A DNA stretch of 35,000 nucleotides from an uncultured Bacilli bacterium (GTDB taxonomy: Bacteria > Bacillota_I > Bacilli_A > RF39 > UBA660). The DNA lies in contig CALVTC010000008.1 of the NCBI GenBank assembly GCA_944359885.1, positions 1 to 35,000 of the forward strand, given 5' to 3'. Of the stretch, positions 1-35,000 are shown piece after piece; positions within the stretch are counted from its first letter, which is position 1, and the number at the start of each line of letters is the position of its first letter. The translations under genes were made by a program, and so were the position numbers. The notes beneath the pieces were generated by a model. The model searched no databases, was not told the origin of the DNA, and saw only the letters and a list, made by a program, of their open reading frames with translations.

Positions 1-23
1 TTTATTTTTCAATTCAATTTGTG

Positions 24-43
24 CCTTTCAGAGGACTGAAAGG
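24..43. repeat. Perfect hairpin upstream of ABC operon
   Basis: CCTTTCAG (24-31) and CTGAAAGG (36-43) form an 8-bp perfect inverted repeat with a four-base loop, 26 bases before the first gene. No T-run follows, so it is not a simple terminator. Its place suggests an operator or a leader hairpin of the ABC operon. Permeases of this type are often controlled by a GntR/YtrA regulator encoded just upstream, which would lie outside the window. Confidence 0.4.
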
Positions 44-69
44 ACGATAGAAAGGAATGTTAGTTATTT

Positions 70-930
70 ATGAAAAATACAATAGAAGTAAAAAACCTAT
101 CAAAAACTTATTCTGGTTTTAAATTAGATAATTTAAACTTCACCATCCCAGAAGGTGCTATAGTAGGATTAATTGGTGAAAATGGTGCGGGCAAAACGAC
201 TACTATAAAAGCAATATTAAACATAATAAAAGTAACAGGAGAAATTGAAGTTTTCGGACAAGATAATAAAAAATATGAGAAAAAAATTAAAGAAGATTTA
301 GGTGTTGTTTTAGATGATAGTTTCCTCTCAGAATACCTAACAGCAAAACAAATAGATAAAGTCATGCGAAAGTTCTACAAGAATTGGGATCAAAACAAAT
401 ATTTTACATATTTAAAAGAGTTTCAATTACCAGAGGCTAAATTAATAAAAGAATACTCTAGTGGAATGAAAATGAAATTAAAAATCGCAACAGCGCTTTC
501 TCATAATCCCAAAGCTTTAATACTGGATGAACCAACGAGTGGATTAGACCCTATTATCAGAAATGAAATATTGGATATATTTAGGAAATATATTTTAGAA
601 GACGAAAGTCGTTCTATCTTACTTTCCTCTCACATAACAACAGACTTAGAACAGATTGCAGACTACATTATATTTATTCATCAAGGAAAAATTATCTTTA
701 ATGTACCAACAATAGATTTATTAGAAAATTATGGAATTATAAAATGTAATGAAAAAGAGTTTCAATATTTAGATAAAATAGATATAATCAGTTATAAAAA
801 AGATAAGTATGCTTATCAAGTGTTAGTATCAAATAAAGATAATATTAAGAAAAAATATAAATTAACAGTAATTGATAAACCAACAATAGAAGATATTATG
901 TTATTTTATGTGAAAGGGGAAAGAAAATGA
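70..930 (+). CDS. ABC transporter ATP-binding protein (ABC-2 exporter type)
   Basis: Cytoplasmic ATPase that should power the permease encoded next to it. Seen: Walker A GENGAGKTT at residues 36-44, signature YSSGM at about 129-133, Walker B ALILDEP at 149-155 with the catalytic Glu, and the switch His in SSHIT at about 188. The last 70 residues lie beyond the nucleotide-binding fold, as is usual for YtrB/EcsA-like ATPases. The signature reads SSGM rather than SGGQ, common in the ABC-2 exporter class. The stop overlaps the permease start (ATGA at 927-930), so the two are translationally coupled. AAAGGAATG lies before the ATG. Substrate unknown; this class includes cell-wall-stress and peptide exporters. 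Confidence 0.9.
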   Translation: MKNTIEVKNLSKTYSGFKLDNLNFTIPEGAIVGLIGENGAGKTTTIKAILNIIKVTGEIEVFGQDNKKYEKKIKEDLGVVLDDSFLSEYLTAKQIDKVMRKFYKNWDQNKYFTYLKEFQLPEAKLIKEYSSGMKMKLKIATALSHNPKALILDEPTSGLDPIIRNEILDIFRKYILEDESRSILLSSHITTDLEQIADYIIFIHQGKIIFNVPTIDLLENYGIIKCNEKEFQYLDKIDIISYKKDKYAYQVLVSNKDNIKKKYKLTVIDKPTIEDIMLFYVKGERK

Positions 931-1598
931 AAGGATTAATGATAAAAGATTTATTTAATTTATCTAGTTATAAAACAACATTATTTATTATTCTTATCTT
1001 TTGTAGCATTGGAATGATTGGAACAGATGCCATAAATTTTGCGCCTATCTTTATTACAGTCATGATTGGTATGATTGTTCTTTCTACTTTTAATTATGAT
1101 GAAGCATCCCATGCAGAAAAATATATTTTATCACTTCCTTTAACTAGAAAAGAAATAGTGATGAGTAAATATTTGTTAGCAGTAATTGCTAATATACTGG
1201 GTAGTATAATAGGTATTCTTCTAACAATTATTATTGCAGGTATTATGAATATAATAAGACCAGAAAATTTAGTTCAAATAAATTATGAAAGCCTTTTTGC
1301 AACGGTAATAGGAGGAATATTTGGCGTTGCTTTAATCCAAGCAATACAAATACCTTGCGTCTACCGCTTTGGAGCAGAAAAAGGTAGAATTCAAATGTTT
1401 GTATTAATGTTTCTATTAATCTTACTAGTTCTAGGTGTAGGGTTTTTAACAACAAAAATAGGAATCAAGATAAATATAAATGCTCTAGAAAGTTTCCTAA
1501 ATCATATTGGCCTTATTTTATTAGTTTTAATATCCGCTTTTCTATATTTTATTTCTTACAAAATTTCATATAAAATAATAAAAAATAAAGATTATTAA
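927..1598 (+). CDS. ABC-2 type transporter permease
   Basis: Membrane partner of the ATPase just upstream, sharing a 4-base ATGA overlap. The 223-residue protein shows about six hydrophobic segments (roughly residues 17-35, 38-55, 80-105, 125-140, 155-173, 190-212). Between the second and third is a conserved-looking stretch, SLPLTRKEIVMSKYLLA, typical of the small ABC-2 permeases (ABC2_membrane_5-like) paired with GntR-controlled ATPases. It probably works as a dimer with two ATPase subunits. No substrate can be read from the sequence. A hairpin with a T-run follows directly, ending the operon. Confidence 0.85.
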   Translation: MKGLMIKDLFNLSSYKTTLFIILIFCSIGMIGTDAINFAPIFITVMIGMIVLSTFNYDEASHAEKYILSLPLTRKEIVMSKYLLAVIANILGSIIGILLTIIIAGIMNIIRPENLVQINYESLFATVIGGIFGVALIQAIQIPCVYRFGAEKGRIQMFVLMFLLILLVLGVGFLTTKIGIKININALESFLNHIGLILLVLISAFLYFISYKISYKIIKNKDY

Positions 1599-1625
1599 AA
1601 GTAACTATGATAGTTGCTTTTTTTG
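1599..1625 (+). terminator. Rho-independent terminator of ABC operon
   Basis: AAGTAACTAT-G-ATAGTTGCTT folds into a stem of about 9 bp with one G-T pair and is followed by a run of Ts. It begins at the permease stop codon. Confidence 0.75.
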
Positions 1626-1651
1626 TTAATAAGGAATTTTCTCCTTATTAA
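1626..1651. repeat. 10-bp perfect inverted repeat beside IS91 end
   Basis: TTAATAAGGA (1626-1635) and TCCTTATTAA (1642-1651) are perfect complements with a six-base loop. GAAC follows at 1652-1655, the tetranucleotide that IS91-family elements target. The repeat may be a second terminator or a leftover of the target. It resembles the TTGTTAAT...TTAACAAGAAC hairpin at the other side of the element (3224-3254). Confidence 0.5.
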
Positions 1652-1661
1652 GAACAATAAA

Positions 1662-1683
1662 GGAGTGGAATTTTTTCCACTCC
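1662..1683. repeat. Hairpin at the origin end of the IS91 element
   Basis: GGAGTGGAA (1662-1670) and TTCCACTCC (1675-1683) form a 9-bp perfect stem with a TTTT loop. On the minus strand it lies downstream of the zinc-ribbon gene and 6 bases before GTTC. IS91-family origin ends carry such a hairpin next to the cleavage site. It could equally act as the terminator of the minus-strand genes. Confidence 0.5.
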
Positions 1684-1718
1684 AAAAAGATTCATAGTTT
1701 TATAAATTTTTTTCAAAA

Positions 1719-1970
1719 TTATTTATTGTATTTGTGATGGTAACCTCTTTTTGATTTATAATCTAATGGGACACATTTATTGTGTTGACATTTAGGACAT
1801 ATAATATATGGTGGAGTAGAAATGGGAAGACCATTAAAGGCATCCTCTTGTTCAAATTCCTCTACCATTTCTATAGGAGCTTCGAATTCAGTTTTACACT
1901 TAGGACAAATATATTCTACAACTTTTCCGCTTAATGGAATTGGAATAGTAGAAAAATCAAATTTAATCAT
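1719..1970 (-). CDS. Small zinc-ribbon protein, IS91 passenger
   Basis: An 83-residue protein with two CPKC knuckles, at about residues 22-25 and 58-61, that should bind one zinc ion. The acidic linker between them (EMVEEFEQED) and the basic C-terminus (KSKRGYHHKYNK) suggest a nucleic-acid or protein-binding adaptor. AGAAAGGA overlaps the transposase stop codon, and the ATG follows 16 bases after that stop, so translation is coupled to the transposase. It lies inside the presumed element ends and is probably an accessory of transposition. No enzyme function is visible. Confidence 0.7.
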   Translation of the reverse strand: MIKFDFSTIPIPLSGKVVEYICPKCKTEFEAPIEMVEEFEQEDAFNGLPISTPPYIICPKCQHNKCVPLDYKSKRGYHHKYNK

Positions 1971-1986
1971 AAAAACAAATTCCTTT

Positions 1987-3138
1987 CTAACAGACTCGAT
2001 ATTGCCATATCATTTGATTACCACATTTCGGACAAGTTAATGGATCAATATCGAAATCTTTCATAATCATTAATCTCCACTTATTAAGAGAATCTCTTAA
2101 TATATGAGTTTGTGATTTGATTAACATAATCATTTTATCATGAAATTTGTGTTTTTTAGAATAAATACCATAATATCGAACAGTTTTAAAATTTTCATCG
2201 GGGATATGGATAATTAGTCTTTTAAAAAAATCGTATACATGAATACGTTCTTTAATAATTTTATTATCTTCATGTCTTCGATACCAAAAAGTTATATGTT
2301 CTCCATCATAATCTAGGATTCTAGATTCAGCCATGGCAGGTTTACCAGTATATCTTACAGCATATTCAATCATATTTTGAGTAGACTGATTACACTTTTT
2401 TTCAGCATAAACATAAAACCCTTTATCTGATTTTTTATAGATAAAATTTTTAAGAACTTTAAATTTTTTAGAATTAAGAACTTTTTCCAATAAATCTAGA
2501 AGTATTTTTTGAAATCTTTTTCTTAAAACGTTATAGGGAATAAAGTCAAACTTTTTAAAGATATTAATATCTCCCATGGCACCCTCAGTTACAATAGTAT
2601 GGATATGAGGGTGCCATTTCATATCTCTACCATATGTGTGTAAAACAGCTATGATACCAGGAGTATATTTTTGAGATTTATATTTATCTTTAAACCAAGA
2701 AAGAATTGTTTGAGAAACAGCTTGAAAAAGCAAATCCAGAAGTTTTCTATCCTTGCGAAAAAAATCCCATAGATAATCTGAAATAGTAAAAACAATGTGT
2801 CTGTGTTTACAGTTATAACATTTTTGTAAAATTGCCTCTGTTCTTTTTCTGACATATTTATTACCACAAGAAGGGCAAAATCTAGATTTGCAGGTATGGT
2901 ATGAAAATTTAATTTCTCCACAATCAGGACATTCATAAACAGAATAGCCGAGTGCAGAAGTACGGCAAGAAAGCATTTTGTCTACTTCTTTTAATATAAC
3001 AGGTCTAATATTCAAATGAGAATTATCTTTAATAAAGTTATCCCAATGGTCATTAAAAATATCTTTTAACCTAAATTTAATGGTTCTGTCTTTATAAAAA
3101 TTGGCATCATACCACTCGATTATTTCATATATATACAT
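1987..3138 (-). CDS. IS91-family transposase (HUH, Y-transposase)
   Basis: Rolling-circle transposase that nicks single-stranded DNA at the element end and joins it to GAAC/CAAG targets. Seen: an N-terminal zinc-binding domain (ECPDC near residue 70 and CKSRFCPSC near 85-95), the HUH metal motif in WHPHIHTIVTEG around residues 176-188, and the conserved YAVRYTGKPAMAESRIL block near residues 265-283 that should hold the catalytic Tyr. A last CPKCGNQM knuckle lies at the C-terminus. About 383 residues is the usual length. The ATG at 3138 is preferred over the GTG one codon upstream; neither has a good ribosome site, as often in transposases. The downstream zinc-ribbon gene is coupled to it. Confidence 0.92.
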   Translation of the reverse strand: MYIYEIIEWYDANFYKDRTIKFRLKDIFNDHWDNFIKDNSHLNIRPVILKEVDKMLSCRTSALGYSVYECPDCGEIKFSYHTCKSRFCPSCGNKYVRKRTEAILQKCYNCKHRHIVFTISDYLWDFFRKDRKLLDLLFQAVSQTILSWFKDKYKSQKYTPGIIAVLHTYGRDMKWHPHIHTIVTEGAMGDINIFKKFDFIPYNVLRKRFQKILLDLLEKVLNSKKFKVLKNFIYKKSDKGFYVYAEKKCNQSTQNMIEYAVRYTGKPAMAESRILDYDGEHITFWYRRHEDNKIIKERIHVYDFFKRLIIHIPDENFKTVRYYGIYSKKHKFHDKMIMLIKSQTHILRDSLNKWRLMIMKDFDIDPLTCPKCGNQMIWQYRVC

Positions 3139-3181
3139 CACAATATAAGTATATCAAATTATGGTGATGGCCGAAAGGCGC

Positions 3182-3221
3182 GAAATAAAATGAAATAGTT
3201 CTATCTATTTCATTTTATTTC
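3182..3221. repeat. 17-bp perfect hairpin at IS91 5' end
   Basis: GAAATAAAATGAAATAG (3182-3198) and CTATTTCATTTTATTTC (3205-3221) pair perfectly over 17 bp with a 6-base loop. It lies between the transposase start and the polymerase promoter, so it is likely part of the terminus end of the IS91 element. A second 10-bp stem follows (TTCTTGTTAA 3224-3233 with TTAACAAGAA 3244-3253). Confidence 0.6.
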
Positions 3222-3243
3222 TTTTCTTGTTAATATTTTCCAC

Positions 3244-3272
3244 TTAACAAGAACAAACGTTCGTGATAAAAT
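3244..3272 (+). promoter_or_regulatory. SOS promoter with LexA/DinR box
   Basis: AGAACAAACGTTCG at 3250-3263 matches the Gram-positive LexA box CGAACnnnnGTTCG at all but the first base. It lies exactly between a -35 TTAACA (3244-3249) and a -10 TAAAAT (3267-3272) spaced 17 bp apart, so LexA binding would block the promoter. The gene it drives is a Y-family polymerase, a classical SOS target. The -35 lies in the right arm of a hairpin that may belong to the neighbouring IS91 element. Confidence 0.8.
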
Positions 3273-3287
3273 ATATTTGGTGATGAA

Positions 3288-4775
3288 ATGGAGAAAGTTT
3301 ATATTTGTATTGATTTAAAGAGTTTTTATGCATCTGTAGAATGTGTAGAAAGAAGATTGGATCCATTAAAGACTAATTTAGCAGTTGCTGATACTACTAG
3401 AACGGAAAAGACAATTTGCCTAGCGATTAGTCCTTCCTTAAAGCAATATGGTATTGGAGGAAGAGCTAGACTATTTGAATTATTACAATTAGTAAAAGAA
3501 GTGAATAGAAAGCGAAAAGAAGAAAACAAAAATCGAAAATTTACAGGAAAATCTATTGATGATGATGAATTAAAGCGTGATAAAACAAAGGAGTTGGATT
3601 TAATTATTGCTCCTCCCAGAATGTCTCATTATATTAACTTTTCAGCTAAGATATATAATATTTATTTAAAGTATATTGCTAAAGAAGATATCTTTGTTTA
3701 CTCCATTGACGAAGTATTTGCAGATATTACAAAATATTTAAAGTACAGCAAAACTACTCCTCAAGAGTTTGTAACAAAAATATTAAAAGATGTAGTAAAA
3801 GAAACAGGAATTACCGCAACAGCAGGAATTGGAAGTAATCTTTTTCTAGCAAAAGTCGCGATGGATGTAGTGGCAAAACATGTAAAAACAGATAAATATG
3901 GAGTAAGAATTGCTAAGCTGGATGAGAAAAGTTTTAAAGAAAAGCTATGGAATTACAGACCAATTACCGACATCTGGAGAATAGGATCAGGAATAGCAAG
4001 TAGATTAGAACAATACAATATTTATACTTTAGGAGATATTGCAAGATGTTCTATAGAAAATGAAGAGTTATTATATAAATTATTTGGTGTTAATGCTGAA
4101 TTATTGATTGATCATGCCTGGGGAGTAGAACCATGTACAATAGAGTCTATTAAATCCTATAAGCCGAGAGAAAAAAGTATCAGTACAGGACAAGTCCTAC
4201 CATGTCCATATTCTTATCAAAAAACAAAGTTAATCATTAGAGAAATGTCCGAATTATTAGCATTAAACTTGGCAGAAAAACATTTGATAACAGACCAATT
4301 AGTTTTAACTATTGGATACGATATTTCAAATATTACAAATGAGTATCATAAAGAAGTAAAAATAGACTTTTATGGCAGGAAAATACCTAAACATGCTCAT
4401 GGTAGTATTCATCTAAAAGAAAAAACATCTTCTTCTAGAAAAATAATGAATGCTGTAACTAAGTTGTTTGAAAAAATTGCTGATTCAGATTTATTAGTCA
4501 AAAGAATTAATATTAGTGCAGTAGGATTAATATCGATAGAAAAGGAAAAGATGATTTTAAAATACGAACAGTTAGATATATTTACAAATCCTGATACGTT
4601 ACACATAGAAGATAAAAAAAGAAAACAGGAAGAAAGAAATGAAAATTTATTGCAACAAGCGGTGCTAAATATTAAAGAAAAGTATGGTAAAAATGCTATT
4701 CTTCGAGGTATGAATTTAGAAAGTGGAAGTACTACAATAGAAAGAAATAGACAGATTGGAGGTCATCATGAATAA
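3288..4775 (+). CDS. Y-family DNA polymerase (UmuC/UvrX-type)
   Basis: Error-prone translesion polymerase of 495 residues. The palm motif CIDLKSFYASVECV (residues 7-20) carries the first metal-binding Asp and the Y-family steric-gate aromatic. YSIDEVFADIT near residues 138-148 holds the catalytic SIDE-type Asp-Glu. ATAGIGSNLFLAKVAMD (about 177-193) is the typical thumb-side block. The C-terminal part is the little-finger region, without a clear clamp-binding motif. Length and the following YolD gene mark it as the UvrX/YqjW type rather than short DinB. The start at 3288 has only a weak GGTG ribosome site. It lies under a LexA box, and its last 8 bases overlap the yolD-like gene. Confidence 0.93.
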   Translation: MEKVYICIDLKSFYASVECVERRLDPLKTNLAVADTTRTEKTICLAISPSLKQYGIGGRARLFELLQLVKEVNRKRKEENKNRKFTGKSIDDDELKRDKTKELDLIIAPPRMSHYINFSAKIYNIYLKYIAKEDIFVYSIDEVFADITKYLKYSKTTPQEFVTKILKDVVKETGITATAGIGSNLFLAKVAMDVVAKHVKTDKYGVRIAKLDEKSFKEKLWNYRPITDIWRIGSGIASRLEQYNIYTLGDIARCSIENEELLYKLFGVNAELLIDHAWGVEPCTIESIKSYKPREKSISTGQVLPCPYSYQKTKLIIREMSELLALNLAEKHLITDQLVLTIGYDISNITNEYHKEVKIDFYGRKIPKHAHGSIHLKEKTSSSRKIMNAVTKLFEKIADSDLLVKRINISAVGLISIEKEKMILKYEQLDIFTNPDTLHIEDKKRKQEERNENLLQQAVLNIKEKYGKNAILRGMNLESGSTTIERNRQIGGHHE

Positions 4776-5184
4776 ATATGCAGATATTATTAATTTATCA
4801 AGACCGAAATCAAAACATCCATCTATGTCTTTAAATAATCGGTCTTTTCAATTTGCACCATTTAGTGCATTAACAGGATATGATGAAAAGATAAAAGAGA
4901 CAGCAAGGATTACCAGTTCTAAAATAGACTTAACAGAAGAAGAAAAATTAAAGTTAAATGATAAACTGGAATGGTTAAAGAAAAATATAAGGGAAAATCC
5001 AGAAATTATCATTACTTATTTTTTAGCAGATAAGAAAAAAAGTGGAGGAAGTTATCAAAAGATTACGGGTAATATTAGAAGAATAGATGAAGTAGGGAAG
5101 TGTCTTGTTTTTAGGGATAAGACAAAAGTGTGTATAGATGATATTATTAAAGTAGAGGGTAATATATTTCGTGATATGGTATAA
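4768..5184 (+). CDS. YolD-like protein
   Basis: A 138-residue member of the YolD family, encoded with UvrX-type polymerases and thought to be their UmuD-like accessory, though without a protease fold. The N-terminus MNKYADIINLSRPKS and the end (TGNIRRIDEVGKCLVF then VCIDDIIKVEG) follow the family pattern. The chosen ATG has GGAGG five bases upstream and overlaps the polymerase stop by 8 bases. An in-frame TTG at 4756 lies upstream of that ribosome site and is unlikely. Regulation should come from the LexA box 1.5 kb upstream. Confidence 0.88.
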   Translation: MNKYADIINLSRPKSKHPSMSLNNRSFQFAPFSALTGYDEKIKETARITSSKIDLTEEEKLKLNDKLEWLKKNIRENPEIIITYFLADKKKSGGSYQKITGNIRRIDEVGKCLVFRDKTKVCIDDIIKVEGNIFRDMV

Positions 5185-5234
5185 TGGAACTATAAATTGA
5201 TAGTTTTAAATTGTAAAACAGAAGGAGAAGAAAT

Positions 5235-5984
5235 ATGAAAAAAGTAATAAACTTCCTAATATGTCTAATGCTTATTATAGGAATGGCTGGTTGTGGCAAT
5301 AAACGCATGGAACAAACAGAAAACGAGAAATTTACGACGGTAAATACTTTAGATGACGGGCGAAAAATTTATTTTGCACTTGATATACCTTATCGTGATA
5401 GTAATTTAAGTATGTCTTTTACTAATAACGATATATCAGTAGATGAATTTTTAAACAAGTTAGAGTACATCGATACATGGAAAGATGGTGGTTCTAAGGT
5501 TTATAAATATAACAAAAGTAACGAAGTGTTTGGTAATGATAATTTTTATGTAGTAGCATGTAATAGTATGGATAATATCAAGGATATCTATGTTGCAAAA
5601 CATTTAGAAAGCTTAAGTGATTTGTGTAGTATAAAAATAAATGATTTGGATGGTGTTTCTATGACAATAAAAGAAGTTATGGATACCAAAGCAGTAGTAA
5701 TTATAACAGATACCAGTGATAGAGAAAATATTTATGGTGAAGAATATCGAATTGATAAAAAAGAAAATGATGTCTGGGTCGCTTTAGATACCATTACGAA
5801 TGAAGATATTGTATGGAATTCTATTGGCTATTCTGTAGGGGATGATCGTACATTAGAGTTTAGTATTGATTGGCAAGATGTTTATGGAGTTTTAGAAAGT
5901 GGAGAATATAGAATTGTAAAAAGTACTTCTGAAGCAGGAGAAGGAACTAATCATTATATAACGAGCGAATTTGTCATAAAGTAA
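5235..5984 (+). CDS. Lipoprotein with bacterial Ig-like domain
   Basis: A 249-residue surface lipoprotein. The signal peptide is MKKVINFLICLMLIIG, and the lipobox GMAGC puts the lipidated Cys at residue 20. Residues about 140-249 match the Ig-like domain found in many Bacillota lipoproteins, with YGEEYRIDKKENDVWVAL, the conserved SIGY, and the ending GEYRIVK...YITSEFVIK. The middle part is not recognised. GAAGGAGAAGAA precedes the ATG. A TATAAT at 5180-5185, overlapping the yolD stop, could be its -10, but no good -35 is seen. Ligand and role unknown; such domains usually mediate protein contact at the envelope. Confidence 0.8.
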   Translation: MKKVINFLICLMLIIGMAGCGNKRMEQTENEKFTTVNTLDDGRKIYFALDIPYRDSNLSMSFTNNDISVDEFLNKLEYIDTWKDGGSKVYKYNKSNEVFGNDNFYVVACNSMDNIKDIYVAKHLESLSDLCSIKINDLDGVSMTIKEVMDTKAVVIITDTSDRENIYGEEYRIDKKENDVWVALDTITNEDIVWNSIGYSVGDDRTLEFSIDWQDVYGVLESGEYRIVKSTSEAGEGTNHYITSEFVIK

Positions 5985-6081
5985 TGATGATTAAGTTTTT
6001 CTCTTTTTAACGGAAAAAGTGTAATATTAAATAAATAGAGTTTATCAGTCTAGTGATAGATTTTTTAAAAATGTATAAAAA

Positions 6082-6126
6082 GTCACTTACTTGTCACTTG
6101 CATTATCATATACTTATCACTAAGAA
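6082..6126 (+). promoter_or_regulatory. Phased TCA repeats upstream of BceA-type gene, with promoter elements
   Basis: Four related half-sites lie one helical turn apart: GTCACTT at 6082 and 6093, ATCATAT at 6105, ATCACTA at 6116. Their TCA cores start at 6083, 6094, 6106 and 6117 (spacing 11, 12, 11). Direct repeats with helical spacing are typical of OmpR-class response regulators, and one is encoded 2.8 kb downstream (8925). TTGTCA (6091-6096) and TATACT (6109-6114) look like promoter hexamers but do not pair at normal spacing. A clear promoter is therefore not assigned. The gene's ribosome site AGAAAGGA follows. Confidence 0.5.
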
Positions 6127-6137
6127 AGGAAGATAGT

Positions 6138-6902
6138 ATGGAAATATTAAAAGTAGAACATCTTTCCAAGGTTTACGGGAAAGATGAAAATAAAGTAGTT
6201 GCTTTAGATGATGTTTCTTTTTCAGTAGAAAAAGGAGAGTTTGTTGCAATCATGGGAGCAAGTGGTTCTGGGAAAACAACTCTATTGAATACGATATCCA
6301 CCATAGATTATGTAACAAGCGGTCATATATTAGTTGGAGATAAAGATATTACGGAATTAAAAGAAGATGAAAAAGCAGATTTCAGAAAAGATAACCTAGG
6401 CTTTATATTTCAAGATTTTAACTTACTAGATACTTTAAATATTGAAGAAAATATTGCCTTAGCATTAATTATTAATGGAGAAGATCAAAACAAAGTAGAT
6501 AAAAAAGTAGAAAGCATTGCTTTGAAGTTAGGAATTAAAGATATTTTAAAAAAATTTCCCTATGAAGTAAGTGGTGGGCAAAAACAACGTTGTGCCTGCG
6601 CCAGAGCATTAATAAACAATCCTAAGATAATTCTTGCTGATGAACCAACAGGAGCATTAGATTCTAAATCATCAAGAATGCTTTTAGAAACAATGGATGA
6701 TATGAATGACAAACTAAAGGCAACGATTCTTATGGTAACGCATGACTCATTCAGTGCTAGTTTTTGTAAGAGAGTATTATTTTTAAAAGATGGAAAAATA
6801 TTTAATGAAATCATCAGAGGAGAAAAGACGAGGAAAGAGTTTTTTAATGAAATTTTAGATGTTTTGACACTTCTTGGAGGAGATGTGGGAAATGTTAAGT
6901 AA
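6138..6902 (+). CDS. BceA-type ABC transporter ATP-binding protein
   Basis: ATPase of a BceAB-type transporter, the class that senses and removes cell-wall-active peptide antibiotics together with a two-component system. Residues 40-48 are Walker A GASGSGKTT, VSGGQKQR begins at about 144, and Walker B IILADEP lies at 164-170 with Asp168 and Glu169. PTGALDSKSS and MVTHDSFSASFCKR complete the MacB/LolD-like pattern. The 254-residue length is normal. The stop overlaps the permease start by 11 bases. The gene looks intact, while its permease and its kinase are broken, so the complex is probably not working in this genome as assembled. Confidence 0.92.
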   Translation: MEILKVEHLSKVYGKDENKVVALDDVSFSVEKGEFVAIMGASGSGKTTLLNTISTIDYVTSGHILVGDKDITELKEDEKADFRKDNLGFIFQDFNLLDTLNIEENIALALIINGEDQNKVDKKVESIALKLGIKDILKKFPYEVSGGQKQRCACARALINNPKIILADEPTGALDSKSSRMLLETMDDMNDKLKATILMVTHDSFSASFCKRVLFLKDGKIFNEIIRGEKTRKEFFNEILDVLTLLGGDVGNVK

Positions 6903-8866
6903 ATTAGCAATTAGAAATGTTAAACGTAGTAGTCGTGATTACATTATTTATCTAATTACAATAACAATAGCATTTTCCCTTATGTTCGCTATGAATTTGG
7001 TATCATGGTCAGATGCTGTTGTAGATATTTATGATAATATGAATGATACATTTAAAAATGTAGTTATATTTATAAATGTAATAGTTGTTTTTATGATATC
7101 CTTTTTAATTAACTACACAACGAAGTTCATGTTTGAAAAGAGAAGCAAAGAGTTTGGTACATATATGCTGTTAGGAATTAAAAAGAAAAAGATTTCAAAA
7201 TTATTCCTTTTAGAAAATATATTATTTGGCTTTATTGCTCTTATACTTTCTATTCCAATAGGATTTATATTTAGTCAATTTATATCTTTATTTATTGTAA
7301 AAATAATGGAATTGCCACATGCTATCTTTATTAAATTTAATTTTATGTCAGTTATATTACTATTGCTTTACTTTTTGCTTATTTATTTGTTTGTATTATT
7401 TTTAGCACACAGAAGAATCAAAAAAATAAATATTTATAATTTATTATATTTGGAAAAGCAAAATGAAGAAAAGGTAATCAAGACAAAAAAACATCGTAAT
7501 TTATTATTTGTTATAAGTGCGTTAATTGGAATAGGATCCTTTATTTTCCTAAATTTCACTTTTACTACAGATATTATGATGGATACTTCACTTTTAACAT
7601 ATATCATGATTGGAATTATATTATTTATGATAAGTATTTATGGTGTAATGTTTAGTTTATCTGATTTTTTACTTTCTATTATTTTAAAAAATAAAAAAAT
7701 CAAATACAGGAAAGATAACTTATTTGTTGCAAGAACATTCTCTTCTAAAGCACGAACCATGGGAATGACATTTGGAACACTTGGAGTTTTAATCATGTTT
7801 ACATTATTGTTTCTAAATTTTTCTAGTCTAAATAAAGCATCATATGATTATATTAATGAAACAACTTCACCTTTTGATGTATCAGCATTCTTTGAAACAG
7901 AAGATACTATTTCAAAAGTCTATGATGTAGTAGATGAAAATTATACTGTTATAGATAGTGTTAGATATAATGTGTATTTAAATACAAATTCAAATATTGA
8001 AAAACTATTGCCAGCATATTCTTACACAAGTGAACCATATGACAAAATTATTAGAATAAGTGATTATAATCATCTACTCGAGATGAAAGAAAAAAACAAG
8101 TAACTTTAAATAATAATGAATATATTCTTGTTTATGATATTTCAGATTCATTTTTAGCAAATGCTAGTTCCATTAAAACAATTACTTTATTAAATGGGAT
8201 AACTCTTAATCAAAAAGACACAACAACAGAACTTGGATTTGCAGGGCTCACAAATGCTGGATATGCAGTTGTAGTTCCAGATGATGCGATAAATGGATTA
8301 GGTATTTATGAGTATTTTATAGCTATTGATACCAAAGAAGATACAACTGCTGAATTAGAAAAAAAACTTGTAGAAGAACTCAGATCAGATTTATGTGAAA
8401 TAGCAGAAGATGGTCATGAATTCTGTTCTACTTATCGAATTAATGTAAGGGAACTACTTTAGAAGAATCAAATGTAATGTCTGCTATTGTAACAGCAATC
8501 TGTATTTATATGTCCTTTATCTTCTCTGCAATAGTTGGAACAATACTTGCCATTCAAACACTAAGCGATTCTACAAAATATAATTATCGCTATACAGTAT
8601 TAAAACGACTTGGAGTAAAAGACGAAAAACTTTACAAGACAATCAGAAAGCAATTATATGTTTTATTTGGTGTATCAGCAATCTATCCAATTATAATCAG
8701 TTTTGCAATAGTATATTTATTAAATAGAGTATATAAATCAATATTACCAAGTCCTACATTTTACTTAAGTTGTTTTGGTATAAGTATCTTAATATTTATA
8801 ATAATATACGTGATTTATTTCATTGCAACTTATTTTGGATTTAAAAGGAATATTGATAAGAGTTAG
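6892..8866 (+). pseudogene. BceB-type permease with two frame changes
   Basis: FtsX-like permease of the BceAB class, starting MLSKLAIRNVKRSSRDY with GGAGGAG 9 bases upstream. The first part (6892-8103) holds the first transmembrane helices and part of the large extracellular loop, and stops at TAA 8101. The reading continues in the -1 frame from about 8097 through the rest of the loop (QVTLNNNEYILVYDI and on) to TAG near 8459. It continues again, one frame back, from about 8450 (GTTLEESNVMSAIV) to 8866 with the last three helices. Adding one A to the A7 run at 8090-8096 and one G to GGG at 8449-8451 restores about 658 residues, the normal BceB length. Real decay, an assembly error or, for the first site only, ribosomal slippage are possible. 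Confidence 0.88.
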
Positions 8867-8891
8867 GGGATAATGTAATCTAACTCTTTTT
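8858..8891 (+). terminator. Terminator after the permease gene
   Basis: AAGAGTTAG (8858-8866) pairs over 9 bp with CTAACTCTT (8880-8888) and is followed by TTT. The left arm overlaps the permease stop codon. A TATAAT at 8896-8901 right after it could be the -10 of the response regulator gene, without a clear -35. Confidence 0.75.
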
Positions 8892-8924
8892 ATAGTATAA
8901 TAATTATGGAAATGTGGTGATGTT

Positions 8925-9584
8925 ATGAATATTGTAATTGTTGAAGATGATAGAGTTATTAGAGAAAAATTATCTATACTTTTGCAAGATGCTGGTTATA
9001 AAACTACATTAATCGAAAATTTTGAAAATACTGTTGCTACTTTATTAGAAAAAGATGCCAATTTGATTCTACTTGATATTAATTTACCCTATATGGATGG
9101 TTACGATATATGCAGGAGAATAAAAGAAAAATCAAACATACCAATCATTTTTGTTACAAGTAGGGATAAAACAGAAGATGAAATTAAAAGTATTAGGGTA
9201 GGTGGAGTAGATTTCATAACAAAGCCATATAATAAAATTGTGTTACTTGAAAAAATCAAAAGAGCATTAAAATTAAACAATCCTATTAATTTTAGAGAAC
9301 TAACCAAAAATGGTTATACTTTAGATTTGCATTTATCAATTTTAAAATACAAAGATAAGGAAATAGAACTAACACGTAATGAGTTTCGTATTCTTTATTA
9401 TTTCTTCACTAATTCAGGAAGACTTATTACTAAAGATGAGTTGTTAGAAAAGCTATGGAATGATAAGTATTATTTAGATGATAATATTTTATCTGTAAAT
9501 ATTAATCGCATAAGAAATAAAGCAAAAAAGATAGGAATTACAGATTTTTTAACAAATATAAGAGGAAAGGGATATAAACTATGA
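8925..9584 (+). CDS. OmpR-family response regulator (BceR-like)
   Basis: DNA-binding response regulator of 219 residues. The receiver domain (1-about 115) starts MNIVIVEDDR with the acidic pocket. The phosphorylated Asp51 sits in LILLDINLP, the conserved Thr/Ser in VTSRD, and the Lys in FITKPYN. The C-terminal winged helix (about 125-219) ends IRGKGYKL, with LTRNEFRIL and LEKLWND in the usual places. Its stop overlaps the kinase start (ATGA at 9581-9584). It should be activated by the kinase next door and act on the promoter before the BceA-type gene. The kinase is disrupted, so the regulator may lack its phosphate donor. Confidence 0.92.
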   Translation: MNIVIVEDDRVIREKLSILLQDAGYKTTLIENFENTVATLLEKDANLILLDINLPYMDGYDICRRIKEKSNIPIIFVTSRDKTEDEIKSIRVGGVDFITKPYNKIVLLEKIKRALKLNNPINFRELTKNGYTLDLHLSILKYKDKEIELTRNEFRILYYFFTNSGRLITKDELLEKLWNDKYYLDDNILSVNINRIRNKAKKIGITDFLTNIRGKGYKL

Positions 9585-10632
9585 AAATAGCGAGTTATTT
9601 AGAAAATAAAATATTTTATATTCTATTTCAAATATCAACTATTATTGTATTATCACTTTTTTTAGAGTTTATTGAAATTCCGTTATTTTATATCTTATTA
9701 ATCATTGCTATTATATTACTTATTCTAATTTGTTACTTATTTATTGATTATCATTTCCAAAAGAAAAAATATTTACAGATTACTTATTTATTGATTATCA
9801 TTTCCAAAAGAAAAAATATTTACAGATTACTAATTTAGTTGATTCACTAGATGAAAAATATTTTATATCAGAGATTATTCCTAAAAATAACAACATAGAA
9901 AATAAAGCATATATTTATGCTTTGAAACAAGCAGCAAAATCTATGAATGACAAGATAAGTAAATTAGAACAAGAAAATTTAGATTATAGAGAATACATAG
10001 AAAGTTTTGCTCATGAAATTAAAACCCCGATATCAGCATTATCTTTATCTTTTGATAACACTAAAGATAAGATATCAAAAAAAGAGTTAGATAAAATTGA
10101 TATGTATGTAGATCAAATTTTATATTATGCCAGAAGTGAGAATCCTGAAAAAGATTATTTTATTAAAGAACTAAATTTATCTGATATTATTCATAAAGTT
10201 TTATTAAAATATAGAGTATATTTGCTTGATGAAAAAATATCAGTACAAGTGAATAATTTGGATAAAAAAATTTATACTGATGAAAAATGGTTAATATTTA
10301 TTATTTCTCAGATTATTCAAAACTCAATTAAATATATGAATAAAAAAGATAAAAAAATAGAGATTGATACCACAGAAAATAAAGATAATATAATATTATC
10401 AATAAAAGATAATGGATGCGGTATTAAAAGTAGTGATTTAGTACGAGTATTTGAAAAAGGATTTACTGGAAGTGATAGAAAAAAGAAAATATCAACTGGA
10501 ATAGGTCTTTATTTAGCAAAGAAAATATGTAATAGTCTAGGTTTAATGATTTCCATACAGTCTATTTATAAGCAACAAACTACACTAACAATTACTTTTC
10601 CTAAAACGAAATTTAATAAGTTCGATGCATAA
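9581..10632 (+). pseudogene. BceS-type histidine kinase disrupted by a 47-bp duplication
   Basis: Intramembrane-sensing histidine kinase. The first reading frame (9581-9838) gives two N-terminal transmembrane helices with almost no extracellular loop, typical of BceS. A 47-bp exact tandem duplication (9733-9826) then shifts the frame and leads to TAG at 9836. Removing one copy restores an uninterrupted 334-residue protein, the usual BceS length. It has the phospho-acceptor His129 in FAHEIKTP, the N box QNSIKYM, and G boxes IKDNGCGI and GIGLYLAKKI. A separate product starting at 9922 would contain only the cytoplasmic kinase part. All catalytic motifs are otherwise intact, suggesting a recent lesion. 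Confidence 0.9.
9733..9826. repeat. Exact 47-bp tandem duplication inside kinase gene
   Basis: Copy one is 9733-9779 and copy two 9780-9826; they are identical. TTACT begins each copy and occurs again right after the second (9827-9831). The duplication therefore probably arose by slippage between two TTACT sequences 47 bp apart. Because 47 is not a multiple of three, it shifts the frame. Loss of one copy would restore the gene exactly. Confidence 0.97.
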
Positions 10633-10657
10633 TTTAAAATATAAAATTATTATCATG

Positions 10658-10728
10658 TGTTATAATAAAATAGAAAAATAGAATTAGTAAAGAATAAAAA
10701 ATATCAAGCAAAGAATGATTTACTAATT
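10658..10728 (+). promoter_or_regulatory. Extended -10 promoter and hairpin leader of nitroreductase gene
   Basis: TGTTATAAT at 10658-10666 is an extended -10 promoter; no strong -35 is visible. The leader that follows contains AATTAGTAAA (10682-10691) and TTTACTAATT (10719-10728), a perfect 10-bp inverted repeat with a 27-base loop. The hairpin ends 30 bases before the start codon and is followed by TTATATT. It may be a regulatory or stabilising stem. No known riboswitch class was recognised. Confidence 0.45.
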
Positions 10729-10758
10729 TTATATTATAAATGTTGAAGGAGGAAAGTT

Positions 10759-11277
10759 ATGAATGAAGTAATTAAAAATATAATAGAAAGAAGAAGTATA
10801 AGAAAATATAAAGAAACACCAGTGGAAGAAAACTTAATAGATCAAATATTAATAGCGGGATCTTACGCACCATCGGGAATGAATAAGCAATCACCAATTA
10901 TTTTGGCCATTACGAATAAAGAAACCCGCGATAAATTATCCAAAATAAATGCTAAAATCATGAATAGAGATATAGACCCATTTTATGGAGCTCCTGCTGT
11001 ATTAGTAGTATTAGCAGATAAAAATTGTCCTACCCATGTTTATGATGGAAGCTTAGTAATGGAAAATATGATGCTAGCTGCTCATTCACTAGGATTAGGA
11101 AGCTGCTGGATTCATCGAGCAAAAGAAACATTTGAAACAGAAGAAGGCAAAGAACTATTAAAGAGTCTTGGTATTACAGGAGATTATGAAGGAATTGCTA
11201 ATTGTATTATAGGGTATAAGGCAGAAGAAAAAGAAGCTTCTCCTAGAAAAGAAAACCAAATTTATAAAATAAAATAA
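10759..11277 (+). CDS. Nitroreductase-family flavoprotein
   Basis: FMN-dependent NAD(P)H oxidoreductase of 172 residues. The N-terminal RRSIRKY (residues 11-17) is the FMN-phosphate binding signature. SYAPSGMNKQ (about 35-44) and the block AAHSLGLGSCWIHRAK (about 112-127) are conserved in the family, and IANCIIGY near residue 150 lies close to the end. It is at the short end of the family, as in small Bacillota nitroreductases. It should act as a cytosolic homodimer reducing nitro compounds, quinones or flavins; the true substrate cannot be told. AAGGAGGAAAG precedes the ATG. The lipoprotein gene follows after 21 bases, perhaps in one transcript. Confidence 0.9.
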   Translation: MNEVIKNIIERRSIRKYKETPVEENLIDQILIAGSYAPSGMNKQSPIILAITNKETRDKLSKINAKIMNRDIDPFYGAPAVLVVLADKNCPTHVYDGSLVMENMMLAAHSLGLGSCWIHRAKETFETEEGKELLKSLGITGDYEGIANCIIGYKAEEKEASPRKENQIYKIK

Positions 11278-11298
11278 AAAAATATAAAAGGTGAGAGT

Positions 11299-12210
11299 AT
11301 GAGAAAATTTATTTTTATAGCAATCACATGTGGATTAATAATTGGAGTAACAGCATGTGGCACAAAGAATGAAATAGTAAAAAAAGAAGAAAACATAAAT
11401 ACTAAGAATATGTATCAGGAAGTATTAGAAAATAAAAGAGAGTACCATGAATATCAAAAAGAAAGTGATGGTACTTATACAGATAATGGACTAAAGAAAC
11501 TAGAAGATAACTATGATAATCTAGCTAATGAAACATCATTTCGATATTCTTTCGTTGATTTGGACCAAGATAAAGATGAAGAATTGGTAATAGAATTAGG
11601 AGAAGACAATATAACAATTATAAACTATGACCAAGAAACAAAAGAATTAAATGGGTATGTAACTTGGTATAGAGCTTTTAAAAATCTAAAAGAAAATGGA
11701 TATTATGAAGCATCAGGAGGCGCAGATGATACTAGAATCTATCAAGCGACATTTAAAAATAATGAAATGATAGAAAAAGAACTAGCAACATCCATCTCAG
11801 GAGAATACAAAGTAGAAGGAAATACAGTATCAGAAGAAGAATATAATCAATATGTAGAAGAAAATTTCACTTCAAAAGAAGCAATAACTTGGCAGGTTTA
11901 TAATATAGAACAAGAGGAAACTTCAACTGGATTGAAAGTAGGAAATAAAGTTGTGAAATATGGAACTTATTATCTTAAATTAACAGACGGAACCCTTGCA
12001 ACAGATGGAAGCGGCACGATTGAAATAAAAGAAGATGGAACTTGTAATTATTATTCTGGCTGGTCAAATATGGGATGTCTTTCCTTCTATGAAGGAAATG
12101 ATGAAACTATCTGTCTAAAAACATCCGAAATGGCAGAAGATGTCTGCTTCTCTATTGAAAATGATACGCTTTCTTTTAATGGTTCTACCTACCAATACAG
12201 TAAGAATTAA
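11299..12210 (+). CDS. Lipoprotein of unknown function
   Basis: A 303-residue lipoprotein with signal MRKFIFIAITCGLIIG and lipobox GVTAC, Cys at residue 20. The mature part is very acidic. Around residues 90-98, DLDQDKDEEL is an aspartate-rich loop like the calcium-binding loops of dockerin or EF-hand proteins. The C-terminal 90 residues (from KVGNKVVKYGTYYLKL) contain alternating aromatic and glycine residues, fitting a small beta barrel. No known catalytic motif is visible. GGTGAGAGT precedes the ATG. It may bind a ligand or calcium at the cell surface; function unknown. Confidence 0.7.
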   Translation: MRKFIFIAITCGLIIGVTACGTKNEIVKKEENINTKNMYQEVLENKREYHEYQKESDGTYTDNGLKKLEDNYDNLANETSFRYSFVDLDQDKDEELVIELGEDNITIINYDQETKELNGYVTWYRAFKNLKENGYYEASGGADDTRIYQATFKNNEMIEKELATSISGEYKVEGNTVSEEEYNQYVEENFTSKEAITWQVYNIEQEETSTGLKVGNKVVKYGTYYLKLTDGTLATDGSGTIEIKEDGTCNYYSGWSNMGCLSFYEGNDETICLKTSEMAEDVCFSIENDTLSFNGSTYQYSKN

Positions 12211-12297
12211 AAAATAATATCGCGATTATCTCAATGCTCTTTTTATAAAGAACAATGTTAGTAATAAGCAACTACTTTTAGAATGGGAGAGAAAAAC

Positions 12298-12969
12298 ATG
12301 ATAACAATTACGGAAAAATATGCTTTATGTATGTTAAAAGAAAAGAAAAGTCTATATGCTGAGGAATTAAAAACACATCTAATAGTATCTATGATAGTAG
12401 AGATGATGTTAAACGATAATTTGGAAATTACTAGTCAAAATAATGTGAAATTAAAGGTAAATATTCCCAGAGAAGAATATAATATAAAATTATATGAAAT
12501 AATAAAAAAATTGATTACAGACTCAAAAAAAGAACAAGTATCAATGAAAAATATATTAAATTATACAATTTATGGATTCACAACAAAAAATATAAGAGAA
12601 ATTGTAGAGGCATTAAAACAAAAAATGATTGAAGATAATCTAATTGCTATAGAAAATAAAAAAGGATTTCTAGGAACGAAAGAAGCCATAATTGTTCAAG
12701 AGGATAAATTTACAAATATCATTGAAGAAATAAGAGCAGAAATCCTAGAAAAGGGAAAGTTAACAGAGGATTCAATCTTATTAGCTTCATTATTAAATTC
12801 TACGAACTTTCTAAAAAATAGTTTCATAAAATATGAACGTGAAACATTAAATAAAAGACTAAAAGAAATTGAGACTACAAAAATAGCTAAAAAAGTAAAA
12901 ATCGCCAAACAAATAATAGATGATACTGCCATTATGATAACAGCAATTATAACTTCCACAATGAACTAA
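12298..12969 (+). CDS. GPP34-like protein (Golgi phosphoprotein 3 fold)
   Basis: A 223-residue protein, mostly helical. The start MITITEKYALCMLKE, the pattern of paired helices (IVSMIVEMMLNDNLEI, then a short beta hairpin ending KLKVNIP), and later EALKQKMIEDNLIAIENKKGFLG with YERETLNKRLKEIE fit the GPP34 family. That family binds acidic phosphoinositides in eukaryotes and has many undescribed bacterial members. The C-terminus (TAIMITAIITSTMN) is hydrophobic and could touch the membrane. I chose ATG 12298 because GGGAGAG lies six bases before it; the ATG at 12283 has no ribosome site. Role unknown. Confidence 0.6.
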   Translation: MITITEKYALCMLKEKKSLYAEELKTHLIVSMIVEMMLNDNLEITSQNNVKLKVNIPREEYNIKLYEIIKKLITDSKKEQVSMKNILNYTIYGFTTKNIREIVEALKQKMIEDNLIAIENKKGFLGTKEAIIVQEDKFTNIIEEIRAEILEKGKLTEDSILLASLLNSTNFLKNSFIKYERETLNKRLKEIETTKIAKKVKIAKQIIDDTAIMITAIITSTMN

Positions 12970-13014
12970 ATAATAGAAAATAATAAAAACTCTACAAAAA
13001 TTAAAATACTATAA

Positions 13015-13425
13015 TATATATATTTATCATTTGTATTGTATTTTACTTTAATGCCAATAATCGCTTCTTTACCATTTATATTTAATCACTCTTATGTGTC
13101 AATGAATTTAGTGTCTTTCATTGACGTTTCAAGTGGCAAAGGAGATTTTATTAGACAAGTAGTTTTAAACATTATAATGACAATTCCATTTGGATTTCTA
13201 TTGCCACTTATTAAAAACAAGAAAACAAACTTAATAAAGATAATATTATATACATTTTTATTAAGTTTAGGTATTGAGTTATTACAACCTTTAATAAATG
13301 ATTTTAGATCATCAGATATAACAGATTTAATAACAAATGTACTTGGTGGAATTATTGGCTATATATTGTATATAATATTTAAACCATTAACAACTAAAAT
13401 ATTGCATTATATAAAAGAAGAATAA
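13015..13425 (+). pseudogene. VanZ-like membrane protein, 5'-truncated
   Basis: Open frame from 13015 (after TAA 13012) to 13425 with VanZ-family features: LYFTLMP near the start, NIIMTIPFGFLLPLI, the conserved LLSLGIELLQPLI helix, and SSDITDLITNVLGGIIGY. Normal VanZ proteins have an N-terminal Met and a first helix before LYFTLMP. Here no ATG with a ribosome site exists before ATG 13051, which lies inside the first helix. A TTG at 13036 is possible but has no ribosome site. I read it as a gene that lost its 5' end, where it meets the GPP34-like gene's flank. VanZ proteins are linked to teicoplanin tolerance. Confidence 0.6.
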
Positions 13426-13430
13426 AGACC

Positions 13431-13479
13431 AAATTACAGTTTAGTGGTATGATATAAAAATAGTAATTTGTATAGGAGG
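13431..13479 (+). promoter_or_regulatory. Junction with inverted 8-mers and ribosome site
   Basis: CAAATTAC (from 13430) and GTAATTTG (13463-13470) form a perfect 8-bp inverted repeat around TATGATATAA, a likely -10 region. AAATTACAGTTT at 13431-13442 differs at one base from the 12-mer seen at the IS110 targets. The 22 bases 13458-13479, ending in the ribosome site AGGAGG, are repeated exactly at 14056-14077 before another small gene. Confidence 0.55.
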
Positions 13480-13485
13480 ATAGTT

Positions 13486-13704
13486 ATGAGAAATTGTTTA
13501 AGATGTGATACTGAAATGGTAGAAGATTTAGATGTTAAAGTTGAGGGAGGGGCGTATGGAATTAAGATTACACAACAAGGAATTTTTAAAGATAATTTGG
13601 GCAAGTTTAAATGTGCTGTTTGTCCAGAGTGTGGTTATACTGAAACTTATATCCAAGACACATCTAAAATAAAAAAAATAGCATTGAGCAAAAAAGAAAA
13701 GTAG
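13486..13704 (+). CDS. Small zinc-ribbon protein
   Basis: A 72-residue protein with CLRC at residues 4-7 and CPEC at about 48-51, preceded by another Cys (KCAVCPEC), so one zinc knuckle pair is likely. The sequence between (GGAYGIKITQQGIFKDNLGKFK) resembles small zinc-ribbon, nucleic-acid-binding proteins common in Bacillota. The ATG at 13486 has AGGAGG seven bases upstream; an ATG-less extension to 13468 is not supported. It is the first small gene of the array whose junctions share repeated sequence. No specific function can be given. Confidence 0.75.
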   Translation: MRNCLRCDTEMVEDLDVKVEGGAYGIKITQQGIFKDNLGKFKCAVCPECGYTETYIQDTSKIKKIALSKKEK

Positions 13705-13725
13705 TTCAATTTTGGAGAGATGTAT

Positions 13726-14061
13726 ATGAAAAAAAGTATAGGTATATTAGTCATTATTTCTTTATTAATATATAATATAAGACCAATTAGTAGTGTTATG
13801 TTTCCAAGTATTGCTGATTATTTATTTATAACAGATTTATGGATTATGAATTCACTATACGCATTAATAAGTTCTATTATAATGTCAAAAAAGTATGGAT
13901 TTAATATATTGATAGTTTTATTAATAGCAGTTTTATTTATTCCAATGGCGTTAATATATTATAATAAAACAGCATTAATATATACGATTATCTATTTTAT
14001 ATTAGCTTTTATTGGTGGTTTTATAGGAAATTTGTTTTATAAAAGAAAAACAAATAAATAG
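13726..14061 (+). CDS. Small membrane protein
   Basis: A 111-residue hydrophobic protein with four predicted helices (about residues 5-20, 38-54, 60-80 and 84-103) and a basic C-terminus (YKRKTNK), so the C-terminus is probably inside. The start at 13726 has GGAGAG six bases upstream; the ATG at 13720 directly touches that site and is less likely. The junction before it reads TTCAATTTTGGAGAG, similar to CAATTTATGGAG at the IS110 insertion points. It lies 21 bases after the zinc-ribbon gene. Family not recognised. Confidence 0.65.
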   Translation: MKKSIGILVIISLLIYNIRPISSVMFPSIADYLFITDLWIMNSLYALISSIIMSKKYGFNILIVLLIAVLFIPMALIYYNKTALIYTIIYFILAFIGGFIGNLFYKRKTNK

Positions 14062-14077
14062 TAATTTGTATAGGAGG
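14056..14077 (+). repeat. Second copy of 22-bp junction repeat
   Basis: Identical to 13458-13479 and in the same position relative to the next gene: it ends in AGGAGG seven bases before the start codon. Two unrelated genes share this upstream sequence exactly. Confidence 0.9.
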
Positions 14078-14083
14078 TATTGT

Positions 14084-14278
14084 ATGTTAATTACAGGAAT
14101 TTTAATTACAATAGTTGCAATTTTTATGGTTTTAGTTCCTCAATTTTTTATGGGACTTAAAAGTCCTAGAATACCTGATAAATTATTAAAAAACCCTAAA
14201 ATGAAAATTGTTCTTAGAGTATGGGGCGGCATTTTTGTAATAGTAGGAATTTTATTAATTGTTTTCTCAATTATTTAA
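14084..14278 (+). CDS. Small two-helix membrane protein
   Basis: A 64-residue protein with two transmembrane helices (about 2-22 and 45-64) and a basic loop between them (GLKSPRIPDKLLKNPKMK). The ATG at 14084 follows AGGAGG by six bases; an upstream in-frame GTA-type extension is not needed. It resembles the short, conserved membrane proteins of unknown function of Bacillota. CAAATTACA follows 4 bases after the stop and marks the insertion point of the first IS110 copy. Confidence 0.65.
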   Translation: MLITGILITIVAIFMVLVPQFFMGLKSPRIPDKLLKNPKMKIVLRVWGGIFVIVGILLIVFSII

Positions 14279-14304
14279 TAGCAAATTACAAGTATACTTT
14301 AAGA

Positions 14305-14495
14305 TGTAAATAATTTAATATTTATATCTTATTTTTTTGTGTTAAATTATTTACTAAGAATTTAAGTGAGAACGGCAAATTACAAAGGTCTTAGAATCTA
14401 ACAAATTGACAGTTCAGCTTTTATTTCTATTATTAATTTAGTTTAAGATAGTGAGGTCATTAGAATCTATATAACAGGCTTGATGAAATAATAGT
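14305..14495 (+). ncRNA. Putative IS110 bridge RNA, copy 1
   Basis: Guide RNA expected to bridge target and donor DNA for the transposase. A 5' stem is formed by GTAAATAATTTAA (14306-14318) and TTAAATTATTTAC (14342-14354), 13 bp perfect. Loop 1 (stem GAAC 14370-14373 with GTTC 14412-14415) carries GCAAATTACAA (14375-14385), equal to the left target, and AAATTG (14403-14408), complementary to CAATTT of the right target. Loop 2 (stem CTATTATT 14427-14434 with AATAATAG 14487-14494) carries AGATAGT (14446-14452), equal to the element's right end, and CTTG (14479-14482), complementary to CAAG at its left end. Both loops contain GGTC(A)TTAGAATCTA between the guides. Ends are estimated from the junction promoter and the last stem. 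Confidence 0.75.
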
Positions 14496-14531
14496 GGAAA
14501 CAGGAGACTTAAATTCAGAAAGGAGTAAGTA

Positions 14532-15734
14532 ATGAAATCAGTATTAAGTGTAGATGTAGCTAAAGGAAAAAGTATGGTAATGTTATCTACAGAGTATGGT
14601 GAAGTATTAATTGAACCAAAAGAAGTTAAACATAATTCAAAAGATTTTGATAATATAAAAAATCAAATCAATAATTTTAAATTAGAGGATTTAACAATAT
14701 TCATGGAGTCAACAGGAATTTATCACTTACCAGTAGAAAGGTATTTTAAAGAAAATGGTTTTAATACTTTAGTTATTAATAGTTTAACTACTAAAAATAA
14801 TTATGATACTTTAAGAAAAACAAAAACAGATACTAAAGATTGTATTAGATTGGCTAAGCTATTTTTTGTCAATGAAGTGAAATACCATGATTTATCAAAA
14901 AAAGATTTGTATGCAAATTTAAAAGCTATGACAAGGCAATATTTTTATTTAACCCAGTTAAATGTTAGTTGTAAAAACAGATATAAAAGATTAATTAATA
15001 TTTGTTTTCCGGAGTTTGAGGAAATATTTAAAGGAAGTAGAATCTATGAAGAAACAGCTTTAAACTTTATAAAAACATTCCCACATGCTTATATTGTTAA
15101 GGAAAAAAGAATTGATGCTTTATATAATAATTTATATAAAACCAATTCTAGGCATGATTATTATTACAAAAGACTAGCAAATAAGATTAAAGAAGTTTCT
15201 ATTGATTCATATCCAGGAGTAGATAAAGATCATTCAGATGTTAAAAATTTATCAGATATGGCAAGTATTTTACAAGAAAATATTAAGACAATAAATGACT
15301 TAAAAGAAAAGATGATTGAAACAGCAAAAAAATCCCCTTATTTTGATATTATTAATTCATTCTATGGTATTGGAGAAACATTAACAACTGAATTACTAGG
15401 AGAACTTGGAGATATAACTAGATTTGATAATCATAAACAACTAATTGCTTTTTGTGGCTTAGATCCAACAATTATACAATCAGGAAAAAGTATTAATGTT
15501 CGTGGAACAATATCTAAACGAGGAAATAAATATGCAAGGTGGATATTATTTAATATTAGTCAAATGGTAGTTAAATTAGGTCATCAGTGTCCTAATCATC
15601 CAGTATATAATTATTATTTAATAAAAAAAGCAGAAGGCAAACATTACTATGAAAGCCTAACTGCATGTTCAACAAAAATATTAAGAATGTTATATACAAT
15701 GTGCAAAAATAATACAACATTCAAAATAAATTAA
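14532..15734 (+). CDS. IS110-family transposase (DEDD recombinase), copy 1
   Basis: RNA-guided recombinase of 400 residues. The N-terminal RuvC-like domain has Asp8 (SVDVAKG), Glu59 (FMESTGIYH), Asp100 and Asp103 (KTDTKDCIRLAK). A helical middle part follows. The C-terminal Transposase_20 domain starts at about residue 275 (YGIGETLTTELLGELGDI) and contains the region with the conserved serine (QSGKSINVRG...ISKRGNKYARW, around 317-332). AAAGGAG precedes the ATG. It is identical to the copy at 16372. It should act with the upstream RNA on a circular intermediate. No frameshift or missing catalytic residue is seen. Confidence 0.95.
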   Translation: MKSVLSVDVAKGKSMVMLSTEYGEVLIEPKEVKHNSKDFDNIKNQINNFKLEDLTIFMESTGIYHLPVERYFKENGFNTLVINSLTTKNNYDTLRKTKTDTKDCIRLAKLFFVNEVKYHDLSKKDLYANLKAMTRQYFYLTQLNVSCKNRYKRLINICFPEFEEIFKGSRIYEETALNFIKTFPHAYIVKEKRIDALYNNLYKTNSRHDYYYKRLANKIKEVSIDSYPGVDKDHSDVKNLSDMASILQENIKTINDLKEKMIETAKKSPYFDIINSFYGIGETLTTELLGELGDITRFDNHKQLIAFCGLDPTIIQSGKSINVRGTISKRGNKYARWILFNISQMVVKLGHQCPNHPVYNYYLIKKAEGKHYYESLTACSTKILRMLYTMCKNNTTFKIN

Positions 15735-15767
15735 CAAATTAATTTTATCATATATATTACTATAATA

Positions 15768-15805
15768 CACGAAAATTTAAAAAAATGTCTATTTTCGTGA
15801 TTTTT
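15768..15805 (+). terminator. Terminator of IS110 transposase, copy 1
   Basis: CACGAAAAT (15768-15776) and ATTTTCGTG (15791-15799) make a 9-bp perfect stem, followed by ATTTTT. Confidence 0.75.
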
Positions 15806-15836
15806 GACGTGGTATAATATTTTTATAAATTTAGTA

Positions 15837-15857
15837 TTGACAAAACTTAGATAGTCA
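15837..15857 (+). promoter_or_regulatory. Right-end half of the IS110 circle-junction promoter
   Basis: A perfect -35 TTGACA (15837-15842) lies 13 bases inside the right end. If the element closes into a circle over one CA, these 13 bases plus CA plus AG make a 17-base spacer to TATACT at the left end (14293-14298). This creates a strong promoter that would start the bridge RNA near 14305. The same pair exists in copy 2 (17677-17682 and 16133-16138). IS110 elements are known to form such junction promoters. Confidence 0.8.
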
Positions 15858-15877
15858 ATTTATGGAGTTGATAATAA

Positions 15878-16124
15878 ATGAATAAAGAAATATTTATTAT
15901 CCAATATAGATAAAGTTCATACTACTGAAATGGGTATTGATAGAATTAAGAAAAATCTTAAATTGGATACTAATGATGTAGTTGAATACTGTAAAAATAA
16001 AATATTAGACAAAGACTGTAATATTTATAAACAAGGAAAGAATTGGTATTGCAAAATTGATAATATAAAAATAACTATTAACTCATATAGTTATACAATT
16101 ATAACAGCACATATTATTCACTAA
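15878..16124 (+). pseudogene. DUF3781-family gene with one-base insertion
   Basis: Small protein between the two IS110 copies. ATG 15878 (MNKEI) reads into TAG/TAA after 11 codons. The long frame with the DUF3781 pattern (HTTEMGIDRIKKNLKL, VVEYCKNKILDKDCNIY, KQGKNWYCKIDN, YSYTIITAH) runs to 16124. Removing one T from the TTT at about 15892-15894 joins them into 81 residues, MNKEILLSNIDKVHTTEMG at the start. The ribosome site GGAG is the last sequence at the right border of IS110 copy 1. The stop codon overlaps AAATTACA, the insertion site of copy 2. Function of the family is unknown. An assembly error is possible. Confidence 0.75.
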
Positions 16125-16144
16125 ATTACAAGTATACTTTAAGA

Positions 16145-16335
16145 TGTAAATAATTTAATATTTATATCTTATTTTTTTGTGTTAAATTATTTACTAAGAA
16201 TTTAAGTGAGAACGGCAAATTACAAAGGTCTTAGAATCTAACAAATTGACAGTTCAGCTTTTATTTCTATTATTAATTTAGTTTAAGATAGTGAGGTCAT
16301 TAGAATCTATATAACAGGCTTGATGAAATAATAGT
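16145..16335 (+). ncRNA. Putative IS110 bridge RNA, copy 2
   Basis: Identical in sequence to the RNA of copy 1, shifted by 1840 bases: target guide GCAAATTACAA at 16215-16225, right guide AAATTG at 16243-16248, donor guide AGATAGT at 16286-16292 and CTTG at 16319-16322. The identical program explains why both copies inserted at AAATTACAATTT. Confidence 0.75.
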
Positions 16336-16371
16336 GGAAACAGGAGACTTAAATTCAGAAAGGAGTAAGTA

Positions 16372-17574
16372 ATGAAATCAGTATTAAGTGTAGATGTAGC
16401 TAAAGGAAAAAGTATGGTAATGTTATCTACAGAGTATGGTGAAGTATTAATTGAACCAAAAGAAGTTAAACATAATTCAAAAGATTTTGATAATATAAAA
16501 AATCAAATCAATAATTTTAAATTAGAGGATTTAACAATATTCATGGAGTCAACAGGAATTTATCACTTACCAGTAGAAAGGTATTTTAAAGAAAATGGTT
16601 TTAATACTTTAGTTATTAATAGTTTAACTACTAAAAATAATTATGATACTTTAAGAAAAACAAAAACAGATACTAAAGATTGTATTAGATTGGCTAAGCT
16701 ATTTTTTGTCAATGAAGTGAAATACCATGATTTATCAAAAAAAGATTTGTATGCAAATTTAAAAGCTATGACAAGGCAATATTTTTATTTAACCCAGTTA
16801 AATGTTAGTTGTAAAAACAGATATAAAAGATTAATTAATATTTGTTTTCCGGAGTTTGAGGAAATATTTAAAGGAAGTAGAATCTATGAAGAAACAGCTT
16901 TAAACTTTATAAAAACATTCCCACATGCTTATATTGTTAAGGAAAAAAGAATTGATGCTTTATATAATAATTTATATAAAACCAATTCTAGGCATGATTA
17001 TTATTACAAAAGACTAGCAAATAAGATTAAAGAAGTTTCTATTGATTCATATCCAGGAGTAGATAAAGATCATTCAGATGTTAAAAATTTATCAGATATG
17101 GCAAGTATTTTACAAGAAAATATTAAGACAATAAATGACTTAAAAGAAAAGATGATTGAAACAGCAAAAAAATCCCCTTATTTTGATATTATTAATTCAT
17201 TCTATGGTATTGGAGAAACATTAACAACTGAATTACTAGGAGAACTTGGAGATATAACTAGATTTGATAATCATAAACAACTAATTGCTTTTTGTGGCTT
17301 AGATCCAACAATTATACAATCAGGAAAAAGTATTAATGTTCGTGGAACAATATCTAAACGAGGAAATAAATATGCAAGGTGGATATTATTTAATATTAGT
17401 CAAATGGTAGTTAAATTAGGTCATCAGTGTCCTAATCATCCAGTATATAATTATTATTTAATAAAAAAAGCAGAAGGCAAACATTACTATGAAAGCCTAA
17501 CTGCATGTTCAACAAAAATATTAAGAATGTTATATACAATGTGCAAAAATAATACAACATTCAAAATAAATTAA
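16372..17574 (+). CDS. IS110-family transposase (DEDD recombinase), copy 2
   Basis: All 400 residues equal the transposase at 14532, with the same DEDD residues (Asp8, Glu59, Asp100, Asp103) and the C-terminal serine region. Ribosome site AAAGGAG as in copy 1. Because both copies are intact, either can supply the enzyme. No difference was seen that would tell which inserted first. Confidence 0.95.
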   Translation: MKSVLSVDVAKGKSMVMLSTEYGEVLIEPKEVKHNSKDFDNIKNQINNFKLEDLTIFMESTGIYHLPVERYFKENGFNTLVINSLTTKNNYDTLRKTKTDTKDCIRLAKLFFVNEVKYHDLSKKDLYANLKAMTRQYFYLTQLNVSCKNRYKRLINICFPEFEEIFKGSRIYEETALNFIKTFPHAYIVKEKRIDALYNNLYKTNSRHDYYYKRLANKIKEVSIDSYPGVDKDHSDVKNLSDMASILQENIKTINDLKEKMIETAKKSPYFDIINSFYGIGETLTTELLGELGDITRFDNHKQLIAFCGLDPTIIQSGKSINVRGTISKRGNKYARWILFNISQMVVKLGHQCPNHPVYNYYLIKKAEGKHYYESLTACSTKILRMLYTMCKNNTTFKIN

Positions 17575-17607
17575 CAAATTAATTTTATCATATATATTAC
17601 TATAATA

Positions 17608-17645
17608 CACGAAAATTTAAAAAAATGTCTATTTTCGTGATTTTT
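17608..17645 (+). terminator. Terminator of IS110 transposase, copy 2
   Basis: Same 9-bp stem as in copy 1 (CACGAAAAT / ATTTTCGTG) followed by ATTTTT. Confidence 0.75.
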
Positions 17646-17715
17646 GACGTGGTATAATATTTTTATAAATTTAGTATTGACAAAACTTAGATAGTCAATT
17701 TATGGAGGAATACTA

Positions 17716-18048
17716 ATGTTAAAAAAATTTATAATCATTACAATATTTACAATTTTAATTCTATTATTATTAAGTATTTTTTTCATAAAAGAAAACTTAA
17801 AGTATGAAGTAAATAGAGATAAAACCTATAAATCTCCCAATGGAAAACATCAAATAACATTAAGATATGATTATGCTAGTAGACCGTATGTTTTTAAAAA
17901 TAGAAAATTAATTTATAAATATGATGGACCAGGCTTTAATGAAACAGTAGATTGGCACATTAAATGGCTTTCTGAGAATGAAATATTATTATATTATCAT
18001 TCCAGTAATAAGCAATATAACGAAGAATATCATATTATTATTGATTAA
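17716..18048 (+). CDS. Membrane-anchored small protein, function unknown
   Basis: A 110-residue protein with one N-terminal transmembrane anchor (residues 5-24) and an outside domain of about 85 residues. It contains SPNGKHQITLRYDYASRP, RKLIYKYDGPGFNE and WHIKWLSENEILLYY, reminiscent of DUF5412-type beta-rich domains, but I do not assign a family firmly. GGAGG lies eight bases before the ATG and coincides with the right border of IS110 copy 2. The element has therefore cut the gene from its former promoter while keeping its ribosome site. AAATTACAATTT follows 2 bases after the stop. Confidence 0.65.
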   Translation: MLKKFIIITIFTILILLLLSIFFIKENLKYEVNRDKTYKSPNGKHQITLRYDYASRPYVFKNRKLIYKYDGPGFNETVDWHIKWLSENEILLYYHSSNKQYNEEYHIIID

Positions 18049-18050
18049 AT

Positions 18051-18062
18051 AAATTACAATTT
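18051..18062 (+). other. Predicted empty IS110 target site
   Basis: AAATTACAATTT equals the sequence obtained by removing the IS110 copies from their sites (AAATTA + CA + ATTT). It matches both guides of the putative bridge RNA. Like the two occupied sites it sits right behind the stop codon of a small gene, in the same orientation. Confidence 0.6.
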
Positions 18063-18085
18063 GCTAAGAAGAATAAGCAGAAAGT

Positions 18086-18232
18086 ATGATAAGAAATAAA
18101 TTAACGTTTTCTAAAATTTTGGAAAGAATAATTACTTTAACAGGTATAGCTTTAATAACTATCGATTATAATTTCATAATTACTAAAACTCTAGAAATGT
18201 TTCCTGTTAAAAATGACTTTTACATTATATGA
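18086..18232 (+). CDS. Possible 48-residue peptide gene
   Basis: ATG 18086 to TGA 18230-18232. The peptide is basic at the N-terminus (MIRNKLTFSKILER) followed by one hydrophobic stretch (IITLTGIALITI), so it could be a single-pass membrane peptide. GCAGAAAG upstream is a weak ribosome site. It fills the space between the empty IS110 target and the XRE gene; otherwise that 208-base interval holds nothing recognisable. It may also be a remnant. Confidence 0.3.
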   Translation: MIRNKLTFSKILERIITLTGIALITIDYNFIITKTLEMFPVKNDFYII

Positions 18233-18256
18233 TGTTAATGTGAAAGGAGAAAAATT

Positions 18257-18967
18257 ATGGATCAAGAAAAAATAGGAAAGTTTATTGCTGAATGTCGAAA
18301 ACAAAGAAAAATGACACAATCTGAACTTGGAGAGAGGTTAGGTGTAACTGAAAAATCTATTAGTAATTGGGAAAATGGAAGAAATATGCCAGACTTATCT
18401 TTATTTAAACCATTATGTGATGAACTTAATATTTCTTTAAATGATTTGATGAGTGGTGAAAAAGTAAAAGAAAAAGAATACCGAGAAAAATTAGAAGAAA
18501 ATATAATCAATACTATAGATTATTCAAATAAGAAAATTGAAAGTCGAAATATTTTTATTGGTTTGATATTAATAGTCTTTGGAGTTCTGATTTCTATTAC
18601 TGCTGTTGGAATATTTCCTAGTGAAAGTAGTTGGGGATCTATTTATTCAGTTTTTGGAGGAATAATTTCTTTAATAGGAGTAAGTAGATTTACTAAGAGA
18701 TTAACACACGCAAAAAGACTCATTTGCAACTTTAGCTATTTCTTAATATTTATATTGTTATTGATGACAATTGATTATATTGGAGTAATTAACATTCATC
18801 AAGCACCAAGATTTTCTTTGGTAAAAATTTCAGGTGAAGATGTTATCTATTATGACACGCCTTTTTATGATGTAATAAGATGTAATGTAAATAAAGATAA
18901 TGAAATATTTAGAGTAATTAAAAATCAAAAATATGATAGAGATAACATAGATAAGTTTTGTAAATAA
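18257..18967 (+). CDS. XRE-family regulator with membrane domain
   Basis: A 236-residue protein. Residues 6-62 form a helix-turn-helix domain of the XRE type (KQRKMTQSELGERLGV, TEKSISNWENGRNMPD). After a charged linker come about three transmembrane helices (residues 98-118, 122-140 and 153-176), then a soluble tail of about 55 residues with one Cys pair at 208 and near the end (CNVNKDNE, KFCK). Such membrane-bound XRE proteins probably link DNA binding to an envelope signal. AAAGGAG precedes the ATG by 7 bases. No target gene can be read; it does not share an operator-like repeat with its neighbours. Confidence 0.82.
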   Translation: MDQEKIGKFIAECRKQRKMTQSELGERLGVTEKSISNWENGRNMPDLSLFKPLCDELNISLNDLMSGEKVKEKEYREKLEENIINTIDYSNKKIESRNIFIGLILIVFGVLISITAVGIFPSESSWGSIYSVFGGIISLIGVSRFTKRLTHAKRLICNFSYFLIFILLLMTIDYIGVINIHQAPRFSLVKISGEDVIYYDTPFYDVIRCNVNKDNEIFRVIKNQKYDRDNIDKFCK

Positions 18968-19080
18968 TAAACGAAAAAATATAGAAATGTTAAAATTAAG
19001 AGACAAAATTCCACTTCTAATTGGTAGTAAAGAATAGATTCCTGATATATAATTTTAATAATTAATAAGTGGAGGTGCTT

Positions 19081-19701
19081 ATGAAATTAATTTTAATTCA
19101 CGGTTCAGGACACAAGAAAGAAAGTTGGGAAAAAATGATTTCCTATATGGAAAACAAAAAAGAAATACTATATCCCGACTTATCTACAATCTTAAATGGA
19201 AAAGAAGCAAGTTATAGTAATTTGTATTCTCAATTTGTAAAGTATTGTAACAAAATAGATGAAAAAATTAATTTATGCGGTCTTTCCTTAGGTGGTATCC
19301 TAGCACTAAATTATGCATTGAATTTTCCAGAAAAAGTAAACTCACTTATTTTAATTGGTACACCATATAAAGTACCAATGGTAATGTTTCGTATTCAAAA
19401 TATGATTTTTAAATTTTTACCAAATTCCCTTTTTGAAAGTATGGCTTTTAATAAAAAAGATACTTTTATTTTAGGAAACTCTATGAAGAATTTAGATTTT
19501 AGCAATGACGTCAAAAATATCAAATGTAAAACTTTAATCATATGTGGCAAGAAAGATAAAGCAAATATCAAGTCTGCCTATTATCTATCTGAAAACATTA
19601 AAAACTCGCAATTAAAAATTATGAATAACACAGGTCATATCGTAAACGAAGAAAATCCCAGGGAACTTTCATTAATAATCAGTAACTTTATAAAGGATTA
19701 A
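19081..19701 (+). CDS. Alpha/beta hydrolase
   Basis: A 206-residue cytosolic hydrolase with a complete catalytic triad: Ser69 in the nucleophile elbow GLSLGG, Asp159 in ICGKKDKA, and His186 in NNTGHIV. LILIHGSGHKKESW at the N-terminus gives the oxyanion loop. It is shorter than typical 250-residue esterases because the cap domain is small. GGAGG lies 5 bases before the ATG; the GTG at 19069 lies before that ribosome site and is unlikely. Substrate unknown, possibly a small ester or lactone. It stands alone between two XRE regulators. Confidence 0.87.
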   Translation: MKLILIHGSGHKKESWEKMISYMENKKEILYPDLSTILNGKEASYSNLYSQFVKYCNKIDEKINLCGLSLGGILALNYALNFPEKVNSLILIGTPYKVPMVMFRIQNMIFKFLPNSLFESMAFNKKDTFILGNSMKNLDFSNDVKNIKCKTLIICGKKDKANIKSAYYLSENIKNSQLKIMNNTGHIVNEENPRELSLIISNFIKD

Positions 19702-19800
19702 AAAGGAATTTTAATATGTTAAGAAAACGAGCAAAATTGTAAATAATACTTGCTAGAGAATAATTAGTTAACATGATATATTAAATCTGGAGGTATAAGT

Positions 19801-20250
19801 ATGAGTTTAGGAAATAGTTTATTTGATGCAAGAAAAAAGAAAGGTTTATCACAAGAAGAAGTAGCAGAAAAATTGGGAGTTAGTAGACAGACAATTTCCA
19901 AATGGGAAACAGAAGAAACTGTACCAGATATTTATCAAGCTAAAAAACTAGCAAAAATTTATGGATTATCTTTAGATGAACTAATCGATACCAATTTAGA
20001 TCAAAAAGAAATTGCAGAAGTAATAAAAAATACAGATGAGAAAAAAGAAGCAAAAATAAATTGGACTAACGCCTGGAGTAAAAAATATCCTGTTTTAGCA
20101 ACTTATCAACAAGAAGTAGATATTGATAGGTATGCAAGGCAAATTAGAGAAATGTTAACAGATTTGCAAGTAAAATATCATTATAATAATTTAGATAGCA
20201 TGTTAGTTTTAAAAGATATACTTTATCATGAATGGAAAGATAAAAAATAA
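19801..20250 (+). CDS. XRE-family transcriptional regulator
   Basis: A 149-residue protein with an N-terminal XRE helix-turn-helix (residues 6-60: KKGLSQEEVAEKLGV, SRQTISKWETEETVPD). The polar C-terminal part (WTNAWSKKYPVLATYQQEVDIDRYARQIREML) is probably for dimerisation or a partner protein. TGGAGG precedes the ATG. A TGATATATT at 19774-19782 may be an extended -10. The broken alkD-like gene follows after 27 bases, and the regulator may once have controlled it or the ABC transporter whose end remains downstream. Confidence 0.85.
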   Translation: MSLGNSLFDARKKKGLSQEEVAEKLGVSRQTISKWETEETVPDIYQAKKLAKIYGLSLDELIDTNLDQKEIAEVIKNTDEKKEAKINWTNAWSKKYPVLATYQQEVDIDRYARQIREMLTDLQVKYHYNNLDSMLVLKDILYHEWKDKK

Positions 20251-20277
20251 AAGCAACAAACCGAAAGTGAGATTAGA

Positions 20278-20499
20278 ATGGATAAATACTTAGAAATAAA
20301 AAAACAATTTGAACAAAACGAAGATAAAGAAAAAGCAACAACAATGGCAAAATATATGCGGAATTTATTTGAGTTTTATGGAATTCCTACACCAAGAAGA
20401 AAGAAAATATATAAAGAATTTTTAAAAGAAGAAAAGAAGACAAAAAAAGTGGATTGGGATTTTCTTGATAAATGTTATGAAGATAAACATAGAGAGTGG
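20278..20499 (+). pseudogene. AlkD-like DNA alkylation repair gene, 5' fragment
   Basis: The first 74 residues match the N-terminal HEAT-like repeats of AlkD-type DNA glycosylases (QNEDKEKATTMAKYMRNLF, YGIPTPRRKKIYKEF, CYEDKHREW). Intact proteins are about 220-230 residues. After HREW (20497-20499) the DNA changes to an ABC permease sequence in another frame, and this frame ends at TAG 20521. The gene was cut by a deletion. GTGAGATTAG before the start is a weak ribosome site. Confidence 0.82.
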
Positions 20500-20794
20500 T
20501 ATTTTAAGAGCCATCGGTGCTAGTAAAAAAGATGTATCAAGAGTATTCAATGCTGAAACATTAATCATTGGTCTAACTGCCGGTGTCATTGGAATCGTAG
20601 TAACTCTAATTTTAAATATTCCAATTAATATGATAATTGAAAGTTTAGCAGGTGTTAGTGGATTAAGTAAACTACCAGTAGTAGGAGCTCTTATCCTAAT
20701 ATTAATTGGTGTAATTTTAACAATGATAGCTGGATTAATACCATCAAGACTTGCAAGTAAAAAAGATCCTGTAGAGTCACTTAGAACAGAGTAA
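20498..20794 (+). pseudogene. MacB/FtsX-type ABC permease, 3' fragment
   Basis: The last 99 residues of an ABC permease: GILRAIGASKKDVSRVFNAE is the coupling-helix region, followed by two transmembrane helices and the typical end LIPSRLASKKDPVESLRTE. The 5' part and the ATPase gene are gone. The fragment stays open upstream to an ATG at 20465 inside the alkD remnant, so a chimeric peptide of about 109 residues could be made, but it would lack most of the permease. The next gene has its own AAAGGAGG site. Confidence 0.85.
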
Positions 20795-20823
20795 AATAAA
20801 AAGAAAGTAAAAGGAGGTATTAA

Positions 20824-21507
20824 ATGGATTATCTATTTATCATTTATGGACTACCAATCATTGCCTTAATAATAACATTAATTGCCCAAGGCTTTGTATC
20901 TAGTTCTTATAGTAAATATTCAAAAGTAAAAAATGAAAGAGGTATCACAGGACGTGAGGCTGCAAGATATCTACTGGATAAGCATGGTTTATCAGATGTA
21001 GGCGTAGTAGAAACGAGTGGTTATCTAACAGATCATTATGATCCTAGAAGTAAAGTAATAAGATTATCAAGGAGTGTATATAATGATACTTCCATTGCCG
21101 CAGTATCTGTTGCTTGTCATGAATGTGGCCATGCAATTCAAGATAAAGAAGGATATACTTTCCTAAAGATAAGAAGTGCCATAGTACCAATTGTAAACTT
21201 CTCATCCTATGCAGGATACTTTGCCATTTTATTTGGTTGCTTATTTGGGGCACTTAATTTAATATGGTTAGGAATACTTGCTGAAGTAATAATGTTGTTA
21301 TTCCAAGTAATTACTTTACCAGTAGAAATCAATTCATCAAAGCGTGCCCTAAAAGAGTTAGACTATGCTCACTTTTTAAATAGTAATGAACTTAAACAGG
21401 GAAAAACTATGTTAACAGCAGCCGCTCTTACTTATGTAGCAAGTATCGCCACAACAATAATTCAAATCTTAAGACTTTTCTTGATGTTTGGAAGAGATAG
21501 TGATTAG
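20824..21507 (+). CDS. yugP: YugP-type membrane zinc metallopeptidase
   Basis: A 227-residue membrane protease. HECGHA with His99 and His103 gives the zinc site and the catalytic Glu100. The third ligand is probably the Glu in LPVEINSSKRA, which is followed by the conserved ALKELDYAHFL. Helices are at the N-terminus (4-25), at about 120-165 (two or three segments) and near 198-220. SKYSKVKNERGITGREAARYLLD and HYDPRSKVIRLS are typical of the Zn_peptidase_2 family. AAAGGAGG lies before the ATG. It starts 29 bases after the permease remnant. Physiological substrate unknown. Confidence 0.93.
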   Translation: MDYLFIIYGLPIIALIITLIAQGFVSSSYSKYSKVKNERGITGREAARYLLDKHGLSDVGVVETSGYLTDHYDPRSKVIRLSRSVYNDTSIAAVSVACHECGHAIQDKEGYTFLKIRSAIVPIVNFSSYAGYFAILFGCLFGALNLIWLGILAEVIMLLFQVITLPVEINSSKRALKELDYAHFLNSNELKQGKTMLTAAALTYVASIATTIIQILRLFLMFGRDSD

Positions 21508-21592
21508 TAAACAAATTATACCCCCATAAAAAAGAGTTAGTTGTATTTTAAAAAATACTATGATATAATCACAATCGAAGGAAGGCGAATAT

Positions 21593-21643
21593 ATGGTAAT
21601 AAATAATCAATTCAAAAACTTTATCTATAAAATTATGGATTAG
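21593..21643 (+). CDS. Leader peptide 1 (16 residues)
   Basis: ATG GTA ... TAG encodes MVINNQFKNFIYKIMD. AAGGAAGG precedes it by 8 bases. It is the first frame after the promoter and overlaps the left arm of an 11-bp stem, so a stalled ribosome would change folding before the terminator at 21684. No homologous leader peptide is known to me. Confidence 0.5.
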   Translation: MVINNQFKNFIYKIMD

Positions 21644-21683
21644 ATTGATTATTTTTACTATGTACAAATTAAATAAACAAAAC

Positions 21684-21724
21684 AAAAGACACAGTCTATG
21701 ACATAATAGTTACTGTGTCTTTTT
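21684..21724 (+). terminator. Strong attenuator-type terminator in ABC-F leader
   Basis: AAAAGACACAGT (21684-21695) and ACTGTGTCTTTT (21712-21723) pair perfectly over 12 bp and a T-run follows. It lies between the promoter and the ABC-F gene, so transcription must read through it. Confidence 0.88.
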
Positions 21725-21742
21725 GTATTTGGAGGTGGAAAC

Positions 21743-21763
21743 ATGAGAATAGTAACAAAATAA
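21743..21763 (+). CDS. Leader peptide 2 (6 residues)
   Basis: ATG AGA ATA GTA ACA AAA TAA encodes MRIVTK. GGAGGTGG lies a few bases upstream, a better ribosome site than most real genes here have. Its stop lies 4 bases before the first GGCATAA segment, so a ribosome at its end would cover this segment and change which hairpin forms. Confidence 0.45.
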   Translation: MRIVTK

Positions 21764-21807
21764 GTACGGCATAAACTTTAATTATGCCAGAAAGGAAGGC
21801 ATAAGAA

Positions 21808-23313
21808 ATGTTAGAAATAAATAATTTAAGTATTAAAGTAAACAATAAATATATAATAAAAGACTTATCATTAATATTAAATAAAAAAGATAAACTAGCA
21901 GTAATTGGCGAAGAAGGAAATGGAAAATCAACTCTTCTAAAGGCAATATTAGGAATCGCAGATTTTGCAGAAGTAGAAGGTACAATCAATAAAAAGGAAA
22001 ATAGAATTGGTTATCTAGAACAATCATTAACAGAAGAAGACCTTGAAAAAACAGGATACGAATATTTATTTACCAGTGAGGAAGATTATTATAATAAGGT
22101 AAACAGTTTTTATAAACAACTAGACAGACTAAATTTAAAAGATGACTTACTAGATAGAAAACTAAAAACATTATCCGGTGGAGAAAAAGTAAAGATTCGT
22201 ATAATAAAACTATTACTAGAAGAGTATGATATTTTATTACTAGATGAACCAACGAATGATTTAGATATTGAAACATTAGAATGGTTAGAAAACTTTATAA
22301 ATAAATTAGAGCAACCTATCATCTATGTATCACACGATGAAACATTACTTTCTCATACGGCAAACATGATTTTGCATATAGAACAAATAAAACACAAAAC
22401 AGAATGTAGACATACTCTAGTAAGAATTGATTATGATACTTATGTAAAGATTAGATTAAACAAATTAAACAAACAAACCCAAATAGCAAAATCCGAAAAA
22501 AGAAAATATCAAGAACAACAAGACAAATTAAAACAGGTCATGCAGAAAGTAGAGTATCAGCAGAATACCATTTCCAGAAGTGATCCCCATGGAGCAAGAT
22601 TATTAAAAAAGAAAATGCATTCTCTAAAATCACAAGAAAAGAAACTAGATAATAAAGAACTAACCGAACTACCAGATGTAGAAGAAAGTATCAATTTTTT
22701 CTTTGAAGAAGTAGAAATTCCTAAACACAAGAAAATTATTAATATTTCCCTAAAAGAATTAAAAGTAAAAGATAAAATATTATCAAAAAATATAGAATTA
22801 GAGGTAATAGGAAATCCTCATATCTGTATCATTGGACAAAATGGAGTAGGAAAATCTACCTTAATAAAAGAACTTTATAATACATTAAAGGAAAGAACAG
22901 ATATCAAAGTAGGCTATATGCCTCAAAATTATGAAGATATTCTAGAAAACTATGATAAAGTAATAGAGTTTATTGCTCCAAGTGGTAAAAAAGAAGATAT
23001 TACAAAAGCCAGAATGTATTTAGGTAACATGAATTTCACAAGAGATGAAATGGAAGGCAAAATAACAGAACTAAGTAATGGAACAAAAGCAAAACTAATC
23101 TTAATGAAATTGGTGTTAGATAAATGTAATGTACTATTATTAGATGAACCAACAAGAAATGTGAGTCCCTTATCGAATCCTGTCATTAGAAATGTATTAA
23201 AAGAATTTAAAGGAACAATTATTAGTGTTTCACACGATAGAAAATATATAGAAGAAGTAATAGATAAATTATATACTTTAACACCAAATGGACTAATTTT
23301 AGAAAAATTATGA
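21808..23313 (+). CDS. ABC-F family ATPase (likely ribosome-protection type)
   Basis: Soluble protein of 501 residues with two ATPase domains and no membrane part; ABC-F proteins act on the ribosomal E site. Domain 1: GEEGNGKST (34-42), LSGGEKVKIR, ILLLDEPTNDLD and VSHDE. A long charged linker lies around residues 190-310 (with SRSDPHGARLLKKKMHSLK), the part that reaches the peptidyl-transferase centre in resistance types. Domain 2: GQNGVGKST, LSNGTKAKL and VLLLDEPTRNVS, then VSHDRKYI. The second D-loop is unusual (PTRNVSPLSNP instead of PTNHLD). The leader with attenuator supports a drug-inducible resistance factor, but a housekeeping translation factor is not excluded. Confidence 0.88.
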   Translation: MLEINNLSIKVNNKYIIKDLSLILNKKDKLAVIGEEGNGKSTLLKAILGIADFAEVEGTINKKENRIGYLEQSLTEEDLEKTGYEYLFTSEEDYYNKVNSFYKQLDRLNLKDDLLDRKLKTLSGGEKVKIRIIKLLLEEYDILLLDEPTNDLDIETLEWLENFINKLEQPIIYVSHDETLLSHTANMILHIEQIKHKTECRHTLVRIDYDTYVKIRLNKLNKQTQIAKSEKRKYQEQQDKLKQVMQKVEYQQNTISRSDPHGARLLKKKMHSLKSQEKKLDNKELTELPDVEESINFFFEEVEIPKHKKIINISLKELKVKDKILSKNIELEVIGNPHICIIGQNGVGKSTLIKELYNTLKERTDIKVGYMPQNYEDILENYDKVIEFIAPSGKKEDITKARMYLGNMNFTRDEMEGKITELSNGTKAKLILMKLVLDKCNVLLLDEPTRNVSPLSNPVIRNVLKEFKGTIISVSHDRKYIEEVIDKLYTLTPNGLILEKL

Positions 23314-23333
23314 TATACTAACTATATAGTTAG
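23314..23333 (+). promoter_or_regulatory. 16-bp palindromic operator at flavin reductase promoter
   Basis: CTAACTATATAGTTAG (23318-23333) is a perfect palindrome. It overlaps a -10-like TATACT (23314-23319) and ends at the ribosome site AGGAGG, so a repressor bound here would block transcription. Size and symmetry fit MarR or HxlR-type regulators. No such regulator is encoded in this window. Confidence 0.6.
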
Positions 23334-23343
23334 GAGGATAGAT

Positions 23344-23907
23344 ATGAGAAAAAATATTAAGACAACAGAAGCAATCTTCCCAATGCCAGTTTTGATGATT
23401 GCGACATACAACGAAGATAATACAGTAGATGTGATGAATGCTGCCTGGGGAATGATGTTAGAAAGAGATTATGTAGTATTAAATTTAACAGAAACTCATA
23501 AAACAGTAAAGAATATAAAGGAGAGAAAAGCTTTTACCGTAAATATTGCGGATGCTAACCATGTAGTAGAAGCAGATTACTTTGGAGTAGTATCAGGAAA
23601 TAATACCCCAAATAAATTTGAAAAAAGTGGTTTAACTACAACAAAGTCAGAAGTAGTAGACGCTCCAATTGTCAATGAATTTCCAATCTGTATGGAATGT
23701 GAATTTGTAGAATATCAAGATAATGAATTTGGTTGTGGTGTTGTTGGTAAAGTAGTAAATGTAACAGCCGATGAAAAAGTAATGACGAATGACCAAGTAG
23801 ATATTACGAAAGTAAATGCCATTGCATTTGACCCATATACTCATGGCTACTATAAAGTAACAGAAAGAGTAGGAGAAGCTTTTAAAGACGGATTAAAATT
23901 AAAATAA
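23344..23907 (+). CDS. Flavin reductase-like protein (flavoredoxin type)
   Basis: A 187-residue FMN-binding split-barrel protein. The start TEAIFPMPVLMIATYNEDNTVDVMNAAW and the following VVLNLTETHKTVKNI, KAFTVNIADANHVVEADYFGVVSG follow flavoredoxin and DIM6-type reductases, which bind FMN with the TETHKT and FTVN segments. The end AFDPYTHGYYKV is also conserved. It should transfer electrons in the cytosol; the partner is unknown. AGGAGG overlaps the palindromic operator. A terminator follows the gene, so it is a single-gene transcript. Confidence 0.88.
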   Translation: MRKNIKTTEAIFPMPVLMIATYNEDNTVDVMNAAWGMMLERDYVVLNLTETHKTVKNIKERKAFTVNIADANHVVEADYFGVVSGNNTPNKFEKSGLTTTKSEVVDAPIVNEFPICMECEFVEYQDNEFGCGVVGKVVNVTADEKVMTNDQVDITKVNAIAFDPYTHGYYKVTERVGEAFKDGLKLK

Positions 23908-23913
23908 TAATAC

Positions 23914-23943
23914 AAAAAGTCAATGATTAAAAATTGGCTTTTT
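23914..23943 (+). terminator. Terminator after flavin reductase gene
   Basis: AAAAAGTCAAT (23914-23924) pairs with ATTGGCTTTTT (23933-23943), 11 bp with one G-T pair, ending in Ts. Confidence 0.78.
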
Positions 23944-23961
23944 ATTTTTCAAAAAAATATC

Positions 23962-23990
23962 TTGGCCGTGTGTAACACTCGAGATATACA
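23962..23990 (+). promoter_or_regulatory. Promoter of alcohol dehydrogenase with palindrome in the spacer
   Basis: TTGGCC (23962-23967), 17 bases, TATACA (23985-23990). Inside the spacer, GTGTAACAC (23970-23978) is a 9-base palindrome, a possible operator. MerR-type activators bind within the spacer, but this one has a normal spacer length, so a repressor is equally possible. Confidence 0.5.
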
Positions 23991-24015
23991 ATGAAAACAT
24001 AAAAGGAGGGATAAT

Positions 24016-25176
24016 TTGGAAAGTTTTACATTAGGAAAAACACCAATAGTCTATTTTGGAGTAGATTCATTAAAACAAGCAATTACAAAGGAGAACAATA
24101 ATATCGGACAAAAAGTACTAATTGCTTATAGAGGTAATTCCATCAAGAAAAATAATATTTTTACTACTGTAAAAGAATTATTAGAATCTTCAGGCAAGAA
24201 AGTATATGAATCTTCTGGTATTATGTCAAATCCCACTTATCAAAAGGTGCAAGAAGGAGCTGCCTTCATTAGAAAAGAAGAAATAGATTTTATCTTTGCC
24301 GTAGGAGGAGGTTCAGTAATAGACTGTTGTAAGATGATATCTGCGCAAGCAAAAGCCAAAAAAGATATCTGGGAAATGGAATTTGTAGATGGATGTTTTC
24401 CAACAGAATTTATACCAATGGCAAGCATTGTAACAGCAAGTGGTACTGGAGCAGAGATGAATAATGGAGCAGTAATTACCAATGAAGAAAAGATGTTAAA
24501 GACAGGGATGCTTGGAGCATTATCTGAGTTTGTAGTACTTGATCCTTCTTATACTTTAACCGTTCCAATGAAACAAGTAATCTCTGGCGCTTTTGATACA
24601 CTTAGTCATTGTATGGAAACTTATTTTGGTAAACCATTAGAAAATAACGTGTCTGATGAGATTAATGAAAGTATTATGAGAAATGTTATTAGCAATATGA
24701 GAGAAGTTATTAAAAATCCAGAAAGTGTTGAAATTAGAAGTGAATTAACTTGGGATTCATCTATTGCTGAAGTAGGATGGTTAAAGCTAGGCAAAACAAC
24801 AGATTTTCAATGTCATCAAATAGAACATCAACTAGGAGCGTATACTAACTGTAATCATGGTCAAGGTCTTGCAGTAATTCACCCTAAAGTTTATAGACAT
24901 ATTTATAAAGACGGACTTCTTAAGTTTGTAAGATTTGCAAAAGAGGTTTGGCATGTAGATACAGAAAATAAAACAGATGAAGAAATTGCTCTTGCTGGAA
25001 TTACAGCATTAGAAGACTTCATCAAAGAAATGAATCTTCCAACCACTCTAACAGAGTTAAACGTTACCGATGTTGATATGCTAAAAGAAGTAGCAGACTC
25101 AACTAATATTACTAAGGGTTGCTGCAAACAAATGTCTAAAGAAGAAATATTTGAAATATTAAAAGAGTGTTTATAA
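24016..25176 (+). CDS. Iron-containing alcohol dehydrogenase
   Basis: NAD(P)H-dependent group III alcohol dehydrogenase, 386 residues. The GGGSVID motif (about 97-103) binds the cofactor, followed by ASGTGAEMN. The metal ligands can be read as Asp194 and His198 in GAFDTLSHCMETYF, His267 in CHQIEHQLG, and His281 in NCNHGQGLA. These are the four expected positions. It resembles the butanol-dehydrogenase/YqhD branch, which reduces aldehydes to alcohols in the cytosol. The start is TTG, with AAAGGAGG six bases before it; no ATG lies nearby. Downstream, the hydrolase starts after 18 bases, so the three genes up to 26789 probably form an operon. Confidence 0.93.
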   Translation: MESFTLGKTPIVYFGVDSLKQAITKENNNIGQKVLIAYRGNSIKKNNIFTTVKELLESSGKKVYESSGIMSNPTYQKVQEGAAFIRKEEIDFIFAVGGGSVIDCCKMISAQAKAKKDIWEMEFVDGCFPTEFIPMASIVTASGTGAEMNNGAVITNEEKMLKTGMLGALSEFVVLDPSYTLTVPMKQVISGAFDTLSHCMETYFGKPLENNVSDEINESIMRNVISNMREVIKNPESVEIRSELTWDSSIAEVGWLKLGKTTDFQCHQIEHQLGAYTNCNHGQGLAVIHPKVYRHIYKDGLLKFVRFAKEVWHVDTENKTDEEIALAGITALEDFIKEMNLPTTLTELNVTDVDMLKEVADSTNITKGCCKQMSKEEIFEILKECL

Positions 25177-25194
25177 TAAAAAGTAGGTTTTAAT

Positions 25195-26085
25195 ATGAAT
25201 AAAAGAATAACAATCAGTATAATCACTATACTAATCATTATTGTAATCATCATATGGTATACTTTCACTACAAAGAATAAGACAATTAGATATTATTCCA
25301 ACGAAAACAATGAACAACAGGAGAAAGAAAGCTATATGGTAGAAGATGTTTATATCAATAATGGAGATAATAAAATCTATGGAATGCTATATCGTCCCAA
25401 TACAGAAGAAAAAGCACCTATCATCATATATTCGCATGGTCTTGGCGGAAACTATTCTTATGGAATGGATTATGCAGAAGAACTAGTAAAGAAAGGCTAT
25501 GCAATTTATTTATTTGATTTCTGTGGAGGAAGTGCAACAAGTAAAAGCACAGGAGAGACTACAGAAATGTCAGTCTTAACAGAGATGTCAGATTTAGAAG
25601 CTGTTTTAAAAGAGGTAAAGACATGGGATTTTGTTGACAAGATCAAGATCACTTTATTTGGGACGAGTCAAGGAGGACTTGTATCCTCGCAGGTAGCCGC
25701 CTCTCACGAACAAGAGATTCATGGACTGATATTATTTTATCCTGCTTTTGTAATATCCGATGATATTCACTCTAAGTATCCTACCAAAGAAGATATTCCA
25801 GAAAAAGAAAACTATATGGGATGGATAGAAGTCAGTAGTAAGTATATGTTAGATATCTATGATATGGACTTTTATAAGGAAGTAGAAAACTATAAAAAAG
25901 AAGTTCTGATTATTCACGGAGATCAGGATAGTATCGTAGATTTAAAATATTCTAAACAATTAAACGACATATACCAAAACTCAGAATTAAAGATAATAGA
26001 AGATGCAGGACATGGATTTTATGGAAATAGTTTTCAAGAATCACTTAATTACATACTAGAATACTTAGAAAAAATAGAAAGTTAA
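25195..26085 (+). CDS. Membrane-anchored alpha/beta hydrolase
   Basis: A 296-residue protein. Residues 5-22 are a single hydrophobic anchor after MNKR, so the catalytic domain should face outside. The triad is readable: Ser158 in FGTSQGG, Asp243 or Asp245 in IHGDQDSI, and His273 in AGHGFYG. YSHGLGGNYSYGMDYAEEL gives the oxyanion loop. The fold resembles acyl esterases and dienelactone-type hydrolases active on esters at the cell surface. ATG follows a weak AAAGTAGG. It lies between the alcohol dehydrogenase and the flavodoxin in one operon. Substrate unknown. Confidence 0.87.
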   Translation: MNKRITISIITILIIIVIIIWYTFTTKNKTIRYYSNENNEQQEKESYMVEDVYINNGDNKIYGMLYRPNTEEKAPIIIYSHGLGGNYSYGMDYAEELVKKGYAIYLFDFCGGSATSKSTGETTEMSVLTEMSDLEAVLKEVKTWDFVDKIKITLFGTSQGGLVSSQVAASHEQEIHGLILFYPAFVISDDIHSKYPTKEDIPEKENYMGWIEVSSKYMLDIYDMDFYKEVENYKKEVLIIHGDQDSIVDLKYSKQLNDIYQNSELKIIEDAGHGFYGNSFQESLNYILEYLEKIES

Positions 26086-26099
26086 GAAAGGAAATAAAT

Positions 26100-26789
26100 A
26101 TGAATAAAAAAACAATAACTGGAATCATCATCGCACTAATCATCATCGTAATAATAGGAGTGGTATATTTTGCTTCTTCTCAGGGTGGAGGAGAAAATAG
26201 AGTATTAGATAATCAAACACCAAATAAAATAGATGGAAATGCTAAATCTTTAGTCGTTTATTTTTCAGTACCAGAAACAGATGATCTTGATAATATGACG
26301 CAGGATGAAGAAAATAGTACGGTAGTGGTGGATGGAGAAGTATTAGGAAATACAGAATATGTTGCTAGACTAATTAGTGAACAAACAGATAGTGATCTAT
26401 TTAGACTAGAACCAGTAACTCCTTATCCAACAAATCATGAAGACTTATTAAGAAAAGCACAAGAAGAAATGCAAAATGATGAAAGACCAGAAATTAAAGA
26501 TCCTATCGATATTTCAGAATATGAAACAATCTATATTGGTTATCCTGTTTGGAATGCTGATTTACCGCCAATTATTAATACATTTTTAGAAAATAATGAC
26601 TTTGATGGAAAAACAGTGATTCCATTCTGTACTCATGGTGGAAGTGGATTAGCAGGAACTCCATCTACTATTGCAGAAAAGCTAGATAATGCTGATGTTA
26701 TTTTAAATGGTTTTGAATTATATCGTTCTGATATGGAATCTGCTCCAGAAGAAGTAGACTCATGGCTTTCTGATATTGGAGTAAAATAA
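26100..26789 (+). CDS. Membrane-anchored flavodoxin-like protein
   Basis: A 229-residue protein. After MNKKTITG comes one hydrophobic anchor (about residues 9-25), then a polar linker rich in Gly and Asn, then a flavodoxin fold. SLVVYFSVPETDDLDNM is the first strand and phosphate loop region, YIGYPVWNADLPPIINTFLE the FMN-contacting loop, and VIPFCTHGGSGLAGTPSTI the last FMN contact. The anchor suggests the domain lies outside the membrane, unusual for flavodoxin. AAAGGAAATAAAT precedes the ATG, 14 bases after the hydrolase stop. It could pass electrons at the cell surface or act as an NAD(P)H:quinone reductase. Confidence 0.87.
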   Translation: MNKKTITGIIIALIIIVIIGVVYFASSQGGGENRVLDNQTPNKIDGNAKSLVVYFSVPETDDLDNMTQDEENSTVVVDGEVLGNTEYVARLISEQTDSDLFRLEPVTPYPTNHEDLLRKAQEEMQNDERPEIKDPIDISEYETIYIGYPVWNADLPPIINTFLENNDFDGKTVIPFCTHGGSGLAGTPSTIAEKLDNADVILNGFELYRSDMESAPEEVDSWLSDIGVK

Positions 26790-26795
26790 AATACT

Positions 26796-26828
26796 AAAAC
26801 AAGCTGGATAGTGGTGCAGTCTGTTTTT
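26796..26828 (+). terminator. Terminator of dehydrogenase-hydrolase-flavodoxin operon
   Basis: AAAACA-AG-CTG (26796-26806) pairs with CAG-TC-TGTTTT (26817-26827) around a 2x2 internal mismatch, followed by T and G. Confidence 0.6.
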
Positions 26829-26897
26829 GTTATAAAAAATCCAACTTTTTCAAATTTTAAAAGTATAATAAGTAGATAGAGAAGTGGTGAGCAAAAA

Positions 26898-27440
26898 ATG
26901 AATGATAAAAAATTAATTAAAAAGTGTCTTGCTGGAGATAAAGAGGCATTTAATAAATTGATATCTATATATTATCCATTCGTAACTAAATTTCTGTTAA
27001 AATTAACAAGAGATGAAGATGTTACGAAAGACTTAACACAAGAGACATTTTTGAAATTAATTTATCACATTGATAAGTTTTGTTTTAAAAAAGAAGGCAC
27101 TTTTTCTACTTATTTAATTACTATCGCAAAGAATACTTATATAGATTATATTAGAAAGAAAAAAGTAGAATTACAAGAGGTTGATATCCAAACTTTATCT
27201 AATTATATTTCTACCGAAGAAGAGTTCTTTAAAGAAGAAAATTTAAAGGTTTTACTTACCAAAATAGATCATTTGCCAAAAGCTCAAAGAGAAGCTATCA
27301 AACTAAAATATATAGAAGGATACACTTTAAATGAAATTGCTAGGTTTAAGAATACCAAAAGTAAAACGATAAAGAGTAGATTGTTTGAAGGTAAGAAAAA
27401 GTTAAGAGAAGAGATAAAAGGAGAGAGTTTTTATGAATAA
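26898..27440 (+). CDS. ECF-type RNA polymerase sigma factor
   Basis: A 180-residue sigma-70-like factor. Region 2 is seen at residues 10-80: AGDKEAFNKLISIYYPFV, DVTKDLTQETFLKLI, GTFSTYLITIAKNTYIDYIR. Region 4 is at 125-175: LPKAQREAIKLKYIEGYTLNEIARF, SKTIKSRLFEGKKKLR. The linker is acidic. TATAAT lies at 26864-26869 upstream, with CCAACT 17 bases before it; the AAC there is weakly reminiscent of an ECF -35, so autoregulation is possible. The gene overlaps the next by 8 bases. The two small membrane proteins following are the natural candidates for its anti-sigma partner. Confidence 0.92.
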   Translation: MNDKKLIKKCLAGDKEAFNKLISIYYPFVTKFLLKLTRDEDVTKDLTQETFLKLIYHIDKFCFKKEGTFSTYLITIAKNTYIDYIRKKKVELQEVDIQTLSNYISTEEEFFKEENLKVLLTKIDHLPKAQREAIKLKYIEGYTLNEIARFKNTKSKTIKSRLFEGKKKLREEIKGESFYE

Positions 27441-27702
27441 AGACTTAGAAGAATTACTAACTACGTTGGAGCCAGAAATTGATAAAAAGTGTGGAGAGAT
27501 GAAAATGAAAAAACGAGAAAAAGAAAATAGTAAGATATTTTTCATTCTAGTCTTTACTATATTAATAGTACCAAGTGTATTTATTTTATTAAATATTAAT
27601 ATGATCTATTCTTTCCTCTTTTTTCTATTTATATTAATTCTCATAGGATTTATAGAACTTCCTAATATTTTAACTAAGGAAGAGGGAATGTCATATGAAT
27701 AA
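27433..27702 (+). CDS. Small membrane protein, candidate anti-sigma factor
   Basis: An 89-residue protein. The N-terminal 34 residues are charged (NKDLEELLTTLEPEIDKKCGEMKMKKREKEN), then two transmembrane helices (about 35-53 and 58-77), then a short acidic tail. It overlaps both the sigma gene and the next gene by 8 bases, so the three are translationally coupled. The place and the cytosolic N-terminus fit a membrane-bound anti-sigma factor, but no zinc (ZAS) motif or known anti-sigma signature is present. Confidence 0.65.
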   Translation: MNKDLEELLTTLEPEIDKKCGEMKMKKREKENSKIFFILVFTILIVPSVFILLNINMIYSFLFFLFILILIGFIELPNILTKEEGMSYE

Positions 27703-28492
27703 AATAATAGAAAAAATTAATTTTAAAAAAGTAGTAATTATATATCTTGTTTTATTAATGATAACAGGAGTCATTTTATTATTCTTTCTAGGAAATAAGT
27801 ATCAAAATAAATTAAGTCTTGTTCATAACTATCATCAAATAGATGAAATGTTAGAAGAAAATGCTAATCAAAAAGAGTTGGAAAATGTATTACGAGAGTT
27901 AGATAAAAGCTCAAGAGATGTCGTTGATGTAGCAATCATAAGAAAAGGTAATCTTGTTTTTCAAACAGGAGATATTTATCAAAATGATTTAACAAAAATA
28001 AAAGATACAAAAAGGTATTTCACAGATAATAAAAATAATGTATATGAATTAAAAACATCAGAAGAATTTTTATTAAATCTTTTTATTCCAAATAGATATT
28101 TTGAAGAAGAACGAAATTATATAGACCGCCTTATCATAGAAGACATTTCTTATAAAGAAAAATATACAATAAATTATATGGAAAACGAAAATGGTAATGA
28201 GTTAATTATTTTTATCAGTCAAATAAATCAAGTAGAAAATGGACATTTCTATTTAAAATTAACACTTTCTATTCTAATGTTTTTCTTTATGCTATATATT
28301 ATCATTACAGCTTTAATGATTTATCAGGATGCCTTAAGAAAACAATTTAATTATTATTTCTGGGGATTACTTACTTTATTTACTAATATTGTTGGAGTAG
28401 TTATCTATTTATTCTATAAAAAGAAAGTAATTAATCAAAAAAGTCCAACTTTTAATAAAGAGAATCGTGTAATAAATATAGAAAGGAAATAA
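27695..28492 (+). CDS. Sensor-like membrane protein of sigma operon
   Basis: A 265-residue protein with a helix at about 12-31, an outside domain of about 155 residues, and two more helices at about 187-208 and 222-240. The outside part (YHQIDEMLEENANQKELENVLRELDKSSRDVVDVAIIRKGNLVF in two parts) looks like the sensor region of a membrane kinase. No kinase or other enzyme domain follows; the C-terminus is short and basic. It overlaps the preceding gene by 8 bases. It may detect an envelope signal for the sigma system. Family not recognised. Confidence 0.65.
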   Translation: MNKIIEKINFKKVVIIYLVLLMITGVILLFFLGNKYQNKLSLVHNYHQIDEMLEENANQKELENVLRELDKSSRDVVDVAIIRKGNLVFQTGDIYQNDLTKIKDTKRYFTDNKNNVYELKTSEEFLLNLFIPNRYFEEERNYIDRLIIEDISYKEKYTINYMENENGNELIIFISQINQVENGHFYLKLTLSILMFFFMLYIIITALMIYQDALRKQFNYYFWGLLTLFTNIVGVVIYLFYKKKVINQKSPTFNKENRVINIERK

Positions 28493-28495
28493 AAT

Positions 28496-29119
28496 ATGCA
28501 AGAATTTATATTATCAATAATGAATCAATTTGGTTATTTAGGAGTATTTTTATTAATAGCTATTGAAAATATCTTTCCACCAATTCCATCAGAAGTAATT
28601 TTACTATTTGGTGGATTCATGACAACCTATACCAAATTAAATGTTTTTGGAATGGTCGTTGCCGCAACACTAGGTTCAGTAGTAGGAGCAATTGTTTTAT
28701 ACTACATAGGTAAAATATTTAATAAAGAAAGATTAAAGAAAATACTTTCTGGAAGAATAGGTAAAATTCTTTGCCTAAAAAATAGTGATGTAGATAAAGC
28801 AGATCACTGGTTCGATACAAAAGGAAATAAAACTGTCTTCTTTTGTCGTTTCATACCAATAGTAAGAAGCTTAATTTCCATCCCTGCTGGAATGAGTGAA
28901 ATGCCTATTCCTAAATTTCTTGTCTATACTACAGTAGGTTCTGCTATTTGGAATATTGTCTTAGTAGTATTAGGTGCCATAGTAGGGGAAAACTGGCAAT
29001 CTATTCTTTCTGTTTTTGATACTTATTCTCATATTGCTTTAGTAGCATTAGTAATCATCTTCGTAGTAACAGTTATAGTCTTTTACAAAAGAAGAGGAAA
29101 ACGTGCAAAAAGTAGTTAA
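28496..29119 (+). CDS. DedA-family membrane protein
   Basis: A 207-residue SNARE-associated (DedA) membrane protein. ENIFPPIPSEVILLFGGF lies near residues 24-41, LGSVVGAIVLYYIGK follows, and FFCRFIPIVRSLISIPAGMSEMP (two parts; the conserved F-x-R-F-x-P and G-x-x-x-M) lies near 116-138, followed by helices to residue 195. Members of this family recycle undecaprenyl phosphate or other lipids across the membrane. It starts 3 bases after the sensor-like gene with GAAAGGAAAT before the ATG. The end overlaps the PAP2 gene by 17 bases. The position suggests control by the ECF sigma factor. Confidence 0.92.
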   Translation: MQEFILSIMNQFGYLGVFLLIAIENIFPPIPSEVILLFGGFMTTYTKLNVFGMVVAATLGSVVGAIVLYYIGKIFNKERLKKILSGRIGKILCLKNSDVDKADHWFDTKGNKTVFFCRFIPIVRSLISIPAGMSEMPIPKFLVYTTVGSAIWNIVLVVLGAIVGENWQSILSVFDTYSHIALVALVIIFVVTVIVFYKRRGKRAKSS

Positions 29120-29738
29120 TATAATAAAACATAATATGAAATGGATGATATTATTTATATGTATCCTAATCTTTTTAAGCTTAACAGAAGATGTATTTGA
29201 ACAAGAAATTATGCAAGGAGATATCATAGGATATCAATGGATTGCTAACCATCTGATAAATAATCATATAACTCCAATCATGAAAATGATAACCTGGTTT
29301 GGAAGTGCTACTTGTCTAATAATCATAACCGTTCTTTTATGGATACTCATAAAGAACAAAAGAATAGGACTACTCGCAACAATAAACTTAATCACCATCA
29401 CAGTCTTAAATCAAGTGTTAAAATTTATCATACAAAGACCAAGACCAACAGAATATAGAATAATAGAAGAATCAGGCTATAGTTTCCCATCAGGACACTC
29501 TATGGTAAGTATGGCCTTTTACGGCTTATTAATCTACTTCATTTATAAACATATAAAAAATAAATATATAAAATGGGCTCTAATATGTATATTATCGATT
29601 CTGATACTAAGTATTGGAATCAGTAGAATATATTTAGGAGTACACTATGTCAGTGATGTTTGTGCTGGTTTTGTAGTATCCATTGCTTACCTAATAGTAT
29701 TTTTAGGAATGACTAACAAATTAAAAATAAAAATATAA
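29103..29738 (+). CDS. PAP2-family phosphatase
   Basis: A 211-residue membrane phosphatase of the PAP2/undecaprenyl-pyrophosphatase type. The three motifs are present: KFIIQRPRP (about 107-115), PSGHS (Ser130-Ser133 with His132), and SRIYLGVHYVSD with His181 as nucleophile. About six helices are predicted. The start is GTG, with AAGAGGAAAAC before it, overlapping the dedA-like gene by 17 bases; the ATG at 29136 would remove part of the N-terminus. With DedA it forms a pair for lipid-carrier dephosphorylation and flipping, which fits an envelope-stress operon. Confidence 0.92.
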   Translation: MQKVVNIIKHNMKWMILFICILIFLSLTEDVFEQEIMQGDIIGYQWIANHLINNHITPIMKMITWFGSATCLIIITVLLWILIKNKRIGLLATINLITITVLNQVLKFIIQRPRPTEYRIIEESGYSFPSGHSMVSMAFYGLLIYFIYKHIKNKYIKWALICILSILILSIGISRIYLGVHYVSDVCAGFVVSIAYLIVFLGMTNKLKIKI

Positions 29739-29763
29739 AAAGTTGATATCATATCAACTTTTT
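29737..29763. terminator. Bidirectional terminator
   Basis: AAAAAGTTGATAT and ATATCAACTTTTT are perfect complements around C29750, with A-runs and T-runs on both sides. It ends the sigma/DedA/PAP2 operon on the plus strand and the TetR gene on the minus strand. Confidence 0.88.
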
Positions 29764-30293
29764 TTATTGTCGTATTCACTCATAATAATCTGATTGATTT
29801 CTTCAGGAGACTCCTTGCAACCACCCTCTAACCATTTTTTCACAATCGCATTAAATCCAGCTCTAAAAAACTCAATATGGTAACCAATATACTGATCGTT
29901 GTAATAACGTTTAGCTAAATTAGTATCGTACAGAACTTTTTCTTCAACTGGTAATACATTAGGATCATTTTCCAATTTAAAATAAGTCTTAAAGAATAAT
30001 TGGTTTTCTTTAATTAACCGAAATATTTTAGAAAAGTCATTAGAATTATATCCCTTTGCTCTCTCATCTTGATATAAATCACTAACGTCTTCAATTAATC
30101 TAAGACGTATTTTATCAGCTAAATCATAAATATCTAAATAGTTATTATAAAAAGTAGTGCGATTAAGTCCTGTTGTTTTACAAATATCTGTAACGGTAAT
30201 TTGGCTAAGTTCTTTTTCTTGTAATAAATTGACAAAAGCTTTTTCTATTTTTCTCTGAGATTCTTTTCTTCTTTTATTATTTTGAATATTCAT
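29754..30293 (-). CDS. TetR-family transcriptional regulator
   Basis: A 179-residue repressor. The helix-turn-helix spans about residues 12-56: RKIEKAFVNLLQEKELSQITVTDICKTTGLNRTTFYNNYLDIYDL (shown in family order; key parts ITVTDICKTTGLNRTTFY). The C-terminal part (YHIEFFRAGFNAIVKKWLEGGCKESPEEI) is typical of the TetR_C_7/8-like ligand domain. I chose ATG 30293; a second ATG at 30311 would add MGGGGN and lies before the ribosome-site tract. That tract is an unusual G8 run. The divergent operators at 30315-30330 and 30383-30398 fit autoregulation and control of the plus-strand genes. Confidence 0.88.
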   Translation of the reverse strand: MNIQNNKRRKESQRKIEKAFVNLLQEKELSQITVTDICKTTGLNRTTFYNNYLDIYDLADKIRLRLIEDVSDLYQDERAKGYNSNDFSKIFRLIKENQLFFKTYFKLENDPNVLPVEEKVLYDTNLAKRYYNDQYIGYHIEFFRAGFNAIVKKWLEGGCKESPEEINQIIMSEYDNKKS

Positions 30294-30314
30294 ATTTCCC
30301 CCCCCTCCCATTAT

Positions 30315-30398
30315 TTCAACAAATGTTGAAAAATTGATGATTGTTTTTCATCAATAATATTATTATACTTTAATTGTAATACATCAACAAGTGTTGAT
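30315..30398. promoter_or_regulatory. Divergent promoter region with two TetR operators
   Basis: TTCAACAAATGTTGAA (30315-30330) and ATCAACAAGTGTTGAT (30383-30398) share TCAACA-2-TGTTGA and are each perfect inverted repeats, very likely TetR operators. Between them TTGATGA (30334-30340) and TCATCAA (30348-30354) form another inverted repeat. A plus-strand promoter TTGTTT (30341-30346), 17 bases, TATACT (30364-30369) lies between; the second operator covers its start region. The first operator lies in the tetR leader. Confidence 0.82.
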
Positions 30399-30417
30399 TT
30401 TTAAAGGAGGAGAAAAT

Positions 30418-30657
30418 ATGGCAAAATCAAAACTAGTAAAAGCAAATGAAAAGATAGCAGAAGGTGTTACAACAGGATTTAAAAAAATGAGTGACGGGGT
30501 CGTAAATGGTTTTAACAAAATGAGCGATGCTGTAGTAGGAGGCTATACAAAGATTGAAGACAAATTTGTGGATGAATTTTTAACAAAAGATGGAGAAACA
30601 GTAGAAGAGGCAAAAAAGAGACTAAAACAAGAAGAAGAGGAAAGAAAAAATAAATAA
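30418..30657 (+). CDS. Small protein with 11-residue amphipathic repeats
   Basis: A 79-residue soluble protein. After MAKSKLVKANEKIAEG it shows consecutive 11-residue units: VTTGFKKMSDG, VVNGFNKMSDA, VVGGYTKIEDK, and a related FVDEFLTKDGE. The C-terminus EEAKKRLKQEEEERKNK is a charged helix. Eleven-residue periodicity gives an amphipathic helix that lies on membranes, as in apolipoproteins and synucleins. AAAGGAGGAGAAAAT precedes the ATG; a GTG at 30391 lies inside the operator and is not used. It is the first gene under TetR control and shares an operon with a four-helix membrane protein. No enzymatic function seen. Confidence 0.78.
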   Translation: MAKSKLVKANEKIAEGVTTGFKKMSDGVVNGFNKMSDAVVGGYTKIEDKFVDEFLTKDGETVEEAKKRLKQEEEERKNK

Positions 30658-30666
30658 GGAGTCTAA

Positions 30667-31059
30667 ATGAAAAAAGAAACATTATTAGAAATTATTTTAG
30701 GAACAATTGGAGGATTAGTTTTTGCAATAGGAATGTGCATGTCACTAATACCTGAATGGAATCTATTTACTACTGGGATAGTGATTGCTATTGTAGGATT
30801 TATCATATTACTTTGTATTATTCCAATATATAGAAAATCCCGCCCAAAAAAAGAACCAAAACCAATCAATTGGGGATTTGTACTTGCCTGGATAATTGGA
30901 GTAGTAGGTGCTTTAATCATGGGTTTTGGAATGAGCAAAACTATGATTGATGGAGCAACCCAAACAGAGATGATAACAGGAATTATCACAGGAGTGATTG
31001 GTTTAATCATCTGCGTATTAGACTATCCAGTATATTCTTATTTAAAGAAAAATAAATAA
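30667..31059 (+). CDS. Four-helix membrane protein
   Basis: A 130-residue protein with four predicted transmembrane helices (about 7-27, 34-53, 71-92, 102-121) and a basic, proline-rich cytosolic loop (YRKSRPKKEPKPINW). Glycines and small residues are frequent in the helices. TAAGGAG overlaps the stop of the previous gene, 9 bases before the ATG, so the pair is co-translated. Together with the 11-mer-repeat protein it may form a membrane-shaping or stress unit under TetR control. Family not recognised. Confidence 0.72.
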   Translation: MKKETLLEIILGTIGGLVFAIGMCMSLIPEWNLFTTGIVIAIVGFIILLCIIPIYRKSRPKKEPKPINWGFVLAWIIGVVGALIMGFGMSKTMIDGATQTEMITGIITGVIGLIICVLDYPVYSYLKKNK

Positions 31060-31086
31060 AGGTAGAAGATATTTCTTCCTTTTTTG
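31058..31086 (+). terminator. Terminator of TetR-controlled operon
   Basis: AAAGG-TAG-AAG pairs with CTT-CCTTT around a short bulge, followed by TTTT. It begins at the stop codon of the membrane protein gene. Confidence 0.55.
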
Positions 31087-31119
31087 CTATGATTTAGTAT
31101 AAAGATAGGAAGTGATACT

Positions 31120-31959
31120 ATGAAAAAACTATTAAAGCATATTTTTGAACCAAACAAAATAATAGGATTTTTTCTTTGTAATATTAGTATTTTTTTACTC
31201 ATATATGTTTTCACAAAACATCTAGAGGACACTCCAATTGCATACACTGCTTATCTTTTATCAACATATGCCTTAATTGTATTTATCATTTGGTTTATAA
31301 AAGCATGCGAGTTTGGTTTTAACTTTATCAAGAAAAATTCAAAATTATATCTCTGGTATGATAAAAATAAAAAAACAATTTCGAAGCAAACATTACATAT
31401 ATCTTTCTTAATTAATTTATTATATGGAATATTCAAATTAACAACAGGAATTTATTATAAATCAGCTTGGTTTATTACATTTGCAATCTATTATTTACTA
31501 CTATGTCTAATGAAGATAAATTTGATCTCCAGTTTTAAAAAAGATTATAATCTATCAAAAGAATATAAGAAATTAAAACATACTGGTATTGTTCTATTAC
31601 TATTAGATATTGTATTATCGGGAATGATTATTTTAATTATTCATAAAAACGAAACTTTCTTTTATCCAGGATATTTAATTTATATAGTAGCGTTATATGA
31701 TTTTTATCTAATAATTAGTGCTACTAGAAATGTATTCAAATATTATAATCACAAAAGTAAAATATTAACCGCTAGTAAATGTATTAACTTAACAGTAGCA
31801 ATGATATCTATGATGTCCTTAGAAGTCGCAATGATTTATCAATTTGGAAATAATGATATAGAATTTAAAAATACAATGATTGGAATAACAGGATTTGCAG
31901 TGGCTATAATAAATTCTATAATGGCAATTTACATAATAAGGAAGTCAATCAAAAATTAA
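31120..31959 (+). CDS. Multi-pass membrane protein, unknown function
   Basis: A 279-residue protein with about seven hydrophobic helices: near 14-32, 41-62, 92-110, 118-135, 155-175, 185-205 and 220-275 (two). Between helices 2 and 3 lies a soluble basic segment (FNFIKKNSKLYLWYDKNKKTISKQ, given in two parts: FNFIKKNSKLY and WYDKNKKTISKQ). No catalytic or transport motif is seen. AGGAAGTG precedes the ATG. It stands alone between two terminators. I cannot name a family. Confidence 0.68.
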   Translation: MKKLLKHIFEPNKIIGFFLCNISIFLLIYVFTKHLEDTPIAYTAYLLSTYALIVFIIWFIKACEFGFNFIKKNSKLYLWYDKNKKTISKQTLHISFLINLLYGIFKLTTGIYYKSAWFITFAIYYLLLCLMKINLISSFKKDYNLSKEYKKLKHTGIVLLLLDIVLSGMIILIIHKNETFFYPGYLIYIVALYDFYLIISATRNVFKYYNHKSKILTASKCINLTVAMISMMSLEVAMIYQFGNNDIEFKNTMIGITGFAVAIINSIMAIYIIRKSIKN

Positions 31960-32050
31960 CCAAAAAGAAAAGAAGTAAACGCAAAGTTTAGTTATAATTT
32001 ATTTTCTTTGGACAACTTTTATGGTAATATTCAAAATGAGGTGAAATAAA

Positions 32051-32659
32051 TTGAAGAATAAAGGAATCATCATTACTTTAGGAATTATTATTATCATATT
32101 AGTAGCAATAATTATTTTCTTGCTTGTAGATAATAATACTACCGGACAAGAAAAAAACGAAAGTGATGCAGCAAAATTTAAAGAAGAATATACTTTAGTA
32201 GAGGAAAATAATAGATTTGTCTATACAGATATAGATGAAATCATAAACATTTTAGAAGAAGGAACAGGCATCGTTTATTTAGGATTTCCAGAATGTAAAT
32301 GGTGTCAACAATATGTAGTTTATCTAAATGAAGTAGCAGAAGAAAGAAATGTTTCTAAAATATATTATTACAATATTAGACAAGACAGACAAGATAATAC
32401 AGAAAATTATCAAACGATTGTAAATTTATTAAAAGATTATTTACAAAAAGATGAAAATGGTAATCTTAGAATTTATGTCCCTGCTGCTATATTTATGAGC
32501 AATGGAAAAATATTAGGTTTCGATGACGAAACATCTTATGATACAAATGGATATGATAATCCAAGCGAGTATTGGACTGCTGATAAAGTAGCAAGCTTAA
32601 AAGATAGACTAAATTCATATCTTGATAAATCAAATATTTGTTTCGATTGTAATAGTTAA
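32051..32659 (+). CDS. Membrane-anchored thioredoxin-like protein
   Basis: A 202-residue protein. Residues 4-26 form an N-terminal anchor, so the domain should lie outside the membrane. The thioredoxin-like domain has the CxxC motif in FPECKWCQQY (Cys near residues 80 and 83) and a cis-proline-like VPAAIFM near residue 150. A second Cys pair is at the C-terminus (NICFDCNS). The active-site pair CKWC differs from CGPC. The start codon is TTG, 7 bases after GAGGTG. The role is probably thiol-disulfide exchange or a disulfide-linked redox relay at the cell surface. Confidence 0.85.
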   Translation: MKNKGIIITLGIIIIILVAIIIFLLVDNNTTGQEKNESDAAKFKEEYTLVEENNRFVYTDIDEIINILEEGTGIVYLGFPECKWCQQYVVYLNEVAEERNVSKIYYYNIRQDRQDNTENYQTIVNLLKDYLQKDENGNLRIYVPAAIFMSNGKILGFDDETSYDTNGYDNPSEYWTADKVASLKDRLNSYLDKSNICFDCNS

Positions 32660-32664
32660 ATACT

Positions 32665-32696
32665 AAAAAGAACAAACCTTATGTTATGTTCTTTTT
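32665..32696 (+). terminator. Terminator after thioredoxin-like gene
   Basis: AAAAAGAACA (32665-32674) and TGTTCTTTTT (32687-32696) are 10-bp perfect complements ending in Ts. Confidence 0.87.
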
Positions 32697-32815
32697 ATGT
32701 CGAAAAACATTAATAATTCTCTATACCATAAAGCTTTAACAAATCCCCGGTGATTTCATTACTAAGATACCAAATAGCTCGAATAATGATAAGTTAAACA
32801 AAATGAAAAAAATGG

Positions 32816-32844
32816 TTGTAGGACTATAAAATATTTAGTATGAT
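32816..32844 (+). promoter_or_regulatory. Promoter of NatAB-type operon
   Basis: TTGTAG (32816-32821), 17 bases, TATGAT (32839-32844), then a leader of about 45 bases with a short hairpin TGCGT (32850-32854) and ACGCA (32860-32864). The rest of the interval from 32697 shows nothing recognisable. Confidence 0.65.
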
Positions 32845-32893
32845 AAATTTGCGTAGAAAACGCATAAAACATAATAATATAGGAGAGGAAAAA

Positions 32894-33652
32894 ATGATAG
32901 TAGTAGAACACATAACAAAAAAGTTTACTCGATTCAAAAACAAACGAGAAAAAGAAGAGTTTTTTGCCGATAATGATATTTCATTCAAAGCAGAGGATGG
33001 ACAAATCATAGGAATTCTAGGGCCTAATGGTGCTGGGAAAACAACGCTTCTTAGAATGATTGCTGGAATACTAGAACCAACTTCTGGTTCCATTACATTT
33101 GATGGAATGACTTATCTTGATCAAGAAATTGAAATCAAAAAACAAATTGCTTACCTTTCAGGAAACACCAAATTATATGATACTCTAACAGCTTATGAAT
33201 TATTAAAGATGTGCTGTGATATTTATAATGTAGAAAAAAACATTCAAGATCAAAAAATAAACGAGGTAGCCAAAGTATTAAAAATGGAAGCATTTCTACA
33301 TAATAAAATAGCTAATCTTTCAACTGGTCAAACTCAGAAAGTAAATATTGCAAGATGCTTAATTCATGATCCTAAATACTATATCTTAGATGAAGCAACA
33401 ACAGGTCTAGATATTATTTCGAGTCAAATTATATTAGACTTCATCAAAGGTGAAAGAAAAAAGAAAAAGACAATATTGTATTCCACTCATTATATGGAAG
33501 AAGCGGAAAATATCTGTGATAAAGTTATCATGATTAATAAAGGAAAAGTAATAAAAACTGGAACACCTGATGAAATCAAAAAAGATACAAAAACTACAAA
33601 CTTACGGGATGCATTTTTTGCTTTGATAGGGGGTATAACAAATGAAGAATAA
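32894..33652 (+). CDS. NatA-type ABC transporter ATP-binding protein
   Basis: A 252-residue ATPase of the NatA/CcmA type, partner of the permease that follows. Walker A GPNGAGKTT lies near residues 43-51, the signature LSTGQTQKVNIARCL near 138, and Walker B YYILDEATTGLD near 156-167, with STHYMEEAENICD as the switch-His region. The Q-loop region reads AYLSGNTKLYDTLTAYE. AGGAGAGG lies 5-6 bases before the ATG. The stop overlaps the permease start by 11 bases. Members export sodium, drugs or peptides; here the substrate is not known. Confidence 0.9.
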   Translation: MIVVEHITKKFTRFKNKREKEEFFADNDISFKAEDGQIIGILGPNGAGKTTLLRMIAGILEPTSGSITFDGMTYLDQEIEIKKQIAYLSGNTKLYDTLTAYELLKMCCDIYNVEKNIQDQKINEVAKVLKMEAFLHNKIANLSTGQTQKVNIARCLIHDPKYYILDEATTGLDIISSQIILDFIKGERKKKKTILYSTHYMEEAENICDKVIMINKGKVIKTGTPDEIKKDTKTTNLRDAFFALIGGITNEE

Positions 33653-34790
33653 TCTATGGAACATTTTAAAGAAAGAGCTAAGAGAGTTATTTAGAGATAA
33701 AAAATCTCTTGCTATGATGTTAGTAATCCCAATTTTTATACCACTTTTAGTAATTGGCATGTCTGCTTTGTTTGAATCACAAATGAATGTAGATACAAAA
33801 GACTATAATAAGATAGGGTTTAATTATGAATTATCTGAAATAGAAGAAAATCTTGCAAAAGAGATGGATATCGAGGTTACAACAAAAAAAGAAAAAGGCC
33901 TAAAAAAAGATTATGAAGAAGGTATTATTGACTTATATATCACAAAAGAAGATAATCATTATACAATTCACAGTAATACCTCAGATAACAGTTCTTATGC
34001 CTCTAATTTAATGGAAAGCTATTTCAACACGTACAAAGAAATTCTTCAACAACAAACACTACAAGAAAATAATATGGATGCAGATAAGTTTATAAATATC
34101 ATCACAGTAGAAGAAGAAATGATAGAAGAAGATAATTTCTTCGCTAGTTATATTAAAAATTATGCATTTTTATTTATTCTAATGGCCATTACCGTATCAG
34201 CAACTTATCCAGCAACAGATACAACAGCAGGCGAAAGAGAAAGAGGTACATTAGAAACGCTACTTACATTCCCAATTAAAAGTAAGGATATTATCATTGG
34301 TAAGTTTTTAGGAGTAACAATATCATCTATTATTACTGGATTACTAAGTCTATTACTTGCCATCATTGCTTTATTCTTAACCAAGGATATGTTTACCATT
34401 TATGAAGGCGTAGATGTCATGTATTCAGCAAGTAGTATTATCTATGCTATTGTAGTAATTATTACTTATTCATTCTTCATCAGTGGACTTTGTATTGCAA
34501 TAGCATCTACTTCAAAAACATTTAAAGAAGCACAAAGTGCCTTAACACCGCTAACATTCATCTCATTATTCCCAGGTATGATTGCTTTCATGATAGGTAT
34601 TACGACAACGCCATTAATATCAATAATTCCATTTCTAAACTTCACAACCATATTTACCGATATTACAGCAGGAAATCTTAATGCCCTACATATTGCTTTA
34701 ATGATTCTATCAACAATTATCTATATTAGTATTGTGTTATATTACATTATCAAACAATATAAGTCAGAAAAAGTATTATTTGCTAAATAG
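33642..34790 (+). CDS. NatB-type ABC permease
   Basis: A 382-residue ABC-2 permease of the NatB class. One helix (22-42) is followed by an outside domain of about 120 residues rich in Asp, Glu and Asn (YNKIGFNYELSEIEENLAKE and on), then five or six helices from about 170 to the end. The conserved block TDTTAGERERGTLETLLTFPI with KFLGV lies near 192-225. GGGGGT precedes the ATG, which overlaps the ATPase gene. The complete pair should be a working exporter. Its end is followed by about 200 bases without an intact gene. Confidence 0.9.
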   Translation: MKNNLWNILKKELRELFRDKKSLAMMLVIPIFIPLLVIGMSALFESQMNVDTKDYNKIGFNYELSEIEENLAKEMDIEVTTKKEKGLKKDYEEGIIDLYITKEDNHYTIHSNTSDNSSYASNLMESYFNTYKEILQQQTLQENNMDADKFINIITVEEEMIEEDNFFASYIKNYAFLFILMAITVSATYPATDTTAGERERGTLETLLTFPIKSKDIIIGKFLGVTISSIITGLLSLLLAIIALFLTKDMFTIYEGVDVMYSASSIIYAIVVIITYSFFISGLCIAIASTSKTFKEAQSALTPLTFISLFPGMIAFMIGITTTPLISIIPFLNFTTIFTDITAGNLNALHIALMILSTIIYISIVLYYIIKQYKSEKVLFAK

Positions 34791-34895
34791 TAAATTTAAA
34801 TACTTTCGCAATTAATAATGTCGAGACAGATGAAAGTTTTCAAAATAAAAAAATATACTTTGATTTAAGGTAAAATGATAATCTTTATAAAAGCG

Positions 34896-35000
34896 TGGTA
34901 TAATGAATATGAAATCAAAGGAGGAAAGGTTGAAAAAAACATAATTAAACTAAAACATGCAAAAGGAGTTCAAAAATAAGAAATTTTTTTGAACTTAAAG
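34896..35000 (+). other. Promoter and beginning of an incomplete, probably frameshifted gene
   Basis: TGGTATAAT (34896-34904) is an extended -10; GGAGGAAAGG with TTG follows at 34920-34932. The TTG frame stops after four codons (TTG AAA AAA ACA TAA). One more A in the A7 run (34933-34939) would give MKKNIIKLKHAKGVQK, and one more A in the A5 run (34972-34976) would continue with IRNFFELK to the window end. Alternatively GTTCAAAAA (34968-34976) and TTTTTGAAC (34986-34994) form a leader hairpin. The interval 34791-34895 holds nothing recognisable. Confidence 0.35.

Follow-up and report, generated by a model that had tools for sequence, protein, structure and literature searches.

The window, a stretch of 35,000 nucleotides from contig 8 of a 1.37-Mb MAG (73% complete, 98 contigs), contains two copies of what is, with a probability of about 0.95 as read from the sequence, an insertion sequence of the IS110 group whose left end carries a bridge RNA, the guides of which would base-pair to donor and target DNA. 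By means of these guides the predicted RNA would state where the element inserts, namely in gaps just after genes in the case of the window's element and at gene switch-on sites in the case of its sister elements. The guides can be read with confidence because relatives supply natural swaps for all four of them. An AT-rich branch of gut Bacilli/Clostridia is thereby added to the programmable RNA-guided recombinases, and the sister clades offer a clear-cut natural example of guides directed to a core promoter element. This makes directly testable how RNA-guided transposons spare their host by site choice and how they switch targets.

Elements and insertion sites

The element described in the earlier note, copy 1, is real, and a second element, unmentioned there and 100% identical to the first, was found in the window (Table 1). 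Each has a length of 1,567 bp, which includes one core. The limits were set by comparison of the two copies with about 70 relatives of 30-97% identity, which came from GTDB contigs and from genomes belonging to the window's genus, family, order and class. In all relatives the divergence of the flanks begins right outside a short shared segment, which in the window's clade reads (C/T)AAATTA-CA at the left junction and CA-ATTT at the right one, with CA as the core. In the congener G867, sequence 97% identical to the left flank of copy 1 runs directly into the uninterrupted empty site GCAAATTACAATTT. Since this site equals the left half, the core and the right half joined, there is no duplication beyond the core; insertion at a core dinucleotide without a longer target duplication is the IS110 mode. 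Rather unlikely is the alternative that both copies are inactive relics and that the pair stems from duplication or misassembly instead of two insertions: the assembly is indeed an incomplete MAG of 98 contigs, but neither reading frame is disrupted, the two are 100% identical, the sequences to the left of the copies are unlike each other as far as the target half that they have in common, and in the congener copy 1's site is unoccupied.

The 271 bp separating the copies (15858-16128) hold a short reading frame, the stop codon of which overlaps the left target of copy 2. Unoccupied perfect sites AAATTACAATTT are present only twice in the window's own assembly, once at 18051-18062, about 350 bp downstream of copy 2. 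The window additionally contains an IS91-family transposase gene at 1987-3141 on the minus strand (NF033538, 321 bits). At E 1e-40 no relatives of the element were found in plasmid and phage collections.

Table 1. Features of the two IS110-family elements in the window.
Feature	Positions	Strand	Basis or remark
Copy 1, IS110-family element	14291-15857	+	limits set by two copies and about 70 relatives
Left target half (LT), copy 1, GCAAATTA	14281-14288	+	relatives' flanks diverge just outside AAATTACA; empty site in G867
Core dinucleotide CA, copy 1 left junction	14289-14290	+	common to both junctions; once in empty site
TATACT, -10 half of putative junction promoter	14293-14298	+	RE-LE junction sequence
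Predicted bridge RNA, about 212 nt	14305-14516	+	conserved structure with compensatory changes
5' stem-loop of bridge RNA	14305-14354	+	both folds; sequence differs between clades
Closing helix P1, 5' strand	14358-14364	+	pairs with 14510-14516; encloses both guide loops
Target-binding loop (TBL)	14370-14415	+	stem GAAC/GTTC 14370-14373 / 14412-14415; inner hairpin 14386-14389 / 14396-14399
Left target guide (LTG), GCAAATTACA	14375-14384	+	tracks LT, z 8.3, within-clade z 5.1
Right target guide (RTG), AAATTG	14403-14408	+	tracks RT, z 6.7, within-clade z 3.3
Donor-binding loop (DBL)	14427-14494	+	stem CTATTATT/AATAATAG 14427-14434 / 14487-14494; inner hairpin 14454-14457 / 14465-14468
Left donor guide (LDG), AGATAGT	14446-14452	+	equals element right end in 52/52 relatives, four sequence states
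Right donor guide (RDG), CTTG	14479-14482	+	complement of LE CAAG/CAGG/CATG/CACG; non-core bases 66/66
Closing helix P1, 3' strand	14510-14516	+	ends 4 nt before AGGAG of recombinase gene
IS110 recombinase, copy 1, 400 aa	14532-15734	+	NF033542, PF01548, PF02371
TTGACA, -35 half of putative junction promoter	15837-15842	+	RE-LE junction sequence
Right end / left donor TTAGATAGT	15847-15855	+	end comparison; LDG match
Core CA and right target half ATTT, copy 1	15856-15861	+	junction comparison; empty site
Left target half (CTAAATTA) and core CA, copy 2	16121-16130	+	flank comparison
Copy 2, IS110-family element	16131-17697	+	100% identity to copy 1; left flank differs
Copy 2 bridge RNA (predicted)	16145-16356	+	identical to copy 1
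Copy 2 recombinase gene	16372-17574	+	identical to copy 1
Core CA and right target half ATTT, copy 2	17696-17701	+	junction comparison

Structure of the predicted bridge RNA

As in the IS110 group, the RNA region lies in the left end of the element, with 241 bp before the gene versus 121 bp after it. The proposed folding of this part into a 13-bp 5' stem (14306-14318 / 14342-14354) and two guide loops was recovered by both folds (14305-14495 and 14292-14531). The proposed RNA end at 14495 had to be corrected, as it cuts off the 3' strand of P1, and the structured RNA runs to about 14516.

Conserved structure in an alignment, proposed in the earlier note as a check, was found for 41 RNAs of three clades. 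The consensus of 39 pairs, composed of P1 and of the stem and inner hairpin of both the target loop and the donor loop, has 97.7% of its cells paired, and 18 of the 39 pairs show changes on both sides; none of 500 shuffles was as good as the real alignment, and slid controls were paired at 43-53%. P1 is replaced wholly between clades and is still paired (GAATTTA/TAAATTC in the window's clade, GTTTGA/TCAAAC and CGATTGA/TCAATCG in the sister clades), some P1 columns of group 2 being broken by the alignment. The target-loop stem changes in a compensatory manner from GAAC/GTTC to GGGC/GCCC and AGGC/GCCT, and an AGGT...ATCT hairpin is present in each loop. Folding of the single sequence was only mildly better than that of shuffles (z -1.28 for 14305-14495, z -1.98 for 14292-14531) and is unconvincing alone; support for the predicted RNA comes from the alignment of relatives and from the covariation of guides and flanks, not from the single-sequence fold. 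Rfam 15 gave no match in the window, and membership in the bridge RNA family therefore rests on the published descriptions and the relatives.

Two short motifs were observed besides. In nearly all relatives the 3' end of the RDG is overlapped by TGATGA (or TGATAA; 14481-14486 in the window), which is similar to the box C motif that the TIGR-Tas work reports for IS110 guide RNAs. The left ends of groups 2 and 3 (L068-L124, e.g. L074) contain an internal TATAAT or TAGAAT box just 5' of a strong hairpin, which is possibly a second bridge RNA promoter in the inserted state.

Covariation of the guides with target and donor DNA

All four guide assignments of the earlier note hold: the LTG is identical to the left flank plus core (14281-14290), the RTG is complementary to CAATTT (15856-15861), the LDG equals the right element end (15849-15855) and the RDG is complementary to CAAG (14289-14292). 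Whether guide changes track changes of the insertion flanks, a further check named there, was analysed in about 70 relatives, and each of the four guides, distributed over two loops, tracks the DNA that it should read. The RDG and the left end occur as CTTG with CAAG, CCTG with CAGG, CATG with CATG and CGTG with CACG, the two non-core bases matching in 66/66 cases, and the LDG is identical to the right end in 52/52, in the states AGATAGT, AGAAAGT, AGAATGT and AGATTGT. The LTG and the left target are identical at 90.4% over 7 nt versus 61.9% for shuffled pairings (z 8.3; within clades z 5.1), and the RTG agrees with the right target at 86.3% versus 54.3% (z 6.7; within clades z 3.3), these shuffles ignoring phylogeny and the independent changes being fewer than the rows. 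With distinct pairs only, z is 5.5 for LT/LTG and 4.1 for RT/RTG overall, and 3.6 and 1.9 within clades, the last value being weak (p 0.04). Several elements have been re-aimed naturally and match their own changed flanks, namely L085 (AGTATACCA), L109 (ATTGTACCA), L023 (AACTTACA), L028 and L038 (both CAAGTT) and L072 (CATGAGAA).

The opposite case, the same RNA beside unrelated flanks, had been named as one that would speak against the guides and was seen in only few relatives. Within the window's clade, guide and flank differ at two or more positions in 3/37 left junctions (L011, L024, L032) and in 3/29 right junctions (L025, L031, L032). The left junction of L011 has an unrelated flank and TA instead of the CA core in an otherwise typical element, possibly owing to a later rearrangement.

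It is very improbable that the protein picks the target and that the agreement of guides and flanks reflects shared descent. The clades do differ in both proteins and targets, and the shuffles take no account of phylogeny, but the concordance holds within clades (z 5.1 and 3.3), and the close relatives L066, L085 and L109 of group 2 (about 90% aa identity) differ in guide and flank together. Equally improbable is the reading that the region is a leader whose structure serves the recombinase gene as attenuator or in translation control and which matches flanks and ends by chance: the genome is AT-rich, P1 ends 4 nt before the recombinase Shine-Dalgarno sequence and the single-sequence z is only -1.3 to -2.0, but each of the four guide segments covaries with a DNA site of its own, and a leader is not expected to switch from CTTG to CCTG, CATG or CGTG precisely in step with the element end. 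Guides that read DNA are thus the preferred reading.

In place of the core CA, the LDG is followed by GA, GG or AG in all relatives, while in the target loop CA is followed by the same linker as that after the LDG. The core is hence inside the pairings of the LTG, RTG and RDG but not of the LDG. The GA in place of CA had been regarded as a weak point; it is present, but it is not an error and is fixed across the clade, and the LDG stopping before the core is a stable clade-wide trait and not damage. In IS621 the core is included in all four guide pairings (PMC11208160), a mode of that element which is not part of the IS110 family definition.

Recombinase and comparison with known systems

The recombinase matches NCBIfam NF033542 at 178 bits (cutoff 140) as well as PF01548 and PF02371 and has a DEDD RuvC-like domain and a Transposase_20 domain with a catalytic serine, as is typical of IS110. 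Sequence matches to the IS621 and ISCro4 structures place E59, D100, D103 and S317 at catalytic positions, whereas D8 was read from the sequence. The protein has 400 aa versus 328 residues of the IS621 chain in the PDB, of which 85 and 70 residues are alignable. The ISCro4 recombinase (PDB 9t56) is the second-best sequence match among solved structures, in a comparison that concerns the protein only and in which only the C-terminal domain aligns (E 9e-5).

Bridge RNAs of IS621 and the IS110 group have been described (Durrant 2024, PMC11208160; Hiraizumi 2024, PMC11208158), and the IS621-type layout that had been proposed for the window's element applies, apart from the enclosing helix and from the LDG, which in every relative ends short of the core. 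In both systems the RNA lies in the left end and consists of a 5' stem-loop, a target loop and then a donor loop, the LTG and LDG read the bottom strand and the RTG and RDG the top strand, and there are a core dinucleotide, a DEDD plus serine recombinase, TBL handshake bases that could pair with the donor and a promoter, putative in the window's element, at the joined ends. Unlike IS621, the window's element has a different target and CA instead of CT as core, and its P1 encloses both loops, a helix not described for IS621 in the parts of the two reports that were covered (PMC11208160, PMC11208158).

For ISEc21 and ISEc11, target choice is likewise guided by a non-coding RNA (seekRNA; Siddiquee 2024, PMC11187229), and natural re-aiming between related elements is documented (ISEc11/ISXne4). 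ISEc11 differs from the window's element in that it is a member of the IS1111 group and has its RNA in the right end, and the reported seekRNAs are shorter (PMC11187229). The IS1111 arrangement, an RNA in a long right end and subterminal inverted repeats of 7-17 bp, was not found, as the RNA of the window's element is in the left end and only ATA...TAT occurs near the junction. With TIGR-Tas (PMC12045711) the element shares paired short guides, and its C-terminal domain matches the TIGR-Tas model at 45 bits, below the cutoff of 100; unlike in that system, a DEDD recombinase domain and element ends are present, and no tandem guide array with a Tas protein was seen. Assignment of the window's element to the known IS110 bridge-RNA kind, with small structural differences, is well supported.

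Predicted junction promoter and proposed mechanism

When the right end (RE) and the left end (LE) are abutted, TTGACA-17-TATACT results in 32/32 members tested of the window's clade and TTGACA-17-TATAAT in 18/18 of group 3. On the level of sequence, the RE-LE junction promoter of the IS110 group is thus predicted to be present; a promoter formed by joining of the ends is likewise described for IS621 (PMC11208158). The AC following the RTG (14409-14410) is complementary to the terminal GT of the donor, as expected for a TBL handshake guide. Full DBL handshake pairing in the window's clade was rejected: the fixed AT 3' of the RDG does not pair with target position 7, and the IS621-type DBL handshake is therefore absent on the RDG side.

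In the proposed mechanism, excision would join the right end to the left end and create the putative promoter, which would transcribe the bridge RNA from about 14305. One loop of this RNA would hold the donor junction by LDG and RDG, while the other would hold the target AAATTA-CA-ATTT by LTG and RTG. The guides would be read by base pairing, in line with their changing together with DNA ends and flanks in the relatives. The DEDD/serine recombinase would, by analogy to IS621, exchange strands at the CA core and leave no duplication beyond it. The guides would be aimed at recurrent gene-edge motifs, i.e. AT-rich gaps after stop codons in the window's clade and extended -10 boxes in the sister clades.

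Genomic context of the targets

Insertion is linked to the -10 box in both sister clades (about 50% aa identity). Read on the opposite strand, their left target together with the core is TGnTATAAT, and in 29/29 cases the elements sit at this extended -10 box and carry guides for it. T, G, -12T, -11A and -9A do not vary in any of the 29, and the differences are confined to n and to those -10 positions that are variable in promoters, apart from one case at the last base. A Shine-Dalgarno sequence and a start codon follow 10-40 nt downstream of the box in 24/25 testable cases, versus 13/51 unoccupied TGnTATAAT in the same flanks (Fisher p 2e-9) and 4.7% of random positions (p 5e-31). The genes hit are mostly unrelated, their 26 proteins forming 25 sequence clusters. 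We infer that the host gene is kept expressed and that the guide evolved for that reason; the purging of insertions at other sites would add to the pattern. The left junctions at which the box reads away from the element are those of L003, L065-L076, L078, L082-L086, L093-L124 and L136-L139. Among distant relatives from other families of the class, L136, L137 and L139 have the same -10 target and L135 a variant, a nearby start being detectable in only one of these four. A left end that supplies an outward -35 hexamer (TTTACA at 17 bp) to the promoter hit was considered and rejected as a general rule, as it occurs in 9/29 with one TTCACA in addition, most of group 3 having TTACTA.

In the window's clade, a divergent gene start on the left was found in 1/38 elements, and 22/40 have a stop codon no more than 25 bp upstream, compared to 3% at random and 27/106 in a motif-matched control. 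A reading of this clade's target as a -10 box (TACAAT) was discarded, because the Shine-Dalgarno sequence would fall on the transcription start. In the tree the window's elements group together as a single clade, which has group 2 as its weakly supported sister (84/72) and is nested among the -10 targeters under a midpoint root. One re-aiming is therefore the simplest history, and the window's clade was probably re-aimed once. It appears likely, though well short of settled, that the original guide of the lineage matched the extended -10 box (reverse complement of TGnTATAAT), that insertion at diverse housekeeping promoters left box and gene intact, and that the window's clade was then re-aimed a single time to AT-rich post-stop sites. 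If this is true, the guide repertoire would evolve toward recurrent gene-edge sites that tolerate insertion. Nothing relevant on IS110 targeting of -10 boxes or hybrid promoters was found in the literature searched, the partial coverage of which makes this weak evidence of novelty.

A second IS110 element of about 50% aa identity with a -10-type guide (L003) is located on contig 17 of genome G000, the same genome, and two differently aimed bridge RNAs would therefore be present in one cell.
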